DNA of 64,000 nt from Solibacteraceae bacterium (GTDB taxonomy: Bacteria > Acidobacteriota > Terriglobia > Bryobacterales > Bryobacteraceae), in the NCBI GenBank assembly GCA_021324015.1, contig JAJPJX010000050.1:1-64000 (forward strand). The letters run 5' to 3'. How positions within the stretch are numbered: position 1 is the first letter of the stretch; each line of letters begins with the position of its first letter. Below, piece after piece: positions 1-64,000 of the stretch. The notes below the pieces were generated by a model. The model was given only the letters and a program-made list of their open reading frames with translations, had not been told where the DNA came from and made no database searches. Both the position numbers and the translations under genes were made by a program.

Positions 1-60
1 AGAGTTCTGACGATTGGTCTTTCTTGTGCGTCCAACCAGATTGTCAAAGATCTGCGCGAA
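1..60 (-). promoter_or_regulatory. rRNA operon leader-like segment (boxA-like), reading out of the left edge
   Basis: Read on the minus strand, positions 52-40 give GATCTTTGACAAT. This resembles the boxA/leader motif (TGCTCTTTAACA, or TGATCTTTGACAA in other phyla) found just upstream of 16S or 23S rRNA genes. Minus-strand transcription would leave the window at position 1, so an rRNA gene is expected immediately to the left. The assignment rests on one motif and on the absence of any credible ORF here. The rRNA gene itself is not in the window. Confidence 0.4.
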
Positions 61-491
61 TCGCCCCGAACATCTTTCGATATCCCGGGCCCCCGCGGGC
101 CTCGAATTCTTGTTCGGCCCGGGCGGCACCCCTACGGGCGTACCAAAGGCCGATAAAATGAAAATCTTTTAAAAAGAACCACCAGGAAGGCCGTATTCCG
201 CTCCACGCAGTGGCCCGCGCAGAGTTTTGTTACCATTCCTTACAGAGAACTCTTTTCCTTCTTATATCACCGAAGCGCCGCGCGGGCAAGATGCTACCCA
301 CATTTCGGCTAGAGTCCTCAATTCGGCGACTTCCTCAGAATAACAGAACGTTGACAGGCACGCAAGCCCTGGCACGGATTTTTCTTTGTCCAATCCGTCC
401 GCTTCCCGCGCCCACCCGTGCGGAAGCATACCGTCCTTCCCCGTGCCAGCCGGAATTCCTTTCGCTACAATATGTTTCAGAGCATCGGGCA
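61..491. other. Non-coding stretch upstream of the esterase gene
   Basis: No credible gene is seen here. The reading frame of the downstream esterase stays open back to 210, but the upstream 94 codons lack any family similarity I can recognise. The region from about 160 to 180 is A/T-rich (runs of A and T around aaaatcttttaaaaag) and could hold the minus-strand rRNA promoter. A TACAAT hexamer at 466-471 is a possible -10 for the esterase, 20 bases before its ATG, without a clear -35. Confidence 0.4.
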
Positions 492-1151
492 ATGCCCCCA
501 ATCCTGATATACTTGCATGGTTTTGCCTCCAGTCCGAGCTCCCACAAAGCCCGTTTCTTCCGCGCGCAGCTGGCGGATGTGGGGCTGCACCTTGAGGTTC
601 CGGACCTGGCCGAAGGGGATTTCGAGCATCTGACCATCACGCGCCAACTGGCGGTCATCGACCGTCTGGCGAGGGACCGGCCTGCGCTGCTGATCGGTTC
701 CAGCATGGGCGGCTACTTGGCCGCCTTGTATGCCGTGCGCCATACGCAGGTCCGCCGCCTGGTGTTGCTGGCCCCGGCATTTGGCTTTCTGCGCCGGTGG
801 CCCGAGTCCTTCGGCGCCCAGCGGGTCGAGCAGTGGCGGCGCACAGGCTCTTTGGACGTCTACCATTACGGAGATCGCCGCACGCGCCGCCTGGGTTATC
901 AAATCCTGGAAGACGGCCGCCTCTATGAGGACTACCCCGCCGTCGCCCAACCGGTCCTCGTCTTTCATGGCGCCCAGGATGCCGCCGTACCTGTCGAATA
1001 TTCCCGCGAGTTCTGCGCCGGCCATCCCAACGCTCGTCTGGAGGTGCTGGCTTCCGACCACGAATTACTGAATGTGCTGCCACACATCTGGGAGCAATCC
1101 CGTCAATTCCTGATAGACGGTCTGCCAGACGGCTGGCGGGCGCCGGCCTGA
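492..1151 (+). CDS. YqiA/UPF0227-like alpha/beta hydrolase (esterase)
   Basis: A small serine hydrolase of the alpha/beta fold, about 219 residues, probably a cytoplasmic esterase with unknown physiological substrate. The N-terminus has the oxyanion-type strand-turn ILIYLHGF (residues 4-11). The nucleophile elbow is GSSMGG (Ser71). A late Asp lies in VFHGAQDAAVP and a His in ASDHELL, completing a plausible triad. The short length, SSMGG elbow and lack of a lid resemble the YqiA family. I chose the ATG at 492 because family similarity begins there; the frame is open upstream but the extra 94 codons look non-coding. Only 3 bases separate its stop from the PilT ATG, so the two may be co-transcribed. 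Confidence 0.8.
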   Translation: MPPILIYLHGFASSPSSHKARFFRAQLADVGLHLEVPDLAEGDFEHLTITRQLAVIDRLARDRPALLIGSSMGGYLAALYAVRHTQVRRLVLLAPAFGFLRRWPESFGAQRVEQWRRTGSLDVYHYGDRRTRRLGYQILEDGRLYEDYPAVAQPVLVFHGAQDAAVPVEYSREFCAGHPNARLEVLASDHELLNVLPHIWEQSRQFLIDGLPDGWRAPA

Positions 1152-1154
1152 AAC

Positions 1155-2315
1155 ATGGCGGAATACGACCAGGAACTCACGCGTATCGTGGCGGAGTTGA
1201 ACCGCGCCGCGCCTGGGGTGCGCTCCGCCGAGAAGCCCGCCCTGCGTCCGCCGGCCGATGCCGGTTCCCTGGACCAGTTGTTGGCGCTGGCCAGCCGGCA
1301 GAACGCTTCCGATATCATCCTGGTTGCGGGCTGCGGCGTGGCTTTGAGGGTCAACGGGGCCCTGACCCCGCCCAACGGGCCGGTACTCTCGCCCGAAGAC
1401 ATCCGCAACCTGGTGCTGCCGCTTCTCGGCACCCGCCAGTACGAGGACCTGCGGAAGCAGAAATCCCTGGATTTCTGTTTCGTGCGCGATCCCATCGGCC
1501 GCTTCCGCGCCAACATCCACCATCAGCGCGGCAGCCTGGCCGCCAGCATCCGGCTGCTGCCGGCGCGCATCCCTTCCCTCGAGTCGCTGCACCTGCCGCC
1601 GGTGCTGGCGCGCCTGGCAGAGCGCCGCCAAGGCCTGGTGCTGGTGACCGGGCCCACGGGATGCGGTAAAACCTCCACGCTCGCCGCGCTCATCGACCTG
1701 ATCAACACCCGCTGCCGGGATCACATCGTGACCATCGAAGATCCCATCGAATATCAGCACCCCAACCGCAACTCCATCGTTGAACAGATCGAAGTGGGCC
1801 ACGACACCCCGGACTTCGTGCATTCCCTGCGCAGCATCCTGCGGCAGACGCCGGACGTGATTCTGGTGGGCGAAATGCGCGACGCCGAAACCATGGCCAC
1901 GGTGCTCAGCGCCGCGGAGACCGGACACCTGGTCTTTTCGACCCTGCACACGAACGACACTTCGCAGGCGGTCTCGCGCATTCTGGATTCCTTCCCCACG
2001 GCCAACCAGCCCCAGATCCGCCAGCAACTGTCGCTGGCCTTGCTGGCCATCGTTTCGCAGCAACTCGTGGCAGCGGCGGACGGCTTGACTCGCTATCCGG
2101 CCGTAGAGATCATGATGGCCACCGGCGCCGTGCGGAACCTCATCCGGAAAGGCGACGACCATCAACTGCACACGCAGCTCACCATAGGGCGCGCCGAAGG
2201 CATGATGACCATGGAGCAGTCGCTGGCCGAACTGGTGCGGCAGGGCCGCATCACGCCCGAAACCGCCTTCGCGCACTGCTTCCGCCCGGACGATCTACGC
2301 CGGCACCTGCAATAG
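1155..2315 (+). CDS. pilT: PilT/PilU-type twitching motility ATPase
   Basis: A hexameric cytoplasmic secretion-family ATPase of 386 residues, the usual PilT size, that powers retraction of type IV pili. The N-terminal PAS-like domain carries the LLxLASRQNASDI pattern typical of PilT/PilU. Walker A is GPTGCGKT (residues 166-173), the Asp box is TIEDPIEY, Walker B is ILVGEMRD and the His box follows in STLHTND. The C-terminal GMMTMEQSLAELV segment matches the PilT signature rather than PilB. No other pil genes occur in the window. The esterase lies 3 bases upstream. The 3' end overlaps the convergent DUF1501 gene by 21 bases. PilU is an alternative, since the sequence alone does not separate PilT from PilU paralogues. 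Confidence 0.9.
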   Translation: MAEYDQELTRIVAELNRAAPGVRSAEKPALRPPADAGSLDQLLALASRQNASDIILVAGCGVALRVNGALTPPNGPVLSPEDIRNLVLPLLGTRQYEDLRKQKSLDFCFVRDPIGRFRANIHHQRGSLAASIRLLPARIPSLESLHLPPVLARLAERRQGLVLVTGPTGCGKTSTLAALIDLINTRCRDHIVTIEDPIEYQHPNRNSIVEQIEVGHDTPDFVHSLRSILRQTPDVILVGEMRDAETMATVLSAAETGHLVFSTLHTNDTSQAVSRILDSFPTANQPQIRQQLSLALLAIVSQQLVAAADGLTRYPAVEIMMATGAVRNLIRKGDDHQLHTQLTIGRAEGMMTMEQSLAELVRQGRITPETAFAHCFRPDDLRRHLQ

Positions 2316-3542
2316 CCCGGGGAACTTCGGCTGGTATCCCGGAAACACCGGCGCCAGGTCCCGATTGCCCAGGTGCCGGCAAACCAGTTCCCCCAGCAGG
2401 TCGCGGAAATCCGTGGTGAGCGCCAGGTCGCGGCCCTCGTACAGTTGCTCCGGCGCCAGGCCAGGCCATTTGCCATAGACCTTGCCGCCGCGCACGCGGC
2501 CACCCAGCACAAACATGCAATTCGCATGACCGTGGTCGGTGCCCCGGCCGCCGTTTTCGCGTGCGGTGCGTCCGAACTCCGACATGGTCACCACCGCCAC
2601 ATCCCTCATGCGATCGCCCAGGTCCTGCCAGAGCGCCGCCAGCGCCTGGCCAAGTTCGCGCAGGCGCAGGGTCAGTAATCCTTCCGAAGTGCTGCGGCCA
2701 ACTTCGTTGACGTGATGGTCCCAGCCGCCGACATCGGCGAATGCCAGTTCCACGCCCACGTCCGCCCGGATGAGCTGGGCAATTTGCCGCAGGCTGTCGC
2801 CGAAACGCCCGCGCGGGTATTCCGCGCCGCCGGCAGGCTGGTATGGCTGGCGGCTGACAGCCTCCAGCAGCCGCATGGCCTCGAAGGTTTCCCGCCCGGT
2901 GGCACGCATGGCGGGATCCGAGGCGTCCCGGTACATCGCCTCGAGCTGGAGGGCGGCCTCCGGGTCGCGAATCTGAAACGCGTCCAGTCTTTGGACCGCG
3001 ATGGAGGCGTTCGGCCCCCGCAGGGAGCGAGGCAATACCGGTCCCATAGCGACAGCCCGCACCGGCGAGAGAGGCGCGCGCTCCCACGGCAAGGCCCGGT
3101 TCAGCCAGCCGCTTTGGACCGCCTTGTAGCCCGGCGTACCGGATTCCATGTAGTCCTGCGCGTCAAAATGCGAGCGGGTCGGATCCGGCGAGCCGGCCGC
3201 GTGCAGGATGGCCAGGTGGCCGGTCTGGTAGAGCGGCACGAGCGGAGCGAGCGCGGGATGCAGCCCGAAAAAGCCGTCCAGTTCGATGGCGGCATCCTGG
3301 GAGCCGCGGGCGGGCCGCGGCACCGCGATGGTGGGCCGCATTTCGTAGTAGCTCTTTTCGGCGTGCGGCACCACCATATTCAGGCCGTCTGCTGCTCCCC
3401 GCAAAAACACCGCCACCAGAATCTTCTTGCGCGGAGAAGGAGCGTCCGCCGCACACAACACCCGCCTCAGCCACAGGGGCGCGGCGCCCGAGCCCACCAT
3501 GGCCAGAGCCGATTGCCGGAGAAAGACGCGACGTGTCGGCAT
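2295..3542 (-). CDS. DUF1501 protein with Tat signal peptide
   Basis: A DUF1501-family exported protein of about 415 residues, in the alkaline-phosphatase-like superfamily; biochemical function is unknown. The N-terminus MPTRRVFLRQ carries a twin-arginine motif followed by a hydrophobic stretch, so it should leave the cytoplasm folded. Family landmarks are FLRGAADGLNMVVPH, SEFGRTARENGGRGTDHG and FRDLLGELV near the C-terminus. The ATG at 3542 is chosen because AGGAAG lies 8 bases upstream; a GTG at 3551 overlaps the stop of DUF1800 and has no space for a ribosome site. It starts 5 bases after the DUF1800 stop, so the two are an operon and probably a functional pair, as often seen in Acidobacteria, Planctomycetes and Bacteroidetes. 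Confidence 0.9.
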   Translation of the reverse strand: MPTRRVFLRQSALAMVGSGAAPLWLRRVLCAADAPSPRKKILVAVFLRGAADGLNMVVPHAEKSYYEMRPTIAVPRPARGSQDAAIELDGFFGLHPALAPLVPLYQTGHLAILHAAGSPDPTRSHFDAQDYMESGTPGYKAVQSGWLNRALPWERAPLSPVRAVAMGPVLPRSLRGPNASIAVQRLDAFQIRDPEAALQLEAMYRDASDPAMRATGRETFEAMRLLEAVSRQPYQPAGGAEYPRGRFGDSLRQIAQLIRADVGVELAFADVGGWDHHVNEVGRSTSEGLLTLRLRELGQALAALWQDLGDRMRDVAVVTMSEFGRTARENGGRGTDHGHANCMFVLGGRVRGGKVYGKWPGLAPEQLYEGRDLALTTDFRDLLGELVCRHLGNRDLAPVFPGYQPKFPGLLQVPA

Positions 3543-3547
3543 GATCC

Positions 3548-5248
3548 TCACTTCCTTTGAAACTCGGGCGAGCCGAGATGGACGCCTTCGTCCCCGAATC
3601 GCGCCTGGTCTACCCGGACACCAGGCACCTGGTTCCGTGCCAGCGCCAGGGCGAAGTTCATGCGGGCCAGCAACCCGGCCGAGTTCATCCAGTCCTGGCC
3701 GGCATTGGAGTATCCCGTGGGCTCCTGCTTGCGGTAGAGCGGCTCGCCAAGCTGCGCCAGTTGATTGGCCAGTGCGAACCCGTAATCCACGTCGGCGTCC
3801 AGCGCACGTACCGCACTGGCCACCATCTCGAGCGGGGACTTGCTCTTCGCGCGAAACGTCTCCGGCGCCCAGAACTCCGGCGCGGCGAGCATGGTCTTCA
3901 TGACCTCGCGCAGGTCGCCATCCTTTTCCAGGAAGGTGAGGCTCATGCGGCTCACCATCGAGGCCGGCGGGTTATCCGCGGCGAAGCGCTGCGCAAGCTG
4001 GTAGGAAATGTGGCGCGCCGTGGCGGGGTGATGCGCCAGAATCTCCAGCACGCGGAGACCGTCCTCGATGCCGCCGCCGGCCGGGATTTGTACACCCAGC
4101 ACCACCTTGGCGCCGGGATCGTGCATGCGCGGGTTGAAGAAGAAGCTGCCGCCCTGGCGCGGATTCCGGATGGTCCAGCCGGTGAAGCAGCGCGCCACCT
4201 CGGTGACATCCTTCTGGGTGTAGCCGCCATCCGCGCCCAGCGTGTGCAGTTCCATCAACTCGCGGGCGTAATTTTCATTCAGCCCGCGCCGCGCGCTTTT
4301 TCCCGCCGTTCGGCCTGCCAGGAACAGCTTGACCTCCCGATTGGGGTCCACCGATTGCCAGTTGTCCAGGTAGAACAGCATGGCCGGGCTCTGCGCCGTG
4401 GCCAGCAACAGATCGTAAAATTTTCCCAGCACATGCGGCCGGACGGCGTCCCGCTCGTAGGAGGTCACCATGTAGCGGTCGGCGCCTTTGTTCAAAAAGA
4501 CGTTGAAGTGGTTGTACCAGAAATCCACCAGGACCTGTTCGAGCTGCCGGTTGCTGTAGAGGACACGATACAGCTTGGCCTCCTGAAGATCCGCGGCTAC
4601 CACCTGGAGCGGCCCGCTCACCCATTCGATCTTGCGGCGCAATTCGGGCGGCGCGGCCGGATACAACGCGCGGCGCATCCCTGCGGGCATGGCCTCGAGC
4701 ACCTGGTCCTGCTTCTCCAGCGGGAGCCCGCGCAGCCAGGCCACTTTCTCCTCCGGAGCGGCGTTGCGCAACGTGCGCCGTTCGCTCACCGTCAGGATCG
4801 CAGCCAGTTCGGGCTTGGCCTGATCATCGGCGCCCTTGCCGCTCGTTTGCTCGAAGCGTTCCGCCAGCCGGCGGATCATCATGCGTTTGTCCGGATCCTG
4901 GGGAAACGGCACGCGCCCCTCCACCATGGCGCGCACCACCTGCGGAGGAGGGTAGTTCGCCACTCGTTCTTCCGGGCTCATCCGCAGTGTATCGAGCGGC
5001 GCCAGCCTGGCTTCGAGTGCGGGGCTTTCCGGAATGCGGTCCGGATGCAGTTGCAGGTTGATCCACTTCTTCAGCCCCATGGATTTCACCTGCGCGACCT
5101 CTCCGGGGCGCGGCCCGAACGTCAACCGATTCAAGGCGTGGAGGATTTTCTCTTCGTCCGAGAGTTGGGGCCCGGACCGCGCGGAAAAGACCGGAAGAGC
5201 CGCCAGGCATCCGGCCAGCACGCCGGCGAGCCAGAGTCGTTGTGCCAT
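3548..5248 (-). CDS. DUF1800 family exported protein
   Basis: A 566-residue DUF1800 protein with a Sec-type signal peptide (MAQRLWLAGVLAGCLAALP). The family start LNRLTFGPRPGEV (about residues 39-51) is clear, as are the conserved VDFWYNHFNVF, NENYARELMELHTLG and CFTGWTIR blocks. The function of DUF1800 is not established. It nearly always precedes a DUF1501 gene, as it does here with 5 bases between them, so the two probably act on the same extracytoplasmic substrate. A TonB receptor gene lies upstream on the same strand, 101 bases away. No obvious terminator separates them, so co-expression is possible but not shown. Confidence 0.9.
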   Translation of the reverse strand: MAQRLWLAGVLAGCLAALPVFSARSGPQLSDEEKILHALNRLTFGPRPGEVAQVKSMGLKKWINLQLHPDRIPESPALEARLAPLDTLRMSPEERVANYPPPQVVRAMVEGRVPFPQDPDKRMMIRRLAERFEQTSGKGADDQAKPELAAILTVSERRTLRNAAPEEKVAWLRGLPLEKQDQVLEAMPAGMRRALYPAAPPELRRKIEWVSGPLQVVAADLQEAKLYRVLYSNRQLEQVLVDFWYNHFNVFLNKGADRYMVTSYERDAVRPHVLGKFYDLLLATAQSPAMLFYLDNWQSVDPNREVKLFLAGRTAGKSARRGLNENYARELMELHTLGADGGYTQKDVTEVARCFTGWTIRNPRQGGSFFFNPRMHDPGAKVVLGVQIPAGGGIEDGLRVLEILAHHPATARHISYQLAQRFAADNPPASMVSRMSLTFLEKDGDLREVMKTMLAAPEFWAPETFRAKSKSPLEMVASAVRALDADVDYGFALANQLAQLGEPLYRKQEPTGYSNAGQDWMNSAGLLARMNFALALARNQVPGVRVDQARFGDEGVHLGSPEFQRK

Positions 5249-5349
5249 ACCTGATGGTTTAAACGCCCTACCTGCAACCGAGTTGCGGAGCGGGAAATTA
5301 ACAGGCCTACATCCGCCAGAGAATGTACGATTCCGCCCCCGGCCGGCTC

Positions 5350-7854
5350 CTAGAACACAAGCCCGACTTGCGCGGTGTAGGACCGCGGCGCGACGAAGTG
5401 TGTGCCGCTGAAAGTCGAAAGAAAGTTGTAGAGCGCAACCGTGTTCGCCAGGTTGGTAATCGTGAATCGGGCCGTCGTGCGCACGTGCTCGCTATGGAAC
5501 AGGTTGTCGGTCCCGAGGGCCAGATCGAAGACGTGCCGCGGCGCGATGCGCGGCGGGTTGAGATCGTCGTTCTCCGTGCCGGGCGCGGGGATGCGCAGCC
5601 GCGTGGCGCCGTAGTTCGTCGAACCGCACGCCGTGATGGGGGCCGAAAGCGTGGCCTGCTGGCTGCCGCAATAGAAGCCGATGGCCGCCTGCTGCGCCGC
5701 CGTAAGCGCCAGCGCATCCTCCAAACTTCCGACTGCGCCCGCCACCAGGCCGCTGTCATACCGCCACGTGAACGCCACCCAAGGGCCGTTGTGCGGCCGC
5801 TGATAGCGAAAGTAGGTGGTCTGTTCGAAGGCCTGGTCGTGGTCGATGCGGAAGACCCCGGTGTCGATCGGCGAATTGAAGATCAATCCTCCGTTCGACG
5901 GGCCGAAGTACCGGGCGCGCGTATGTCCCATCGTGGTGTAGGCTTGGAAACCCTTCAAGTCTGGCGTCGAGAATCGAACGGAAAAGCCGTCGATCTTGGA
6001 TTTGCGCCAGGAGATGGGAAAGGTGATGGGCGTGTTGAACAGGGTCCCGAAATCGAAAGCGTTGTCCGTGAACTTCCAGAAGTAGTCCCCGCTCACGAGC
6101 AGCCATTTGCCCAAGGTTTGCTCGAGGCCGGCGTTGTATTGATTGCGCCGCCCCGGCGGGATCGGCTGGCTGGCATACGCACCGAAGACGTTAGTGGCCA
6201 GGCCCCCCGCGCCGGTAGCGCTCGAAAGAATGAGATTCTCGTTGTAGGGCGTCTCCAGCGTATGCGAATAGGCGGCCCGCACCACCGTGTGCGTGGGCTT
6301 GAACAGATAGGAGACTCCCACTCGCGGCTGAATTCCGGTGGCCTGGCTGAGGCCGTCGTATTGGTCCACCCGGATTCCGGCATTGAGCGTCAGCCGGCCC
6401 AGGGTGACCGCATCCTGCACGAAGAAGGCGTACTGATTGATGTTCTTGCGGCCGGCGAACGAAAACAGCTGGCCGCCGCGCGTCAGGTCGAAGGGAACAA
6501 GTCCGGGCTGCTCCGCGGGATCCACAAAGTTCGGGTCGGTGATGCCGAGCTGGAAGGCTTCCTGCAACCGGGTCTGCATCAACTGCACGCCGGCCTTCAG
6601 ATTCTGAATCCCCTGCACCAGGGAGACATCCGCCCGCACCCCCCAGTTCGTCAAGCGACGGTTCTCGGCGATGGTGGCGGGAGTATCGGCGAACGGGTCG
6701 CGGCTGGGATAGTAGCCCACGCGGTCCTGCCGCCAGAATGGGTTGACCGTCAGCAGCGTTTTCGCATTGAACGTGTGCTGATACCCCGGCGCGATGTTCA
6801 GCGTCTCCACTTTTTGCCGCTGGTCCTGGCCGGCGGCCACCTGGTCGTACGTGTTCGGGACCTGAAACCAGTTGCGGGCCTGAAACAGGTTGAGATGCAG
6901 CGCATCCATGGCGCCGGGTTGAAAGTCCACCCGGTCGAAGATCGCATAGTTATTGCCCGCGTCGTGGAACGGGCGGAATTCGGGCGTGTCCAGGAATCTC
7001 CCGGAGCGCAGTGAATTGGCCGCCAGAAAATTGCCCCACTTGGCGCTACCGAAACTCAGCGTGGCCTCCTCGCCGATCGTGCCGAAAGAGCCGTATTGCG
7101 CGTCGAAGCTGCCGTGGGGCTTCTGTCCCAGGCCGGAGCGGGTCACCGCGTTCACCACCAGGCTGGTCTTGTCGCCGAACTCCGCGCTTGGCGCCCCGGT
7201 GATCAGTTCCATCGACTGCAGGGCATTCAACGGAATCTGCGTGGAGAACTGCTTGCTCTGCTGATCGCTGATGGGCTGCCCGTCCACGGAAAACGTGGTC
7301 TGCGCGTGATCCCCTAGCGGGTGGAAAAAGCCGTTCGAATCCGCCACCACGCCCGGGGTGGAAAGCGTGATCGCGTCGCTCAACGCCGAACCCGGCGAGA
7401 TAGCTGGAAGTTTGGAATAGGTTTCTTGGTCCACGTCGTTGTGCGCGTAGGGCACGTTCTCCAAAAGGTCGGATCCGTGGCCCTCCACGGTCACGGTGGT
7501 CTGCCCCCCGGCCACTTGCAGGGTCAGCTTCAATTTCACCGGCACGTTCGAGCGCACCGCCACATCCTGTTCAAGGGCTACAAAGCCGGCCGCCGTAACC
7601 GCTAGGTGGTAATTGTTCGGCGGAAGGTTCGGCAGGCGAAAACCACCCTGCTCATCGGTGGTCATCACCCTGCGAAAACCGGTCAGACGATTGCTGGCCG
7701 ATACCTCCGCGCCCACGATGGCCGCGCCCGAAGGGTCCGTGACCGTTCCTTCCAAGGTTCCGGCGCTCCCCAGAGATTGGGCCCGCGCGCTGCATAGGAA
7801 TGGTAAGAGAAAGATTCCAATCAGAAATGCTTTACTGCTGCACGACTGCCTCAT
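5350..7854 (-). CDS. TonB-dependent receptor with N-terminal carboxypeptidase-regulatory domain (Oar-like)
   Basis: An outer-membrane receptor of about 834 residues. A signal peptide (MRQSCSSKAFLIGIFLLPF, ending near residue 26) is followed by a CarboxypepD_reg/CnaB-like domain (EGTVTDPSGAAIVGAEVSA, about 34-115), a plug domain (about 125-240) and a large beta barrel ending in QVGLVF with a terminal Phe. This architecture is abundant in Acidobacteria and imports oligosaccharides, peptides or metals. The ATG at 7854 has GGGAGAGG just upstream; the frame extends to a TTG at 7881 without a ribosome site. A small Cys/His-rich exported protein is encoded 70 bases upstream on the same strand, which hints at a metal-related substrate. 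That is an inference only. Confidence 0.88.
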   Translation of the reverse strand: MRQSCSSKAFLIGIFLLPFLCSARAQSLGSAGTLEGTVTDPSGAAIVGAEVSASNRLTGFRRVMTTDEQGGFRLPNLPPNNYHLAVTAAGFVALEQDVAVRSNVPVKLKLTLQVAGGQTTVTVEGHGSDLLENVPYAHNDVDQETYSKLPAISPGSALSDAITLSTPGVVADSNGFFHPLGDHAQTTFSVDGQPISDQQSKQFSTQIPLNALQSMELITGAPSAEFGDKTSLVVNAVTRSGLGQKPHGSFDAQYGSFGTIGEEATLSFGSAKWGNFLAANSLRSGRFLDTPEFRPFHDAGNNYAIFDRVDFQPGAMDALHLNLFQARNWFQVPNTYDQVAAGQDQRQKVETLNIAPGYQHTFNAKTLLTVNPFWRQDRVGYYPSRDPFADTPATIAENRRLTNWGVRADVSLVQGIQNLKAGVQLMQTRLQEAFQLGITDPNFVDPAEQPGLVPFDLTRGGQLFSFAGRKNINQYAFFVQDAVTLGRLTLNAGIRVDQYDGLSQATGIQPRVGVSYLFKPTHTVVRAAYSHTLETPYNENLILSSATGAGGLATNVFGAYASQPIPPGRRNQYNAGLEQTLGKWLLVSGDYFWKFTDNAFDFGTLFNTPITFPISWRKSKIDGFSVRFSTPDLKGFQAYTTMGHTRARYFGPSNGGLIFNSPIDTGVFRIDHDQAFEQTTYFRYQRPHNGPWVAFTWRYDSGLVAGAVGSLEDALALTAAQQAAIGFYCGSQQATLSAPITACGSTNYGATRLRIPAPGTENDDLNPPRIAPRHVFDLALGTDNLFHSEHVRTTARFTITNLANTVALYNFLSTFSGTHFVAPRSYTAQVGLVF

Positions 7855-7924
7855 TGTGCCTCTCCCAAACGGGTACACCAACCCGTTTTGCCGTGAACCA
7901 ACTGGCCCGACTGTGAGCGGACGG

Positions 7925-8209
7925 TTAGGCGGGCGGGGCGCGGGAGAGCCAGACGCTAACGAGCGGATCCGGGAATTCCTGTACCTGCGGTCGAGGCGTG
8001 AACCACTCGACTTCAGTGGATGCAGAACACTGGAAGGAGGTCACTGGGCGCACCATCGCCAAGTGACCGGCGTGGCAAACGGCGCAGCAGTGATCGGAGG
8101 CCCGCGTGTGCTCGTGCGCGGCAAGAGAAGCCCCCTGCAACGACACCGTGGCGCACAGAATCAGCAGGATCAGGTACACCTGCCAAACCTTTGCGCCTCT
8201 AAGTGTCAT
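7925..8209 (-). CDS. Small exported Cys/His-rich protein (DUF2946-like, unassigned)
   Basis: A 94-residue protein with a hydrophobic N-terminal segment (residues 9-30) consistent with a signal peptide or anchor, then HEHTRASDHCCAVCHAGH (residues 32-49) with Cys41, Cys42, Cys45 and five histidines. This resembles short periplasmic metal-binding proteins of the DUF2946 kind, but I cannot assign the family with confidence. It lies between the indolepyruvate oxidoreductase (9-base gap) and the TonB receptor (70-base gap), all on the minus strand. A TATAAT sits 8 bases before its ATG, formed by the stop codons of the upstream gene, and no Shine-Dalgarno is visible. Possible role: binding copper, zinc or another metal handled by the receptor; speculative. 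Confidence 0.6.
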   Translation of the reverse strand: MTLRGAKVWQVYLILLILCATVSLQGASLAAHEHTRASDHCCAVCHAGHLAMVRPVTSFQCSASTEVEWFTPRPQVQEFPDPLVSVWLSRAPPA

Positions 8210-8217
8210 GTATTTCT

Positions 8218-8223
8218 ATTATA
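8218..8223 (-). promoter_or_regulatory. Possible -10 hexamer TATAAT before the small Cys/His protein
   Basis: A perfect TATAAT on the minus strand lies 8 bases before the ATG at 8209, which would give a leaderless message. It overlaps the TAA TAG stop codons of the preceding gene and no good -35 is seen, so it may be chance. Confidence 0.25.
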
Positions 8224-11200
8224 CGCCCAGCGGCGCGGCGGTCCGCGAGGACTGTGCCAGCTTTTCGGCCGCCAACGCCTTCACTTTGCGGATGTTTTCT
8301 CGCTTGACGTTTTCGTAGCCGCGGATCTGGTCGGGCAGCGAGACAAGTTCCAGCGCCAGGGTTGTGTCTTCCATGTCCAGGCACTGCCGCACCAGGGCAC
8401 GATACCAGCCGATGAGCGCTCGTTCCTCGCGGCGCGCGGCGGCGTAGCCGAAAGGATCCCACCGCGTGCCGCGCAGCCCGCGAAGCTCCGCCAGAAGGCG
8501 CAGCAGTCCGCGGAACCAGCCGCCCAGCCGGAATTTCTTCCGCCAGCCCAGCGCACGCAGGAGTGGCGGATGCAGGTTGTACGAAACACTCTCCACCTGC
8601 TCCCACATCTCCCGCACGCGCGCCTCCGCCTCGGGCCGGGTGAGTAGACGCGCCACTTCGTATTCGTCTTTATACGCCATCAGCTTGTACAGGTAGCGCG
8701 CCACGGCGTCGGCCAGTGCCGGTTGCCGCGCTTCCACCTCGCGCACGAAGGCCAGGTATTCTTCCGCATACGCGCGGTTCTGGTAGGCCGCCAGGTCCGT
8801 GTATCGGCGCTCTACGAGGCTGCGCGAGTCTTCGCGCCGCTCTTCGGGCGCCACCAGCGCCTCCACTGCCCGCGCGTCCTCGAAATACCTGCGGCCCCAC
8901 AAAAATGCATGGAGATTGCGTTCCACGTCCACGCGGTTGAGGCGGATCGCTTCCTCGATGGCTCCCGCCGAGATGGGAATTCGTCCGGCCTGGTAGGCCA
9001 CGCCCAGAAGGAATACGTTCACCGCCAGGTGGCTGGCGAAGAGTCCTTCGGCGATGCGCGTGGCATCCACGAACACGTTGTCGCTTCGGCGGGTGTAGCG
9101 GTTGATCAGGTCCGCCATGCTGCCCGCCCCGCCCGGCCTCGCCTTGCCGCGGATGGCCTCGGCGGTGGGAATCTCGGCCGTGTTCACCACCGCGACGGTC
9201 CGCGCTGGATGGGCCCGCCTCAGGTTCTCGGCGCTGGCCGCGCCCAGCACGTCGAAACCCAGTAGCAGGTCGGCATTGCCATACCCGATCTTCGCCGCGG
9301 CTTCGATGGGCCGCTCGCTGAGGATCAAACTGGAAACCACCGCGCCGCCTTTCTGTGCGAGGCCGGTCTGGTCCAGGGTGATGACCGACAGCCCGTCGAT
9401 CCAGGCGGCCGTGGCGAGCAGCGCGTTGACCGTGACCACTCCCGTGCCGCCGATTCCGGGCGACAGGATCGCGTATCTCTCGCCGATCGCGGCTTTCTCC
9501 TTCGGCGGCCGCACCACGGTTTCCGGCAACTCCTGCAGGGGTTTCTTGCGAAGACCGGTTCCCGGCTTCAACTTCACCGTGAGGAACGAAGGGCAATCTC
9601 CCAGCAGGCAGGAGTAGTCCTTGTTGCAGGAAGACTGATGGATGCGGGTCTTCTGGCCGTATTCCGTCATCACCGGGTGGAGGCTCACGCAGTTGGACTG
9701 GCGCACGCAATCGCCGCAGCCTTCGCAAAGCTCCTCGTGGATCACCAGTCGCACCACCGGTTCTTCCAGCTTGCCGCGCGAACGCAGGCGGCGCTTTTCC
9801 GCCGCGCACTGCTGGTCGTAAACGATCACCGTCACCCCGGGCACCTGCTCGAGTTCCCGCAGCGCTTCGGGAAGGGTGTCGCGGTCGCGCGCTTCCGCGT
9901 TCGCGGCGAGCTTGACGCCCTCATACTTCGCCGGATCGTCGGTCAGCACCAGGGTCTTCTTCACTCCCTCGGCTGCCAGCTTGCGGGTTAGATCCGGGAC
10001 CGTCAGCGCACCGGCCACCTCCTGCCCTCCGGTCATCGCCACCGCGCCGTTGTACAGAATCTTGTAGGTGATGTTCACACCCGCCGCCACGCAGGCTTCC
10101 ACCGCCAGCGAGCCAGAGTGAAAATAAGTGCCGTCGCCGATATTCTGGAATAGGTGCTTGCGCTCGACAAACGGCGCCATGCCGATCCACGGCGCCCCTT
10201 CTCCGCCCATGTGCGTCAGGAAGGCGTAGCCGCGGCTGAACGACTCGAGTTGGATGGCCATGCCGTGGCAGCCTATGCCGCCGCCCGCGACCTGTCCTTC
10301 GAGCAGCAGCGTGGAGCGATTGTGCGGACAGCCCGAGCAGAACGTGGGATAGCGTGGCGGAGTGGCTGGCTTCTCACGGCTTTCGATCTCCGCAATCACC
10401 CGCGAGCGATCCGGCCGCACGGGGATGCCCGCCTGGCCCAGTACTCCGCTCAGCACCTTCGCGAGTGTCTCCGGGTCAAGCTCCCCGGCAGCCGGCAATA
10501 AGGGCTTTCCGGTGAGATCCTGCTTGCCCGCGATCGCCGGCCGTTCGGACAGGTTGTAGAGCGCGTCCCGCAACTGGAGTTCCAGGAAGCTGCGTTTCTC
10601 CTCCACCACCAGGAGAGTATCCAGGCCTTGTGCAAATTCGGCCGCAAAACCGGGCTCCAGCGGATATGTCATCCCGAACTTGGCAATGCGGATTCCCAAC
10701 CCCTCCAGATCGCCACGCCGGATTCCCAGGTCTGCGAGCGCCTGCATTACGTCGTAGTAGGCTTTGCCCGCGGTCGCGATGCCCAGCCGCGCCCGACCCG
10801 CGGAGCCGAACCGCTGGTTGACGCCGTTCAGGCGGGCGAATTCCCGCGCCGCTTCCAGGCGCCGGAAATTCACCTCGGGTTCGAGAGCCAGGGTGAACGG
10901 CGTCACCAGCCGCGCATCCGACCGCTTCTCGTAGCCGGCCGGGAGGCAGATCGCGGGCCGCTCCGGATCCACTTCCACCGTGCCGCCGCCGTCGCACACG
11001 TTGGTCACCAGCTTCATCGACGCCCAGGCGCCCGAAAAGCGCGAGAGCGCGATGGCCAGCATGCCGTAGTCCAGAATCTCCTGCGTGTTGCCCGGATAGA
11101 ACAGCGGCAGGTTGAAGTTGAACAGGCTCAGGTCGCTCTGATGCGGGATGGTGGAGCTTTTGGAGATATGGTCGTCGCCCGCCAGCACCAGCGCGGCGCA

Positions 11201-11602
11201 ATGCCGGCCGGTGCCGGCGATGTTGGCGTGCCGCAGGACGTCGCCGGAGCGATCCACCCCCGGCCCCTTCCCATACCAGATTCCCAGCACGCCGTCGTAC
11301 TTCGACTGCCCCAGGATGTGATGGATCTGGCTGCCCAGCACTGCCGTGGCGGCCAGGTCTTCGTTCACGCCGGGCAGGAAATGAATGCGGTATTCCTCCA
11401 GCAGGCGGCGCACCCGCTGGAGCGCCAGATCGTAGCCTCCCAGCGGCGAACCTTCGTACCCGGAGATGAAGGCGGCCGTACTCAAGCCCTCCCGCCGGTC
11501 GCGGCGCATCTGGTCCATGGGTAGCCGCACCAGCGCCTGAATGCCGGTCAAGTACACAGCGCCGCGCTCTTCCAGATACTTCGCGTCCAATTTGTCCGGC
11601 AT
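8219..11602 (-). CDS. Fused indolepyruvate:ferredoxin oxidoreductase
   Basis: A single 1127-residue polypeptide that joins the subunits of indolepyruvate:ferredoxin oxidoreductase, which oxidatively decarboxylates aryl-pyruvates from aromatic amino acids to aryl-acetyl-CoA. The N-terminal pyruvate-oxidoreductase region (YLTGIQALVRLP) is followed by the thiamine-diphosphate region with CSGCPHNRS and GGIGCHG, a ferredoxin-like segment CEGCGDCVRQSNC with further cysteines, and the gamma-type domain with GIGGTGVVTVN and GLAQKGGAV. The C-terminal part is the extension common to the long fused form. Length matches fused homologues of about 1150 residues. A TATAAT lies 8 bases before the ATG in the 29-base gap to the divergent alcohol dehydrogenase gene. 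A fused 2-oxoacid:acceptor oxidoreductase of other specificity cannot be excluded. Confidence 0.88.
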   Translation of the reverse strand: MPDKLDAKYLEERGAVYLTGIQALVRLPMDQMRRDRREGLSTAAFISGYEGSPLGGYDLALQRVRRLLEEYRIHFLPGVNEDLAATAVLGSQIHHILGQSKYDGVLGIWYGKGPGVDRSGDVLRHANIAGTGRHCAALVLAGDDHISKSSTIPHQSDLSLFNFNLPLFYPGNTQEILDYGMLAIALSRFSGAWASMKLVTNVCDGGGTVEVDPERPAICLPAGYEKRSDARLVTPFTLALEPEVNFRRLEAAREFARLNGVNQRFGSAGRARLGIATAGKAYYDVMQALADLGIRRGDLEGLGIRIAKFGMTYPLEPGFAAEFAQGLDTLLVVEEKRSFLELQLRDALYNLSERPAIAGKQDLTGKPLLPAAGELDPETLAKVLSGVLGQAGIPVRPDRSRVIAEIESREKPATPPRYPTFCSGCPHNRSTLLLEGQVAGGGIGCHGMAIQLESFSRGYAFLTHMGGEGAPWIGMAPFVERKHLFQNIGDGTYFHSGSLAVEACVAAGVNITYKILYNGAVAMTGGQEVAGALTVPDLTRKLAAEGVKKTLVLTDDPAKYEGVKLAANAEARDRDTLPEALRELEQVPGVTVIVYDQQCAAEKRRLRSRGKLEEPVVRLVIHEELCEGCGDCVRQSNCVSLHPVMTEYGQKTRIHQSSCNKDYSCLLGDCPSFLTVKLKPGTGLRKKPLQELPETVVRPPKEKAAIGERYAILSPGIGGTGVVTVNALLATAAWIDGLSVITLDQTGLAQKGGAVVSSLILSERPIEAAAKIGYGNADLLLGFDVLGAASAENLRRAHPARTVAVVNTAEIPTAEAIRGKARPGGAGSMADLINRYTRRSDNVFVDATRIAEGLFASHLAVNVFLLGVAYQAGRIPISAGAIEEAIRLNRVDVERNLHAFLWGRRYFEDARAVEALVAPEERREDSRSLVERRYTDLAAYQNRAYAEEYLAFVREVEARQPALADAVARYLYKLMAYKDEYEVARLLTRPEAEARVREMWEQVESVSYNLHPPLLRALGWRKKFRLGGWFRGLLRLLAELRGLRGTRWDPFGYAAARREERALIGWYRALVRQCLDMEDTTLALELVSLPDQIRGYENVKRENIRKVKALAAEKLAQSSRTAAPLGV

Positions 11603-11618
11603 GTGACCGTATTATACT
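11592..11618. promoter_or_regulatory. Overlapping divergent promoter candidates between oxidoreductase and alcohol dehydrogenase
   Basis: The two start codons are only 29 bases apart. On the minus strand TATAAT lies at 11616-11611, 8 bases before the oxidoreductase ATG. On the plus strand TATACT lies at 11613-11618, with TTGTCC at 11592-11597 and a short 15-base spacer. The two -10 elements physically overlap, so transcription in one direction should exclude the other. Motif-based only. Confidence 0.4.
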
Positions 11619-11631
11619 TTTTGTTCACACC

Positions 11632-12663
11632 ATGAAATCCGTTCAACTAATGGCCCCTGGTACGCTGGAAGTCCGCGAGATGCCGGCGCCGCCGGATCCC
11701 GGCCCCGGCGAGGTGCTGGTGAAACTCCGCGCGGTGGGCATCTGCGGCAGCGACATGCACTGGTATCACGGCGGCATCGGGCGCAATCGGATGGCTCCCG
11801 GGCAGGTCCTGGGCCACGAACCGGCGGGCGAAGTGGTGGCGGTGGGGAAGGGTGTCGCGGACCTCTCCCCCGGCCGGCGGGTAGCCATCGAGCCGGCTAT
11901 CACCTGCGGCCACTGCGAACCGTGCCGCTCCGGCCGCCACAATAACTGTCTCACTTCGATCTTCATGGGTTCGCCGCAGATGCCGGGTCTGTTCCGGGAG
12001 TTCGCTGTGGTCCCGGCGCACAACGCGGTCGCCGTCCCCGATCCGCTCACCTTCGACGAAATCACCCTTCTGGAACCGGTGGCCGTCATGCTGCATGTCC
12101 TGGAGTTGGTCAATGTCCGCATCGGCGACACGGTCGCGGTCATGGGCGCCGGCCCGGTGGGCCTGCTGATGGCCTCGGTGGCGCGCGTGGCCGGGGCGCA
12201 CCGGGTCTTCATCGCCGACAAAATCCCCCACCGCCTCCGGATCGCGCGCGAAATGGGCGTAGGCGTGGCCTTGCACACGGAAACCGAGCCGGTCGCGGAT
12301 GCGATCCTGGATCAGACGCGCGGCCGCGGCGTGGACATCGTCTTCGACGCCGCCGGGGCCCCGGAGTCCGTCAACACCGGTATCCGCATCGCGCGGGCCG
12401 GAGGACAGCTCGTCATGATCGGCATCCCCGACGAGGTGGGCTTGTCGCTGGACATCCACACGGCCATGAACAAGGAGCTGAACATTCAGACCATCAAGCG
12501 TTCCAACCACAACGTGCACGGCGCGCTGGATCTGCTCCGCTCCGGAAAGATCTCCACCGCCCTCGTGACGCACCATTTTCCGTTGGAGCGGACGCCAGAA
12601 GCTTTCGAGACCCTAGCCGCCTACCGGGATGGCGTGGGCAAGGTCATCATCGAGCTTCCCTGA
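11632..12663 (+). CDS. Zinc-dependent medium-chain alcohol/polyol dehydrogenase
   Basis: A 343-residue medium-chain dehydrogenase of the sorbitol/xylitol/L-threonine dehydrogenase group, oxidising a sugar alcohol or related alcohol with NAD. Catalytic zinc ligands are Cys38 (GICGSD) and His62-Glu63 (LGHEPAGE). Structural zinc ligands are Cys92, Cys95, Cys98 and Cys106 in CGHCEPCRSGRHNNC. The Rossmann motif is GAGPVG, and an acidic residue at the end of the second strand (FIADK) favours NAD over NADP. Its stop codon overlaps the rhamnulokinase ATG by one base (TGATG), so it is translated with rhaB, and the substrate is probably a deoxyhexose or its product. The exact substrate cannot be read from sequence. 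Confidence 0.85.
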   Translation: MKSVQLMAPGTLEVREMPAPPDPGPGEVLVKLRAVGICGSDMHWYHGGIGRNRMAPGQVLGHEPAGEVVAVGKGVADLSPGRRVAIEPAITCGHCEPCRSGRHNNCLTSIFMGSPQMPGLFREFAVVPAHNAVAVPDPLTFDEITLLEPVAVMLHVLELVNVRIGDTVAVMGAGPVGLLMASVARVAGAHRVFIADKIPHRLRIAREMGVGVALHTETEPVADAILDQTRGRGVDIVFDAAGAPESVNTGIRIARAGGQLVMIGIPDEVGLSLDIHTAMNKELNIQTIKRSNHNVHGALDLLRSGKISTALVTHHFPLERTPEAFETLAAYRDGVGKVIIELP

Positions 12664-14129
12664 TGCAACACTACGTGGCCTTCGACCTGGGCGCGGAAAG
12701 CGGCCGCGCGATGCTCGGCACGCTCTCCAGCCAGGGGCTGGCAGTCGAAGAACTGCACCGCTTCCCCAATACGCCCGTCCGCGTATTCTCAGCTCTCTAT
12801 TGGGACACGCTGCGTCTGTGGCACGAAATCCAGCGCGGCTTGGCCGTGGCCGGGCGCGAGCGTCACTTGTCCCCGGCCGGCATCGGTGTAGACACCTGGG
12901 GCGTGGATTTCGCACTCCTGGGCGCGGACGGGGCGCTGGCCGACAATCCCCGCCACTACCGCGACTCTCGCACCAACGGCATGATGGAAAAGCTGTTCGC
13001 CGTCGTGCCCCGAGAGGAAGTGTTCGCCCAGACCGGTATCCAGTTCATGCAGCTCAACTCGCTCTACCAGTTTTATGCCCTCAAGGTGAGCAAATCCCCC
13101 GCTTTGGCTGCCGCCCGGACGCTGCTCTTCATGCCGGACCTGTTCAACTACTGGCTCACCGGCGTAGCCCGCTCGGAACTCACTATCGCCAGCACCTCGC
13201 AGTTCTACGACCCGCGGAAGAAGGCCTGGGCCGCCGATCTCCTCGGCCGGCTGGGCCTGCCGGCGCACATCCTGCCGGAGATCGTGCAGCCGGGCACGCT
13301 GCTCGGCCCGCTGCTCCCTTCGGTCGCCGCGGCCGCCGGGCTCGGGGAGGTACCGGTCTACGCCACCGGCTGCCACGACACGGCATCGGCCGTGGCCGCC
13401 GTACCGGCTCAGGGCGAAGGCTGGGTCTATATCAGCTCCGGCACCTGGTCCTTGATGGGCGTGGAGACGGACGAGCCCGTCATTAACGAGGCATCGCTGA
13501 CGCTGAACCTCACCAATGAAATCGGCGCGGCCGGTAAAGTGCGGCTGCTCAAGAACATCGCCGGGCTTTGGCTGCTCCAGGAATGCCGCCGGACCTGGGC
13601 CCTCGAAGGCCACGAATACAGCTACGAGCAGCTCACGCAGCTCGCGGCTGCCGCCCGGCCGTTTTCCGCCATCATCGATCCGGACGCCTTTCTGGAACCC
13701 GGCGAGATGCCGCGCAAGATCGCGGATCTGTGCCGGCGCACCGGCCAGCAGCCGCCCGAGAGCTGCGGCGAATTTGCGCGCACGATTCTGGAAAGCCTGG
13801 CGCTGCGGTACCGCCAGGTCCTGGAAAGCATCGAGTCGCTGCTGGGCCGGCGTTTTTCGGTGATTCACATCGTGGGGGGAGGATCCCGCAACGCGGTGCT
13901 GAACCAGTTTGTGGCGGATGCCACGGCGCGCACCGTGGTGGCGGGGCCTGCGGAGGCGACCGCCATCGGCAACGTGCTCATCCAGGCCATGGGCGCCAAG
14001 GCCGTCTCCGGCCTGCCGGAAGCCCGCGCGGTCGTGCGGCAGTCGTTTCCGCTGGAAACGTTCGATCCCACCCGCGGCAACGGATGGGATGCGGCCTACG
14101 AGCGGTTTGGGCGCTATCGCGCCGTGTAG
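12663..14129 (+). CDS. rhaB: L-rhamnulokinase
   Basis: A 488-residue FGGY-family carbohydrate kinase that phosphorylates L-rhamnulose to L-rhamnulose 1-phosphate. The N-terminal phosphate loop is AFDLGAESGRAMLG. The RhaB-specific block YRDSRTNGMMEKLF, followed by TGIQFMQLNSLYQF, closely matches the E. coli enzyme and separates it from other FGGY kinases. The ATP-binding C-domain has HIVGGGSRN and a GPAEATAIGN segment. It is translationally coupled to the alcohol dehydrogenase. Rhamnose isomerase and aldolase genes are not in the window. The 3' end overlaps the convergent SDR gene by 16 bases. Confidence 0.92.
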   Translation: MQHYVAFDLGAESGRAMLGTLSSQGLAVEELHRFPNTPVRVFSALYWDTLRLWHEIQRGLAVAGRERHLSPAGIGVDTWGVDFALLGADGALADNPRHYRDSRTNGMMEKLFAVVPREEVFAQTGIQFMQLNSLYQFYALKVSKSPALAAARTLLFMPDLFNYWLTGVARSELTIASTSQFYDPRKKAWAADLLGRLGLPAHILPEIVQPGTLLGPLLPSVAAAAGLGEVPVYATGCHDTASAVAAVPAQGEGWVYISSGTWSLMGVETDEPVINEASLTLNLTNEIGAAGKVRLLKNIAGLWLLQECRRTWALEGHEYSYEQLTQLAAAARPFSAIIDPDAFLEPGEMPRKIADLCRRTGQQPPESCGEFARTILESLALRYRQVLESIESLLGRRFSVIHIVGGGSRNAVLNQFVADATARTVVAGPAEATAIGNVLIQAMGAKAVSGLPEARAVVRQSFPLETFDPTRGNGWDAAYERFGRYRAV

Positions 14130-14875
14130 CCGCCGTCCACCATCAAGTGCACGCCGGTGATGAAGCTGGCTTCGTCGGAAGCCAGGAACAATGCCGCGTT
14201 GGCCACTTCGCGCGGTTCGCCCAGGCGGTTGAGCAGGTGCAGGGGCGCCACCTGGTCGCGCCACTCCTCGAACGTCATACCCAGGCGCTGAATCTCGCGG
14301 TAAGATGCGCTTGTCAGTACGGCCCCCGGGCAAATAGCATTCACCCGGATCCGATAGGGCGCCAGGTCCATGGCCATGCACTTGGTCAGGGTCAGGACCG
14401 CCCCCTTGCTGGCGTTGTAAGTGGCGAAATCCGGCTGAGCGATCAGGCCGCTCATGGAGGCGATGTTTACGATCGCCCCGCCGGCCGCCTTCAGATGCGG
14501 AATCGCGAACTTGGAGACCAGCGCCGTGCCGATCACGTTCACGCCCAACACCTTCTGCCAGTCCGCCACGCTGGCCGCCTCCACGTTCTTCTGGGTGAAG
14601 TCGGCAGCGTTGTTCACCACAACGTGAACCCCGCCGAAGCTGGAAACCGCCGTCTCGGCGATATTTCGCGCGCCGGCCTCCTGCGAAATGTCGGCCACCG
14701 CCGGCACCGCCTTCGCTCCCAGGGCCTGTACCTTCCGAAGCGTCCGTTCGGCCGCCGCGGCGTCAATGTCGTTCAGCACCAGGCGGGCGCCTTCTTCGGC
14801 GAAGCGCACGGCGATGGCTTCCCCTATGCCGGCGCCCACACCGGTGACAATGGCAATCTTGTCGGTTAATCGCAA
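14114..14875 (-). CDS. Short-chain dehydrogenase/reductase (SDR)
   Basis: A classical SDR of 253 residues. The cofactor motif is TGVGAGIG near the N-terminus, NNAAD follows in the expected place, and the catalytic Ser and Tyr-x-x-x-Lys are in NIASMSG and YNASK. The nucleotide-binding strand ends LVLNDID, and the acidic residue suggests NAD(H). The C-terminus ends in GVHLMVDGGYTAR, typical of the FabG/glucose-dehydrogenase group. It lies 16 bases downstream of clpP on the same strand and converges on rhaB with a 16-base overlap. The substrate is unknown; a sugar or hydroxyacid dehydrogenase is likely. Confidence 0.85.
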   Translation of the reverse strand: MRLTDKIAIVTGVGAGIGEAIAVRFAEEGARLVLNDIDAAAAERTLRKVQALGAKAVPAVADISQEAGARNIAETAVSSFGGVHVVVNNAADFTQKNVEAASVADWQKVLGVNVIGTALVSKFAIPHLKAAGGAIVNIASMSGLIAQPDFATYNASKGAVLTLTKCMAMDLAPYRIRVNAICPGAVLTSASYREIQRLGMTFEEWRDQVAPLHLLNRLGEPREVANAALFLASDEASFITGVHLMVDGGYTAR

Positions 14876-14891
14876 AGCACTCGGCTCTTGC

Positions 14892-15515
14892 TCAGAGTTT
14901 TCCGGCGGGTATCGGTACCAGATCGCGGTTGGCGATCACCCGGTCGATCATGCCGTATTCCACCGCCGTTTCCGGACTCATGATGTAGTCGCGGTCCACG
15001 TCCCGCGCCACCTTGTCCAGCGGCTGTCCGGTGGATTTGGCCAAAATCTGGTTGAGGGTCTCCCGCATACGCAGGATCTCTTTGGCGTAAATGTCGATGT
15101 CCGCGGCCTGCCCGGCCAGACCCTGCATGGAAGGCTGATGGATCATGATGCGGGAATTCGGCAGGCTGAAACGCTTTCCCTTCGTGCCGGCGGCCAGCAG
15201 CACCGCCGCCATGGAAGCCGCCTGCCCCACGCAGATGGTGACGATGTCCGGCCGGATGAACTCCATGGTGTCCAAAATCGCCAGACCCGCGGTGATCGAA
15301 CCGCCCGGCGAGTTGATGTAGATCGAGATATCCTTTTCCGGATCCTCCGCTTCCAGGAAAAGCAGCTGGGCGATCACCAAGTTGGCGACGTTGTCGTCAA
15401 TCGGCGTTCCCAGGAAAATGATGTTCTCCTTCAGCAGACGTGAATAGATGTCGTACGCCCGCTCCCCACGCGAAGTCTGCTCCACCACCATGGGGACCAA
15501 GACAGACTGGCCCAT
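14892..15515 (-). CDS. clpP: ATP-dependent Clp protease proteolytic subunit ClpP
   Basis: A 207-residue ClpP, the serine peptidase that forms the tetradecameric chamber used by ClpX/ClpA-type unfoldases. The catalytic Ser101 is in [13 protein letters not shown], His126 in [10 protein letters not shown], and the Asp lies in the [10 protein letters not shown] block around 172-176. The length and [15 protein letters not shown] block are standard. It sits 34 bases behind an Rrf2-type regulator and ahead of an SDR, rather than in the common tig-clpP-clpX order, and no clpX is in the window. It may therefore be a second ClpP or a relocated one. Confidence 0.93.
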
Positions 15516-15549
15516 CGGACTCCTCCTCCTAGCGAACCGGGTTTGTGGT

Positions 15550-16020
15550 TCAGGCTCGCTTGCCGCCTACCGCGCGCTTGGTTTTCGCCTTCCGCCCCAG
15601 CGCTTTCCGCTTTTGCTCCAGCGCCTTCACCAGGTCCGCAATCGTGTTCTTCCCTAAATAGTCCATGATACGCGAACGCAGGGCGATCCAGCTATCGTGC
15701 ATGGAGCACGGCATTTCGTCGGAGCACTCCGCCAGGCCGCTGGCGCACTGTTGGTAGGGCGCCAGGCCGTCCAGCGCCTCCACAATGTCCAGTAGCCGGA
15801 TCTCCGCAGGATCTACGCGCAGGGAAAAACCTCCGGTCGGGCCTTTGCTCGAGCGGAGCAGCCCCTTACGGGCGAGTTGCTGGAGGATCTTGGCCAGAAA
15901 ATGGGCGGGAATGTCCTCCTCCTCCGCTATGTTCTTTACCATCGCGAACTTGCCTTCCGGCACCTGCGCCAGATGCACGAAAGCGCGAATCGCGTACTCA
16001 GCCGATCGTGAATAGATCAT
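15550..16020 (-). CDS. Rrf2-family transcriptional regulator with cysteine cluster
   Basis: A 156-residue winged-helix regulator of the Rrf2 group (IscR, NsrR, RsrR, CymR). The start [18 protein letters not shown] is characteristic. The recognition region contains [20 protein letters not shown]. Three cysteines at 92, 99 and 105 (C-x6-C-x5-C) are placed like the Fe-S ligands of IscR/NsrR, so it probably senses redox, nitric oxide or Fe-S status. The C-terminal tail is basic. AAGGGG lies 8 bases before its ATG. It is first in a minus-strand set with clpP and an SDR, and is probably autoregulated through an inverted repeat over its own start site. Confidence 0.88.
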
Positions 16021-16043
16021 GCTTCAATCCCCTTAATTCGGAG

Positions 16044-16087
16044 TAACATCACATCGTTATCTTAAAAGGTTCGGTCACACCACGCAA
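16044..16087 (-). promoter_or_regulatory. Promoter and putative operator of the rrf2-clpP-SDR unit
   Basis: On the minus strand TTGCGT (16087-16082) and TAAGAT (16064-16059) are separated by exactly 17 bases. An inverted repeat TAAC-N8-GTTA spans 16044-16059 and covers the expected start of transcription, a typical site for an autorepressor such as the Rrf2 protein encoded downstream. This is motif evidence only. Confidence 0.5.
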
Positions 16088-16099
16088 GCGTTTCCTGTA

Positions 16100-16176
16100 G
16101 TTCCTAGGAACCTCTTCAGCGGCGTAATTTTGGTTACGGACCCCGAGGCTCGGGCGTACTTTCGGATCGAAAGTAC
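16100..16176. repeat. Cluster of inverted repeats between HugZ-like and rrf2 genes
   Basis: Three inverted repeats occur in this 176-base gap: the perfect 12-base palindrome GTTCCTAGGAAC at 16100-16111, CCCGA-GGC-TCGGG at 16142-16154, and GTACTTTCG-GAT-CGAAAGTAC at 16156-16176 (9-base arms, 3-base loop). None is followed by a T-run on either strand, so they are either factor-independent structures without a T-tract or protein-binding sites. Confidence 0.55.
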
Positions 16177-16196
16177 TGGAACACTCCCAGCCTTGA

Positions 16197-16940
16197 TTAT
16201 ACCTCGCGCGCGCGGTGGGCCATCTCAACCAGGACAGCCCGCGCCTCGGCGGCGCTGCGGGCCTCGCGGACAAAAGCGACCCGAACCCCCGAAACGCGCT
16301 CTCCATGGGTCACCCACAGGTGGAAGCCCAGACGGTCCACGGCGGTCACGGTGGCCGTCTGCGCCTCGACGCCCCCGTGGACCTTTGCCAGCAGCACCAG
16401 GGCCTCGGTGTGGTCAGCGTTCATGTGCGCCAGGATCGCCGGCGCGGTTTCCGCCAGCGGATCGGGCTCCGCCAGGCTGTACTCCGTGCCCGAAACCCAG
16501 CCCATGGCGCCGAACCCGCCCACAAAATAGACTTCCGCCGGTTGCAGCCGGTAGAACACGAAGTCGCCGAAGCCTACCCACAAGCGGGCCGGCTCGTGCT
16601 GCGCCAGGTAACGTTCGCGCGCCCCTTGCAGTTCCCCTTCGGGCACCGGAGAAACCTCGCCCAGCAGCGTCACACGGGCAGCCGCCAGCGGGTCGCCCGG
16701 CACCCCCGGCTGCATCACCAGCAAGCTGGCCCGCGGGTTGCCCGTCAGGTTCTGAGTATGGATCGCCATGCTGCTGATCAGAAACACCGGCCGGCCGCGT
16801 TCATCCGGACTGTAGGGCATTACCGAACCGAATGGGAAACCCGGGTACTTGCGGGACTGGGTCGAGAGCGTCCCCACCCGCCCCAGGTGCACCAGCGTGC
16901 GGCTGCGCTCCCCGTACGAAGGTTCCGGTACCGTCCCCAT
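16197..16940 (-). CDS. HugZ-like FMN-binding split-barrel protein with DUF2470 domain
   Basis: A 247-residue protein of the pyridoxamine-phosphate-oxidase-like split barrel group. The N-terminal barrel (about 1-150) includes GTLSTQSRKYPGFPFGSV and the SMAIHTQNLTGNPRASLLV segment. The C-terminal DUF2470 domain contains HMNADHTEALVLLAK. This two-domain arrangement is that of HugZ-type heme-degrading or heme-binding proteins, so heme turnover is a plausible role, but the heme ligands cannot be verified from sequence. It is on the same strand as rrf2, but 176 bases of inverted repeats separate them, so it is probably a separate unit. A divergent SIMPL gene starts 62 bases away. Confidence 0.75.
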   Translation of the reverse strand: MGTVPEPSYGERSRTLVHLGRVGTLSTQSRKYPGFPFGSVMPYSPDERGRPVFLISSMAIHTQNLTGNPRASLLVMQPGVPGDPLAAARVTLLGEVSPVPEGELQGARERYLAQHEPARLWVGFGDFVFYRLQPAEVYFVGGFGAMGWVSGTEYSLAEPDPLAETAPAILAHMNADHTEALVLLAKVHGGVEAQTATVTAVDRLGFHLWVTHGERVSGVRVAFVREARSAAEARAVLVEMAHRAREV

Positions 16941-17002
16941 GACATTATCCTAAGACCGTCGCGCTCGCCCATGCTCTGCGATCATGAGAGGGAGGAGCGA
17001 TC

Positions 17003-17716
17003 ATGCGATCCCCATCCGCAACAGCCTTCCTCGCAGCCGCAACGCTTGCCCTGGTCTCCCACGCCGAGGCCCAGACGCGCGCCGAGGCCCCACCGCGCCC
17101 CCCCTCGGTCCGCACCACTGGTGAGGCGACCGTCTCCGCCCGGCCCGATCAAGCTGTTCTCGAAATCGGCGTGGTGACACAGGCGGCCACGGCACAGGCC
17201 GCTGGAACGGACAACGCCGGCCAGCTCCACGCCGTCCTCTCCAGGCTGCATAGCCTGGGTTCCGCGGCCGAGGTCAAAACCCTGGGCTACTCGCTGACGC
17301 CGAACTACCGTTACCCAAAGGAAGGGGGCCAGCCCGCCATCACAGGCTACACGGCGTCCAATACGCTGGAAGTCACTACCAGCGACCTCTCGCTCGTGGC
17401 CAAGGCCATTGATCTGGCGGTGCAGTCGGGAGCCAATAACATCCGGCGGCTCGAGTTCAAGCTGAAAGACGAGCAACCCGCGCGGACCCAGGCGCTGCGT
17501 CAGGCAGCCGCGCGGGCGAAGAGCAGCGCGGAGGCGATCGCATCGGCCTTAGGGCTGAAAATTGTCCGCGTGTTATCAGTCGAGGAAGGTATCCAGACGC
17601 CCATCCGCCCGGTGTCCCGAGCCATGGCCGCCATGGCCGCGCCCGCGCCCACCCCGGTCGAGCCGGGCACCATAGATATCCAGGCCTCCGTCACCCTCAC
17701 CGTCCAGGTGGAATAG
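17003..17716 (+). CDS. SIMPL-domain (DUF541) exported protein
   Basis: A 237-residue SIMPL/DUF541 protein. A Sec signal peptide (ATAFLAAATLALVSHAEAQ) is followed by the start of the domain, VRTTGEATVSARPDQAVLEI, and later blocks LGYSLTPNYRY, YTASNTLEVTT and QAAARAKSSAEAIASALGL. Family members are periplasmic or outer-membrane-associated; BP26 of Brucella and E. coli YggE, linked to oxidative stress, are examples. The molecular role is not settled. A strong ribosome site, GGGAGGAG, lies 7 bases before the ATG. The gene converges with gltD. Confidence 0.88.
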   Translation: MRSPSATAFLAAATLALVSHAEAQTRAEAPPRPPSVRTTGEATVSARPDQAVLEIGVVTQAATAQAAGTDNAGQLHAVLSRLHSLGSAAEVKTLGYSLTPNYRYPKEGGQPAITGYTASNTLEVTTSDLSLVAKAIDLAVQSGANNIRRLEFKLKDEQPARTQALRQAAARAKSSAEAIASALGLKIVRVLSVEEGIQTPIRPVSRAMAAMAAPAPTPVEPGTIDIQASVTLTVQVE

Positions 17717-17742
17717 GGGGCGGAAACCCGCCGATTGCGCGC

Positions 17743-19164
17743 TCAGGGCAGTTTGCTTTCGCCCATCAGGTACTGATCGATGCCGCGCGCCGCCTTGCGG
17801 CCCTCTGAGATGGCCCACACCACCAGGGACTGGCCGCGACGCATGTCGCCTGCGGCAAAGACGCCCGGCACCGACGACATATGATTTTCGTCCGTAGCCA
17901 CGTTGCCCCGCTGGTCCAGCTTAACCCCCAGTTGCTCGATCATCCCGTTCTTAACGGGCCCCAGGAATCCCATCGCCAGTAGCACCAAATCGGCCTCCAG
18001 CGTGAAATCCGTGCCTGGGATGGGCTCGAACTTCGGCGCCGGGCCCACCCGGAGGGCGTGCAATTGCTTCACCTTGCCGTGCTCGTCGCCGGTGAACTTC
18101 GTGGTCGAGACGCTCCACTCGCGAGTGCCGCCCTCCTCATGCGAGCTTTCCGTGCGCAATTGCATGGGCCAGAGCGGCCAGGGAGTCTGCGGCGCGCGCT
18201 GCTCCGGCGGCCGCGGCAGCAGTTCGAACTGGTGCACCGCGGCAGCCTTCTGGCGGTGCGAGGTTCCCAGGCAATCCGCGCCTGTGTCGCCGCCGCCGAT
18301 GATCACCACCTTCTTGCCGGTGGCCAGTATGGCGCTCTCAGCGGGCACCGCATCGCCCTCGCAGCGCCGGTTCTGCTGGGGCAGGAATTCCATCGCGAAG
18401 TGGATGCCCTTCAGTTCACGGCCCGGCACTTTCAGGTCCCGCGGTTGCTCTGAGCCGCCCGCCAGAAGGATCGCGTCGAAATCGCGGCGCAGGTCTTCCA
18501 CCGGTACGCTGACACCCACGTGCGAGTTGGGCAGGAACTCCACACCCTCGGCGCGCATCTGCTCCAGCCGCCGGTCCAGGACGTGTTTCTCCATCTTGAA
18601 ATTCGGGATGCCGTAGCGCAGCAGGCCGCCGATGCGGTCGTTTTTCTCGAAAACCGTCACCCAATGGCCGGCGCGGCACAACTGCTGGGCCGCTGCCAGG
18701 CCGGCCGGACCGGAACCCACGATCGCCACGCGTTTGCCGGTGCGCAGGGCGGGCGGCTCAGGCCGGATATAGCCCTCTTCCCAGCCCCGCTCCACGATGA
18801 TCTTCTCGATCTGCTTGATGGTCACCGGCGGCTCGTTGATGCCGAGCACGCAGGCCGCCTCACACGGCGCCGGGCAGATCCGCCCCGTGAACTCCGGGAA
18901 ATTATTGGTCGAGTGCAGCACGCGGATGGCTTCCTTCCACCGGCCGCGGTACACCAGGTCGTTCCAGTCCGGAATGATGTTGTTCACCGGGCAACCGGTA
19001 TGGCAAAACGGCACCCCGCAATCCATGCAGCGGGCACCCTGCCGGCGCACCTTGTCTTCCGGAAATTCGTGGTAGATTTCGAACCAGTCGTTGACGCGCT
19101 CCGCAGGATGCCGCCGCTGCGGCAGCTCCCGCGTGTATTCCATGAAGCCAGTGACCTTACCCAT
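17743..19164 (-). CDS. gltD: Glutamate synthase (NADPH) small subunit
   Basis: A 473-residue GltD, which passes electrons from NADPH through FAD and Fe-S clusters to GltB for reductive transfer of the glutamine amide to 2-oxoglutarate. The N-terminal cysteine sets are [14 protein letters not shown] and CPAPCEAAC. The FAD motif is [15 protein letters not shown], the NADPH motif [11 protein letters not shown], and the FAD-domain end is [18 protein letters not shown]. Length is normal. Its ATG overlaps the gltB stop by 8 bases, showing a translationally coupled gltBD operon. Confidence 0.96.
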
Positions 19165-22100
19165 GTAGCACCTGCTCGCCCGGGTTGCCGGCCGCCGCTG
19201 CCAGCGGCATGTAGACCTGTTTCGCGCGCGGCACCCCGAGCACGCGCTTGTATTCGTGCGGGAACACCTTAATGAACCGCGGCAGCATGTCTGCCCAGTT
19301 CTCCAGGATCCACTGGCCGCGCGGGCTGCCCGTGGCTTCCACGTGCCGCTCGATCAGCCGGCGCAGCCACTGCGCATCCTGCGCGTCGCTCGCCGGCTCC
19401 AGGTCCACGCCTGCGGTGTTGCAGCGCTTCTCGGCGAAATCGCCCTTTTCGTCCAACACGTAGGCGATGCCGCCGCTCATGCCGGCCGCGAAGTTCCGGC
19501 CGGTCTTGCCCAGCACCACCACCAACCCCTTGGTCATATACTCGCAGCCGTGGTCGCCCAACCCTTCCACCACCGCCGTGGCCCCGGAGTTGCGCACCGC
19601 GAAGCGCTCGCCCGCCATGCCGTTGAAAAACGCTTCGCCGCTGGTGGCGCCGTAGAGCACCACGTTGCCGATCAGGATATTCTCCTCCGGCAGGAAGGTG
19701 GACTGCCGCGGCGGATAGACGATCAGCCGCCCGCCCGAGAGGCCCTTCCCCACGTAGTCGTTGGCGTCTCCTTCGAGCGTAAGCGTAACCCCCTTGGCCA
19801 GGAACGCCCCAAAACTCTGCCCCGCCGATCCGGTGAAATAGCACCGGATGGTGTCGTCCGGCAGCCCCGCTGATCCGTAGCGCCGCGCGATTTCACCGCT
19901 CAGCATCGCGCCCACCGTGCGGTGCACGTTGCGGATGGGCAGCTTGATCTCGATCGGCGCGCCGTTATCGATGGCCTCCTGTGCGTGCTCGATCAGCTTG
20001 TAGTCCAGCGCTTGGTTCAGCCCGTGGTCCTGCGGCTGCACGCACCTCCGGGCGATGCGCGCCGGCATCTGGGGATTGAACAGAATGGCCGAGAAATCCA
20101 GACCTCGGGCCTTCCAGTGATCTACCGCCTCGCGCGCATCCAGCATGTCCACGCGCCCCACCATCTCGTCGAAACGCCGGAAGCCCATCTGGGCCATGTA
20201 CTGCCGCACCTGCTCAGCGATGAAGAAGAAGAAATTCACCACGTGCTCGGGCTGGCCGGCGAACTTGGCCCGCAGCGCCGGATCCTGCGTGGCGATGCCC
20301 ACCGGACAGGTGTTCAGGTGGCACTTGCGCATCATGATGCAACCCATGGCCACCAGCGGTGTCGTGGCGAAGCCGAATTCCTCGGCGCCCAACAGTGCCG
20401 CGATGGTCACGTCCCGCCCGGTCTGCAGCTTGCCGTCGGTCTGCACGCGAATGCGCCCGCGCAGATCGTTAAGCACCAGTACCTGCTGCGTTTCCGCCAG
20501 ACCCAGCTCCCAGGGGATGCCCGCGTGCTTGATGGAGCTCAGCGGCGAGGCGCCCGTGCCGCCGCTGTCGCCGCTGATCAGCACCACGTCGGCATGCGCC
20601 TTGGAGACGCCCGCCGCCACCGTGCCGACCCCGACTTCGGCCACCAGCTTGACGGAAATGCGCGCCCGCGGGTTGGCGTTCTTCAGATCGTAAATGAGTT
20701 GCGCCAGGTCTTCGATCGAGTAGATGTCGTGGTGCGGCGGCGGCGAGATCAGGCCTACGCCGGGAATCGAGTGCCGCACCTTGGCGATCACTTCATCCAC
20801 CTTGTGGCCCGGAAGCTGCCCGCCCTCTCCGGGTTTGGCCCCCTGCGCCATCTTGATCTGCAACTCGTCGGCGTTCACCAGGTAGTTCGTGGTCACACCG
20901 AATCGTGCCGAGGCCACCTGCTTGATGGCGCTCCGCCGCAGATCGCCGTTTTCATCCGGCTGGAACCGGTTCTCGTCTTCCCCTCCTTCGCCGGTGTTCG
21001 ACTTGCCGCCGATCCGGTTCATGGCGATGGCCAGCGTTTCGTGGGCTTCCTTGCTGATGGAGCCGAATGACATGGCCCCCGTAGCGAACCGCTTGACGAT
21101 TTCGCTGGCCGGCTCCACTTCCTCGATCGGCACCGGCTGGCTGGATTTCTTGATCTCGAGCAACCCGCGCAGCGTGCAAAGCTGCCGGTTTTGCTTGTCG
21201 ATCAGGTCCGTATACTCCTGGAAGGTCTGGAAGTTTTGCCGCCGCACCGCGTGCTGCAGCTTGCTGACCGTTAGGGGATTGAACAGATGATACTCGCCGC
21301 GCACGCGGTACTGGTAGCTGCCGCCCACGGGCAGTTCGGTGTCCGCATCGGTGAGCGGGCGGAACGCGAGATCGTGCTTCATCTTCGCCTCCCGCGCCAG
21401 CACCTCCAGCCCCACGCCTTCGATGCGCGACGCCGTGCCCGTGAAATACTGGTCCACCAGCGATTTGTTCAGCCCGATCGCCTCGAACACCTGGGCGCCG
21501 CGGTAGCTCTGCAGCGTGGAGATGCCCATCTTCGAGAAGGTCTTCAGCAGCCCCTTGTTGACGGCTTTGATGAAGTGGTAGATCGCCTTGTCGAAGGTCA
21601 GCCCGTCGGGCAGATAGCCGCGCACCGCCAGGTCTTCCAGCGTCTCGATCGCCAGGTACGGATTCACCGCGCTCGCGCCGTAGCCGATCAGCAGCGCAAA
21701 ATGCATCACTTCACGCGGCTCGCCGGATTCCACCACCAGCGCCACCTGCGTGCGGGTCTCTTCGCGCACCAGGTGATTGTGCACCGCCGTCAGCGCCAGC
21801 AGGCTGGGGATCGGCGCATAGTCCTCGTCCAACCCGCGGTCGGAGAGGATCAAGAGCGTGTAGCCGTTCTTGATGGCCAGCGAAGCGCGGCGGCAAAGCT
21901 GATGCAAAGCGCGCTCCAGCCCTTTCTCCCCCTCATCCACCGGAAACAGCGTGCCCAGCGTGGTCGCCAGAAAATCTCCCTGCGAAACGCGGCGCAGCTT
22001 TTCGAGGTCCCGGTTGGTTAGAATCGGGTGCGGCAGCTTCAGCGTGTGGCAGTGCTGCGGCGTCTCGTCCAGGATGTTCCGCTCCGTGCCGATGTAGCTG

Positions 22101-23743
22101 GTCAGCGACATCACCATCTCTTCGCGGATGGGATCGATCGGTGGGTTGGTCACCTGCGCAAAGAGCTGCTTGAAGTAGTGGAACAGCGGCTGCGGTTTGT
22201 CGGAAAGGCAGGCCAGGGGTGTATCCGTGCCCATGGAGCCCACCGGCTCCTCGCCCTTTTCGGCCATAGGCGCCAGGATCATCTTCAGATCCTCGTCGGT
22301 GTAGCCGAAGGCTCGCTGCCGGCAGAGAATCGTGTCGTGGTCCGTGCCGAACTGCCGCGGCGGCTCAGGCAGATGGTCCAGCGTGATCTGGTTCTCCTGG
22401 ATCCACTGTGCGTAGGGCCGCCGGGTGTACAGGCGCCGCTTCAGTTCCTTATCGGAGATGATGCGGCCTTCCACCGTGTCCACCAGGAACATCTTGCCGG
22501 GCTGCAGCCGGCCTTTCATCTTGACCTCTTCCGCCTTCACTGGCAGCACACCCGTCTCCGAGGCCATAACCACCAGATCGTCCCTGGTCACCAGGTAGCG
22601 CGCCGGGCGGAGTCCGTTGCGGTCCAGCGTGGCGCCGATCACCCGCCCGTCGGTGAAGGCGATGGCTGCCGGCCCGTCCCATGGCTCCATCAGCGAGGCG
22701 TGATACTCGTAGAACGCCTTCTTGTCCGGATTCATGTGCGGGTTGCTGGCCCACGCCTCCGGAATCAGCATGGCCATCACGTGCGGCATGCTTCGGCCCG
22801 TCTGGTACAGCAGTTCCACGGCGTTGTCGAAATTGGCCGAATCGCTGCCCCCGGGCGCAACGATGGGGAAAAGCTTCTTGATGTCCTCCCCGAACAGCGG
22901 CGAGGCCAACACACTCTGCCGGGCATACATCCAGTTCACATTGCCCTTCAGCGTGTTGATCTCGCCGTTATGGGCGATGTAGCGGAAGGGATGCGCCAGT
23001 TGCCAGGTGGGGAAGGTGTTGGTGGAAAAGCGCTGGTGCACCAGGCACAGCGCGCTCACCACGTCCGGATCGGAAAGCTCTCCGTAAAAGTGCGCGATCT
23101 GCGGCGCCAGCAGCAGACCCTTGTACACGATCGTGCGCGCCGAAAGCGAGGGGATGTAGAAGAAGCCCTTGTCGGGCATGTCGGACTTGGCCACTTCCGC
23201 TTCCGCCCGCTTGCGCACCACGTAGAGTTTACGTTCCAGCGCCGCCTCATCCATGCCCGGAGCGCGCCCGATGAAAATCTGCTCGATGTACGGCTGGGAG
23301 TTGCGCGCCACCCGCCCAATGGCGCTGCCGTCGATGGGTGTGTCACGCCACCCCAATACCGCTAAACCCTCTTCCCGGACGATACGTTCCAGAATGCCTT
23401 CGCACTGCAGCCTCTGGTGCGGCTCTACCGGCAGAAACGTCATCCCCACGCCGTACTCACCCTCCGACGGCAGCGTGAAGCCCAATTTGGCGCATTCGCG
23501 AACGAAAAACTTGTGCGGAATCTGAATCAGCACCCCGGCGCCATCGCCGGTCTCCGGATCGCAGCCGCACGCTCCCCGATGCGTCAAATTGATGAGGACC
23601 TGAATGCCCTTCAGAATGATGTCGTGGGATTTATGCCCTTTGATGCTGGCCACGAAACCGATGCCGCAGGCGTCGTGTTCGTTCCGCGGATCGTACATTC
23701 CTTGGGCTTCGGGTAGACCATTCGTACTGGGAATGAGGGTCAT
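19157..23743 (-). CDS. gltB: Glutamate synthase (NADPH) large subunit
   Basis: A 1528-residue GltB, the catalytic subunit of ammonium assimilation via GOGAT. A 25-residue propeptide precedes the amidotransferase nucleophile Cys26 ([10 protein letters not shown]). The central and FMN-binding domains contain [10 protein letters not shown] and [12 protein letters not shown]. The 3Fe-4S ligands are in [13 protein letters not shown]. The C-terminal GXGXG beta-helix domain includes [15 protein letters not shown]. All expected regions are present with no frameshift. A promoter candidate is visible upstream, and a divergently transcribed LysR gene begins 108 bases away, an arrangement known for gltAB and GltC in Bacillus subtilis. 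Confidence 0.96.
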
Positions 23744-23769
23744 CCTATGTATCTCCCGTGGATTGATCT

Positions 23770-23843
23770 ACTATAGCAGCTTCCCAAATTATTAGGCAAC
23801 TGAAATTTGCGATGCCATTGACATTAGAAAATCTTATGATAAG
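23770..23843. promoter_or_regulatory. gltB promoter and LysR operator candidate
   Basis: For gltB, minus strand, TTGCCT (23799-23794) and TATAGT (23775-23770) are 18 bases apart. For the LysR gene, plus strand, TTGACA is at 23818-23823 with a weak -10. Between that -35 and the GTG start lies the perfect 11-base palindrome CTTATGATAAG at 23833-23843, which fits the T-N11-A half-site logic of LysR regulators and would let the protein repress itself while acting on gltB. Confidence 0.5.
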
Positions 23844-23851
23844 CTAGATTC

Positions 23852-24760
23852 GTGCTTTTGTCGGATGCTAAGCTTTTCAAAGAGATAGCGCAATCCCGGA
23901 ACATGAGCCGCGGTGCGGCACACTGCGGCATCAGCCAGTCGGCGGCCAGCCAGCACGTGCATGAGCTCGAAAAACGCCTGGGCCTGCCGCTGTTTGACCG
24001 CAGCACACGGCCGATGGCGCTCACCCCCGCGGGCCGGCTATATTTCGATTTTTGCCGCGATCTGCTGCGCCGCGAAGAAGAGTTTCAGCTCGAGTTGGAA
24101 CGCCTCAAGGGGGACGTTGAGGGAGCCGTCCGGGTGGCCTCCATCTACTCCATCGGCCTCTCGGAAATGTCCAGCCTGCAGGAGGAATTCTCCCAGCGCT
24201 TCCCCAACGCGCAGCTTCACGTGGACTACCTCCGGCCGGACAAAATCTACGAGGCCGTCCTCTCCGACCAGGCCGACCTCGGGCTGGTCAGCTACGCGGT
24301 AGCCCGCCGCGACCTGGCTGTGATTCCCTGGCGCCAGGAAGAAATGTGCGTGGCCGCCTCCCCCCGCCACCCGCTGGCCCGCCGGTCCGTGCTGCGCGCC
24401 TCCGACCTGGACGGCCAGGATTTCATCGGCTTTGACGAAGACCTGACCATCCGCCGCGAACTGGATCGCTTTTTCCGCGAGCAGGGGATCGAAATTCGCC
24501 TGGTCATGCAGTTCGACAACATTCAGATGATCAAGGAGGCGGTGGCCCTGGATCAGGGCATCAGCATCCTTCCTGCGCGTACCATGCGGGCGGAAATCGA
24601 GCAGGGCCGGCTGGTTTCAGTGCCATTGCACGCCCCGGACCTCACCCGTCCGGTCGGCATCGTTCACCGCCGGCGGAAGAAGTTTAGCCGTGCGGCGGAG
24701 TCCTTCCTCAATCTCCTGCGCGGACAACCGGTGGCGCCTGCCCCGGTTCATTCTCTTTAG
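23852..24760 (+). CDS. LysR-family transcriptional regulator, divergent from gltBD
   Basis: A 302-residue LysR regulator. The N-terminal helix-turn-helix contains SRGAAHCGISQSAASQHVH and ends at the family landmark GRLYFDFCRDLL. The C-terminal effector domain (about 90-290) has the usual two-lobe pattern and a conserved VALDQGISILP. The start is GTG at 23852; a TTG two codons later would give nearly the same protein. Its position divergent from gltB suggests control of glutamate synthase in response to 2-oxoglutarate or glutamate, by analogy with GltC. CbbR- or CysB-like function is an alternative, so the target is inferred from context alone. Confidence 0.88.
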   Translation: MLLSDAKLFKEIAQSRNMSRGAAHCGISQSAASQHVHELEKRLGLPLFDRSTRPMALTPAGRLYFDFCRDLLRREEEFQLELERLKGDVEGAVRVASIYSIGLSEMSSLQEEFSQRFPNAQLHVDYLRPDKIYEAVLSDQADLGLVSYAVARRDLAVIPWRQEEMCVAASPRHPLARRSVLRASDLDGQDFIGFDEDLTIRRELDRFFREQGIEIRLVMQFDNIQMIKEAVALDQGISILPARTMRAEIEQGRLVSVPLHAPDLTRPVGIVHRRRKKFSRAAESFLNLLRGQPVAPAPVHSL

Positions 24761-24825
24761 CCCCGCCCCCCCGCGTTGCTTTCCGCCCGGCTAACTGCCA
24801 TAATCCATCGCGAGGAAGCAGCGGC

Positions 24826-25566
24826 ATGACGCCCGAGAATCCCGAAACTCCCGTTCCGCCCATGAGCGAGGTGGGCCGATTTGCGGCGGTGCTCACCGAC
24901 CCGAAGCGTGCCTATCGCGACATCGTCACCCGTCCCCGCTGGTGGTTCCCGCTCGGCCTTGTCATCGTCCTGGCGCTGGTGTTCAACACCGTTTACGAGC
25001 GGCGCATCGGCTGGGAACGCTTCATGACCCAGACCTTCGAGACCAATCCGCGCACTCAGAACCTGCCCGCCGAGCAGCGCGCGCGGGCCATCGAGCAAGC
25101 CTCCCGGTTCGCCTCGTACGCGGCGTACGGCGGCGCCATCGTGGGCACCCCTGCCTTCGCCGCCCTGGAGGCGGCCGTGTTGCTGCTGCTTTTCAACGTG
25201 GCCCTGGGAGCCCAACTCAAGTTTCAGACGGTTTTCGGGGTGGTTACCTATTCCTGGATTCCCGCGGCGATATCCAGTTCGCTGGCGATTCTGGTCATGT
25301 TCCTCAAGAATCCCGACGATTTCAACCTGCAGAATCCCCTCGCGTTCAACCTGGGCGCTTTCCTGGACCCGCAGAGCACTGCCAAGTGGGTGCTGAGCCT
25401 GTGTACTTCGCTGGACCTGTTCTCGTTATGGATAGTCTTGTTACTGGCAGTAGGACTGGCCAGCGCGGCGCGCCGAATAACCTTCGGCAAATCGCTGGCT
25501 GCGGTGGCCTCGCTCTGGGTGGTGATGATTCTGCTGAAGAGCGCCTGGGCGGGAATATTCGGCTAG
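24826..25566 (+). CDS. Yip1-family multispanning membrane protein
   Basis: A 246-residue inner-membrane protein with the Yip1/DUF1282 arrangement: a short cytosolic N-terminus with the typical FAAVLTDPKRAYRDI motif, then five hydrophobic segments (around residues 40-58, 100-125, 138-158, 190-212 and 222-244). Bacterial Yip1-domain proteins have no settled function; they may influence membrane or envelope organisation. GAGGAA lies 8 bases before the ATG. It follows the LysR gene by 65 bases and may be co-transcribed with it. It converges with the exopolysaccharide kinase gene 36 bases downstream. Confidence 0.75.
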   Translation: MTPENPETPVPPMSEVGRFAAVLTDPKRAYRDIVTRPRWWFPLGLVIVLALVFNTVYERRIGWERFMTQTFETNPRTQNLPAEQRARAIEQASRFASYAAYGGAIVGTPAFAALEAAVLLLLFNVALGAQLKFQTVFGVVTYSWIPAAISSSLAILVMFLKNPDDFNLQNPLAFNLGAFLDPQSTAKWVLSLCTSLDLFSLWIVLLLAVGLASAARRITFGKSLAAVASLWVVMILLKSAWAGIFG

Positions 25567-25602
25567 GCGCCCGGACAGATGCCCCGGCTTTGCCCGGGCC
25601 GC

Positions 25603-26463
25603 TTACTCCGTCTTCGAGTAGTAATACGTGTATTTGCTGTACAGTTCCGAAGCCCGCGCCCCGTTGGCTACGATCCCGAGCACGTTGTTCTCGCACAGCG
25701 ACTGCATCGCGCGTGTCACGTTGTCGAATGTGGTGGAGCCGATTTTCACTACCAGAATCGTGCCGTCGGCCATGGTTGCAAGCAGGTTGGCGTCGGCCGA
25801 AAACAGCAGCGGCGGGCTGTCGAAAACAGCCCACTCGAACACGCGCGGCACCTGCTCGAACAGCAGCCGTGCGTTGCGGCTGTTGAGGAGCTCCAGCGGG
25901 TTCTTCACCGGGTTTCCCGCCGGCAGCAGGTACAGGTTCAAGCCGGAGACCTTGCGCAGCGCCGCGGACAACGGGATGTTCCCCAGCAGAAAGTCCGTCA
26001 GTCCTGGCCCGCGGTCGATTTGAAACAGGTTGTGTACCAGCGGCCGCCGCAGGTCGAAATCCCCCAGCAGCACCAGCCGGTCCGGCAAGTGCGACTGCAC
26101 GAGCGCGAGGTTGACTGCCGTGAAGGTTTTCCCCTCCGCCGGCGAGGGGCTGGTCACCACCACCGTGTGCAGCGGTTGCAGCGTCTGCAGGTGGTTCAGG
26201 CGCGTGCGCAGCGTGCGGAACTCCTCGGCGGGAGTCTCGTGCGTATGGTTCAAGTCCAGCAGGTGCGATTCCGGAGCGGGCTGGAAATTTACCTCTGGCA
26301 CGTCTTCCAGCATCCCCGGGTGGATCAGCATAGAACTCTCCCCTGCCGCGCTGTCCGCCGCTGCTGCCGCATTTCCATTCTGGGCGCCGCTAGCTGACGG
26401 CGCGTCCACTCCCAATCCTCCGAATTGCTCTGCGCGCCTTAAGGCGTCATGTACTCGGCTCAT
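25603..26463 (-). CDS. CpsD/CapB-type BY-kinase-like ATPase for exopolysaccharide export
   Basis: A 286-residue cytosolic partner of Wzz-type chain-length proteins. It carries the usual activator-binding block EEFRTLRTRLN, then Walker A SPSPAEGKT, Walker A' LLGDFDLRRP and Walker B AVFDSPPLL, all BY-kinase hallmarks. The C-terminus ends in YSKYTYYYSKTE, a five-tyrosine cluster typical of the autophosphorylated tail. It lacks its own transmembrane part, which the upstream Wzz-like protein provides. The three genes 28937 to 25603 run in the order Wza-like, Wzz-like, kinase with gaps of 59 and 51 bases. No glycosyltransferases lie nearby. Confidence 0.87.
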   Translation of the reverse strand: MSRVHDALRRAEQFGGLGVDAPSASGAQNGNAAAAADSAAGESSMLIHPGMLEDVPEVNFQPAPESHLLDLNHTHETPAEEFRTLRTRLNHLQTLQPLHTVVVTSPSPAEGKTFTAVNLALVQSHLPDRLVLLGDFDLRRPLVHNLFQIDRGPGLTDFLLGNIPLSAALRKVSGLNLYLLPAGNPVKNPLELLNSRNARLLFEQVPRVFEWAVFDSPPLLFSADANLLATMADGTILVVKIGSTTFDNVTRAMQSLCENNVLGIVANGARASELYSKYTYYYSKTE

Positions 26464-26514
26464 CTTCTCTCCACGGGATAGGCGCGATTCCGTCTCCGCC
26501 CGTCCTCTGATCCG

Positions 26515-28191
26515 TCAACTCCGCCCGAAGTAGTAGTAATACATGGACCCGCTCATGGCGATGGTCCCCACAATCACCGCGCTCGACCACGCCAGCCAGA
26601 ACAGTCGGCGCTTGCGCCGCACCAGCAGCGCGTTCTCCAGCAGCGGAATGCTGCTCAGCACCGGCAGATTCGTATATGCCCGCACATCTTTCAGGTTCTT
26701 CAGAGACGTATCTTTCATTTCCTTGAAGCCTGCCATGAACAGGCCGAACAGCAGGCCCGAGCCGATGCCGACACCGGCGATCAGCAGGCGGTTCGGTTCG
26801 CTGGGCTGCTCGGGCAGGGAGGCCGGGTCCAGCACCTCCAGGTTTTCCCCGGCTTTCCGTTCCTCCAGGTTCGTGGCCGTCTCGGATTCGTCTTTTTTCT
26901 TCGCCAGATCGTCGTAGTTCTGCTTGGCGATCTGGTAGTCGCGCATCAAGGCCGCGTAACGTTGTTCATTGACCGGTCCCGCTTCGATGCGCGCCTGGAA
27001 TGCCGAGATGGCCTCGTTCAGCTTGGTCTGCTGTTTAGTGCGCTCCTGGATATCCAGATTTTTCGCCTGGATCTGCGCCTGCACGTTGGCCAGGTTGGCC
27101 TTGATGTCTTCCAGCGACTTGGCCACCTGCGGGTTCATCGTGCTGGGCCCGTCAGCCGCCTTGGCGTTCTGTGCCTCCTGCTGCTTTTCCAGAGAATCCC
27201 GCTCCCGCTTCAGCGTGTCCAGCCGCGCCTTCAAGGTCCGGACATCCGGATAGTCCTCCTTGTAGACTTGCCGGGCAGCCGCCAGCGCCGTCTCCGTGTC
27301 GAGGATGTTTCGGTTCACCTGAATCAGGCGCTCGTTTTTTACCGTCTGAGCCCCCGCGTTCTGGTCCGCTCCCGCTTTTACGAAGTTCTCCTGGCTCTTC
27401 AGGTTCTGGACCTGAGTCTCCAGCATCATCTTTTCCTGGGCGTTGCGGTTCAACATCTCGTTGACCGAAGCCAACTGCATTTGCAGCGAGTTCAGCGTCT
27501 GCATATTGGACTGCATCTGCTCGGGAAGCCGTCCCGCGTTCTGCTGCTTGAAAGCCGTGATTTCCGCATCCTTCTGGTCCAGGTCGGCCTTGGCGGCCTT
27601 CAGCTCATCAGCCAGGAAGTTAGTGGTCAGTTTGGCCTGGTTCCGCTGCACCTGTACGTTCTGCTCGGTGAACTTGGTCACCAGCTCCCGGACTACCGCT
27701 TGCGCCTTGTACCGGTCAGGATAGGCGAAGGAAATCTGAAACGCCGACGCCACAATGCGCCCCTGGCCCGGAGCCTGCGCGGTGGGCACATCCAGGATGG
27801 TGATGCGGATATCCTTGCGCATATTTTCCACCACGTCTTCCATGGGCGTGCGCAGCCGCTCTTTCTTGTATAGGTCCATCGAGGGGCGTTGGATCAGCTC
27901 CGACAAGCTGGTGCGGCTCAGAATCTCCTGCTGCATGGCCGTCAGCCGCTGCGCGATCTGCGTATTGATATTGCTCGGCACCAGCCGCTCCGGCACCTGC
28001 TGCGGTGTAATGCGGAGCGTGGCGCTGGAAACATAGGTGTCCGGCCAGAGAAACGCCACCACCACCGCAATCACCAGCCCGGCGAACATCGGGCCAATGA
28101 TCCAGGACCGGTACCGCCGGAGCATTTCGAGGTAATCTTCTACATCCGGTGGCCTCCTGGATACACTGACAAAACCTTGCGTCGGTACCAT
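26515..28191 (-). CDS. Wzz/GumC-type polysaccharide chain-length determinant
   Basis: A 558-residue inner-membrane protein. A first membrane helix (about residues 33-52) follows a short cytosolic start with the DVEDYLEMLRRYRSWI Wzz signature. A long periplasmic region (about 55-490) is rich in coiled coil, with many Gln, Lys and Glu heptads. A conserved PSEPNRLLIAG segment precedes the membrane pair near 470-490, and another helix lies at about 530-552. It regulates polymer length and activates the adjacent BY-kinase. GGAAG lies 7 bases before the ATG. The C-terminus MYYYYFGRS has four consecutive tyrosines in or next to the last helix, which is unusual for this subunit. Confidence 0.87.
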   Translation of the reverse strand: MVPTQGFVSVSRRPPDVEDYLEMLRRYRSWIIGPMFAGLVIAVVVAFLWPDTYVSSATLRITPQQVPERLVPSNINTQIAQRLTAMQQEILSRTSLSELIQRPSMDLYKKERLRTPMEDVVENMRKDIRITILDVPTAQAPGQGRIVASAFQISFAYPDRYKAQAVVRELVTKFTEQNVQVQRNQAKLTTNFLADELKAAKADLDQKDAEITAFKQQNAGRLPEQMQSNMQTLNSLQMQLASVNEMLNRNAQEKMMLETQVQNLKSQENFVKAGADQNAGAQTVKNERLIQVNRNILDTETALAAARQVYKEDYPDVRTLKARLDTLKRERDSLEKQQEAQNAKAADGPSTMNPQVAKSLEDIKANLANVQAQIQAKNLDIQERTKQQTKLNEAISAFQARIEAGPVNEQRYAALMRDYQIAKQNYDDLAKKKDESETATNLEERKAGENLEVLDPASLPEQPSEPNRLLIAGVGIGSGLLFGLFMAGFKEMKDTSLKNLKDVRAYTNLPVLSSIPLLENALLVRRKRRLFWLAWSSAVIVGTIAMSGSMYYYYFGRS

Positions 28192-28250
28192 AGAACAGCT
28201 TCCTTCTGATGTTTGATTCGCTATTTCCGTCGTAGACGATTGTGACCGCC

Positions 28251-28937
28251 TCAGGGCACAATAATCTGGTCCCCCGCCTGGAGCAGGATGTTCTGTTCCA
28301 GGTGTTTGCCTTGCGTGACTTCTTTATAGTTAAACTTGAAAACCTGCGAACCGCGCATCACCCGGATCTTCTTGGTGTTCGCAAAATCACGGAAGCCCCC
28401 GGCGTTGACCAGCGCTTCCAGCACTGTGGTCGGCACGGCCAGGGGGTACGCCCCCGGTTTTTGCACCTCGCCCTGGATGAAATACCGCTTGCTATTGACC
28501 TGGATCACCCCCACCGTGACTTCCGGGTGGTTCATATACTTGGTGAGGCTGTGGCTGATGGACGCCGCCAGGCTCTCCGGGGTTAGGCCGGCTGCCTGTA
28601 TCTCCCCGATCAACGGCAGCGAGATTTTGCCGTCCGGGCGGACTGAAATCTGACCCGAAAGCTCCGCCTCGCGCCACACCCGAACCATCAGCACGTCTTC
28701 CGCCCCGATGATGTACGCCTTGTTTTCAAGCGGCGTGCCGCCCACCTGGCTGAGCTTTTTCGGATCCTCGGTGGACTGCCCCTTGCTCTCGGCCTTCTGG
28801 GAACCGGAATCCTCTTTCGCCTTGGCCTCCGCCTGCTGGTTCCCGCTGGCCCCGGCACCGGAGGACCCCCGCGCCATGGCCGCGAAAGGTGATGCGGCGA
28901 TTGCCAGTCCGAGAAAAATGAGAAATCCCCTGCCCAT
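28251..28937 (-). CDS. Wza-type polysaccharide export protein
   Basis: A 228-residue outer-membrane/periplasmic export protein. A signal peptide (GFLIFLGLAIAASPFAAMA) is followed by a low-complexity Gln/Lys/Glu-rich linker (about 24-60), the Poly_export domain starting YIIGAEDVLMVRVWRE, and an SLBB-like domain (VNSKRYFIQGEVQKPGAYPL). The protein ends LLQAGDQIIVP. No lipobox Cys is seen, unlike E. coli Wza, and the protein is shorter than Wza (about 380), so only part of the periplasmic channel is represented. It heads the export operon and has palindromes upstream. Confidence 0.87.
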   Translation of the reverse strand: MGRGFLIFLGLAIAASPFAAMARGSSGAGASGNQQAEAKAKEDSGSQKAESKGQSTEDPKKLSQVGGTPLENKAYIIGAEDVLMVRVWREAELSGQISVRPDGKISLPLIGEIQAAGLTPESLAASISHSLTKYMNHPEVTVGVIQVNSKRYFIQGEVQKPGAYPLAVPTTVLEALVNAGGFRDFANTKKIRVMRGSQVFKFNYKEVTQGKHLEQNILLQAGDQIIVP

Positions 28938-29211
28938 TCTTACCTTTCAAGTTGCAAACACGGCCCACAAGTGATCACGATAATTGGATTGTGACAATTA
29001 GATTTTCCGCGGAGGCCGCGGTACGCTCAACTTCGACCAACCAGTGTACAGCAACTTGCCCCGCCCGGCCACCCTCGGCGCGTATATCCCTCGGCAGCAG
29101 AGTACTGCCGCGTGCATCTGTCTGCCAGACGCGAAGTGTTGCATTTTGATGCGTCGGGCCCGATCATAACAGAGTCCGCCGGAAGCGCCGGCTGCGGCGG
29201 CAGAGGGATTC
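28938..29211. promoter_or_regulatory. Intergenic region with palindromes upstream of the export operon and EVE gene
   Basis: This 274-base divergent gap contains GTGATCAC (28971-28978), the 11-base palindrome ATTGTGACAAT (28988-28998), the hairpin CCGCGG-AGG-CCGCGG (29007-29021) and CGGCAG-N7-CTGCCG (29092-29110). The first two lie 34 to 61 bases before the export operon ATG, where a regulator would act on its promoter. No strong -10/-35 pair is clear for either gene. Confidence 0.45.
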
Positions 29212-29622
29212 ATGAGCTATTTCCTGGCAAAAACAGACCCGGAAACATATTCCATCGACGACCTGGCCCGGGAGAAGAAGACGGTATGGGACGGCGTCAA
29301 GAATCCCCAGGCTTTGCGCGCCATCCGCGCCATGCGCCGTGGCGATTTGCTGTTCATTTATCACAGCATGGGCACGGCCGCGGTCGTGGGATTGGCGCGC
29401 GTGGCTGCCGATGTCCGCCCGGCCCCCAAGAACCCAAAGCTCGTCGTGGCCGATGTGGAATACTGCTGCAAGCTCGAACCTCCCACCACACTGCGCGAAA
29501 TCAAGGAGTCCGGCCGGTTTGACGACTGGGCCCTGGTGCGCCAGAGCCGCCTCTCCACCATGCCCGCACCGGAAGCCTTCGTCGAGTGGATGCGCACCCG
29601 TTACCCCAAGACCCGGATTTGA
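29212..29622 (+). CDS. EVE-domain protein
   Basis: A 136-residue stand-alone EVE domain. The start FLAKTDPETYSIDDLAREK, the WDGVKNPQALRAIRAMR block, the GDLLFIYHSMG strand-turn and the C-terminal LVRQSRLSTMPAPEAFVEW are all standard for bacterial YkqA/THYN1-like proteins, which form a pocket related to YTH and PUA domains and are thought to read modified bases in DNA or RNA. The molecular target in bacteria is largely unknown; many EVE proteins are fused or linked to restriction systems, but none is adjacent here. AGAGGG lies 5 bases before the ATG. Confidence 0.9.
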   Translation: MSYFLAKTDPETYSIDDLAREKKTVWDGVKNPQALRAIRAMRRGDLLFIYHSMGTAAVVGLARVAADVRPAPKNPKLVVADVEYCCKLEPPTTLREIKESGRFDDWALVRQSRLSTMPAPEAFVEWMRTRYPKTRI

Positions 29623-29706
29623 GGCCCTTCCGCCTCAAATTCCGGGCAATCTCCACTTCCGCGTAGTGTCTTTCTCCCAAATTCCGAAGTTGCCGCCCCC
29701 CTTGGC

Positions 29707-29735
29707 TTGTAAGTGTTAGAAAAATCAATTATTCT
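29707..29735 (+). promoter_or_regulatory. Promoter candidate for the histidine kinase/regulator operon
   Basis: TTGTAA (29707-29712) and TATTCT (29730-29735) are separated by exactly 17 bases in an A/T-rich patch, giving a leader of about 80 bases before the kinase ATG at 29825. The 200 bases between the EVE gene and the kinase show no other feature. Confidence 0.5.
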
Positions 29736-29824
29736 GATAAAAGATACGGCTTTCGCCCTGGCACCAAACGTGCTGTGGCAACAGACGGCGGCGGTGTAAG
29801 CTTGAGCGGCACCAGGCGGTCGCA

Positions 29825-32764
29825 ATGTTTCAGGAACTCAAGTTTCAGCTATCCACGGCAATCCTGACCATCCTCACCATCGCCGCCGCGGTGTTCGCGG
29901 GCATCAACTTCCAGCAGCAATACCGCTTTCAGCTGCCGGATGACGGGGCCATCTGGGTGGATCGTCAGGGCGGCGTGGAGGCCCTGCACATCGCCAAAGA
30001 CAGCCCCGCCTGGAATGCGGGCCTCCGCCCACGGGATGGGCTGCTCAAGATCAACGGCACCGCCATCGGCCATGCCGTGGATGTGCCCCAGGTGCTGGTG
30101 GCCATCGGCTCCTGGAATAAGGCCGACTATCTGGTGCGCCGCCGGGGCGTCGAGTTCAGCGCCAAGGTGATCGTAGGCGAGGTACCCCGCGACCCCGCCG
30201 TACTCTACCAATACCTGGTCGGCGCAGCGTACCTGATTATCGGCCTGTTCGTCTATTTCCGCCGTGGCAGCGCGCACAAGGCCCTGCACTTCTACATCTT
30301 CTGCCTGGTATCGTTCGTATTCTCCTGCTTCCACTACACCGGGAAGCTGAACACCTTCGACAAGATTATTTATTTCGGCAACGTAGGGGCTGGCCTCTTC
30401 GCGCCCACGCTGTTCCTGCACTTCTGCCTGACCTTTCCCGAGGCTCGGCCCTGGTTCCGCTCCCGGCTGCGCGCGGCCTTGCTGTATCTGCCGGCCGCTT
30501 CTCTTTTCGGGCTCTGGTTGATGATCACTTCCGGCACTCTGCGCGTGGCGGTCACCCCCGTGGAACTGCGCTGGCTGCTGGATCGCGTCTGGCTGCCCGC
30601 GCTGACCCTGCTCTATCTCATCAGCGCCGCGGTTCTCAGCCTGGAATACGGCCGGGCCGAGGACCCCGTTGCCCGGCGCCAGCTCAAATGGCTGCGTAAT
30701 GGCGCCTTTTGCGGCATCCTCCCCTTCGCGCTCTTCTACGTTATCCCTTACACGCTGGGCATGCTGCCGAACGCCTACATGCGAATGTCGGTGCTGTGCC
30801 TCGCCTTCATCCCCCTGACGCTGGCCTACGCCATCGTGCGCTACCGCCTGATGGATGTGGACATCATCTTCCGCCGCGGCTATGCCTACACCTTGGCCAC
30901 GCTGTGCGTGCTGGCCGCCTTCTATGCCATCGTCTTCTCGCTCGGAAGTCTGGTGCAGAAGAACTTCAAGGACCTCGGCAACACGGGTCTGATCACGGTG
31001 ATGCTGATCGCCGCCTTCCTCTTCCAGCCCATCCGCAACTGGATCCAGGAGCGCCTGGACAAGCATTTCTATCGCGACCGCTACGACTATCGCCGCACCT
31101 TGGTGGAATTCGCCCGCGAGTTGAGCTCCGAAACGGATCTCGCCGCCATGATGAAATCCGTGGGCGACCGGCTCATTCAGACGCTGTCCATTCGCCACCT
31201 GGCCTTCTTCCTGGCTGAGGATGGCCCGGCCGGGCCGCCCCGGTTTCATCTGAAGATGGCCATGGGGGCGCGCCGCCGCCCCGTCGCCGCCGACGAAGAC
31301 TTGGATTTGAGCTTCCTCAACTGGGACCTGCCGCAGCCGTATCTCTTTTTCGAGCGCACTCGCCACCAGTTGGATGCGGTTTCCCGAGGTTGGCCGGCTG
31401 CCGTGCGCCGCACCATCTCGGACCTGGATCTCACCTACTACATCCCCTGCAAGGTCCGCGGGCGCACCATCGCTTACCTCGGCGTGAGCCGCACCGAAGA
31501 CGGCGATTTCCTCTCCAGTGTGGATGTGGAGCTGCTGGTCACGCTTTCCGGCTACGTGGGCATCGCCATCGAAAACGCGAACCTGTATCGCTCCCTGCAG
31601 CGCAAGGTGGAGGAGTACGAGCGCCTCAAGGAGTTCAGCGAGAACATTGTCGAATCCATCAATGTCGGCATCCTCGCGGCCGACCTGAACGACCGCGTGG
31701 AAAGCTGGAACACGCAGATGGAACAGCTAAGCGGCATTCCCCGCGAACGTGCCGTGGGACGGCGGCTGGCCGAATTGTTCCCCACCGACCTGGCGGAACA
31801 GTTCGACCGGGTGCGCTCGGAAACCGGCATCCACCACATCTACAAGTTCCTGCTTCAGCCCATCACCATTTCCACTTCCACCGCGGCCGCCGGCGAGGTC
31901 CACCAAAACGGCCACAACGGCAACGGCGCGCCTAAGTCCGCTGCCAGCGCCATCGTCAACATCGCCATTGCCCCGCTGGTCTCCAAGGACCTGGAGCAGA
32001 TCGGCCGGCTGATCATCTTTGACGACGTCACTGACCGCGCCGAGCTCGAGCAGCGGCTGGTGCAGGCCGACAAGCTCAGCAGCATTGGTCTGCTCGCGGC
32101 CGGCGTGGCCCACGAAGTGAACACCCCGCTGGCCGTCATCTCCACTTACGCGCAGATGCTCGCCAAGCAGGTGGCCAACGACGACCAGAAATCCATTTTG
32201 CTCGACAAAATCGCCAAGCAGACGTTCCGCGCCAGTGAGATTGTCAACTCGCTGCTGAACTTCTCTCGCACCTCCACGACCTCTTTCGGGGAAGTCAGCC
32301 TCAACCGGGTGATCCAGGAAACCGTGTCCCTCATGGAGCATCAGTTGCACAAGGTCGGCGTGCAGGTGAAGCTCGATCTGGACCCGCACTTGGCGGCCGT
32401 CAACGCCAACGCCGGCAAGCTGCAGCAGGTCTTCCTGAACCTGTTCCTCAACGCGCGCGATGCCATGGAGGGCGGCGGCACGCTCAGCGTGCGCACGTGG
32501 GGCGAGGAGCCCGGCGCGCGTGTGGAAGTCTCCGATACCGGCCACGGCATCCCGTCGGAGTATGTCCACCGGATCTTTGATCCCTTCTTCACCACCAAGT
32601 CCAGCCGCAAGGGCACCGGGCTGGGCCTGGCGGTGACATACGGTATCATTCAAGAACATGCCGGCTCCATCGAGGTCTCCAGCGATCCACGCGGCACGCG
32701 CTTCCATCTGGAACTGCCCTGGTTTAAAACCAGTGCATCGAGGAAGCCGGTGAATGCCGCCTGA
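29825..32764 (+). CDS. Membrane sensor histidine kinase with PDZ, GAF and PAS domains
   Basis: A 979-residue sensor kinase. Order: one N-terminal helix (about 8-26), a periplasmic PDZ domain (about 40-120, with SPAWNAGLRPRDGLLKING), a set of about seven membrane helices (130-390), a GAF domain (about 420-590), a PAS domain (about 600-720), the HisKA helix with His763 in VAHEVNTPLAVI, and a HATPase_c domain with NLFLNARDAMEGG, VSDTGHGIP and GTGLGLAVTYG. The PDZ could bind a protein C-terminus in the envelope. The next gene, a sigma54-type response regulator, overlaps its 3' end by 11 bases and is the obvious partner. The input signal is unknown. Confidence 0.9.
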   Translation: MFQELKFQLSTAILTILTIAAAVFAGINFQQQYRFQLPDDGAIWVDRQGGVEALHIAKDSPAWNAGLRPRDGLLKINGTAIGHAVDVPQVLVAIGSWNKADYLVRRRGVEFSAKVIVGEVPRDPAVLYQYLVGAAYLIIGLFVYFRRGSAHKALHFYIFCLVSFVFSCFHYTGKLNTFDKIIYFGNVGAGLFAPTLFLHFCLTFPEARPWFRSRLRAALLYLPAASLFGLWLMITSGTLRVAVTPVELRWLLDRVWLPALTLLYLISAAVLSLEYGRAEDPVARRQLKWLRNGAFCGILPFALFYVIPYTLGMLPNAYMRMSVLCLAFIPLTLAYAIVRYRLMDVDIIFRRGYAYTLATLCVLAAFYAIVFSLGSLVQKNFKDLGNTGLITVMLIAAFLFQPIRNWIQERLDKHFYRDRYDYRRTLVEFARELSSETDLAAMMKSVGDRLIQTLSIRHLAFFLAEDGPAGPPRFHLKMAMGARRRPVAADEDLDLSFLNWDLPQPYLFFERTRHQLDAVSRGWPAAVRRTISDLDLTYYIPCKVRGRTIAYLGVSRTEDGDFLSSVDVELLVTLSGYVGIAIENANLYRSLQRKVEEYERLKEFSENIVESINVGILAADLNDRVESWNTQMEQLSGIPRERAVGRRLAELFPTDLAEQFDRVRSETGIHHIYKFLLQPITISTSTAAAGEVHQNGHNGNGAPKSAASAIVNIAIAPLVSKDLEQIGRLIIFDDVTDRAELEQRLVQADKLSSIGLLAAGVAHEVNTPLAVISTYAQMLAKQVANDDQKSILLDKIAKQTFRASEIVNSLLNFSRTSTTSFGEVSLNRVIQETVSLMEHQLHKVGVQVKLDLDPHLAAVNANAGKLQQVFLNLFLNARDAMEGGGTLSVRTWGEEPGARVEVSDTGHGIPSEYVHRIFDPFFTTKSSRKGTGLGLAVTYGIIQEHAGSIEVSSDPRGTRFHLELPWFKTSASRKPVNAA

Positions 32765-34214
32765 AATGTCCGCTCCCGAAGCGCAAACTACAGAGAGTAA
32801 AGGCCGGGTTCTCGTAGTGGACGACGAGCCCGACATCCGCGAAAGTCTACAAACACTACTGTCCCTGGAAGGCTATCGTGTGGAGGAGGCGCAGAACGCC
32901 GCCGAAGGTCTGCACAAGATGGAAACCAGCCGCTACGACCTTGTGCTGCTGGACCTGATGATGCCGGACCGCTCCGGCATGGACGTCCTGCACGACGTCC
33001 GCGAGCGCGATCAGGATACGCCCATCTTCATGATCACCGCCTACGGCTCCACCGAGGCGGCCGTCAAGGCGCTCAAGCTCGGCGCCAACGATTATTTCTC
33101 CAAGCCCTGGGACAACGAAAAGCTGCTGGTCGAAATCGACCGCATGATCGCCCGGCGGCGCCTGGAGTACGAGAACACCCACCTCAAACGGGCCCTCAAG
33201 CAGCGCTACAGCTTCCCCAATATCATCGGCAAGAGCGATCGCATGGTGCGCATGCTGGACCTGGTCGCCCAAGTGGCGCCCAGCCGCTCCACCATCCTGA
33301 TCACCGGGGAGACCGGCACGGGCAAGGAACTCGTCGCCAAGGCGATCCACGCCAATTCCCCGCGGGCGGACCATCTGTTTATCGCCGTCAACAGTGGCTC
33401 GCTGCCCAGCGAACTGCTCGAATCCACCCTGTTCGGCCACGTGAAAGGCGCTTTCACCAGCGCCATTCAGTCCAAGAAGGGCTATTTCGAGGTGGCCGAC
33501 CGCGGCACCATTTTCTTCGACGAAATCGGCAACATCAGTGCGGACATGCAGGCCAAGCTGCTGCGCGTCATCCAGGAGAAGGAGTTCATCCCGCTGGGCG
33601 CCACCGAACCGGTGCGCGTGGACGTGCGCATCCTGGCGGCCACCAACTCGGATCTTCGCAAGCTGGTCGAAGAAGGCAAGTTCCGCGAGGATCTCTATTA
33701 CCGTCTCAACGTCATCAACATCATGCTCCCGCCGCTGCGCGAGCGCAAGGAAGACATCCCCCTCCTGGTCAGCCACTTCTTCACCAAGTATTGCCGCGAG
33801 AACGGCAAGTTCCTGGATCTTCAGAACCACTCCGTGCTCACTTTCCAGCCGGAGGCCATGCAGGTGCTGATGGAGCACAACTGGCCGGGCAACGTGCGTG
33901 AATTGGAGAACGTGGTGGAACGCGCCGTGGTGCTCGCCTCCGAGCCGTCAGTGCCCATCGACGTGCTGCCCGATCATCTGCTCCAGGCTAACGGCATCCG
34001 ACTGCACCGCAGCGACGGTGGCCCGCTCCCCCCGGACGCCTCGTTGTTCGAGATCGTGGCCGATTTTGAGCGGCGTATCATCCTGGAACGTCTCGAGCAG
34101 TTCAACTGGAGCCAGACCGAGGCCGCCGACAGCCTGCACGTGCCGCTCTCCACGCTGAATCAGAAGATCAAGCGGCTGGATATCAAGATCCGCAAAAAGT
34201 CCGATTCCGCCTGA
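32754..34214 (+). CDS. NtrC-type response regulator with non-canonical GAFTSA motif
   Basis: A 486-residue regulator: receiver (about 17-130, acidic pair Asp23-Asp24, phosphoacceptor Asp67 in LVLLDLMMPD), AAA+ domain (about 155-395, Walker A GETGTGKE near 185, Walker B IFFDEIGN) and a Fis-type helix-turn-helix (SQTEAADSLHVPLSTLNQKI). The loop that contacts sigma54 in NtrC-type activators is GAFTGA; here residues 232-237 read GAFTSA, with Ser236 in place of Gly. Such a change might weaken or alter sigma54 coupling, so it may be a specialised or non-sigma54 regulator. It pairs with the upstream kinase. AGGAAG lies 7 bases before the ATG. Confidence 0.9.
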   Translation: MPPEMSAPEAQTTESKGRVLVVDDEPDIRESLQTLLSLEGYRVEEAQNAAEGLHKMETSRYDLVLLDLMMPDRSGMDVLHDVRERDQDTPIFMITAYGSTEAAVKALKLGANDYFSKPWDNEKLLVEIDRMIARRRLEYENTHLKRALKQRYSFPNIIGKSDRMVRMLDLVAQVAPSRSTILITGETGTGKELVAKAIHANSPRADHLFIAVNSGSLPSELLESTLFGHVKGAFTSAIQSKKGYFEVADRGTIFFDEIGNISADMQAKLLRVIQEKEFIPLGATEPVRVDVRILAATNSDLRKLVEEGKFREDLYYRLNVINIMLPPLRERKEDIPLLVSHFFTKYCRENGKFLDLQNHSVLTFQPEAMQVLMEHNWPGNVRELENVVERAVVLASEPSVPIDVLPDHLLQANGIRLHRSDGGPLPPDASLFEIVADFERRIILERLEQFNWSQTEAADSLHVPLSTLNQKIKRLDIKIRKKSDSA

Positions 34215-34261
34215 GCCGCACCCGCTGTTGCGATTTTCCGCTCCCGGCGCGTGCTACGATC

Positions 34262-35302
34262 ATGGGCTTGACGCCCTACCTGGAAATCGGCGGCGATTAC
34301 CGCGAAATTGTCCCCGGCGTGTTTCTGGTGGAGCTACCGCTTCCCTTCTCCCTGGGACTCATCAACGTCTACCTGTGGCGCCTCGACGAAGGCTATCTGC
34401 TGGTGGATTGCGGCATGGAGACCGAGGCCTGCCTGCGCGCCCTCGCCCGCGCCCGCGAGGGGCTGGGCCTGGCCTGGAGCGATATTCGCCACATTCTGCT
34501 CACCCACATTCATCCCGACCACATGGGGCTGGCGCCCAAGCTACGGGATCTGACCGGCGCGCAGTTGCATGTGCACGCGGCAGACCTGGAACTGCTCGAA
34601 CACATTACCCAGACCGACTCTTACAACGCCTGGCAAAGGGATTTCCTGACCGCCGCCGGCGTGCCGGACTCCCTGATTGCGCTGATCAGCGGCTCGCTTG
34701 CCGACGTGCACCGCAGCTTTCATCGCCTCAGCCCGGACCGGCTCCTGCAAGGCGGCGAGACCTTTGCTGCCCCCGCCGGCGGGATCGAGGTCGTTTGGAC
34801 CCCCGGCCACTCCCCCGGGCATGTGTGTCTCTATGAGTTCGCGCGCCGCCTGCTTCTCTCCGGCGACCACATCCTGGAGCACATCTCTCCCAACATCGGC
34901 TGGCATCCGGGCCGGGATGCCCTGGGCGAATATCTGGCTTCGCTCGATCTCGTCGGGGAACGGGAGGTGGACCTGCTGCTGCCCTCTCACGGGTCGCCCT
35001 TCACCGGACACCGCGCGTGGGTCCGCCGGACCCACGCGCATCATGCCGCGCGCTGTCATCGTATTGTCCAGGCTCTGGATGGCAGGCCCCAGACCGCCAA
35101 CGACCTGGTCGCGGCACTCTGGGAACGCGATCTCTCGCCGTTTCACTACCGCTTCGCGATCTTCGAGGTGATGGCTCACCTGGAATACCTGCGGCGCCGC
35201 GGCGCGGTGCTCGAGGACGTGCGAGACGGCGTCGCCTGGTGGCGCCGCCCGCCCGCTTCCGTCTCCTCCGGAACCGGTAGCCCCGGTTCCCGAAACGTGT
35301 GA
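34262..35302 (+). CDS. MBL-fold metallo-hydrolase with C-terminal winged helix
   Basis: A 346-residue metallo-beta-lactamase-fold hydrolase. The metal motif is THIHPDHMG (His82, His84, Asp86, His87), with further ligands in TPGHSPGH, LSGDHIL and LPSHGSPF. A C-terminal segment (about 260-330, AARCHRIVQALDGRPQTAND onward) looks like the winged helix found in LACTB2/GloB-related proteins. Substrate is unknown; thioester or phosphoester hydrolysis is typical. It lies 47 bases after the response regulator on the same strand, so a regulatory link is possible but not shown. Confidence 0.85.
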   Translation: MGLTPYLEIGGDYREIVPGVFLVELPLPFSLGLINVYLWRLDEGYLLVDCGMETEACLRALARAREGLGLAWSDIRHILLTHIHPDHMGLAPKLRDLTGAQLHVHAADLELLEHITQTDSYNAWQRDFLTAAGVPDSLIALISGSLADVHRSFHRLSPDRLLQGGETFAAPAGGIEVVWTPGHSPGHVCLYEFARRLLLSGDHILEHISPNIGWHPGRDALGEYLASLDLVGEREVDLLLPSHGSPFTGHRAWVRRTHAHHAARCHRIVQALDGRPQTANDLVAALWERDLSPFHYRFAIFEVMAHLEYLRRRGAVLEDVRDGVAWWRRPPASVSSGTGSPGSRNV

Positions 35303-35335
35303 TACCATTTCCCAAAAATCGGGGAGGTGAACCGA

Positions 35336-36466
35336 ATGAGAACGATGTTCGCTTTGCTGGCCGGCTTGATCGCAGCCGGCTCTCTGGCGGCCCAGTGTCA
35401 CAAGATCGGCGAGGTCAATGCCGAAAAGCCCGAAGGCCAGTTGCTGCAGAAGATCGGCCAGGAGTCCGACGCGGCCAAGAAACTCGGCCTCCTGGAGCAG
35501 TTCGCCACACAGTTTCCGCAGCATGAAGCCATCGGATGGGTCTACGAGCAGATGCTGGACGGCTACCTGAAGGCCAACAACAGCGACAAGGCCTTGGAAA
35601 TCGGGGAAAAGCTCGACGCCGTGCCGCCCGAATGCGTGGAGACCGCCCACCAGACTCTGAAAGCCGCGGAAATGAAGAAAGACGCCGACCAGATCCGCAA
35701 GTGGTCGGCCAAGACCTCCGAGCTGGCGCTCAAGGTCGTCAATTCGCCGCAGCCCAAAGAGCAGGACGAGGTGGAAGACTGGAAGAGGCGCGTGGATTAC
35801 GCCAAGCAGGTCAACACTTATACGGAATACGCGCTCTACGCCGCCGCCCTGCAAAACTCCGATCCACAAAAGAAGATTGAGTTGCTCGAAGCGCTGGAGC
35901 AGCGCAATCCGAACAGTCAGTACCTGGCGCAGGCCTATCCGCAACTGTTCCTGGCCTACCAGCAGGCGAAACAGGCTGACAAAGCCTCCGGGCTGGCGGA
36001 AAAGCTGGTCGCTGCCGGCCACGCCGATGAAGACATGCTCGTGGTGCTGGCTGACAACTACCTCCAGAAAAAGACCGATCCGGAGAAAGTGCACACCTAC
36101 TCCGCCCGCATCATCGAAATCATGAACTCGAAGCCCAAGACGGCAGGCGTAGCCGATGCGGCTTGGGCTCAGCGCAAGAACCTGCTCATCGGTCTGGCGC
36201 ACTACATGAGCGGAAAACAGTACTACCTGCAGAACAAGTTCGCGGAGTCAGACAAGGAATTGAGCGAAGCCCTCCCCCTGGTAGAAGTCAATCAGGGCAT
36301 GAAGGCGGAAACGCTCTTTCTGTTGGGCATCGCGGATTATAAAATGGAAAAGGCTCAGGAGGCCGTCAACCACTTCCGCGCCTGCGCTGCCATACCCAGC
36401 CCCTACAAGGCGGAAGCGACCAAGAACATTGCTCGCATCCGGCAACAATACGCTGGTATCAGATGA
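35336..36466 (+). CDS. Exported TPR-like repeat protein of unknown function
   Basis: A 376-residue protein with a signal peptide (MFALLAGLIAAGSLAAQ) and an almost entirely alpha-helical mature part with irregular helix pairs resembling TPR or SEL1-type repeats (for example LFLAYQQAKQADKASGLAEK and ETLFLLGIADYKMEKAQE). Such proteins act as scaffolds in the periplasm. I do not recognise a specific family. GGGGAGG lies 8 bases before the ATG at 35336; a GTG at 35327 has no ribosome site. It ends in ATGA, overlapping the acetate kinase homologue by 4 bases, so the two are co-translated. Confidence 0.7.
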   Translation: MRTMFALLAGLIAAGSLAAQCHKIGEVNAEKPEGQLLQKIGQESDAAKKLGLLEQFATQFPQHEAIGWVYEQMLDGYLKANNSDKALEIGEKLDAVPPECVETAHQTLKAAEMKKDADQIRKWSAKTSELALKVVNSPQPKEQDEVEDWKRRVDYAKQVNTYTEYALYAAALQNSDPQKKIELLEALEQRNPNSQYLAQAYPQLFLAYQQAKQADKASGLAEKLVAAGHADEDMLVVLADNYLQKKTDPEKVHTYSARIIEIMNSKPKTAGVADAAWAQRKNLLIGLAHYMSGKQYYLQNKFAESDKELSEALPLVEVNQGMKAETLFLLGIADYKMEKAQEAVNHFRACAAIPSPYKAEATKNIARIRQQYAGIR

Positions 36467-37572
36467 ACCTACTGGTCCCCAATCTCGGCTCCACCTCGCT
36501 CAAGTACCAGATTCTGGAAATGCCCTCGGAAAAAGTGCTGGCCAAAGGCCGCGTGGAGCGGGTCCGCGACTACCATGAGGCGATCGCCAGCATCAGCACC
36601 GGGGACAACCGCATCGATGCGGTAGCCTTCAAGGCCGTTCACGGCGGGCCGCGGTATCGCGGAACGTTCGTGATCGACGCGGATGTGATCCGCTCGATGG
36701 AAACCTTCCTCCCGGCCGCGCCAGCCCACAACACCATCTATCTGGCCGCCATCCGGGCGTTTCAGGATATTCTGCCGGCCGTGCCGCTAGTAGCGGCGTT
36801 CGAGACCGAGTTCCACGCCACCATGCCCGAGTACGCCCGCGCCTACGGCGTGCCCGGGCCGTGGCGCGACCGGGGAATCTCGAAGTACGGCTTTCACGGG
36901 GCTTCTCACCAGTACATCCGGGAGCGCTGCCGCGAACTGCTGGGCGCCCATCTCCGCCTGGTCAGCGCGCACCTGGGTGGCAGTTCCTCCATGTGCGCCA
37001 TCGATCGGGGCCGGTCCATCGACACCACTATGGGATTCTCCCCCCAGTCCGGGTTGGAGAACGCCACGCGCCACGGAGATCTGGACGTCTTCGCCGTGCT
37101 GTTTATGATCGAGCGGCACGGCTGGAGCCCGGAGGAAGTCCGCCGGCAACTGGCCGGCGAAGGAGGTCTCGCGGGACTCTCCGGAATCCCAGGCGGCGAC
37201 GTGCGCGATCTCGAAGAGGCCTGCCAGGCAGCAAACCCGCAGGCGGAGCTCGCGCTCCAGGTCTTCGTCTACCAGGTAAAGAAAACCATCGGAGCCTATG
37301 CCGCGGCGATGGGGGGCCTCGATGCTCTCGCCTTCACCGGGGGCATCGGCGAAAATTCCGCTCGCCTGAGAGCCGCCTGCTGCGAGGGTCTGGAGTTTCT
37401 CGGAATCCGGCTCGATCCCGCCAAGAATACTACCGGGACCGGCGACCGGGTGGTCTCGGCCCCTGATTCCGCTGTGATCGTGCTCGCCTTGGCAACCAAT
37501 GAAGAGCTCATCGTGGCGCGCCGTGCTTACAAGGTCCTGGCGGCCAGCGAGCGCACATCCACAGCCTCCTGA
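36463..37572 (+). CDS. Divergent acetate/propionate kinase family protein
   Basis: A 369-residue member of the acetokinase superfamily, shorter than normal AckA (about 400). Matches: phosphate loop N7 in VPNLGSTSLKYQI, the KAVHGGPRYR segment, HLGGSSSMCAID, GGDVRDLEEA, FTGGIGENS and the C-terminal ATNEELIVARRAY. The usual FDTAFH motif reads FETEFH, putting Glu114 where AckA has its catalytic Asp (Asp148 in Methanosarcina), and some other positions are non-canonical. Phosphorylation of acetate or another short acid remains likely, but the substrate is uncertain. No phosphotransacetylase gene is adjacent. It is coupled to the upstream helical-repeat gene by a 4-base overlap. Confidence 0.82.
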   Translation: MNLLVPNLGSTSLKYQILEMPSEKVLAKGRVERVRDYHEAIASISTGDNRIDAVAFKAVHGGPRYRGTFVIDADVIRSMETFLPAAPAHNTIYLAAIRAFQDILPAVPLVAAFETEFHATMPEYARAYGVPGPWRDRGISKYGFHGASHQYIRERCRELLGAHLRLVSAHLGGSSSMCAIDRGRSIDTTMGFSPQSGLENATRHGDLDVFAVLFMIERHGWSPEEVRRQLAGEGGLAGLSGIPGGDVRDLEEACQAANPQAELALQVFVYQVKKTIGAYAAAMGGLDALAFTGGIGENSARLRAACCEGLEFLGIRLDPAKNTTGTGDRVVSAPDSAVIVLALATNEELIVARRAYKVLAASERTSTAS

Positions 37573-37579
37573 GCACTAC

Positions 37580-37617
37580 AGCGCCGGGAGCCGCTGCCGG
37601 GGTTTATTCCCGGCGCT
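37580..37617. terminator. Bidirectional stem between convergent kinase and M48 genes
   Basis: AGCGCCGGGA (37580-37589) pairs perfectly with TCCCGGCGCT (37608-37617), an inverted repeat with 10-base arms and an 18-base loop between two convergent genes. One arm lies inside the last codons of the M48 gene. A T-run is lacking, so it is a weak or factor-assisted terminator at best. Confidence 0.45.
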
Positions 37618-38599
37618 TCAACGTGGGCCGCTCGTCCTGGTCGGGCTTGGCCTGGCCGTCGCCGTCATCGGTGGTCGTGCCGCCCGCGTTCGGATTGCGT
37701 CGCAAAGTCGGCCGGGTTGCATCCTTGTCGGCATCCACCTTGCGGCGATTGTGCAGCGAAGCGAGCCTGGCCTTCACATCGGAAAACTCCGAAGTGCTCA
37801 CCACGTACTCCGGCTTGGCCTTCAGCACGGCCTGGATCTCTTTCTGCGACGCCTGGATCCGGTCCTCCGTCATGGGGTGCGTCGAAAAGACCTTGGCCAT
37901 CGTCCCGGGCTTCTTTTTTTCCATGCTCTCGATCTTTTCGAAAAAGTCCACAAACGCCGTGGGATCGTAGCCCGCCTTGTACATGTATTGCAAGCCTAGG
38001 AAATCCGCTTCGCGCTCGAATCCGCGGGAGAAAGTTAGGAAGCCCATCGGAATGGCTAGCCCGGCCCCCTGGCGAATGGCATATCCCGTCCAGCCTCCCA
38101 TGAAGATCAGCGGGATGGACGCATAGTTGATGATGGCGCCGCGGGTGGCCTGCCGCGTTCCGTGCCGTGCAGCCACGTGAGCAATCTCGTGCGCCATGAC
38201 GCCGGCCAGTTCAGCCTCGTTGTCGGCTTTCAACACCAGGCCGGAATTCACAAAAAAGAAGCCGCCCGGGAGCGCGAAGGCATTCACCTCTTCCGAGTCC
38301 AGCACCTTGATGGTGAAGGGCACCTTGGCATCGGAGTTGCGCACCAGGTTCTGCCCCACGCGGTTCACGTACTCCGCGATCACCGGATCGTCGACGATCT
38401 TGGCCTCTCGTTCCACTTCCTGCGCCAACTGCTTTCCCAAGGCAATTTCTTTTTCGAGCGAGTAGAAATTGACCCCCTTGCCGACATCGCGGTTGCCGAT
38501 CTCGTCCGGATCCTTCTTCTTATCTTTTGCCTGGCTGGCCGTGGCGAGGAGACTGAGTGCCGCCAGCATTGCCACGGGGACTGCGGAGAGCCGTTTCAT
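37604..38599 (-). CDS. M48-family zinc metalloprotease (copy 1)
   Basis: A 331-residue secreted M48 peptidase. A signal peptide (AVPVAMLAALSLLATASQA) precedes a lysine/aspartate-rich linker and the catalytic domain. The zinc motif is AHEIAH (His137, Glu138, His141), and the third ligand is Glu197 in FEREADFLG. The C-terminus carries a low-complexity tail with RPTLRRNP and ends ERPTLKRRE. This is the BepA/LoiP type of quality-control protease. AGGAG lies 7 bases before the ATG at 38599; the frame extends upstream without a ribosome site. A close paralogue lies 74 bases upstream on the same strand, a tandem duplication. A palindrome CTCATATGAG and a TATAGT -10 candidate lie between them. Confidence 0.9.
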   Translation of the reverse strand: MKRLSAVPVAMLAALSLLATASQAKDKKKDPDEIGNRDVGKGVNFYSLEKEIALGKQLAQEVEREAKIVDDPVIAEYVNRVGQNLVRNSDAKVPFTIKVLDSEEVNAFALPGGFFFVNSGLVLKADNEAELAGVMAHEIAHVAARHGTRQATRGAIINYASIPLIFMGGWTGYAIRQGAGLAIPMGFLTFSRGFEREADFLGLQYMYKAGYDPTAFVDFFEKIESMEKKKPGTMAKVFSTHPMTEDRIQASQKEIQAVLKAKPEYVVSTSEFSDVKARLASLHNRRKVDADKDATRPTLRRNPNAGGTTTDDGDGQAKPDQDERPTLKRRE

Positions 38600-38621
38600 A
38601 TGCACACTCCTGGCTATTTTC

Positions 38622-38639
38622 ACTATACGCTCATATGAG
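38622..38639 (-). promoter_or_regulatory. Palindrome and -10 candidate between the two M48 genes
   Basis: CTCATATGAG is a perfect 10-base palindrome at 38630-38639, and TATAGT (minus strand, 38627-38622) lies just downstream of it, 22 bases before the copy 1 ATG. This suggests copy 1 has its own, possibly regulated, promoter as well as read-through from copy 2. No convincing -35 is seen. Confidence 0.35.
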
Positions 38640-38673
38640 GAAACGCACAGAACGCCGGACCGGTTACGTTCTT

Positions 38674-39639
38674 TTAATCCACCAGGTCACGCCGGCGGAT
38701 GGTGGGGTGCTCCTCGCCGTTTTCTTCCGTCTTCGCCCCGCTCGGAGGATTTGTTCGCAGGCGCGGGCGGCCGTCGTCCGATTGTTCGGCTTTCTGCTGG
38801 TTCTCGATGGAGAATAAGCGGGTTCGGACTGCCACATACTCTGACGTATTGACCACGTATTGAGCTTTAGGCGGCAAAATCTCCTGAATTTCCTGCTGGG
38901 TTTTCTGGATCCGTTCCTCATTCATCGGGTGGGTCGAAAAGACTTTCGAAAGAGCCCCCGGCCTGGTCCGTTGAAGAGAAAGCAGGCGCTCAAAAATGTC
39001 GATGGAGGCTGTGGGGTCGTACCCGGCGGCGTACATGTACTGCAGCCCCAGAAAGTCCGCCTCGGATTCGAAGCCTCGCTCGAATTTCAAAAAAGCCAGG
39101 GGGATACCCGCCCCGGCGCCCTGCCGGACGGCGTACCCGGTCCAGCCCCCCAGGAAAATGAGCGGAGTCGCAGCCAGGTTGGCGAGCTGCGCGCGGCTGG
39201 CCTGCCGGGTGCTATGCCGGGCAGCCACGTGTGCGATCTCATGCGCCATGGCCCCCGCCAGCTCCGCCTCGGTCTCCGCCACCCGCAGCAGGCCCGAGTT
39301 CACGAACACGTATCCCCCCGGCAAGGCAAAGGCGTTGATCGTCTGATCTTCGATCATTTTGAAAGTGAAGGGCACCCGGGCATCGGAGTTGCGCACCAGG
39401 TTCTGCCCAACCCGGTTGACGTATTCCGTGATGATCGGGTCGGCGATCAGCTTGGACTCGCGCTGCACTTCCTCGGCGAGCTGCTTGCCTAGCGCCATCT
39501 CCTTTTCGAGCGAATAGAAATTGAGCCCTTTCCCCACTTCCCGGTTCCCGATCTCGGTGGGGTCCTTCTTCTTGTCCTTTGCCCGGGCGGCCGAAACCGC
39601 GAGCAGCACCACCAGAAGCACTACACTATAGCGGCCCAT
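38674..39639 (-). CDS. M48-family zinc metalloprotease (copy 2)
   Basis: A 321-residue paralogue of the downstream protease, similar along its whole length, with shared blocks such as NRVGQNLVRNSDA and MAHEIAHVAARH and a third ligand Glu in FESEADFLG. A signal peptide (MGRYSVVLLVVLLAVSAARA) precedes the same linker. The tail again has RPRLRTNP and ends HPTIRRRDLVD. The ATG at 39639 has GGAG 6 bases upstream; the open frame extends much further upstream but crosses the divergent aminotransferase gene and is not coding. Copy 2 is transcribed towards copy 1. Its start is only 27 bases from the divergent aminotransferase start. Confidence 0.88.
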   Translation of the reverse strand: MGRYSVVLLVVLLAVSAARAKDKKKDPTEIGNREVGKGLNFYSLEKEMALGKQLAEEVQRESKLIADPIITEYVNRVGQNLVRNSDARVPFTFKMIEDQTINAFALPGGYVFVNSGLLRVAETEAELAGAMAHEIAHVAARHSTRQASRAQLANLAATPLIFLGGWTGYAVRQGAGAGIPLAFLKFERGFESEADFLGLQYMYAAGYDPTASIDIFERLLSLQRTRPGALSKVFSTHPMNEERIQKTQQEIQEILPPKAQYVVNTSEYVAVRTRLFSIENQQKAEQSDDGRPRLRTNPPSGAKTEENGEEHPTIRRRDLVD

Positions 39640-39666
39640 GCGTCGCTCCATTCCCTTGTTTAACGT

Positions 39667-40818
39667 ATGCTCAAGGAGATGAGTTTCGCTCAGGATGTGA
39701 AAACCCCTCTTTGGGAGCGGTTTGCAGATCAATTTCCGGTGCGCCAGAGGCTCATTTACCTGAACCACGCCGCTGTGGCGCCGCTTTCGAAGCCCGCCGC
39801 CGACGCCATGAAGCAACTCGCCGACGACGCACTGGAGTACGGCAGCCTGCACTACGACGGGTGGCTCGAAGCCTACGCCGGAGTCCGGCGGGCAGCCGCC
39901 CGGCTGATCCACGCCACCCCTTCGGAGATTGCCATCGTCAAGAACACCTCCGAAGGCATCGCCACCGTCGCCATGGGGCTGGACTGGCGGCCGGGCGACA
40001 AAGTGGTGGGATTCGCAGAGGAGTTCCCGGCCAACTATTTCCCCTGGAAGCGTTTGGAAAATCAGGGGATCCGGGTGGAATGGTGCTCCATCACCGACCC
40101 CCTGGAACGAATCGACGAAGCCTGCCGGGGCGCGCGACTGCTGGCCGTCAGCTACGTACAGTATCTGAGCGGCTACCGGGCCGATATTCAAGTATTAGGT
40201 GAGATTTGCCGCCGTAGGGGCTGCCTTTTCCTGGTAGATGCGATTCAGGGGCTGGGTGCATTCCCGCTTGATGTGCAGGCGGCGGGTATCCATGCCCTGG
40301 CGGCGGACGGGCACAAGTGGATGTTCGGGCCTGAGGGCTGCGGTATTTTGTATCTCCGCCAGGATGTGCAGGATAGCGTTCAGCCGGTGGAATTCGGCTG
40401 GACCAACGTGGAGAAATACTACGACTACGCCTCCCGCGACATGACCCTTCGCCGGGATGCCGGACGCTATGAATGCGGAACATTGAACACCATTAGTTGC
40501 TTCGGGTTACGCGCAGCAATCGAGTTTTTACTTGAGATCGGCGTCGGAGAAATCGCTCCGGTTGTCCAAAAGCTGGGTGACCGCGTGGCGGAAGGCGCCC
40601 AAGCCCGCGGCTACGAAGTCCTGGGCTCGCGTACCCCGCAGACCGGGGCCGGCATCGTCAGTATTCGAAAGGCGGGGGTCGACAGCGTTGAGCTCGTGCG
40701 ACGCCTCAGACCTCAGGGGATCATCGTGGCTCCCCGGCAGGGTTGGGTCCGCATCTCCCCCCACTTTTACATCAGCCCGGCAGATATCGACCGCTTCCTG
40801 GAGGCATTGCCGGTATAG
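39667..40818 (+). CDS. Class V aminotransferase (NifS/selenocysteine-lyase-like fold)
   Basis: A 383-residue PLP enzyme of aminotransferase class V. The start ERFADQFPVRQRLIYLNHAA is typical, and the cofactor Lys (about Lys217) is in LAADGHKWMFGPEGCG. The motif DAIQGLGAFPLDV gives the PLP-pairing Asp. It lacks the Cys loop of true cysteine desulfurases and most resembles the isopenicillin-N-epimerase/kynureninase-like subgroup; the substrate is unknown. A start 4 codons later (39679) is possible; neither has a well-spaced ribosome site. It is followed by a sugar isomerase gene across an exact 11-base tandem repeat. Confidence 0.85.
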   Translation: MLKEMSFAQDVKTPLWERFADQFPVRQRLIYLNHAAVAPLSKPAADAMKQLADDALEYGSLHYDGWLEAYAGVRRAAARLIHATPSEIAIVKNTSEGIATVAMGLDWRPGDKVVGFAEEFPANYFPWKRLENQGIRVEWCSITDPLERIDEACRGARLLAVSYVQYLSGYRADIQVLGEICRRRGCLFLVDAIQGLGAFPLDVQAAGIHALAADGHKWMFGPEGCGILYLRQDVQDSVQPVEFGWTNVEKYYDYASRDMTLRRDAGRYECGTLNTISCFGLRAAIEFLLEIGVGEIAPVVQKLGDRVAEGAQARGYEVLGSRTPQTGAGIVSIRKAGVDSVELVRRLRPQGIIVAPRQGWVRISPHFYISPADIDRFLEALPV

Positions 40819-40831
40819 AACCGGTATAGAA
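40810..40831. repeat. Perfect 11-base tandem repeat at the aminotransferase/isomerase junction
   Basis: CCGGTATAGAA occurs twice in direct succession (40810-40820 and 40821-40831). The first copy contains the aminotransferase stop codon (TAG). The second places TATAGA 8 bases before the isomerase ATG at 40839, so it could have created a new -10-like element. It looks like a recent slip duplication. Confidence 0.6.
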
Positions 40832-40838
40832 TAGGCGC

Positions 40839-41606
40839 ATGCAACTGGGCGCCGTAACCTATCAAGTCCTTCAGGACTGGGATTTGGAAACGATTATCCG
40901 GAACCTGGAGGCGGCCGGGTTCGCTGCGGTGGAATTACGGACCGGTCACCGGCACGGAGTCGAGCCCTCGCTGGACGCCGCCCAGCGGGCCGAAGTGCGC
41001 GCGCGCTTTGCCCGCTCCAAGGTGCGCCTGCTGAGCTTTGGCAGCACCTGCGAGTTCCAGTCCCCCGACCCGGCGGTCCGCAAGGAAAATGTGGAGGTGG
41101 GCCGCAAATGGGTGGACTTGGCGCACGATACCGGCGCCTGGGGAGTCAAGGTGCGGCCCAACGGCTTCCCTAACGGAGTGCCGCACGAAACCGTGATCCA
41201 GAATATCGGCGCCAGCCTTCGGGAACTGGGCGATTACGGCCAGGCCCACGGCGTGGAGATCTGGCTCGAAGTTCACGGGCGAGGCACCCAGAATCCCCCG
41301 GTGGCCGAAGCCATCATGAAGGCCACCAAGCATGAAAGCGTGGGCTTGTGCTGGAACTCCAACCCCACCGATATCGTTAACGGCTCCATCAAGCCCAGCT
41401 TCGACCGGCTGCGGCCCTGGATTCGCAATTGCCATATCACGGAATTGGCGGCCGACTTCTATCCCTGGCGCGAGCTGTTCACGCTGCTGCGACAGTCCAA
41501 CTACGACCGGTACACCCTCTGCGAGGCCCAGGCGAGCAAGGAGCCAGAACGGTTCCTGCGCTGGTATAAGGCGCTTTGGACGGAGCTCAACCGGTCGTGT
41601 GCCTGA
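40839..41606 (+). CDS. TIM-barrel sugar-phosphate isomerase/epimerase (xylose-isomerase-like)
   Basis: A 255-residue AP-endonuclease-2/xylose-isomerase-like barrel. The start MQLGAVTYQVLQDWDLETII, FAAVELRTGHRHG, LEVHGRG, LCWNSNPTD and NCHITELA blocks are as in sugar isomerases and epimerases, with Glu/His/Asp metal ligands at the expected strands (E in VELRT, H in EVHGR). The substrate is not evident. It is followed by an M14 carboxypeptidase gene that overlaps its end. No clear ribosome site precedes the ATG. Confidence 0.8.
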   Translation: MQLGAVTYQVLQDWDLETIIRNLEAAGFAAVELRTGHRHGVEPSLDAAQRAEVRARFARSKVRLLSFGSTCEFQSPDPAVRKENVEVGRKWVDLAHDTGAWGVKVRPNGFPNGVPHETVIQNIGASLRELGDYGQAHGVEIWLEVHGRGTQNPPVAEAIMKATKHESVGLCWNSNPTDIVNGSIKPSFDRLRPWIRNCHITELAADFYPWRELFTLLRQSNYDRYTLCEAQASKEPERFLRWYKALWTELNRSCA

Positions 41607-43972
41607 GACGGGCGCGCCCCCGGGCGCCAGCCGCGCGTCTCACCGCCCTGCTGCTGGCCGCGAGCGCCGTCCTCGCCGCCGCGGTTCCCACGCCCCTCAG
41701 TCACTTCGGACACGAGATGGGAGCGGACCGTACGGTTTTGGATTGGGACAAGGTCGTCTCCTATTTCCACCTCCTGGCCCGTGCGAGCGATCGCATCCGG
41801 GTCGAGGAACTGGGCAAAACCACCGAGGGCAGGCCGTTTCTGGCCGCCACGATCGCCGACCCGGAAACCCTCAGCCACCTGGACCGGTATCGCGAAATCC
41901 AAAGGCGCCTCGCGGACCCGCGCGCCACCACGGAGGCCGAAGCCGAGCGGCTGGTGGCTCAGGGCAAGACCGTGGTGCTGCTCACCTGCTCGATTCACTC
42001 CACCGAAATCGCTTCCACCCACTCCGTGGTGGAATTCGCCTACCGCCTGCTGGCAGAGGACCGGCCCCGCCTGAGCGCCATCCTGCAAAACACGATCCTG
42101 CTGCTGGTGCCGTCGCTGAACCCGGATGGCCTGGACCTGGTGACCCGCTGGTACCGCCGGACGCTGGGGACACTCTGGGAAGGTACAAATCCTCCGGAGC
42201 TGTACCAGAAATATGTCGGGCACGACAACAACCGCGATTGGTACATCTTCTCCCAGGCGGAGACGCGTCTGACGGTGGCGCGCTTGCACAACGTGTGGCA
42301 CCCCCAAATCGTTTACGACATGCACCAGCAGGGGCCATACGGTTCGCGTCTCTTCGTGCCGCCCTGGATGGACCCCATCGAGCCCAACGTCGACGCCATC
42401 CTGATGCAGGAAACCAACATGATCGGCACGGCTATGGCGGCGGACCTGACTGCCGCCGGCAAAGTGGGCATCTCGATACATTCCTCCTATGATTTCTGGA
42501 CTCCCAGCCGGCATTACCAAGCGTTTCACGGCGGGCTGCGCATCCTTACCGAATCGGCCAGCGCGCGCCTGGCCAGCCCGATCACCGTAGCGCCGGAACA
42601 ATTGGACCGCAACGCCCTCGGTTACGACGCCCGGGAACGGAGCTGGAATTTTCTGGAGCCTTGGCCGGGCGGGACCTGGCGCCTGCGGGACATTGTAGAG
42701 TACCAGTTAATCGCCATGGAATCCTGTCTCTACCAGGCGGCCATTCATCGGGAGGAGTTGCTGCGGAACTTCTACCGGGTGGGCCAGCGCCAGGCTGCCC
42801 GGCGAGCGCCCTGGGGATTCCTCATCCCCGCCCGGCAACCAGACCCTGGGGCCGCGCGCAAACTGCTCGAGACCCTGGCGTTCGGCCAGGTGGACATCGA
42901 TCTCACGCCGAACGGGGGTCATGTGATCCCCATGGCACAGCCTTACAGCGGCTACGCCAAGGCGCTGCTCGAAAGGCAGGACTATCCCGACTTGCGCATG
43001 TACCCCGGCGGACCGCCTCGCCGGCCCTACGACGTGACCGCCCACACCCTGCCGCTGCTCATGGGCGTAGATGTCCAACCGCTGGCGCAGCCCGTGGCTG
43101 GCCCGCTGGTGCCAGCCCGTTTTCCCCAGGGCGAGCCGGCGGCCAACTTCGCTGCCGCGGATACGGACACCTGGAAAACCGTCAACCGCATCTGGAGCAC
43201 CGGCGGCTCGGTGTGGCGGAATCCTGTCACCGGGGATTTTGCCCCGAGTCCCCAAGGTCCGGCCTGGAAGCGCCTCCGCCGCCCGCGGATCGGGTTGCAC
43301 CGCAGCTTCGTGCCCAGCATGGACGAAGGCTGGACCCGCTGGCTGCTGGAGCAGTTCGGCTTCGCCTACCGCAGCCTGCCCGATGCGGAGATCCGCGCGG
43401 GCCGGTTGCGCGACCGCTTCGACGTGCTGGTCTTTCCCGACGAGCCCGCCGAAGTGATTGAAAGCGGTTTTCGCCCAGGCTCCATGCCCCCGGAATACAC
43501 CGGCGGGCTGGGCGAAAGCGGCGCCCAGACGTTGCGCGAGTTCGTCTCCGCGGGTGGCACCATCCTGTTCCTGAACCGTTCCACCGAATATGCCCTTCGT
43601 CATCTCGGCGTGCCTGCGCGAAACGTGGTCCGCGGTTTGCCCGAACGCGACTTTTATGCACCCGGCTCGCTGCTCTACGTCCGTCTCCAGCCGGGGCATC
43701 CGCTGGCGCTGGGCCTGCCGGCGGAAATCGCCGTGTGGTCCGAACACAGCCCTGCCTGGGAAACGGGTGAGGGTGTCGTGGCACGGTATCCGGCCTCGGG
43801 CGTGCTCGCCTCCGGGTGGCTGCTGGGCGAGTCGTACCTGGCCAACCATGCCGCGCTGGTGGACGCACCGCTGGGCCGCGGCCGGGTGATCCTGTTCGGG
43901 ATGCGCCCACAATATCGCGCACAAAGCTACCGCACCTTCAAGTTGTTCTTTAACGCCTTGCTGTACTTCTGA
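41597..43972 (+). CDS. M14-family zinc carboxypeptidase, secreted
   Basis: A 791-residue secreted peptidase. A signal peptide (RLTALLLAASAVLAAAV) is followed by the M14 catalytic domain (about 35-360): zinc motif SIHSTEIAS (His134, Glu137), NPDGLDLVTRW, HDNNRDWY and the third zinc His in YDMHQQGPYG, with the catalytic Glu probably in ILTESASARL. A C-terminal region (about 550-790, FDVLVFPDEPAEV and others) resembles a glutamine-amidotransferase-like fold of unknown role. The start is uncertain: TTG at 41576 or GTG at 41597 (chosen; GGAG 11 bases upstream). It overlaps the isomerase by 10 bases, suggesting an operon. Confidence 0.85.
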   Translation: MCLRRARPRAPAARLTALLLAASAVLAAAVPTPLSHFGHEMGADRTVLDWDKVVSYFHLLARASDRIRVEELGKTTEGRPFLAATIADPETLSHLDRYREIQRRLADPRATTEAEAERLVAQGKTVVLLTCSIHSTEIASTHSVVEFAYRLLAEDRPRLSAILQNTILLLVPSLNPDGLDLVTRWYRRTLGTLWEGTNPPELYQKYVGHDNNRDWYIFSQAETRLTVARLHNVWHPQIVYDMHQQGPYGSRLFVPPWMDPIEPNVDAILMQETNMIGTAMAADLTAAGKVGISIHSSYDFWTPSRHYQAFHGGLRILTESASARLASPITVAPEQLDRNALGYDARERSWNFLEPWPGGTWRLRDIVEYQLIAMESCLYQAAIHREELLRNFYRVGQRQAARRAPWGFLIPARQPDPGAARKLLETLAFGQVDIDLTPNGGHVIPMAQPYSGYAKALLERQDYPDLRMYPGGPPRRPYDVTAHTLPLLMGVDVQPLAQPVAGPLVPARFPQGEPAANFAAADTDTWKTVNRIWSTGGSVWRNPVTGDFAPSPQGPAWKRLRRPRIGLHRSFVPSMDEGWTRWLLEQFGFAYRSLPDAEIRAGRLRDRFDVLVFPDEPAEVIESGFRPGSMPPEYTGGLGESGAQTLREFVSAGGTILFLNRSTEYALRHLGVPARNVVRGLPERDFYAPGSLLYVRLQPGHPLALGLPAEIAVWSEHSPAWETGEGVVARYPASGVLASGWLLGESYLANHAALVDAPLGRGRVILFGMRPQYRAQSYRTFKLFFNALLYF

Positions 43973-44035
43973 GCCAATGCGGGGACTTGCTTTTCCGGTC
44001 ATATTCAGGCAAGCTAGTAAGTTTTCCTCATCTCC

Positions 44036-44989
44036 ATGCTGGTTAGGATCCTCTACCACGACCATTGCTTCGACGGAGCAGCGTCCGCTGCCTTCTTCAG
44101 CCGTTTTATTGAAGGGGCGGTTCACCCCAAAGCCGAGTTCGCTTTCACCGGCATGTACCACAAGGCGTCCCAACTGTTTGACGACAGCCTGTTTGATGGC
44201 GACGAAAACGCCATCGTGGACTTCAAATACTCCAGCGATCCGCGCTTGACCTGGTGGTTCGACCACCACCAGAGCGCTTTCCTCACTCCCGAAGATGCCG
44301 CTCACTTCCGGAACCATCCCAGCAGCAAAAAGCTTTACGACCCTACGTACAAGTCCTGCACTTCATTCATTTGCGCCGTTGCCCGAGACGAATTCGGGTT
44401 CTCCGCGCCGGACCTGGACGAGCTGGTGGATTGGGCCAATGTCATCGACGGCGCTCAGTATCCCGATGCCCGGACCGCTGTCGAACTGGGCGCTCCGGCG
44501 ATGAAGCTGACCCTGGTCATCGAGGGCGCCAAAGGTTCGGATATCGTGCAGACGGTGATCCGCTGGATGCGCTACCGAGGGCTGGAAGAGATCACCCGGG
44601 AGCCGGAGATCCAGGACTTGTACAAACCCCTGTACAGGCGCCACCTGGATTCCATCGAGATGATCCGCGGCCGCGCCCGGCAGGATAACGGGGTGGTGTA
44701 TTTCGATCTGACCGGATACGACCTGGAAGGCTACAACAAGTTCATCCCGTATTACCTGTTCCCCGACAGCATCTATACGGTGTCCGTGAGTCCCTCCAGC
44801 TTCCGCACTAAGGTTTCCGTGGGCTCCAACCCATGGGCCCGCGAGGAGCCCCGCCATAACCTCGCCAGCATCTGCGAGCGCTACGGCGGCGGAGGCCACG
44901 CGCGCGTGGGAGCCATCAGTTTCGAACCCGGAGCGGTCGAACAGGCGCGCGCCGTAGCCGCCGAAATCACCGAAGAGCTGAAACATTAG
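44036..44989 (+). CDS. DHH-family phosphoesterase
   Basis: A 317-residue DHH-domain phosphoesterase. Motif I is YHDHCFDGAASAAFF, motif II is WWFDHHQ, and the C-terminal DHHA1 motif is RYGGGGHARVGAISF. Families with these motifs hydrolyse nanoRNAs, pAp, cyclic dinucleotide breakdown products or polyphosphate; the exact substrate cannot be chosen here. It is single copy between an M14 peptidase and convergent riboflavin genes. The 39 bases after it contain a heptamer repeat. Confidence 0.82.
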   Translation: MLVRILYHDHCFDGAASAAFFSRFIEGAVHPKAEFAFTGMYHKASQLFDDSLFDGDENAIVDFKYSSDPRLTWWFDHHQSAFLTPEDAAHFRNHPSSKKLYDPTYKSCTSFICAVARDEFGFSAPDLDELVDWANVIDGAQYPDARTAVELGAPAMKLTLVIEGAKGSDIVQTVIRWMRYRGLEEITREPEIQDLYKPLYRRHLDSIEMIRGRARQDNGVVYFDLTGYDLEGYNKFIPYYLFPDSIYTVSVSPSSFRTKVSVGSNPWAREEPRHNLASICERYGGGGHARVGAISFEPGAVEQARAVAAEITEELKH

Positions 44990-45001
44990 CTTCAGCGTTT
45001 G

Positions 45002-45022
45002 GCTGACGGCTGAGAGCTGACG
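45002..45022. repeat. Three tandem heptamers GCTGANN
   Basis: GCTGACG, GCTGAGA and GCTGACG follow one another exactly (45002-45022) in the 39-base gap between the DHH and ribE genes. The seven-base periodicity resembles short heptad repeats seen in some GC-rich genomes. No secondary structure or T-run is present. Confidence 0.5.
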
Positions 45023-45028
45023 GCCGCA

Positions 45029-45670
45029 TTAATACCCGTTCTCACGCAATTTTTCCTCCGTTAGCGGCGGCCTGAGGTCCAGCCTGCGGAGCAGTTTCTC
45101 CACGTGCTTGGCCAGGATGTCGCATTCCAGGTTGACGCGGTCGCCCGGCCGGTAAGTGCCCAGCGTGGTGTTGCGGTAAGTGTGCGGGATGATGGTCACC
45201 GAAAGAACGTCGCCTTCGAGCCCGGCGATGGTCAGGCTGACGCCATCGATGGCGATGGACCCTTTGAACACCAGGTAAGGGTCCAACTCGGCGGGCACGC
45301 GCACGCGCAGCCACCAGTTCTGGTCCCCCAGCGGTTCGAGCGACAGAAATTCGCCGGTGCCGTCCACGTGGCCCTGCACAATGTGGCCGCTCAGCCGCCC
45401 GCCGGGCGCGAGCGTGCGCTCCAGGTTGACCCGCGAGCCTGCCCGCAGGCGTCCCAGATTGCTGCGGCTTAAGGTTTCCGGGGCCAGGTCCGCGGAGAAG
45501 CTGTCCGACGCGAGGTCCAAGGCGGTGAGGCACACCCCGTTGACGGCGACGCTGGCGCCCTGGGTAGCGTCCGCCAGCACCTCCCGGCAGCGGATTTTCA
45601 GGCGTGCGCCGGCAGCCCGCGCCGCCAGCGATTCCACCGTCCCGAGCTCTTCGATGATGCCGGTAAACAT
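45029..45670 (-). CDS. ribE: Riboflavin synthase, alpha chain type
   Basis: A 213-residue riboflavin synthase, which converts two 6,7-dimethyl-8-ribityllumazines into riboflavin plus pyrimidine. The start MFTGIIEELGTVES is diagnostic, and the two lumazine-binding repeats are visible (SVAVNGVCLTALD with the LSRSNLGRL region; SIAIDGVSLTIAG in the second). The first half ends GHIVQGHVDGTGEF as expected. Its ATG follows directly on the ribD stop, so the two are one operon with ftsY upstream. Confidence 0.95.
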   Translation of the reverse strand: MFTGIIEELGTVESLAARAAGARLKIRCREVLADATQGASVAVNGVCLTALDLASDSFSADLAPETLSRSNLGRLRAGSRVNLERTLAPGGRLSGHIVQGHVDGTGEFLSLEPLGDQNWWLRVRVPAELDPYLVFKGSIAIDGVSLTIAGLEGDVLSVTIIPHTYRNTTLGTYRPGDRVNLECDILAKHVEKLLRRLDLRPPLTEEKLRENGY

Positions 45671-46780
45671 TTACGCGTCCTCTTCCTTGCGGATATAGCC
45701 TTCCACGGCGAACTCGTCCGGCGCGATGGGATGCAACCGGATGTCGCGCACCAGGATGGCGTCGGAGCGGCGCCGCCGGCCGATGCCGCCGGCCATCGAG
45801 AGCGATTCCATGCCACCGAGGATCTTCGGCGCGTAATAGAAAAACACCTTGTCCGCGAGTTCGCCCTCGAGCACGGCCCAATTGACCTTGCTGCCCGCCT
45901 CGATCATCAGCGAGAGGTATTTCTGCTCTCCCAGCCATTGGATGGCGCGCCGCAGGTCGGAGCGGCCGCCGCGCCCGTCGAAAATCAGCACCCGCACGCC
46001 GCGGCTTTCGAGCGCCTTGCGCCGCTCGGCCGAGGCCGCCGACGTACCGATCACTACCACGTCGCCCTGCGCGCTCGAGACCATCTGTGAGTCCAGCGGC
46101 AGGCGCAGTTGCGAATCCGCCACTATGCGCAGCAGCGGGCGGCTGCGCGGAAGTCCGGTGCGGTCGGTCAGCAGGCAGTCGTCGGCCAGCACCGTGCCGA
46201 TGCCGGTGAGGATGGCGTCGGTATCGTGCCGCAGCTGCTGCACGTTCGCGCGGGCCCGCTCGCTGGTGATCCAGCCGCGGTTGTCGTCCGGAGCCGCGAT
46301 CTTGCCGTCCAGCGTGAGAGCGGCCTTGAGCAGCACCAGCGGGCGCCCTCTCCGCATGAAGTGGACGAAGGGCTCGTTGAGATACTCGGCTTCGCCGGCC
46401 AGGCTCAGGTCCAGGTCCACCTCTACCCCCGCGGCGCGCAGGCGGCGGAAGCCTTCGCCCGCTACCAGCGGGTTGGGATCGGCCATGGGCGCTACCACGC
46501 GCTTCACGCCGGCCGCAATCAGCGCGTCGGCGCACGGGCCCGTGCGGCCCCGGTGCGCGCAAGGCTCCAGGTTGATATACAGTGTGGCCCCGCGCGCCTC
46601 CTCGCCAGCTTCCTCCAGGGCCAGCATTTCGGCATGCTTCACCCCGGCCCAGGTATGGAAGCCGCGGCCCACCACGCGGCCTTCGCGCACCAGCACCGCC
46701 CCTACCAGCGGATTCGGGCTGGCCTGCGCCCGGCCCCGGCGGGCCAGGTCCAACGCCTCGCGCAGGTATTCCGCGCTCAT
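45671..46780 (-). CDS. ribD: Bifunctional pyrimidine deaminase/reductase RibD
   Basis: A 369-residue enzyme catalysing two steps of riboflavin synthesis: deamination, then reduction of the ribosylaminopyrimidine. The N-terminal deaminase domain has the zinc motif KHAEM (His49, Glu51) with Cys74 and Cys83 in [11 protein letters not shown], preceded by [10 protein letters not shown]. The C-terminal NADPH-dependent reductase (about 150-369) has [12 protein letters not shown] and a [14 protein letters not shown] block. Its ATG overlaps the ftsY stop by 4 bases and its stop abuts ribE, so ftsY, ribD and ribE are co-translated. Confidence 0.95.
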
Positions 46781-47724
46781 TTGGAGAACAGCGACTCGAT
46801 GAACTTTTCCGGGTCGAACGGCAGCAGGTCGTCGATCTTTTCGCCGACACCCACGTACCGGATCGGGATGTTCAGTTCGCGCGCGATGGCCACCACGATT
46901 CCCCCCTTGGCGGTGCCGTCGAGCTTGGTGAGCACGATGCCGGTGACCCCGGAAGTTTCCGTAAACTTGCGGGCCTGCTCCAGGCCGTTCTGCCCGGTAG
47001 TGGCATCCAACACCAGCAGGACCTCATGGGGCGCGTCCGGAATGACGCGCGCGGCCGTGCGGCGCATCTTTTCCAATTCCGCCATGAGGTTGGCTTTGCT
47101 CTGAAGACGCCCGGCGGTGTCCACGATCACGTAGTCCGCCTGCCGCGCCCGGGCCGCCTGCAAAGCGTCGAAAAGAACCGCCGCCGGATCGGCCCCCGGC
47201 TTCTGGCGGATCATCTCGGTGCCCGTGCGCTGGGCCCACACCTCCAGTTGTTCGATGGCCGCCGCCCGGAACGTATCCGCCGCGCACAGCAGCACCTTGC
47301 GCTGCTCGTGGAGGTACCGGTGCGCCAGTTTGCCGATGGTCGTGGTCTTGCCGCTGCCATTCACGCCCACCACCATCACCGCCGGGGGCTGGGTCACCCG
47401 GGCCGGAGCGTGCTCGCTCGCCTGGAGAATTTCGAGCAGGTGTTCGCGGATCAGGTTCTCCAGTTCGGCGGCGTTTCCGACCAGGCTGCGGTCCACCCGC
47501 TCCCGGATGCGCTCCAGGATCTCCTGGGTTGTGCGCACCCCGATGTCGGCGCTGATCAGGGTGTACTCCAGCTCGTCCAGCAGGTCGGCGTCAATTTCCT
47601 TCCTGCCCTGGAGCATGTCCTCCAGCCGGCCCACCAGGCCGGCGCGCGTTTTTTGTACACCGCTCTTCAGTCGATCGAGCAGAGTTGGCTCTTGTTCGAC
47701 GGTGCCGAATAGCGTTTGGATCAT
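46777..47724 (-). CDS. ftsY: Signal recognition particle receptor FtsY
   Basis: A 315-residue FtsY lacking the long acidic A domain of E. coli FtsY. The NG domain has the helical N region, then the GTPase motifs GVNGSGKT (120-127), [28 protein letters not shown] and [10 protein letters not shown]. It docks Ffh-bound ribosomes at the inner membrane. Its start is 18 bases from the divergent NAD-epimerase start, so its promoter must lie inside or at the edge of that gene. It is the first gene of a unit with ribD and ribE. Confidence 0.95.
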
Positions 47725-47742
47725 TTTGGGTCTATTTTAACA

Positions 47743-48699
47743 ATGATGGTGCGGGTAGCGATTTTCGGAGCCGCCGGTCCCGTAGGACGCCTGGTAGGCG
47801 CCGAACTGGAGCGGCGCGGCGTCCCCTTCCGGGTGGTGGGCCGAAACCGAAGCAAACTCGAAGAGGTCTTCGGCAAGATACCGCAGGCGGAGATTTTCGA
47901 CGCGGACCTGACCGATCCCCGCTCCGCGGCCGCGGCGGCACGGGGGGCGGACACGCTGATCTACGCCGTAGGCGTGCCTTACACGAATTTTGCCCTGCAT
48001 CCCAAGCTGATGCGCATCACCCTGGAGGCGGCGGCCCGCGTGGAGGTCGCGCGCCTGGCGGTGGTCTCGAGCGTCTACAGCTACGGCGTGCCGCAGACCC
48101 GCCGGGTCGCCGAGAGCCACCCGCGCCAGCCTGCCGCTTTTAAGGGCCGCATGCGCAAGGAGCAGGAAGACCTGGTACTGGAGGCGCATGCCAAGGGCGT
48201 TATCCACGGGCTGGTGGTGCGCCTGCCGGACTTCTACGGCCCGTATGCCGACAACAGCCTGGCGAATCCCATCCTCCGCGCCGCGCTGACCGGCAAGAGG
48301 GCCAACTGGCTGGGTCCAGCCTCCACGCCGCACGAATTTCTGTACGTGCCCGACGCCGCGCCTGTGCTGGCCGAGCTCGCCGCACACGAAGACGCCTACG
48401 GCGAGGCGTGGAACCTGGGCGGAGCCGGTGAAATCACGGGCGGAGAGTTCATCCAGAAGGTCTACCGAGCCCTTGGCCGGGAGCCCAAATTCCGGTCCGC
48501 CGGGCGGCGCCTGCTGCGCCTGATGGGCCTGTTCAACCCGTTAATGCGCGAACTGGTAGAGATGCTCTACCTGGCGGAGACTCCCGTGATCCTGGATGAC
48601 AGCAAGCTGGCAGCCAGGCTGGGCCGCCTCGAGAAAACCTCCTACGACGACGGCATCAGGCAAACCCTGAAGTGGATGGCCGCCAATCCCCTGCCCTGA
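47743..48699 (+). CDS. NAD-dependent epimerase/dehydratase family protein
   Basis: A 318-residue extended-SDR-like protein. The N-terminal nucleotide loop GAAGPVGRLVG is a TGXXGXXG variant, followed by GADTLIYAVGVP and VVSSVYSYG; the catalytic Tyr could be in VYSYG. The rest follows the Rossmann fold with a C-terminal substrate part (EFLYVPDAAPVLAELA, WNLGGAGEI). The substrate is unknown. The likely start is ATG at 47743 (or 47746), not the TTG 27 bases upstream, which would overlap ftsY. It converges with the ABC permease gene, 10 bases away. Confidence 0.8.
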   Translation: MMVRVAIFGAAGPVGRLVGAELERRGVPFRVVGRNRSKLEEVFGKIPQAEIFDADLTDPRSAAAAARGADTLIYAVGVPYTNFALHPKLMRITLEAAARVEVARLAVVSSVYSYGVPQTRRVAESHPRQPAAFKGRMRKEQEDLVLEAHAKGVIHGLVVRLPDFYGPYADNSLANPILRAALTGKRANWLGPASTPHEFLYVPDAAPVLAELAAHEDAYGEAWNLGGAGEITGGEFIQKVYRALGREPKFRSAGRRLLRLMGLFNPLMRELVEMLYLAETPVILDDSKLAARLGRLEKTSYDDGIRQTLKWMAANPLP

Positions 48700-48709
48700 A
48701 GCGGACAGC

Positions 48710-51282
48710 CTATTCTTCCCTGAGAACTTCCAGGGGCTTCTGGCCCAGGATGCGATAGCTCGCGAGCCACCCCGCCAGGTTGGCCACCAGCGCCGTGCAC
48801 ACCACTGCCAGAGCGTTCGGCAGCGGATCGAAGCGGAATTCCACGTTCAGCAGCTTTTTCAGCACCAGGCCGGAGAACGCTGTGGCCAGCAGGCTGCCCA
48901 TGAGGCCCGCCACTCCTCCCAGCACCAGAAACTCCACCGAGAAGATCCCTGCCACGCGCCGCCGGGTAGCGCCCAGAGTTTTGAGGATCACCACCTCGCG
49001 GATGCGCCGGAAACGGGTGCCCGCCACGCTCGAGGCCAGAATCACCGCGCCAGCCAGAATGGCGAACAGCGAGATGAAGCGCACCACCAGGGCGATCTGG
49101 TCCACCACCTGTTGCACGATTTCCAGCACATCCGCCACGTTCACCACCGTGACCGTGGGGTAGCGCTCGTAGATGGTCCGCTGGAGCGCGGGCACGCGCC
49201 GCGGCTGGACGCGCAGGCTGCCATAGTAGATGGCCGGGAATCCCTCCAGGCTCCCCGGGCTGAAGAGGAACTCGAAGCGCGCGGCCATGTGGATCGATTC
49301 CATGCGCGCCACACAGACCAGGCGGCTTTCCAGAGTCCGCCCGGCGATCTCCCACCGTAGCGTAGCGCCGGGCTTGAGGCTCAGGATGCGGGCGGCGTCT
49401 TCGGTCGCGCACACCTGCGCCGGAACGGGCCGCTCCCCGGGAGACCACCAGGCGCCGGCGAGGATCTCGGTTTCCGGCGGCATGGCCCCGGCCCAGGTCA
49501 CGGGCCGGGTGCGCCAGAAACGGCGGCCCCACTCCCGCAGCGGAAGTTTTTCCACGGGTACCCCGTTGATGGAAAGCAGGCGCGCCGCCACCGAAGCCAT
49601 GACCTCCGGCCCGGACTCCACCCCGGGCTGTTGTTTCGCCAATTCGGCTACAGCCTGCCGCGCGGGACCGGGGATATCCAGCAGAAATACATTCGGCATG
49701 CCGGGCGGCGCGCTATTCATGATCTGCACCAGCAGCGAGCGCTGTAGCATGTAGACGGAAAGCGTGAACATCACACCCACGCCCAGGGCCACCAGCACGC
49801 TCTGCGCATGGTTACCCGGACGGTGCAGATTGGCCAGGCCCTGGCGCACCACTGCGGGCAGGTTCCGGCGCGTGCCGCGCAGGAAGATCCGCACGCCGCC
49901 CAGCATCGCCCCGGCGATGGCGGACAGCACAATCAGGCTCACCAGCAGCCCGCCGGTAAAATAAGCCCCCGTGCGAGCGGCCTCCCGCGGCGTGCTGCCG
50001 GCCAGCGAGGCAGCCACCAGGCCCATGCCCAGCAGGATGGCGCCGCCCGCCGCCAGCGCGGCCCGCGCGCTGCGCCAGCGCCAGCGCCACCGGGCGTGAT
50101 TCTCGGCCATCTCCCGCCGGAAGATCACCGCCGGACGAATCTCGCGGATCCCCAGGAGCGGCGGCAAGGTGAACAGCAGTGTGGTCAGCAGACCGATGGC
50201 CAGCCCCTGAGCGGCGGGCACCAGGTCCAGCGACAGGTTCGGCTCAATCTGGAAATAGCGCCGGATCAGCAGCGGGAACGCGTGTTGCACGCCGCTGCCC
50301 ACGGCGATTCCAAGTACTCCGCCGGCCAGGCCCAGCATCAGCGTTTGCGCCGCATAGATGCGCAGCACCTGGCCGGAGTTCGCCCCCAGGCACTTCAGGA
50401 TGGCAATCGAATCCATCTTCTGCTGCAAGTGCGCGTGCATGGCGGTGGCCACCCCCAGGGAACTCACGATTAGGGCAATGAGGCTGATGAGACTCAGAAA
50501 GGTGGTGGCCCGGTTCAACCCGCGCGTGATGATGGGGTGGGTTTCCCGGAAGTCCGCGATGGTGGCCTCCGGAAAGGTTTTCTTCAGCAGCAGGCGGATC
50601 TCGCCGATGGAGGGGCCGCCTTCCGGAACGCGGAACAGAAAGCGCTGCGAAGCGCGGCTGCCCAGCGTGATCAGGCCGGTGCGGTCCAGCCCGCCACGTG
50701 TGATCATCACCCGGGGACCTACGTTCAGGCTGCCGGTCATGCGGTCCGGCTCCGAGGCCAACACGGCGGCAATCCGGAAATCCTGGCCGCCCAGGCGCAG
50801 CATCCCGCCCACCCGCACCCCCAGGCGCATCAGCAGGTCCTCAGAGACGGCTGCCGACGCATCGTCCAGTCTCCGCGCCAGGGGGCCCGGAGGATCCAGT
50901 TTCACGGTCCCGTAGAACGGATACAGCGCCGGGTCCACTGCCTTGACCGAGATCAGCAGCGGATCAGCCACCGCCGCGGAAGCCGCCATGGTGAGCGTCT
51001 CGGTGATTTGCGTGTGCCGGACGCCGCGGGCTTCCAGTTCCCGGATGGCCTGTTCCTGGGAGGCGGTCGGCAGGGCGAAGACCCGCACCGAAAGGTCCGC
51101 CGCCATCAGCGTGCGGGCTTCCCGCAGCAGCACGCTGCGAAAGGCGCGGCTGAAGCTCCGCACGCCCACCAGCGCTCCCACTCCCACGGCCACCGCCAGC
51201 ACGACGAACAGGAACTTGGCCGAGGAGGCCCGCGCGTCGCGCCAGGCGAGCCGGAGCGCCGTCCGCCACCCCAGGTGCGGAG

Positions 51283-51286
<4 letters not shown>
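48710..51286 (-). CDS. ABC transporter permease, YbbP/FtsX-like
   Basis: An 858-residue permease with one N-terminal helix (LFVVLAVAVGVGALVGV, about 25-42) and two FtsX-type modules with extracytoplasmic MacB-PCD-like regions, giving about 10 membrane segments as in E. coli YbbP (804 residues). Conserved blocks include SLISLIALIVSSLGVATAM and ASSVAGTRFRRIREVVILK. It probably moves a lipid, lipoprotein or peptide out of the inner membrane. Its ATG overlaps the stop of the upstream ATPase (ATGA); the frame reaches 51319, but the ATG at 51286 fits the coupling. It lies downstream of a TesA-like lipoprotein's divergent ATPase, as in E. coli. Confidence 0.88.
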
Positions 51287-51987
<701 letters not shown>

Positions 51988-51993
<6 letters not shown>

Positions 51994-52680
51994 GCGCGCT
52001 TCTGGTGTCTGGCGGTGGTCCTGGCGCTGGCGGGGTGCGGCCGGTCGCCCCAACCCGACTCCGCGCCACCCCGCGAGCCGGCTGCCCCCGCGCCCGCCCC
52101 TGCCGCGCCGGCGGACCACCGCCCGGTCATCGCGGCCTTTGGCGACAGTCTCACGGCCGGTTTCGGACTCGAACCCGGCCAGAGCTACCCCGATTTTCTG
52201 CAAAAAGAACTCGACCGCCGCGGATACGCCTACCGGGTCGCGAACGCCGGCATCAGCGGCGACACCACCACCGACGGGCTGGCGCGCCTGGGCGTCGTGC
52301 TGGCGGACCATCCCGCCATCGTCATTCTGGAGTTCGGCGGCAACGACGGCCTGCGCGGCCTGCCCGTGGACACCACCCGCGCCAACCTGGACCAGATGAT
52401 CGCCTGCCTCCGGCAGGGCGGCGCCACGGTGGTGCTGGCGGGCATGACCCTGCCTCCCAACTACGGGCCGCAGTACATCCAAAAATTCCAACGGATCTAC
52501 CCGGATCTGGCGGCGAAATACAAGCTGCCGCTGATTCCCTTTTTGCTGGCGGGCGTGGCCGGCCACAGCCAGTACATGCAGCGGGACGGCCTGCATCCCA
52601 CTGCAGAGGGTTGCCGTCTGGTGGCCAGCAACGTCCTGCAGGTGCTGGAGCCGCTGTTGCGCCGCGGCTCGGTCAAATAA
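51988..52680 (+). CDS. SGNH/GDSL arylesterase-like lipoprotein (TesA-like)
   Basis: A 230-residue lipoprotein esterase of the TesA/arylesterase group. A signal peptide ends with the lipobox LAGC (Cys17), then a Pro/Ala-rich linker. The SGNH blocks are AAFGDSLTAGFGL (Ser54), GISGDTT, GGNDGLRG and DGLHPTAEG (catalytic Asp and His). It probably hydrolyses thioesters or lysophospholipids in the periplasm. The likely start is GTG at 51988, without a good ribosome site; a long open frame upstream belongs to no gene. The divergent partner is the YbbA-like ATPase, a conserved tesA/ybbAP arrangement. Confidence 0.85.
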
Positions 52681-52715
52681 GAGTCCGGTGTCGGATCCGG
52701 ACGTATGATGAGAAC

Positions 52716-55700
52716 ATGCGCTTCCGGATCTTTCTTTTGGCCCTGCTGGCCGTGGGCATGGGTCATGCGCAAGGCGGCAGGCCGATGCTGCTCGAAAAGC
52801 CGACCCTGAACCGGACACACATCGTCTTCTCGTATGCGGGCGACTTGTGGAGCGTGCCGCGGCAGGGCGGCGACGCCATCCGCCTGACCAGCGGGCCGGG
52901 GATTGAGACCAACCCGTTCTTTTCGCCGGACGGCGCCGAGATCGCCTTCCAGGGCGAGTACGACGGCAACACGGATATCTTCGTGATGCCTGCTTCGGGC
53001 GGCGTGCCGCAGCGGCTCACCTATCATCCCGGGGCGGACATCCCTACGGGCTGGACCCCCGACGGCAAGCACGTGGTCTTTTATTCGCGGCGCAGCAGCT
53101 ATTCGCGCTTCGACCGCCTGTTTACGATCCCGGCGGCGGGCGGGTTTCCCACGGAAATCCCGCTGCCGATGGGGAATCAGGCCTCTTACTCGCCGGATGG
53201 CAGGCGGCTCGCGTACCTGCCCCTGCCGCCGGCGTTTCAGGCGTGGAAGCGCTACCGCGGAGGGCGCACCACGCCCATCTGGATCGCCAACCTGGCGGAT
53301 TCGCGCGTGGAGGCGGTGCCGCGCGAGAATTCCAACGACTTCAACCCCATGTGGGTGGGAAACAAGATCTATTTCCTTTCGGACCGCAACGGGCCGGTCA
53401 GCCTGTTCGTTTTCGATATGGCGAGCCGCAAGGTCTCGCAGGCGCTGCGCAATGATGGTCTGGACCTGAAGTCCGCGAGCGCCGGCCCGGGAGCGCTTGC
53501 GTACGAGCAGTTCGGCGGGATCTACCTCTTCGACCTCTCGTCCGGCAAATCGCACCGGGTGGATGTTCGGATCGCAGGCGACATCCCGACTGTGCGGCCT
53601 TCGTTTGAAAAGGTGGCCGGCCAAATCTTCAATGCGCGCTTGTCTCCGACCGGAGCTCGCGCGGTGTTCGAGGCGCGCGGCGAAATCTTTACGGTGCCGG
53701 CCCAAAAGGGTGACGCGCGCAACCTGACCAACACCTCCGGAGTGGCCGAGCGTGATCCGGCGTGGTCGCCGGACGGCAAAACCATCGCGTATTTTTCCGA
53801 TGAAGGCGGCGAGTACCGGCTGCACCTGAAGGGGCAGAATGACCTGGTCCCGGCGCAGAAGATCGAGTTGGGGAATCCGCCGGCGTTTTATTACACGCCC
53901 ACCTGGTCGCCGGATAGCCGGAAGATCGCGTACACAGACAACCGCCTGATGCTGTGGTATCTCGACCTCGGAAGGAAGACGCCCGTGCGCATCGACCAGG
54001 ATACCTACGACACGCCGTTTCCCGACCTGCGGCCGGCATGGTCACCGGATAGCAAGTGGCTGGTCTATAACAAGCTGCTGCGGAACCATTACCGCGCCGT
54101 GTTCCTGTACTCGCTGGAGACCGGGAAATCCACGCAGATCTCCGACGGCATGAGCGACGCGGAGTACGCGCAATTCGATCGGAACGGAAAGTATCTGTAC
54201 TTCACGGCCAGCACGAACCTGGGGCTGACCACCGGGTGGCTGGACATGTCCAGCCTGGACCGGCGGGTCTCGCGGCATGTCTATGTGACCGTGCTCAGCA
54301 AGGCGGAACCGTCGCCGCTGGCTCCCGAGAGCGACGAAGAGAAAGGGCCGGAGGCGGTCAAGAAAGACGAGAAGAAGGAAGAAAAGCCCATCGAGCCGGT
54401 GACCGTGCGGGTCGACCTGGAGAACATCGGCCAGCGCATCCTGGCACTGCCCATCCCGGCGCGGAACTATTCCGGGATGGCCGTGGGGAAGACCGGCATC
54501 CTGTTCCTCCTGGAAGACGTGGACGACCCCGCAGCGACTCCCGAGACCGCCGGGCGCACACTGCACAAGTTCGATCTGAAAACCAGGAAGACAGAGAAGG
54601 TGCTCGAAGGCGTGCGGGAATTCGAGGTCTCCGCCGACGGCGAGAGGATGATGTACCGGCAGGGCCAGAAGTGGATCGTCTCGGCCGCGGGCACACCGCC
54701 GAAGCCCGGAGAAGGCGTGCTCAAAACCGACACGATGGAGGCCCGCATCGACCCGCGCGAGGAGTGGCGCCAGATCTACCACGAGGTATGGCGCATCGAG
54801 CGGGATTTCTTTTACGACCCGAACCACCATGGGCTGGACCTGATCGCCGCGGAGAAGAAATACGCGCCTTACCTGGACGGTATCGCCAGCCGCGCCGGCC
54901 TGAACTACCTGTTCAACGAGGCCTTGGGCGAGCTCACCGTGGGCCACCTGTATGTGGGCGGGGGCGCCATGCCGCCCGTGAAGAGCGTGCCCGGCGGGCT
55001 GCTGGGCGCCGATTACGCGATCGAGAACGGGCGTTACCGCTTCGCACGGGTTTACAGCGGCGAGAACTGGAACCCGGACTTGAAGGCCCCGCTGACTCAG
55101 CCGGGAGTCAACGTGGCGGCCGGCGAATACCTGCTGGCGGTGAACGGCCGGGACGTGCGCCCTCCCGAGAATCTCTATCAGTTCTTTGAAGCCACGGCCG
55201 GGAAATCCGTGGTCCTGCGCGTGGGGCCGGATGCAGGCGGAGCGGGTTCGCGCGAGGTGACCGTGGTACCGATCGAGAACGAGTTCGGGCTACGTAACCT
55301 GGCCTGGATCGAAGAAAACCGCCGCAAGGTGGACCGCCTGAGCGGCGGCCGGCTGGCCTATGTCTATCTGCCGAACACCGCCGAGGCGGGCTACAACAAT
55401 TTCAATCGTTACTATTTCGCACAGATCGGAAAGGAAGGCGCGGTGATCGACGAGCGCTTCAATGGCGGCGGCGATGTGGCCGACTACATCGTCGACTACC
55501 TGAATCGCCCGCTGTTGAGTCACTGGACCACGCGCTACGGGGAGGACTTCACCACTCCGCAGAATGCCATCTTCGGTCCCAAGGCCATGATCGTCAACGA
55601 ATTTGCCGGCTCGGGCGGCGACGCGCTGCCCTGGATGTTCCGGCGCCGCCGCATCGGGCCGATTATCGGCAAGCGCACGTGGGGCGGGCTGGTGGGAATC

Positions 55701-55961
55701 TTCGGATTTCCGCGGCTCGTGGATGGCGGCTCGGTGACGGCTCCCAACCTGGCCTTCTGGAGCCCCGCGGGCGAATGGGATGTGGAAAACCACGGCGTGC
55801 CGCCGGATATCGAGGTGGAGTACGACCCGGCCGCCGTGCGCGCGGGCCACGATCCGCAACTGGAGAAGGCCGTCGAAGTGCTGATGGAGAGTCTGAAGAA
55901 AAATCCGCTGCCCGTGAGCCGCCGGCCGGCGTACCCGAATTACCACCGCACGCTACCGTAG
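52716..55961 (+). CDS. Tricorn-type protease (S41 with beta-propeller and PDZ)
   Basis: A 1081-residue exported protease. After a signal peptide (FLLALLAVGMGHAQ) comes a beta-propeller region (about 20-660) with repeats such as YSPDGRRLAYL, FFSPDGAEIAF and WSPDGKTIAYF. A PDZ domain (about 760-860, NVAAGEYLLAVNGRDV) is followed by the S41 domain with the serine in NEFAGSGGDALPW and KRTWGGLVG. Tricorn is described as a self-compartmentalising peptidase acting downstream of the proteasome, but bacterial exported forms have unclear roles. The ATG at 52716 is preceded by TATGAT 6 bases upstream. Its stop overlaps the convergent membrane protein by 9 bases. Confidence 0.9.
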   Translation: MRFRIFLLALLAVGMGHAQGGRPMLLEKPTLNRTHIVFSYAGDLWSVPRQGGDAIRLTSGPGIETNPFFSPDGAEIAFQGEYDGNTDIFVMPASGGVPQRLTYHPGADIPTGWTPDGKHVVFYSRRSSYSRFDRLFTIPAAGGFPTEIPLPMGNQASYSPDGRRLAYLPLPPAFQAWKRYRGGRTTPIWIANLADSRVEAVPRENSNDFNPMWVGNKIYFLSDRNGPVSLFVFDMASRKVSQALRNDGLDLKSASAGPGALAYEQFGGIYLFDLSSGKSHRVDVRIAGDIPTVRPSFEKVAGQIFNARLSPTGARAVFEARGEIFTVPAQKGDARNLTNTSGVAERDPAWSPDGKTIAYFSDEGGEYRLHLKGQNDLVPAQKIELGNPPAFYYTPTWSPDSRKIAYTDNRLMLWYLDLGRKTPVRIDQDTYDTPFPDLRPAWSPDSKWLVYNKLLRNHYRAVFLYSLETGKSTQISDGMSDAEYAQFDRNGKYLYFTASTNLGLTTGWLDMSSLDRRVSRHVYVTVLSKAEPSPLAPESDEEKGPEAVKKDEKKEEKPIEPVTVRVDLENIGQRILALPIPARNYSGMAVGKTGILFLLEDVDDPAATPETAGRTLHKFDLKTRKTEKVLEGVREFEVSADGERMMYRQGQKWIVSAAGTPPKPGEGVLKTDTMEARIDPREEWRQIYHEVWRIERDFFYDPNHHGLDLIAAEKKYAPYLDGIASRAGLNYLFNEALGELTVGHLYVGGGAMPPVKSVPGGLLGADYAIENGRYRFARVYSGENWNPDLKAPLTQPGVNVAAGEYLLAVNGRDVRPPENLYQFFEATAGKSVVLRVGPDAGGAGSREVTVVPIENEFGLRNLAWIEENRRKVDRLSGGRLAYVYLPNTAEAGYNNFNRYYFAQIGKEGAVIDERFNGGGDVADYIVDYLNRPLLSHWTTRYGEDFTTPQNAIFGPKAMIVNEFAGSGGDALPWMFRRRRIGPIIGKRTWGGLVGIFGFPRLVDGGSVTAPNLAFWSPAGEWDVENHGVPPDIEVEYDPAAVRAGHDPQLEKAVEVLMESLKKNPLPVSRRPAYPNYHRTLP

Positions 55962-57929
55962 GACTTGCAGCAGATTGCTGTAGTCGTCCGTCCAGGGCCG
56001 CAGGCGCGGGCGGGGCGGGATGGCCACCGAGGCCCACCGCAGCCTCTCCAAAAACGGCTCGTTCGCGGAGACCAGCACCCAACTGGAGTCGTACACGTAG
56101 TGGCTCTGGTCGGCGAGATTGCGAATCAGCATCGCGTCCTTGCCGCCGTCCCGGGCCAGCGCCTGAACCACCGGCGCCAGATCCAGATAGCGGTTGGTGA
56201 TGTGCACGGCCAGGACTCCGTCCGGCTTCAGATGCCGGAAGTACAGGCGGAAAGCCTCGCGCGTGAGCAGGTGCATCGGGATGGCGTCACCGGTGAAAGC
56301 GTCGAGCGCCAGTACATCGAACCCCTGCGGCGGCTCGGCTTCGAGCGAGAGCCGCGCATCGCCGGGAACTACCTCCACCCGTGCCCGGCTCAGGCGCAGG
56401 AACGAGAACTCGCTCGCGGCCACCTGGATCACCAGGGGGTTCAGTTCGTAAAACCGGTACACATCGCCCGGCCGCCCGTACAGGGCCAGCGTGCCAGTGC
56501 CCAGCCCGATCACCCCTACCCGCTGCGGCATCCCTTGGCGGCGAAGCGCCAGCGCCGCTCCGGAATTCGGGCCGTAGTAAGCCGTCGGCTCGAGTGCGCG
56601 GCCCGCATCCTGGAACTCGATGCCGTGCTGGATGGCGCCGTTGCTCAGCACACGGATACGCGCGCCCGCCGCGCCGCTGTCGGCCACCTGCACCACCCCG
56701 TAGAAATTCCGCTGCTGGAAACGGTTGCCGTTGGCCCAGGCGCCGAATTCCAGGGCCGCCAGCGAGGCCACCCCGGTGGTCACGCCCATCCGGGCCAGGC
56801 TGCGCGGAGAGCACTGGTAGAGCAGCCCCATGGCCAGGATCACGCATCCCGCGATCGAAAGCGGCAGTTCCAGGTAGCTGTTGAACAGCGTGGGGGCCGC
56901 CACGGCGACAAAAGCGCCCCCGGCCGCGCCCCCCAGGGCTACCATCAGATAGAAGGAAGTCAGTTCGTTCGCAGCAGGCTTGCGGCGCGCCAGTTCGCCG
57001 TGGCAGAACACGCAGCAAGCTTCCAGGCCGGTGAGGAACAGTACGAGGCTCCACTTCAGCCCGGCGCTGGAGGCCGGCTGCAAAAATCCGGCGCACATGG
57101 CCACCCAGGCGGTCGGCAGAATCCAGCGAAACAGGCGCGGCGAATACCAGCCCTGGCGGTCGAAGCACAGGATGAAACTGAGCAGATAAAGACTGAGCGG
57201 CAATATCCACAGAAATGGCACGGGCGCCACGTTTTGGCTTAAGTGGTTGGCGACCGCCAGCCACAGCGCCGAAGGAAGCGCCGCCAATGTCACCCACAGC
57301 GCACGTTCTCCCAGCCGCACGGGGGACGCCCGAGGCGGCATGGCGGCATGGCTGGAGAGAGTGGCCGCCCCCGCCAGCAGCACAAAGACGGCGTAGCCCG
57401 CCGACCACCACCACAACTGGCGGCCGGTATTGAGGAACGGCTCGATGGCAGCAGGGTAGGCGAGCAGTGCCAGGAGTGAGCCCAAGTTCGATACAGCGAA
57501 CAGACGGTAGGGAAACGCCACCTTCGCTCCCGCGTACCAGGATTGCACCAGCGGGCCGGTAGTCGACAGCAAAAAATACGGCAGCCCCGCGCATACCGCC
57601 AATAGCATCAGAATCCCCGTAATCGGATTCGCCCCCGTCTCTGGCGGCCACGCGATCCGTGGGGAAACCGGCAGCAGGCACAGGCTGCCGGCCAGTAACA
57701 ACGCGTGCAGCGGCGCCTGAAGCCGGGCCGGGAGATATCGCCGGATTGCGTGCGCATAGCCGTAACCTGCCAGCAGGACCACCTGGAAGAACATCATGCA
57801 GGCAGTCCACACCCCCGCCGAACCGCCGAACCAGGGCAGCACGGCCTTGGCCAGGATGGGTTGCACCAAGAAAAGCAGCACTGCGCTCCAGAATATCGTC
57901 GCGCCGTAAAGGAAACGGATTGCGCACAT
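55953..57929 (-). CDS. Membrane-anchored spermidine synthase-like protein
   Basis: A 658-residue protein with about 10-12 N-terminal membrane helices (residues 1-390) and a C-terminal methyltransferase-like domain of the SpeE type (about 400-658: VGVIGLGTGTLALYG, YELNPLV, VPGDARLSL, LDAFTGDAIP). The aminopropyl-binding residues of true spermidine synthases are not clearly present, so it may act on another substrate. Such fused MFS/SpeE-like proteins are common in soil bacteria and unexplained. The ATG at 57929 is chosen because the TTG at 57971 adds only a Pro-rich tail. It converges with the tricorn gene and is divergent to a small RNA/DNA-binding pair. Confidence 0.8.
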   Translation of the reverse strand: MCAIRFLYGATIFWSAVLLFLVQPILAKAVLPWFGGSAGVWTACMMFFQVVLLAGYGYAHAIRRYLPARLQAPLHALLLAGSLCLLPVSPRIAWPPETGANPITGILMLLAVCAGLPYFLLSTTGPLVQSWYAGAKVAFPYRLFAVSNLGSLLALLAYPAAIEPFLNTGRQLWWWSAGYAVFVLLAGAATLSSHAAMPPRASPVRLGERALWVTLAALPSALWLAVANHLSQNVAPVPFLWILPLSLYLLSFILCFDRQGWYSPRLFRWILPTAWVAMCAGFLQPASSAGLKWSLVLFLTGLEACCVFCHGELARRKPAANELTSFYLMVALGGAAGGAFVAVAAPTLFNSYLELPLSIAGCVILAMGLLYQCSPRSLARMGVTTGVASLAALEFGAWANGNRFQQRNFYGVVQVADSGAAGARIRVLSNGAIQHGIEFQDAGRALEPTAYYGPNSGAALALRRQGMPQRVGVIGLGTGTLALYGRPGDVYRFYELNPLVIQVAASEFSFLRLSRARVEVVPGDARLSLEAEPPQGFDVLALDAFTGDAIPMHLLTREAFRLYFRHLKPDGVLAVHITNRYLDLAPVVQALARDGGKDAMLIRNLADQSHYVYDSSWVLVSANEPFLERLRWASVAIPPRPRLRPWTDDYSNLLQVLR

Positions 57930-57989
57930 GGCAACCCCCGTGGGGCAGGCGGGTGGCGCCGGCCTCGACAAGGTATAGAAAACCTGCTA

Positions 57990-58017
57990 TTGTAACTATA
58001 GATCATCGTGCTATTGT
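57990..58017 (+). promoter_or_regulatory. Promoter candidate for the Tudor-like/CSP pair
   Basis: TTGTAA (57990-57995) and TATTGT (58012-58017) are 16 bases apart, about 78 bases before the small gene. The 8-mer GCTATTGT occurs twice in the same orientation (57986-57993 and 58010-58017), a 24-base step, so each copy includes part of one promoter element, a possible activator or repressor pair of sites. Confidence 0.45.
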
Positions 58018-58094
58018 TGTCCCTGTCGGCGAGCTCACAATCCTTCCCTCCGGCTCGCACGATTCTCGCTAAGAAGGAGTAAAACCCTATCACC

Positions 58095-58334
58095 ATGGCA
58101 TCCAACAACTATTCCCAGGGCGCCCAGGTTGAACATCAGAAGTTCGGCCTGGGAACGGTCATGTCCAGCAATGATGACCGTATTGTCATCAAGTTCGACG
58201 ATCACGGCGAAAAGAAATTTGTCACTCCCATGGTCATCGGGCAGTTAAAGAAGAGCGACCGGCAACCCCCGGTCGAAAAACGGGCCTCCCGCAGCCGCAA
58301 GGCCAAGGCGGCGCCGGCGCCCGCGGCGTCCTAG
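58095..58334 (+). CDS. Small UvrD/PcrA-tail-like (Tudor-type) protein
   Basis: A 79-residue protein. Residues 9-43 (GAQVEHQKFGLGTVMSSNDD, then RIVIKFDDHGEKKFV) match the Tudor-like fold found at the C-terminus of UvrD/PcrA helicases, which binds RNA polymerase in those proteins, and in CarD-like proteins. The C-terminal tail is very basic (KRASRSRKAKAAPAP). A stand-alone version suggests a nucleic-acid or polymerase-binding adaptor. AAGGAG lies 14 bases before the ATG. It is followed after 21 bases by an extended cold-shock protein. Confidence 0.78.
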   Translation: MASNNYSQGAQVEHQKFGLGTVMSSNDDRIVIKFDDHGEKKFVTPMVIGQLKKSDRQPPVEKRASRSRKAKAAPAPAAS

Positions 58335-58355
58335 CTTCCTCAGAGGAAACATCTC

Positions 58356-58769
58356 TTGAACGCCCGACAGAGACGTCTTTTCGAAGAAGCCCGCAAGAGG
58401 AATCCCAACCTCAAGTTGCCGGAGAGCCAGCCGGCGGGGGAACTGACAGACGAAGATCTGGCATTAATCAAGCAGGGAGTTGGCGACAAAACCAGCCGCC
58501 CCGCTCCTGCCGCAAATGCGGGGGGAAACTCGTCCGCATCCGATGCCTCCGGCGAGCAGGGGGGGTTCGTGGTGACCTATTTCGAAGCCAAAGGCTTCGG
58601 CTTCCTGCGCCCGGATGACGGCGGCCGCGACGTGTTCTTCCATGTCTCGCGGCTGAGTGAAGGCGAGCCCACCGAACTCAAGCCCGGCGCGCGCGTGCTG
58701 TACGAACTCGGTATGGACCGCACGGGTAAAATGGCCGCGCGCAGCCTGCGCCTGGCTCCGCCGGAATAG
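58356..58769 (+). CDS. Cold-shock-domain protein with long N-terminal extension
   Basis: A 137-residue protein whose C-terminal half (about 68-135) is a cold shock domain: GGFVVTYFEAKGFGFLRPDD with RNP1 KGFGFL, then RNP2 VFFHVSRL. The N-terminal 65 residues (MNARQRRLFEEARKRNPNLK and a Pro/Asp/Ser-rich linker) are not found in ordinary 66-70-residue CSPs. The start is TTG at 58356, with AGAGGA 8 bases upstream, which supports the extension. It is 21 bases after the Tudor-like gene and probably co-expressed. Confidence 0.85.
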   Translation: MNARQRRLFEEARKRNPNLKLPESQPAGELTDEDLALIKQGVGDKTSRPAPAANAGGNSSASDASGEQGGFVVTYFEAKGFGFLRPDDGGRDVFFHVSRLSEGEPTELKPGARVLYELGMDRTGKMAARSLRLAPPE

Positions 58770-58784
58770 GCCGCCACGCGGCCT
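58768..58784. terminator. Short GC-rich hairpin after the cold-shock gene
   Basis: AGGCCGC-CAC-GCGGCCT forms a perfect 7-base stem with a 3-base loop at the stop codon of the CSP gene (58768-58784). There is no T-run, so termination would be partial at best; it separates the CSP pair from the ffh operon. Confidence 0.4.
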
Positions 58785-58817
58785 GCACGACATGTGAGGC
58801 CGCTGTCCCGCGCCATG

Positions 58818-58823
58818 TATAAT
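58818..58823 (+). promoter_or_regulatory. TATAAT -10 of the ffh-rpsP-khpA-rimM-trmD-rplS-rnhB operon
   Basis: A perfect TATAAT preceded directly by TG lies 57 bases before the ffh ATG. The -35 region is not recognisable at 16-18 bases upstream. It is the only -10 match between the CSP gene and ffh. Confidence 0.45.
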
Positions 58824-58880
58824 AGAAGAATCGCTTACGAGTCCCTGGTCTGCCCGGAGTCCTAGGCGTTTCTGATCTCC

Positions 58881-60230
58881 ATGTTCGACAATCTATCGGA
58901 GAAATTACAGCGGGTTTTCAAGAATCTGCGCGGCGAAGGCCGGCTGACGGCGGAAAACATGGAAGCCGCCCTGCGGGAAATCCGCGTGGCGCTGCTCGAA
59001 GCAGACGTCAATTTCCGGGTCGTCAAGCAGCTCATTGAAAACATCAAGCAGAAGGCCATGGGCGAAGAAGTGCTCACGGCGCTCTCCCCCTCCCAGCAGG
59101 TGGTGAAGATTGTCAACGAAGAGCTGATCAAAATCCTGGGCAGCCACGAATCCCGGCTGCGCTTCGCCAACGATCCGCCCACCGTCATGCTGATTGTCGG
59201 CTTGCAGGGTTCCGGTAAGACCACCACCACCGCCAAGCTGGCCCGCTGGCTGTCGAGAAACGGCCACCGCCCGGAAATGGTTTCGGTGGACGTCTACCGC
59301 CCGGCGGCGCGCGAACAGTTGCGCGTACTGGCCCGCGACCTGAATCTGCCGGTTTACCCGGGCGCCGCCGAAGAGACCACGCCCGCCGACCTGGCGCGCT
59401 CCGCCCGCAAGGATGCGGCCACTTCCGGCCGCGATGTGCTGCTCGTGGACACCGCTGGCCGCCTGCATATCGACGACCAGTTGATGACCGAGTTGCAGGA
59501 GCTCAAAGAGCAGCTCTCCCCGGTGGAAATCCTGTTCGTGGCTGACGCCATGACCGGGCAAGACGCCGTCAAGTCCGCCGAAGAGTTCCACCGCCGCCTG
59601 GGGATTACCGGCGTGGTGCTAACCAAGATGGACGGCGATGCGCGCGGCGGCGCCGCTCTTTCCATCCGCCATGTAACCGGCCAGCCGCTCAAGTTCGTGG
59701 GCGTGGGCGAGAAGCCCGACGCGCTCGAACCCTTCCATCCGGACCGCGTCGCCTCCCGTATCCTGGGCATGGGGGACGTCCTTTCGTTCATCGAGAAAGC
59801 CGAAGAGCTGATCGACAAGAAAAAGGCTGTCGAAATGCAGCGGAAGCTCATCGAGAACGAGTTCACGCTCGAGGACTTCCGCGACCAGATCCGCCAGCTC
59901 AAGAAACTCGGACCGCTGGAGTCCGTGCTCTCCATGATGCCCAAGGTGGGCATGCTTAAGGATCTCAAGAACGTCAAGGTGGACGAGAAGGAGATCGTCC
60001 ACGTGGTGGCCATCATCGACTCCATGACTCCGCAGGAGCGCGCCAACCACATGATTATAAATGGCGCCCGCCGCCGGCGCATCGCCAAAGGCAGCGGCAC
60101 CAGCGTCCAGGAAGTCAACCAGTTGCTTAAGCAGTATGCGCAGGCGCGGAAGATGATGAAGAGCTTCTCCGGAGGCTTTCTGGGCAAGAAACTCGGCAAA
60201 ATGAAGCTGCCGATGAGCTTTGAAATGTAA
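58881..60230 (+). CDS. ffh: Signal recognition particle protein Ffh (SRP54)
   Basis: A 449-residue SRP54 homologue. The NG GTPase has GLQGSGKTTTTAKLA, DVYRPAAREQL, VDTAGRLHIDDQ and TKMDGDARGGAAL. The methionine-rich M domain (about 300-449) binds SRP RNA and signal sequences and ends KKLGKMKLPMSFEM. Together with FtsY, encoded about 12 kb away, it targets membrane proteins. It heads the rpsP-rnhB cluster, starting 14 bases before the rpsP ATG. Confidence 0.96.
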   Translation: MFDNLSEKLQRVFKNLRGEGRLTAENMEAALREIRVALLEADVNFRVVKQLIENIKQKAMGEEVLTALSPSQQVVKIVNEELIKILGSHESRLRFANDPPTVMLIVGLQGSGKTTTTAKLARWLSRNGHRPEMVSVDVYRPAAREQLRVLARDLNLPVYPGAAEETTPADLARSARKDAATSGRDVLLVDTAGRLHIDDQLMTELQELKEQLSPVEILFVADAMTGQDAVKSAEEFHRRLGITGVVLTKMDGDARGGAALSIRHVTGQPLKFVGVGEKPDALEPFHPDRVASRILGMGDVLSFIEKAEELIDKKKAVEMQRKLIENEFTLEDFRDQIRQLKKLGPLESVLSMMPKVGMLKDLKNVKVDEKEIVHVVAIIDSMTPQERANHMIINGARRRRIAKGSGTSVQEVNQLLKQYAQARKMMKSFSGGFLGKKLGKMKLPMSFEM

Positions 60231-60243
60231 TTCGAGGATAGGA

Positions 60244-60501
60244 ATGCTGATGATTCGCCTGGCGCGCTTTGGCGCCAAGAAAAAGCCGTTTTATCGAGTG
60301 GTCGTAATCGAAAAGGAGCGTGCCCGGAACGGGCGCAGCCTGGAAGTCGTGGGGCACTATAACCCCCTGACCGACCCGCCCAAGGTGGACTTTAACTACG
60401 AGCGCATCGAGCACTGGACCAAGGTTGGCGCGCAGATGTCGGACACCGTGACCCGGCTGCTCAAGGCCAATCCGGCCCCGGCTTCCGAGCCGGCCGCCTA
60501 A
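60244..60501 (+). CDS. rpsP: 30S ribosomal protein S16
   Basis: An 85-residue S16, with the canonical IRLARFGAKKKPFYRVVVIE start and LEVVGHYNPL. The ATG at 60244 (MLMIRLAR) with GAGG 6 bases upstream is chosen; a start at 60250 (MIRLAR) is possible. The order ffh, rpsP, khpA, rimM, trmD, rplS is widely conserved. Confidence 0.95.
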   Translation: MLMIRLARFGAKKKPFYRVVVIEKERARNGRSLEVVGHYNPLTDPPKVDFNYERIEHWTKVGAQMSDTVTRLLKANPAPASEPAA

Positions 60502-60619
60502 GAGGCCTGCGGGCTGGCCCTAACTGTAAGAAAAATAACCACTACCTAGGGTACTTACCTGTCGGAACAGGAAATCATCCGAGTTCCTCTCTGTTACCAT
60601 GAAAAAGGGAGGCGGGGTG
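60502..60619. other. rpsP-khpA intergenic segment
   Basis: About 118 bases, more A/T-rich than the neighbours (taagaaaaataacc at 60526-60539). A small stem CCTGT-CGGA-ACAGG lies at 60558-60571, which could act as an mRNA processing or attenuation structure. No gene or strong promoter is evident. Confidence 0.35.
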
Positions 60620-60850
60620 GTGAAACAGTTGATCGAAGACATCGCGAAGGCTCTCGTTGACATCCCGGAAGAAGTCACCGTCCGCGAAGTGCAGGGAGAA
60701 CAGGTTACCGTTTTGGAATTGCGCGTCGCCCCCAGTGATCTTGGCAAGGTGATTGGCAAGCAGGGAAGGACGGCTCGCTCCATTCGCACCATTCTGGGCG
60801 CCGCCGGCATGAAGCTCAATCGGCGCTTCACGCTGGAAATCCTGGAGTGA
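60620..60850 (+). CDS. khpA: KH-domain RNA-binding protein KhpA
   Basis: A 76-residue KhpA/YlqC. The KH motif is [19 protein letters not shown] with GKQG as the GxxG loop. KhpA proteins regulate cell length and RNA stability with KhpB in Firmicutes. The start GTG at 60620 ([13 protein letters not shown]) has GGAGG 7 bases upstream and gives the family length; the ATG at 60599 would add a 7-residue Gly-rich leader with no ribosome site. It overlaps rimM by 4 bases (GTGA). Confidence 0.92.
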
Positions 60851-61380
60851 GGCCCCCGCCGGAGCCGGTCCCCGGCGGTTCCTGGGTCACTGTCGCCGTG
60901 CTGACCCGCGCGCGCGGGAACCGCGGTGAACTGGCGGCTGTTCCGTTGAGTAGCCGTCCGGAGCGGTATCAAAGTCTGAAGGAAGTCTTTTTGTTCGGCG
61001 ACGGCTCGCAACACCAGGTGGAGTCTGTCTGGTGGCATGAAAGCCGTCTGATTTTCAAGTTCGCGGGTATCGACAGCATCTCGGCTGCCGAGCCGTTGGC
61101 CGGCGCCGAGGTGCGGATTCCTCGGGAACAGCGCGCTGCGCTGGAGAGTGGCGAGTTTTACTTGTCGGACCTGATCGGCTGCGAAGTGATCGAGCAGCGG
61201 ACCGGCGCCTCGCTCGGCCAGGTGGTGAGCTGGTCCGACGCCGGAGGGTCCGGCCTGCTGGAATTGGCCGGGGGCCTGATGATCCCCTTCGCCCGCTCCA
61301 TTTGCGTGGAGATCGATCCGGCGGCCCGGCGCATCGTGGTGAATCTCCCGGAAGGACTGAAGGAATTAAACGCAGAGTGA
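60847..61380 (+). CDS. rimM: Ribosome maturation factor RimM
   Basis: A 177-residue RimM needed for 30S maturation; it binds S19. The N-terminal domain has [16 protein letters not shown], and the C-terminal PRC-barrel domain starts at [15 protein letters not shown] start coupled to khpA by 4 bases; its own stop overlaps the trmD GTG (GTGA). Divergent RimM sequence but standard position. Confidence 0.93.
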
Positions 61381-62081
61381 TCTTCCATGTGCTGACGATC
61401 TTCCCGGAATTCTTCCAGGGGCCGTTCGAACATGGAATCGTCCGGCGTGCCCGCGAGTCCGGAGCGCTTGAGATCCGCATTCACAACCTGCGCGATTGGA
61501 CGGCCGACCGCCACAAAACGGTGGATGACCGGCCCTTCGGCGGCGGTGAGGGCATGCTGCTCAAGCCCGAGCCGATCTTTCAGGCGGTCGAGGCGGTTTT
61601 TCCAGAGCGGCTGCCGGGCCGGAAGGTGGTGCTGCTCTCCGCGCAGGGGCGCCTGTTCGACCAGGAGATGGCCAACGCTTTCCGCTCCGCCGAGGAGTTG
61701 CTGCTGATCTGCGGGCGGTACGAAGGCGTGGACGAGCGAGTCGCCGAGCACCTGGCCGATGAGGAGATTTCCATCGGCAACTACGTGCTCAGCGGCGGCG
61801 AATTGGCCGCGGCGGTGGTCATCGACACGGTGGCCCGGCTGCTGCCGGGCGTGCTCGGTAACGAGTCCTCCGCCGTGTTCGAGTCGTTTCAGAAAACGGG
61901 ACATGGCGGGGGCCTCTTGGATTGCCCGCAGTACACCCGGCCGGCCGACTTTCGCGGCTGGAAGGTACCGGAGGTGTTGTTGAGCGGCAATCATGCCGAA
62001 ATTCGACGTTGGCGGGAGTCCGCTGCGCGGGAAAAGACCGCCCGCCTCCGCCCCGACCTGCTCGGCCCGGGACCACGCTAA
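61377..62081 (+). CDS. trmD: tRNA (guanine-N1-)-methyltransferase TrmD
   Basis: A 234-residue TrmD that methylates G37 of tRNAs to prevent +1 frameshifts. The SAM trefoil-knot motifs are ICGRYEGVDERV and SIGNYVLSGGELAA, and the N-terminus is FHVLTIFPEFFQGPFEHGI. The GTG at 61377 is the coupled start (4-base overlap with rimM); the upstream open frame is not coding. Confidence 0.95.
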   Translation: MIFHVLTIFPEFFQGPFEHGIVRRARESGALEIRIHNLRDWTADRHKTVDDRPFGGGEGMLLKPEPIFQAVEAVFPERLPGRKVVLLSAQGRLFDQEMANAFRSAEELLLICGRYEGVDERVAEHLADEEISIGNYVLSGGELAAAVVIDTVARLLPGVLGNESSAVFESFQKTGHGGGLLDCPQYTRPADFRGWKVPEVLLSGNHAEIRRWRESAAREKTARLRPDLLGPGPR

Positions 62082-62111
62082 GATAGAAAGATTGGACTCA
62101 GGAATTGAACC

Positions 62112-62459
62112 ATGAACAACGCGTTGTTGACCAAGTTTATTAACAAGAACCGGCGCACCGATACGCCCGAGTTCCGCCCCGGCGATACCATTCGCGTACA
62201 CGTCAAGATTAAAGAGGGCGACAAAGAGCGTTTGCAGGCGTTCGAGGGCACGGTCATCGCCCGCAAGAATACGGGCATGGGCGAAAGCATTACCGTGCGC
62301 AAAGTCAGCTTCGGGCAGGGCGTGGAGCGCATCTTTCCGCTGAACGCGCGCGTAATCGACCACATCGACTTGGTGCGCACCGGCCGCGTGCGCCGCGCCA
62401 AGCTCTATTACCTGCGCGGCCTGAAAGGCAAAGCGGCGCGTCTACGGGAACGCGAATAG
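62112..62459 (+). CDS. rplS: 50S ribosomal protein L19
   Basis: A 115-residue L19. [46 protein letters not shown] and [18 protein letters not shown] match the family throughout. AGGA lies 8 bases before the ATG. It follows trmD by 30 bases. Confidence 0.96.
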
Positions 62460-62494
62460 CCGGTGGCACAGGCGCGCGCGCCTGTGTGTGCGAC

Positions 62495-63202
62495 ATGCGG
62501 GCCGAACAGCCGGCGGGCAAAATTCGATGTGAGGGCACCCTGGAGCGTGAGCTGCGCGCCCGGGGATTTCGTCATGTCGCCGGCGTGGATGAGGTGGGCC
62601 GCGGCGCCCTCTTCGGTCCGGTCTTCGCCGGCGCCGTCATTCTCGATCCTGGCCGTCCCGTGCGGGGCCTCAATGACAGCAAACAGATCGAGCCCGAGCG
62701 CCGCGCAATCCTGGCCGAACGCATTCGGGAGCGCGCGCTGGCTTGGGCCGTGGCCGCCGTGGACGCTGCCGCCATCGACCATCTGAACATCTATCAGGCC
62801 TCCCGGCTGGCCATGCGGCGCGCCGTGGAAGGGCTTTCCCCCGCGGCCGACTTTCTGCTCATCGACGCCGTGCCGTTGGACCTGCCGCTGCCGCAGCGCG
62901 CCCTCATCAAAGGGGACGCGCGCTGCCACGCCATTGCGGCCGCCTCCATCCTCGCCAAGGTCCACCGCGACGAATGCATACGCGTCTGGGACGAGGTTTT
63001 CCCGGCCTATGGGTTGGCTGCTCACAAAGGCTATGCCACTCCGGAACACCTGCGCGCGCTCGCCGAATCGGGCCCCACCCCCCTCCACCGGCGTAGCTTC
63101 GAGCCGGTCCGCGCCTGCTCGCTGTTTCCGCTGGACTACGACCCCTGGGCGGAACGGCAGTTCTCCCTGTTCAGTCCCGCGGAGGCGGCGGCATGTCTTT
63201 AG
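62495..63202 (+). CDS. rnhB: Ribonuclease HII
   Basis: A 235-residue RNase HII that removes ribonucleotides and RNA from RNA:DNA hybrids. The metal-binding acidic residues are in VAGVDEVGRGALFGPVFAGA and LIDAVPL; KGDARCHAIAAASILAKVHR and GLAAHKGYATPEH are conserved. The start is uncertain: ATG 62495 or GTG 62486. It ends in a 10-base overlap with the next gene. Confidence 0.93.
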   Translation: MRAEQPAGKIRCEGTLERELRARGFRHVAGVDEVGRGALFGPVFAGAVILDPGRPVRGLNDSKQIEPERRAILAERIRERALAWAVAAVDAAAIDHLNIYQASRLAMRRAVEGLSPAADFLLIDAVPLDLPLPQRALIKGDARCHAIAAASILAKVHRDECIRVWDEVFPAYGLAAHKGYATPEHLRALAESGPTPLHRRSFEPVRACSLFPLDYDPWAERQFSLFSPAEAAACL

Positions 63203-63510
63203 AACCGCGCGCCCCGCAAGTGGGCGAGGTCGTCCAGGAAGCCGCCCCGGCCCGCCCCCGCCGCTATCGCTGGTACCACAAGCTCACCGCCCTGCTGTTC
63301 ATCATCTTTTGCCTGGAACTGGGCCTGTTCCTCCTCATCTTCCCCTGGTCGGACTGGTGGAAGAGCAACTTCTTCGCCTCCTATATCCCGGAGTGGCACC
63401 GCTATTGGGACAGCGCCTATCTGCGCGGCGCCGTCAGCGGCCTGGGCGTGGTCAATTTGTATATCTCGCTGGCCGAGATCTTCCGTCTCCGCCGCTTCTC
63501 CCGCAACTGA
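63193..63510 (+). CDS. Small two-helix membrane protein of unknown family
   Basis: A 105-residue protein with two hydrophobic segments (about 30-51, TALLFIIFCLELGLFLLIFP, and 78-98, RGAVSGLGVVNLYISLAEIF). The N-terminus is short, with basic PRRYRWYHK before the first helix. I do not recognise the family. It overlaps rnhB by 10 bases, so it is translated from the same message as the ffh operon, and precedes a 2OG-Fe(II) oxygenase gene by 10 bases. Confidence 0.7.
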   Translation: MSLEPRAPQVGEVVQEAAPARPRRYRWYHKLTALLFIIFCLELGLFLLIFPWSDWWKSNFFASYIPEWHRYWDSAYLRGAVSGLGVVNLYISLAEIFRLRRFSRN

Positions 63511-63520
63511 CCGGACCACC

Positions 63521-64000
63521 GTGCTCTCGCTGGTGCAGTCGCACGTCCGCCAGAACGTGAAGACGCTGCGGAGCGAGTTCGCCTCCGCCGAGCCGTTCCG
63601 CCACGTGCTCATCGACGGCTTTCTCGACCCCCCCTTCTGTGCCGCGCTCATCGCCGCCTTCCCCGCCTTTGATCCCCGCCAGGCGCGCAACGAACTTGGC
63701 GAGACCGGCCGCAAGGCCGTGGTCCCGGATCTGGCCGGCCTGGGTCCGGATTTTGCGCGCTTCGACCGCCTGCTGCGCGACGCCGCATTCCTCGACCTGA
63801 TCGGACAGATCACCGGGATCCCCCGCCTGCTTTACGATCCCCGCTACATCGGCGGAGGAACGCACGAGAATCTGGACGGCCAGGAACTCGACCCCCACGT
63901 GGACTTCAACTACCAACCGGGGACGCGCCTGCACCGCCGGCTGAATCTGATTCTGTACCTGAACCCCGAGTGGGATGAAAGCTGGGGCGGGTCGCTGGAA
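63521..64000 (+). CDS. 2OG-Fe(II) oxygenase, truncated by the window end
   Basis: The first 160 codons of an iron/2-oxoglutarate-dependent oxygenase of the prolyl-4-hydroxylase type, running off the right edge in frame. The facial-triad start is DPHVDFNY (His126, Asp128); the distal His and Arg lie beyond the window. VLIDGFLDPPFCAAL and LILYLNPEW are family blocks. The start is probably GTG at 63521, 10 bases after the stop of the membrane-protein gene, so it is probably co-transcribed with it. Confidence 0.82.
   Translation, partial: MLSLVQSHVRQNVKTLRSEFASAEPFRHVLIDGFLDPPFCAALIAAFPAFDPRQARNELGETGRKAVVPDLAGLGPDFARFDRLLRDAAFLDLIGQITGIPRLLYDPRYIGGGTHENLDGQELDPHVDFNYQPGTRLHRRLNLILYLNPEWDESWGGSLE

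Follow-up and report, generated by a model that had tools for sequence, protein, structure and literature searches.

A gene for a stand-alone Tudor-like protein, which resembles the tail of the helicases UvrD and PcrA, is located directly upstream of a gene for a cold-shock protein (CSP) with an extra N-terminus in a Solibacteraceae genome of 8.2 Mb, and the pairing of the two genes was conserved in the family. The window analyzed was a stretch of 64,000 nucleotides of this genome (contig JAJPJX010000050.1). When 200 genomes of the family were searched, the extended CSP was found in 57, and in 56 of the 57 the Tudor gene lay just upstream on the same strand. A lack of co-occurrence and an absence of the extension from close homologues were both tested for, and neither occurred. 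It is very likely that the two genes are functionally coupled.

Conservation and distribution of the gene pair

The Tudor-like ORF (58095-58334, plus strand) encodes 79 aa and the CSP ORF (58356-58769, same strand) 137 aa, with a gap of 21 nt between them, a spacing which suggests that the two genes are co-transcribed. The initial annotation had described a stand-alone UvrD-tail-like gene beside an N-extended CSP, and this description proved right. Both are real ORFs and each is preceded by a Shine-Dalgarno-like sequence, AAGGAG (58074-58079, plus strand) at 15 nt from the ATG of the Tudor gene and AGAGGA (58342-58347, plus strand) at 8 nt from the TTG of the CSP gene. The latter distance was 6-10 nt in 37 of the 38 CSP-bearing loci. 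For the Tudor gene, the sequence was unusually far from the ATG in 33 of these 38 loci (13-18 nt); among the CSP-less loci, it was at most 12 nt away in 26 of the 41 that had one, and none was found in 11.

Loci of relatives (L033-L141) were searched by tblastn. In one group of them the Tudor gene was followed closely by the CSP, and in another no CSP was present nearby. Nearly all relatives of the Tudor gene came from metagenome records labelled Acidobacteriota (Bryobacterales, Terriglobia, Solibacter and similar). The exceptions were L094, labelled Acidimicrobiia, and seven distant loci (L135-L141), which were mostly long frames ending in a Tudor domain with no CSP nearby. These seven are probably PcrA/UvrD and not stand-alone proteins, and were excluded from the counts.

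In the 200 family genomes, the extension profile (A2) matched 61, 57 of them at E < 1e-26; the four others, at E 0.004-0.008 and covering at most profile residues 3-26, were dropped as spurious. The Tudor profile (A3) matched 190, of which 184 were strong (best E <=2e-14) and six, at 3.6e-6 to 9e-5, are probably helicase tails only. Adjacency was established by reading 29 of the 30 loci L142-L171 and, for 25 of the other 27 genomes, by comparing coordinates by eye; for the remaining two (G376 and G501) the stretches were read, the Tudor gene of G501 itself being cut by the contig end. In the one exception to the pairing (G419), the extension begins 101 nt from the end of its contig. The 57 genomes represent 24 genera as judged by genus codes, and within these genera only two genomes (G458 and G477) had no extension; both also had no Tudor match. 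About 128 of the 184 genomes with a strong Tudor match lacked the extended CSP, indicating that the Tudor protein also has an independent role. The extension gave one strong match in 297 genomes of the phylum, that of the genome under study, the three outside the family at E about 0.015 being taken as noise; in 399 genomes of the class it gave 26 matches, all in the same family.

When 90 Tudor proteins were placed in a tree, those with a CSP neighbour (38) formed one side of a branch with an SH-aLRT value of 89, which was not starred and comes from few alignment columns. CSP presence required one change on this tree, compared with a mean of about 29 under shuffling, and the linkage within the family may thus rest on a single ancestral event. 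Some positions distinguish the two groups, such as R29, present in 38 of 38 proteins with a CSP and in 2 of 52 without; such group-specific positions could reflect shared ancestry. The Tudor-only loci of the family were also scanned with an ordinary-CSP profile built from 9 sequences, and no CSP was found in them (93 loci scanned in all, including duplicates and the CSP-bearing L046).

Independent evidence came from outside the family. There, a stand-alone Tudor gene followed an ordinary CSP gene on the same strand once in G352 (L269), twice in G355 (L270 and L271) and once in G287 (L217), with the two domains spaced by 114-132 nt. In G201 (L216, 2710-3705), the Tudor domain and an ordinary CSP domain were on opposite strands and separated by about 430 nt. 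A gene judged by eye to be RRM-like was located between them; this RRM-type gene facing the Tudor gene would be a second kind of RNA-binding neighbour. Altogether, 5 of the 32 non-family Tudor loci examined had a CSP neighbour and 27 had none in the examined stretch. The 32 comprise 27 loci from the stronger matches of one search, two with a CSP and one (L201) probably a helicase tail, together with all five non-family places at E < 1e-8 of another, three with a CSP and one (G332) belonging to the same order as the family. Genomes held 0-5 cold-shock domain (CSD) genes, and we estimate that chance would place a CSP and a Tudor gene within 1 kb of each other at roughly one locus in a thousand. 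Because gene order and CSP type differ from those of the family pair, the CSP-Tudor association probably arose more than once. Among the papers listed from the open PubMed Central literature, none was seen to describe such a pair, which says little about other literature.

The Tudor-like protein and the extended cold-shock protein

The Tudor-like protein was characterized by Pfam, an AlphaFold2 model, Foldseek and VIA-align. Its match to Pfam PcrA_UvrD_tudor (PF21196; E 1.4e-4, 22.1 bits) was below the gathering cut-off of 23.9, and the protein is therefore termed UvrD-tail-like and not filed as a member. The model showed an SH3-like barrel at about residues 6-54, with block pLDDT of 86-92 over residues 11-50, followed by a basic C-terminal tail, rich in K and R and floppy in the model, which is probably disordered. 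UvrD/PcrA tails occupied ranks 1-7 in Foldseek and ranks 1-4 in VIA-align (7egt Z 7.1, 7egs 6.9, 5dma 6.4 and 9dqs 6.3, values below 8 that can be common among small barrels), and the top matches had an rmsd of 1.1-1.8 over 47-51 residues. According to the structure titles, 7egs is a complex with a lobe of E. coli polymerase and 7egt a complex with UvrB. A sequence profile of the Tudor protein independently picked 7egt (E 2.7e-5). With these tails (7egs, 7egt, 5dma, 9dqs and 6yi2) the protein has in common the fold, at Z 5.6-7.1 and 27-30% identity over 47-52 residues, an H-x-K-F-G-x-G-T motif and a G-x-K loop. In contrast to the helicase tails, it is free-standing and adds the basic C-terminal tail.

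Other Tudor-like and barrel domains were also compared. Sequence likeness to DUF3553 (PF12073), the domain at the C-terminus of DinX, was weak (E 0.0012, 18.8 bits, cut-off 20.3). The Tudor-like tail of mycobacterial DinX has been proposed to bind RNA polymerase (PMC6511836). In DinX this part is the tail of a DNA polymerase, whereas here it is a separate protein beside a CSP. The RNA-polymerase-interaction domains of CarD and Mfd are likewise SH3-like barrels, which bind the polymerase beta subunit; the CarD structures matched the model at Z 5.1-5.8, with an rmsd of 3.7-5.6 and 12-14% identity, and by their titles two of them were solved with beta1 or B1-B2 domains. The Mfd site on beta differs from the PcrA site (PMC8318588).

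HMMER aligned K40-K41 of the Tudor protein with the K-W of UvrD GIKW, and at each of the two positions 89 of 90 Tudor proteins had K. Binding of the PcrA tail to polymerase is lost in the mutant K727A (PMC8318588), and we infer that K727 is the lysine corresponding to Tudor K40 and to that of UvrD GIK. The aromatic cage of UvrD consists of H678, F681, W709 and Y714 (PMC7585439). The Tudor protein keeps H14 and F17 (F or Y), and the W709 and Y714 positions are occupied by K41 and M46, the alignment having been extended gap-free by hand to M46. Because two of the four cage positions are non-aromatic, the reading of methyl marks by this protein appears unlikely.

The PcrA tail binds a helicase-interaction motif, [VIL]DxxTGE[VIL][VILT], which in RpoB is widespread (PMC8318588). 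RpoB of this organism contains VDMSTGEVL, an exact match, and no such motif was found in its UvrB. The RpoB motif does not discriminate, since it is widespread and the PcrA/UvrD tail of the cell itself presumably binds there; the window genome encodes a helicase tail with GLKKLV as well as the stand-alone Tudor protein with GEKKFV. As a DNA pattern across the genome, the motif gave 13 matches compared with 1 for a reversed control. Its use as a partner list was given up: RpoB was the only expected partner, and the other matches were viewed by frame only, so that a match to the motif does not by itself prove a partner. The chances that the Tudor protein binds polymerase are put at about even.

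The CSP matched the Pfam cold-shock domain (PF00313) at residues 70-129 (E 9.9e-13, 48.2 bits, cut-off 27). The domain lies at 58563-58742 (plus strand) and contains KGFGF and FFH, which we take to be RNP1 and RNP2; both cores were invariant in 37 CSP sequences. The extra N-terminus reported for this CSP was confirmed at about 66 residues (residues 1-66, 58356-58553, plus strand; alignments A1 and A2) and was present in all 37 complete sequences aligned. Its conserved part spans about residues 1-48 (NARQKRLFEEARKRNP...DLALIKQGVGDK in relatives) and is followed by a variable linker; 19 of the first 50 positions, start included, were invariant in the 37 sequences. In the model, helices were placed at 3-15 and 32-39 with moderate to low confidence, and the linker was disordered. 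A profile search of the PDB with the extension returned one match at E 0.5. The reading of the extension as a known domain was rejected.

The protein shares the cold-shock domain and its RNP1 and RNP2 cores with CspA-family proteins (PF00313), but differs from their single domain of about 70 residues in being N-extended to 137 aa, in its TTG start and in its linkage to a Tudor gene. In the window genome it scored 49 bits as a CSD, compared with 102 and 105 for two other CSD genes; the extended CSP is therefore an addition to these. In G321 (L038), a 99% complete relative, the N-extended CSP was the only CSD match found, which makes this genome a natural test case of whether such a protein can replace ordinary CSPs. 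The specificity of CSPs is determined by loop and N-terminal residues (PMC11648934).

Expression signals and flanking genes

A consensus scan predicted a sigma-70-like promoter at 57965-57993 (plus strand), with a -35 element TCGACA (57965-57970), a 17-nt spacer and an extended -10 element TG-n-TATTGT (57988-57993). It contains the first copy of GCTATTGT (57986-57993). This 8-mer starts at 57986 and 58010 and at no other place in the window, and at least two copies arose in 9 of 100 shuffles of the window. The doubled 8-mer had been put forward as a pair of repeated promoter half-sites. When the 150 nt ahead of each Tudor start were compared, the window was the only one of 38 CSP-bearing loci to contain GCTATTGT, and none of the 52 CSP-less loci had it, so the doubling was absent from the 89 other loci compared and is not upheld as a meaningful pair. 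An operator or tandem promoter made of the doubled 8-mer was likewise rejected as a conserved feature, the doubling being confined to the window among the 90 loci. These promoter counts were based on 38 loci with a CSP (window included) and 52 without, 13 having been dropped beforehand (11 duplicates of others and two startless loci, L110 and L134).

What recurs across loci is an extended -10 pattern, TCGACA-N17/18-TGnTAnnnT. Upstream of the Tudor gene, NCGACA-N(13-16)-TGnTA was found in 22 of 38 CSP-bearing and 19 of 52 CSP-less loci. A looser form, TGnTAnnnT, was there in 35 of the 38 and in 51 of the 52; both patterns had been picked after the sequences had been viewed. Since the 8-mer is restricted to the window while TGnTAnnnT recurs, its first copy, which sits where this pattern recurs, is best read as a putative extended -10 element. 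The scan of the window also permits a second promoter, TTGTAA-N16-TATTGT, which may be species-specific. For TCGACA-type promoters with TG, the distance from the -10 end to the ATG was 96-106 nt in nearly all CSP loci (78 nt in L093), compared with 14-43 nt in CSP-less loci.

The second copy of GCTATTGT (58010-58017) falls within a 5' leader element (58005-58022, plus strand) that aligns with a partly conserved ATTGTGGTAC-like stretch of relatives. Most aligned relatives differ at this copy and share a partly conserved sequence of approximately ATTGTGGTACTTCTGCCC (23 leaders, window included). In the 150 nt ahead of the Tudor gene, TTGTGKTA was found at 13 of the 38 CSP loci, the window not among them, and at none of the 52 CSP-less loci. 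Lying shortly after the predicted transcription start, the ATTGTGGTACTTCTGCCC-like element could be a candidate binding site for the CSP itself. RNAalifold gave no consensus structure for the 23 aligned leaders, a weak test because column shuffles gave none either, and an Rfam search of 57900-58950 returned no relevant leader family, the only match being a sub-threshold Na+ riboswitch on the minus strand (E 1.4). Neither search gave support for a structured RNA leader or an autoregulatory fold.

The CSP gene began with TTG at all 38 loci, the window among them, and the same held for each of the 32 matches in another set of 32 loci that shares some members with the first. Directly after this TTG, AACGC was invariant in every locus checked. 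In the same loci, the start of ffh was ATG in 19 of 20, one alignment not beginning at residue 1, and that of rpsP was ATG in 13 of 13; the Tudor start was ATG in 38 of 38, a count that is not independent, as the script picked ATG. In L069 and L070, an in-frame stop sits one or zero codons ahead of the TTG, which therefore cannot be an internal codon there. That this weak start is retained suggests that low or regulated translation of the CSP is under selection.

The next gene downstream is ffh, encoding the signal recognition particle protein (58881-60230, plus strand; NCBIfam TIGR00959, 597.8 bits), after which rpsP, named by eye, begins at about 60244. The location of the pair ahead of ffh-rpsP, as first annotated, thus holds in the window. 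As a general context it does not hold, because ffh was within 1 kb downstream in 19 of 37 CSP loci and not in the other 18 (in L082 it was 3 kb further on), one further locus being cut; ffh-rpsP was rejected as a general functional context on this count. In 14 of the 18 loci without ffh, the downstream genes, named by eye, vary, and include glyoxalase-like (L064), NRAMP-like (L039 and L046), L21-like (L083) and TonB-like (L086 and L087) genes. As judged from these gene arrangements, it is the Tudor-CSP pair, and not its surroundings, that is conserved. Upstream, a divergent gene (55953-57971, minus strand) resembles a fused MFS/spermidine synthase (NF037959, 64.3 bits), and has a minus-strand promoter-like site (58023-57995) that adjoins the Tudor promoter; no match to this gene was found in the stretches examined around any relative. 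At CSP-less loci among L091-L133, with genes named by eye, the Tudor gene was near a divergent greA-like gene in 9 of 32 and just before a purQ-like gene in 8 of 32.

Possible functions of the Tudor-CSP pair

The initial annotation had proposed that the pair could couple RNA polymerase to ribosome biogenesis or RNA chaperoning. A link to polymerase is a plausible prediction from the UvrD/PcrA-tail fold, the conserved loop lysine and the RpoB motif; the case for a special link to ribosome biogenesis by way of ffh-rpsP is weak. CspA, CspE and CspC have been described as antiterminators, postulated to work through RNA binding, and CSPs promote rRNA transcription in the cold (PMC12562117). We propose that the Tudor protein, as a free-standing relative of the UvrD/PcrA tail, would dock like those tails on the helicase-interaction motif, a D-x-x-T-G-E hairpin of the polymerase beta subunit. 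The CSP would be its partner, with a cold-shock domain that may bind and melt nascent RNA, resulting in anti-pausing, antitermination or R-loop prevention. The conserved N-terminal helices of the CSP could tether it to the Tudor protein or to polymerase. The complete scheme, in which the Tudor protein docks on RpoB and the CSP is brought via its extension to act on nascent RNA, is a possibility that we place somewhat below an even chance. Points against it are the many family genomes whose Tudor gene has no extended CSP, the 27 of 32 non-family Tudor loci in which no CSP was seen in the examined stretch, the single change needed on the Tudor tree, the moderate to low confidence of the extension model, the wide occurrence of the RpoB motif and the Pfam score below its cut-off.

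The pair might also be coupled away from polymerase. It would then be an RNA chaperone associated with ribosomes or mRNA; the Tudor protein, with its basic tail, would help by binding nucleic acid, and the CSP extension would dock on a ribosome or on a nuclease. The UvrD tail also binds DNA, with constants of micromolar order (PMC7585439), and the Tudor tail has many K and R residues. About half of the loci precede ffh-rpsP and one precedes the L21-like gene, and in Pseudomonas PA2504, a protein that contains a Tudor-like domain, cross-linking to S4 and EF-Tu is observed (PMC8466066). However, the adjacent translation genes are not constant, and the nearest fold matches are polymerase- and UvrB-binding tails. 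We consider this arrangement unlikely. In B. subtilis, the free tail of PcrA hinders full-length PcrA from interacting with polymerase (PMC8318588), which makes natural competition a serious alternative: the Tudor protein would occupy the RpoB motif and keep PcrA/UvrD off polymerase, the CSP would independently protect nascent RNA, and the two genes would share only regulation. The presence of both a helicase tail and a stand-alone Tudor protein in the window genome, and of the Tudor gene without the extended CSP in most sampled family genomes, would suit such competition. It leaves unexplained why the extended CSP was beside the Tudor gene in all 56 of the 57 genomes in which this could be judged, and why the CSP-Tudor neighbourhood is repeated in other families, and we regard it as distinctly unlikely.

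The remaining explanation is that two small growth-related genes are operon neighbours, commonly expressed from one promoter with no direct interaction. It agrees with the promoter-like region common to both genes and with a linkage that one ancestral event could explain within the family, but not with the recurrence outside the family in reversed gene order, the persistence of the pairing while the flanks change, or the restriction of the extension to Tudor-linked CSPs. We consider it quite improbable. The proposal of a polymerase-docked pair is preferred here. In its most specific form, the free-standing Tudor protein would take over the helicase-docking motif and bring a dedicated CSP to nascent RNA by means of the two N-terminal helices peculiar to this lineage, which we offer as a tentative and rather doubtful reading. 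The parts are of already known kinds, a UvrD-tail-like Tudor protein and a cold-shock protein, in a new variant.

In the usual picture, cold-shock proteins are diffusible antiterminators and UvrD/PcrA tails are helicase anchors. The conserved Tudor-CSP pair would be an instance of a separate docking module that brings an RNA chaperone to polymerase. The pair also offers a conserved N-terminal segment with no known relative in the PDB or, outside the family, in the sampled phylum and class, and a rare start codon that has been kept in all relatives checked. It would make RNA-chaperone recruitment directly testable with two small proteins and one RpoB point mutation. If the proposal is true, the pair would represent a polymerase-tethered RNA chaperone, made from the tail of a repair helicase and an otherwise diffusible cold-shock protein.
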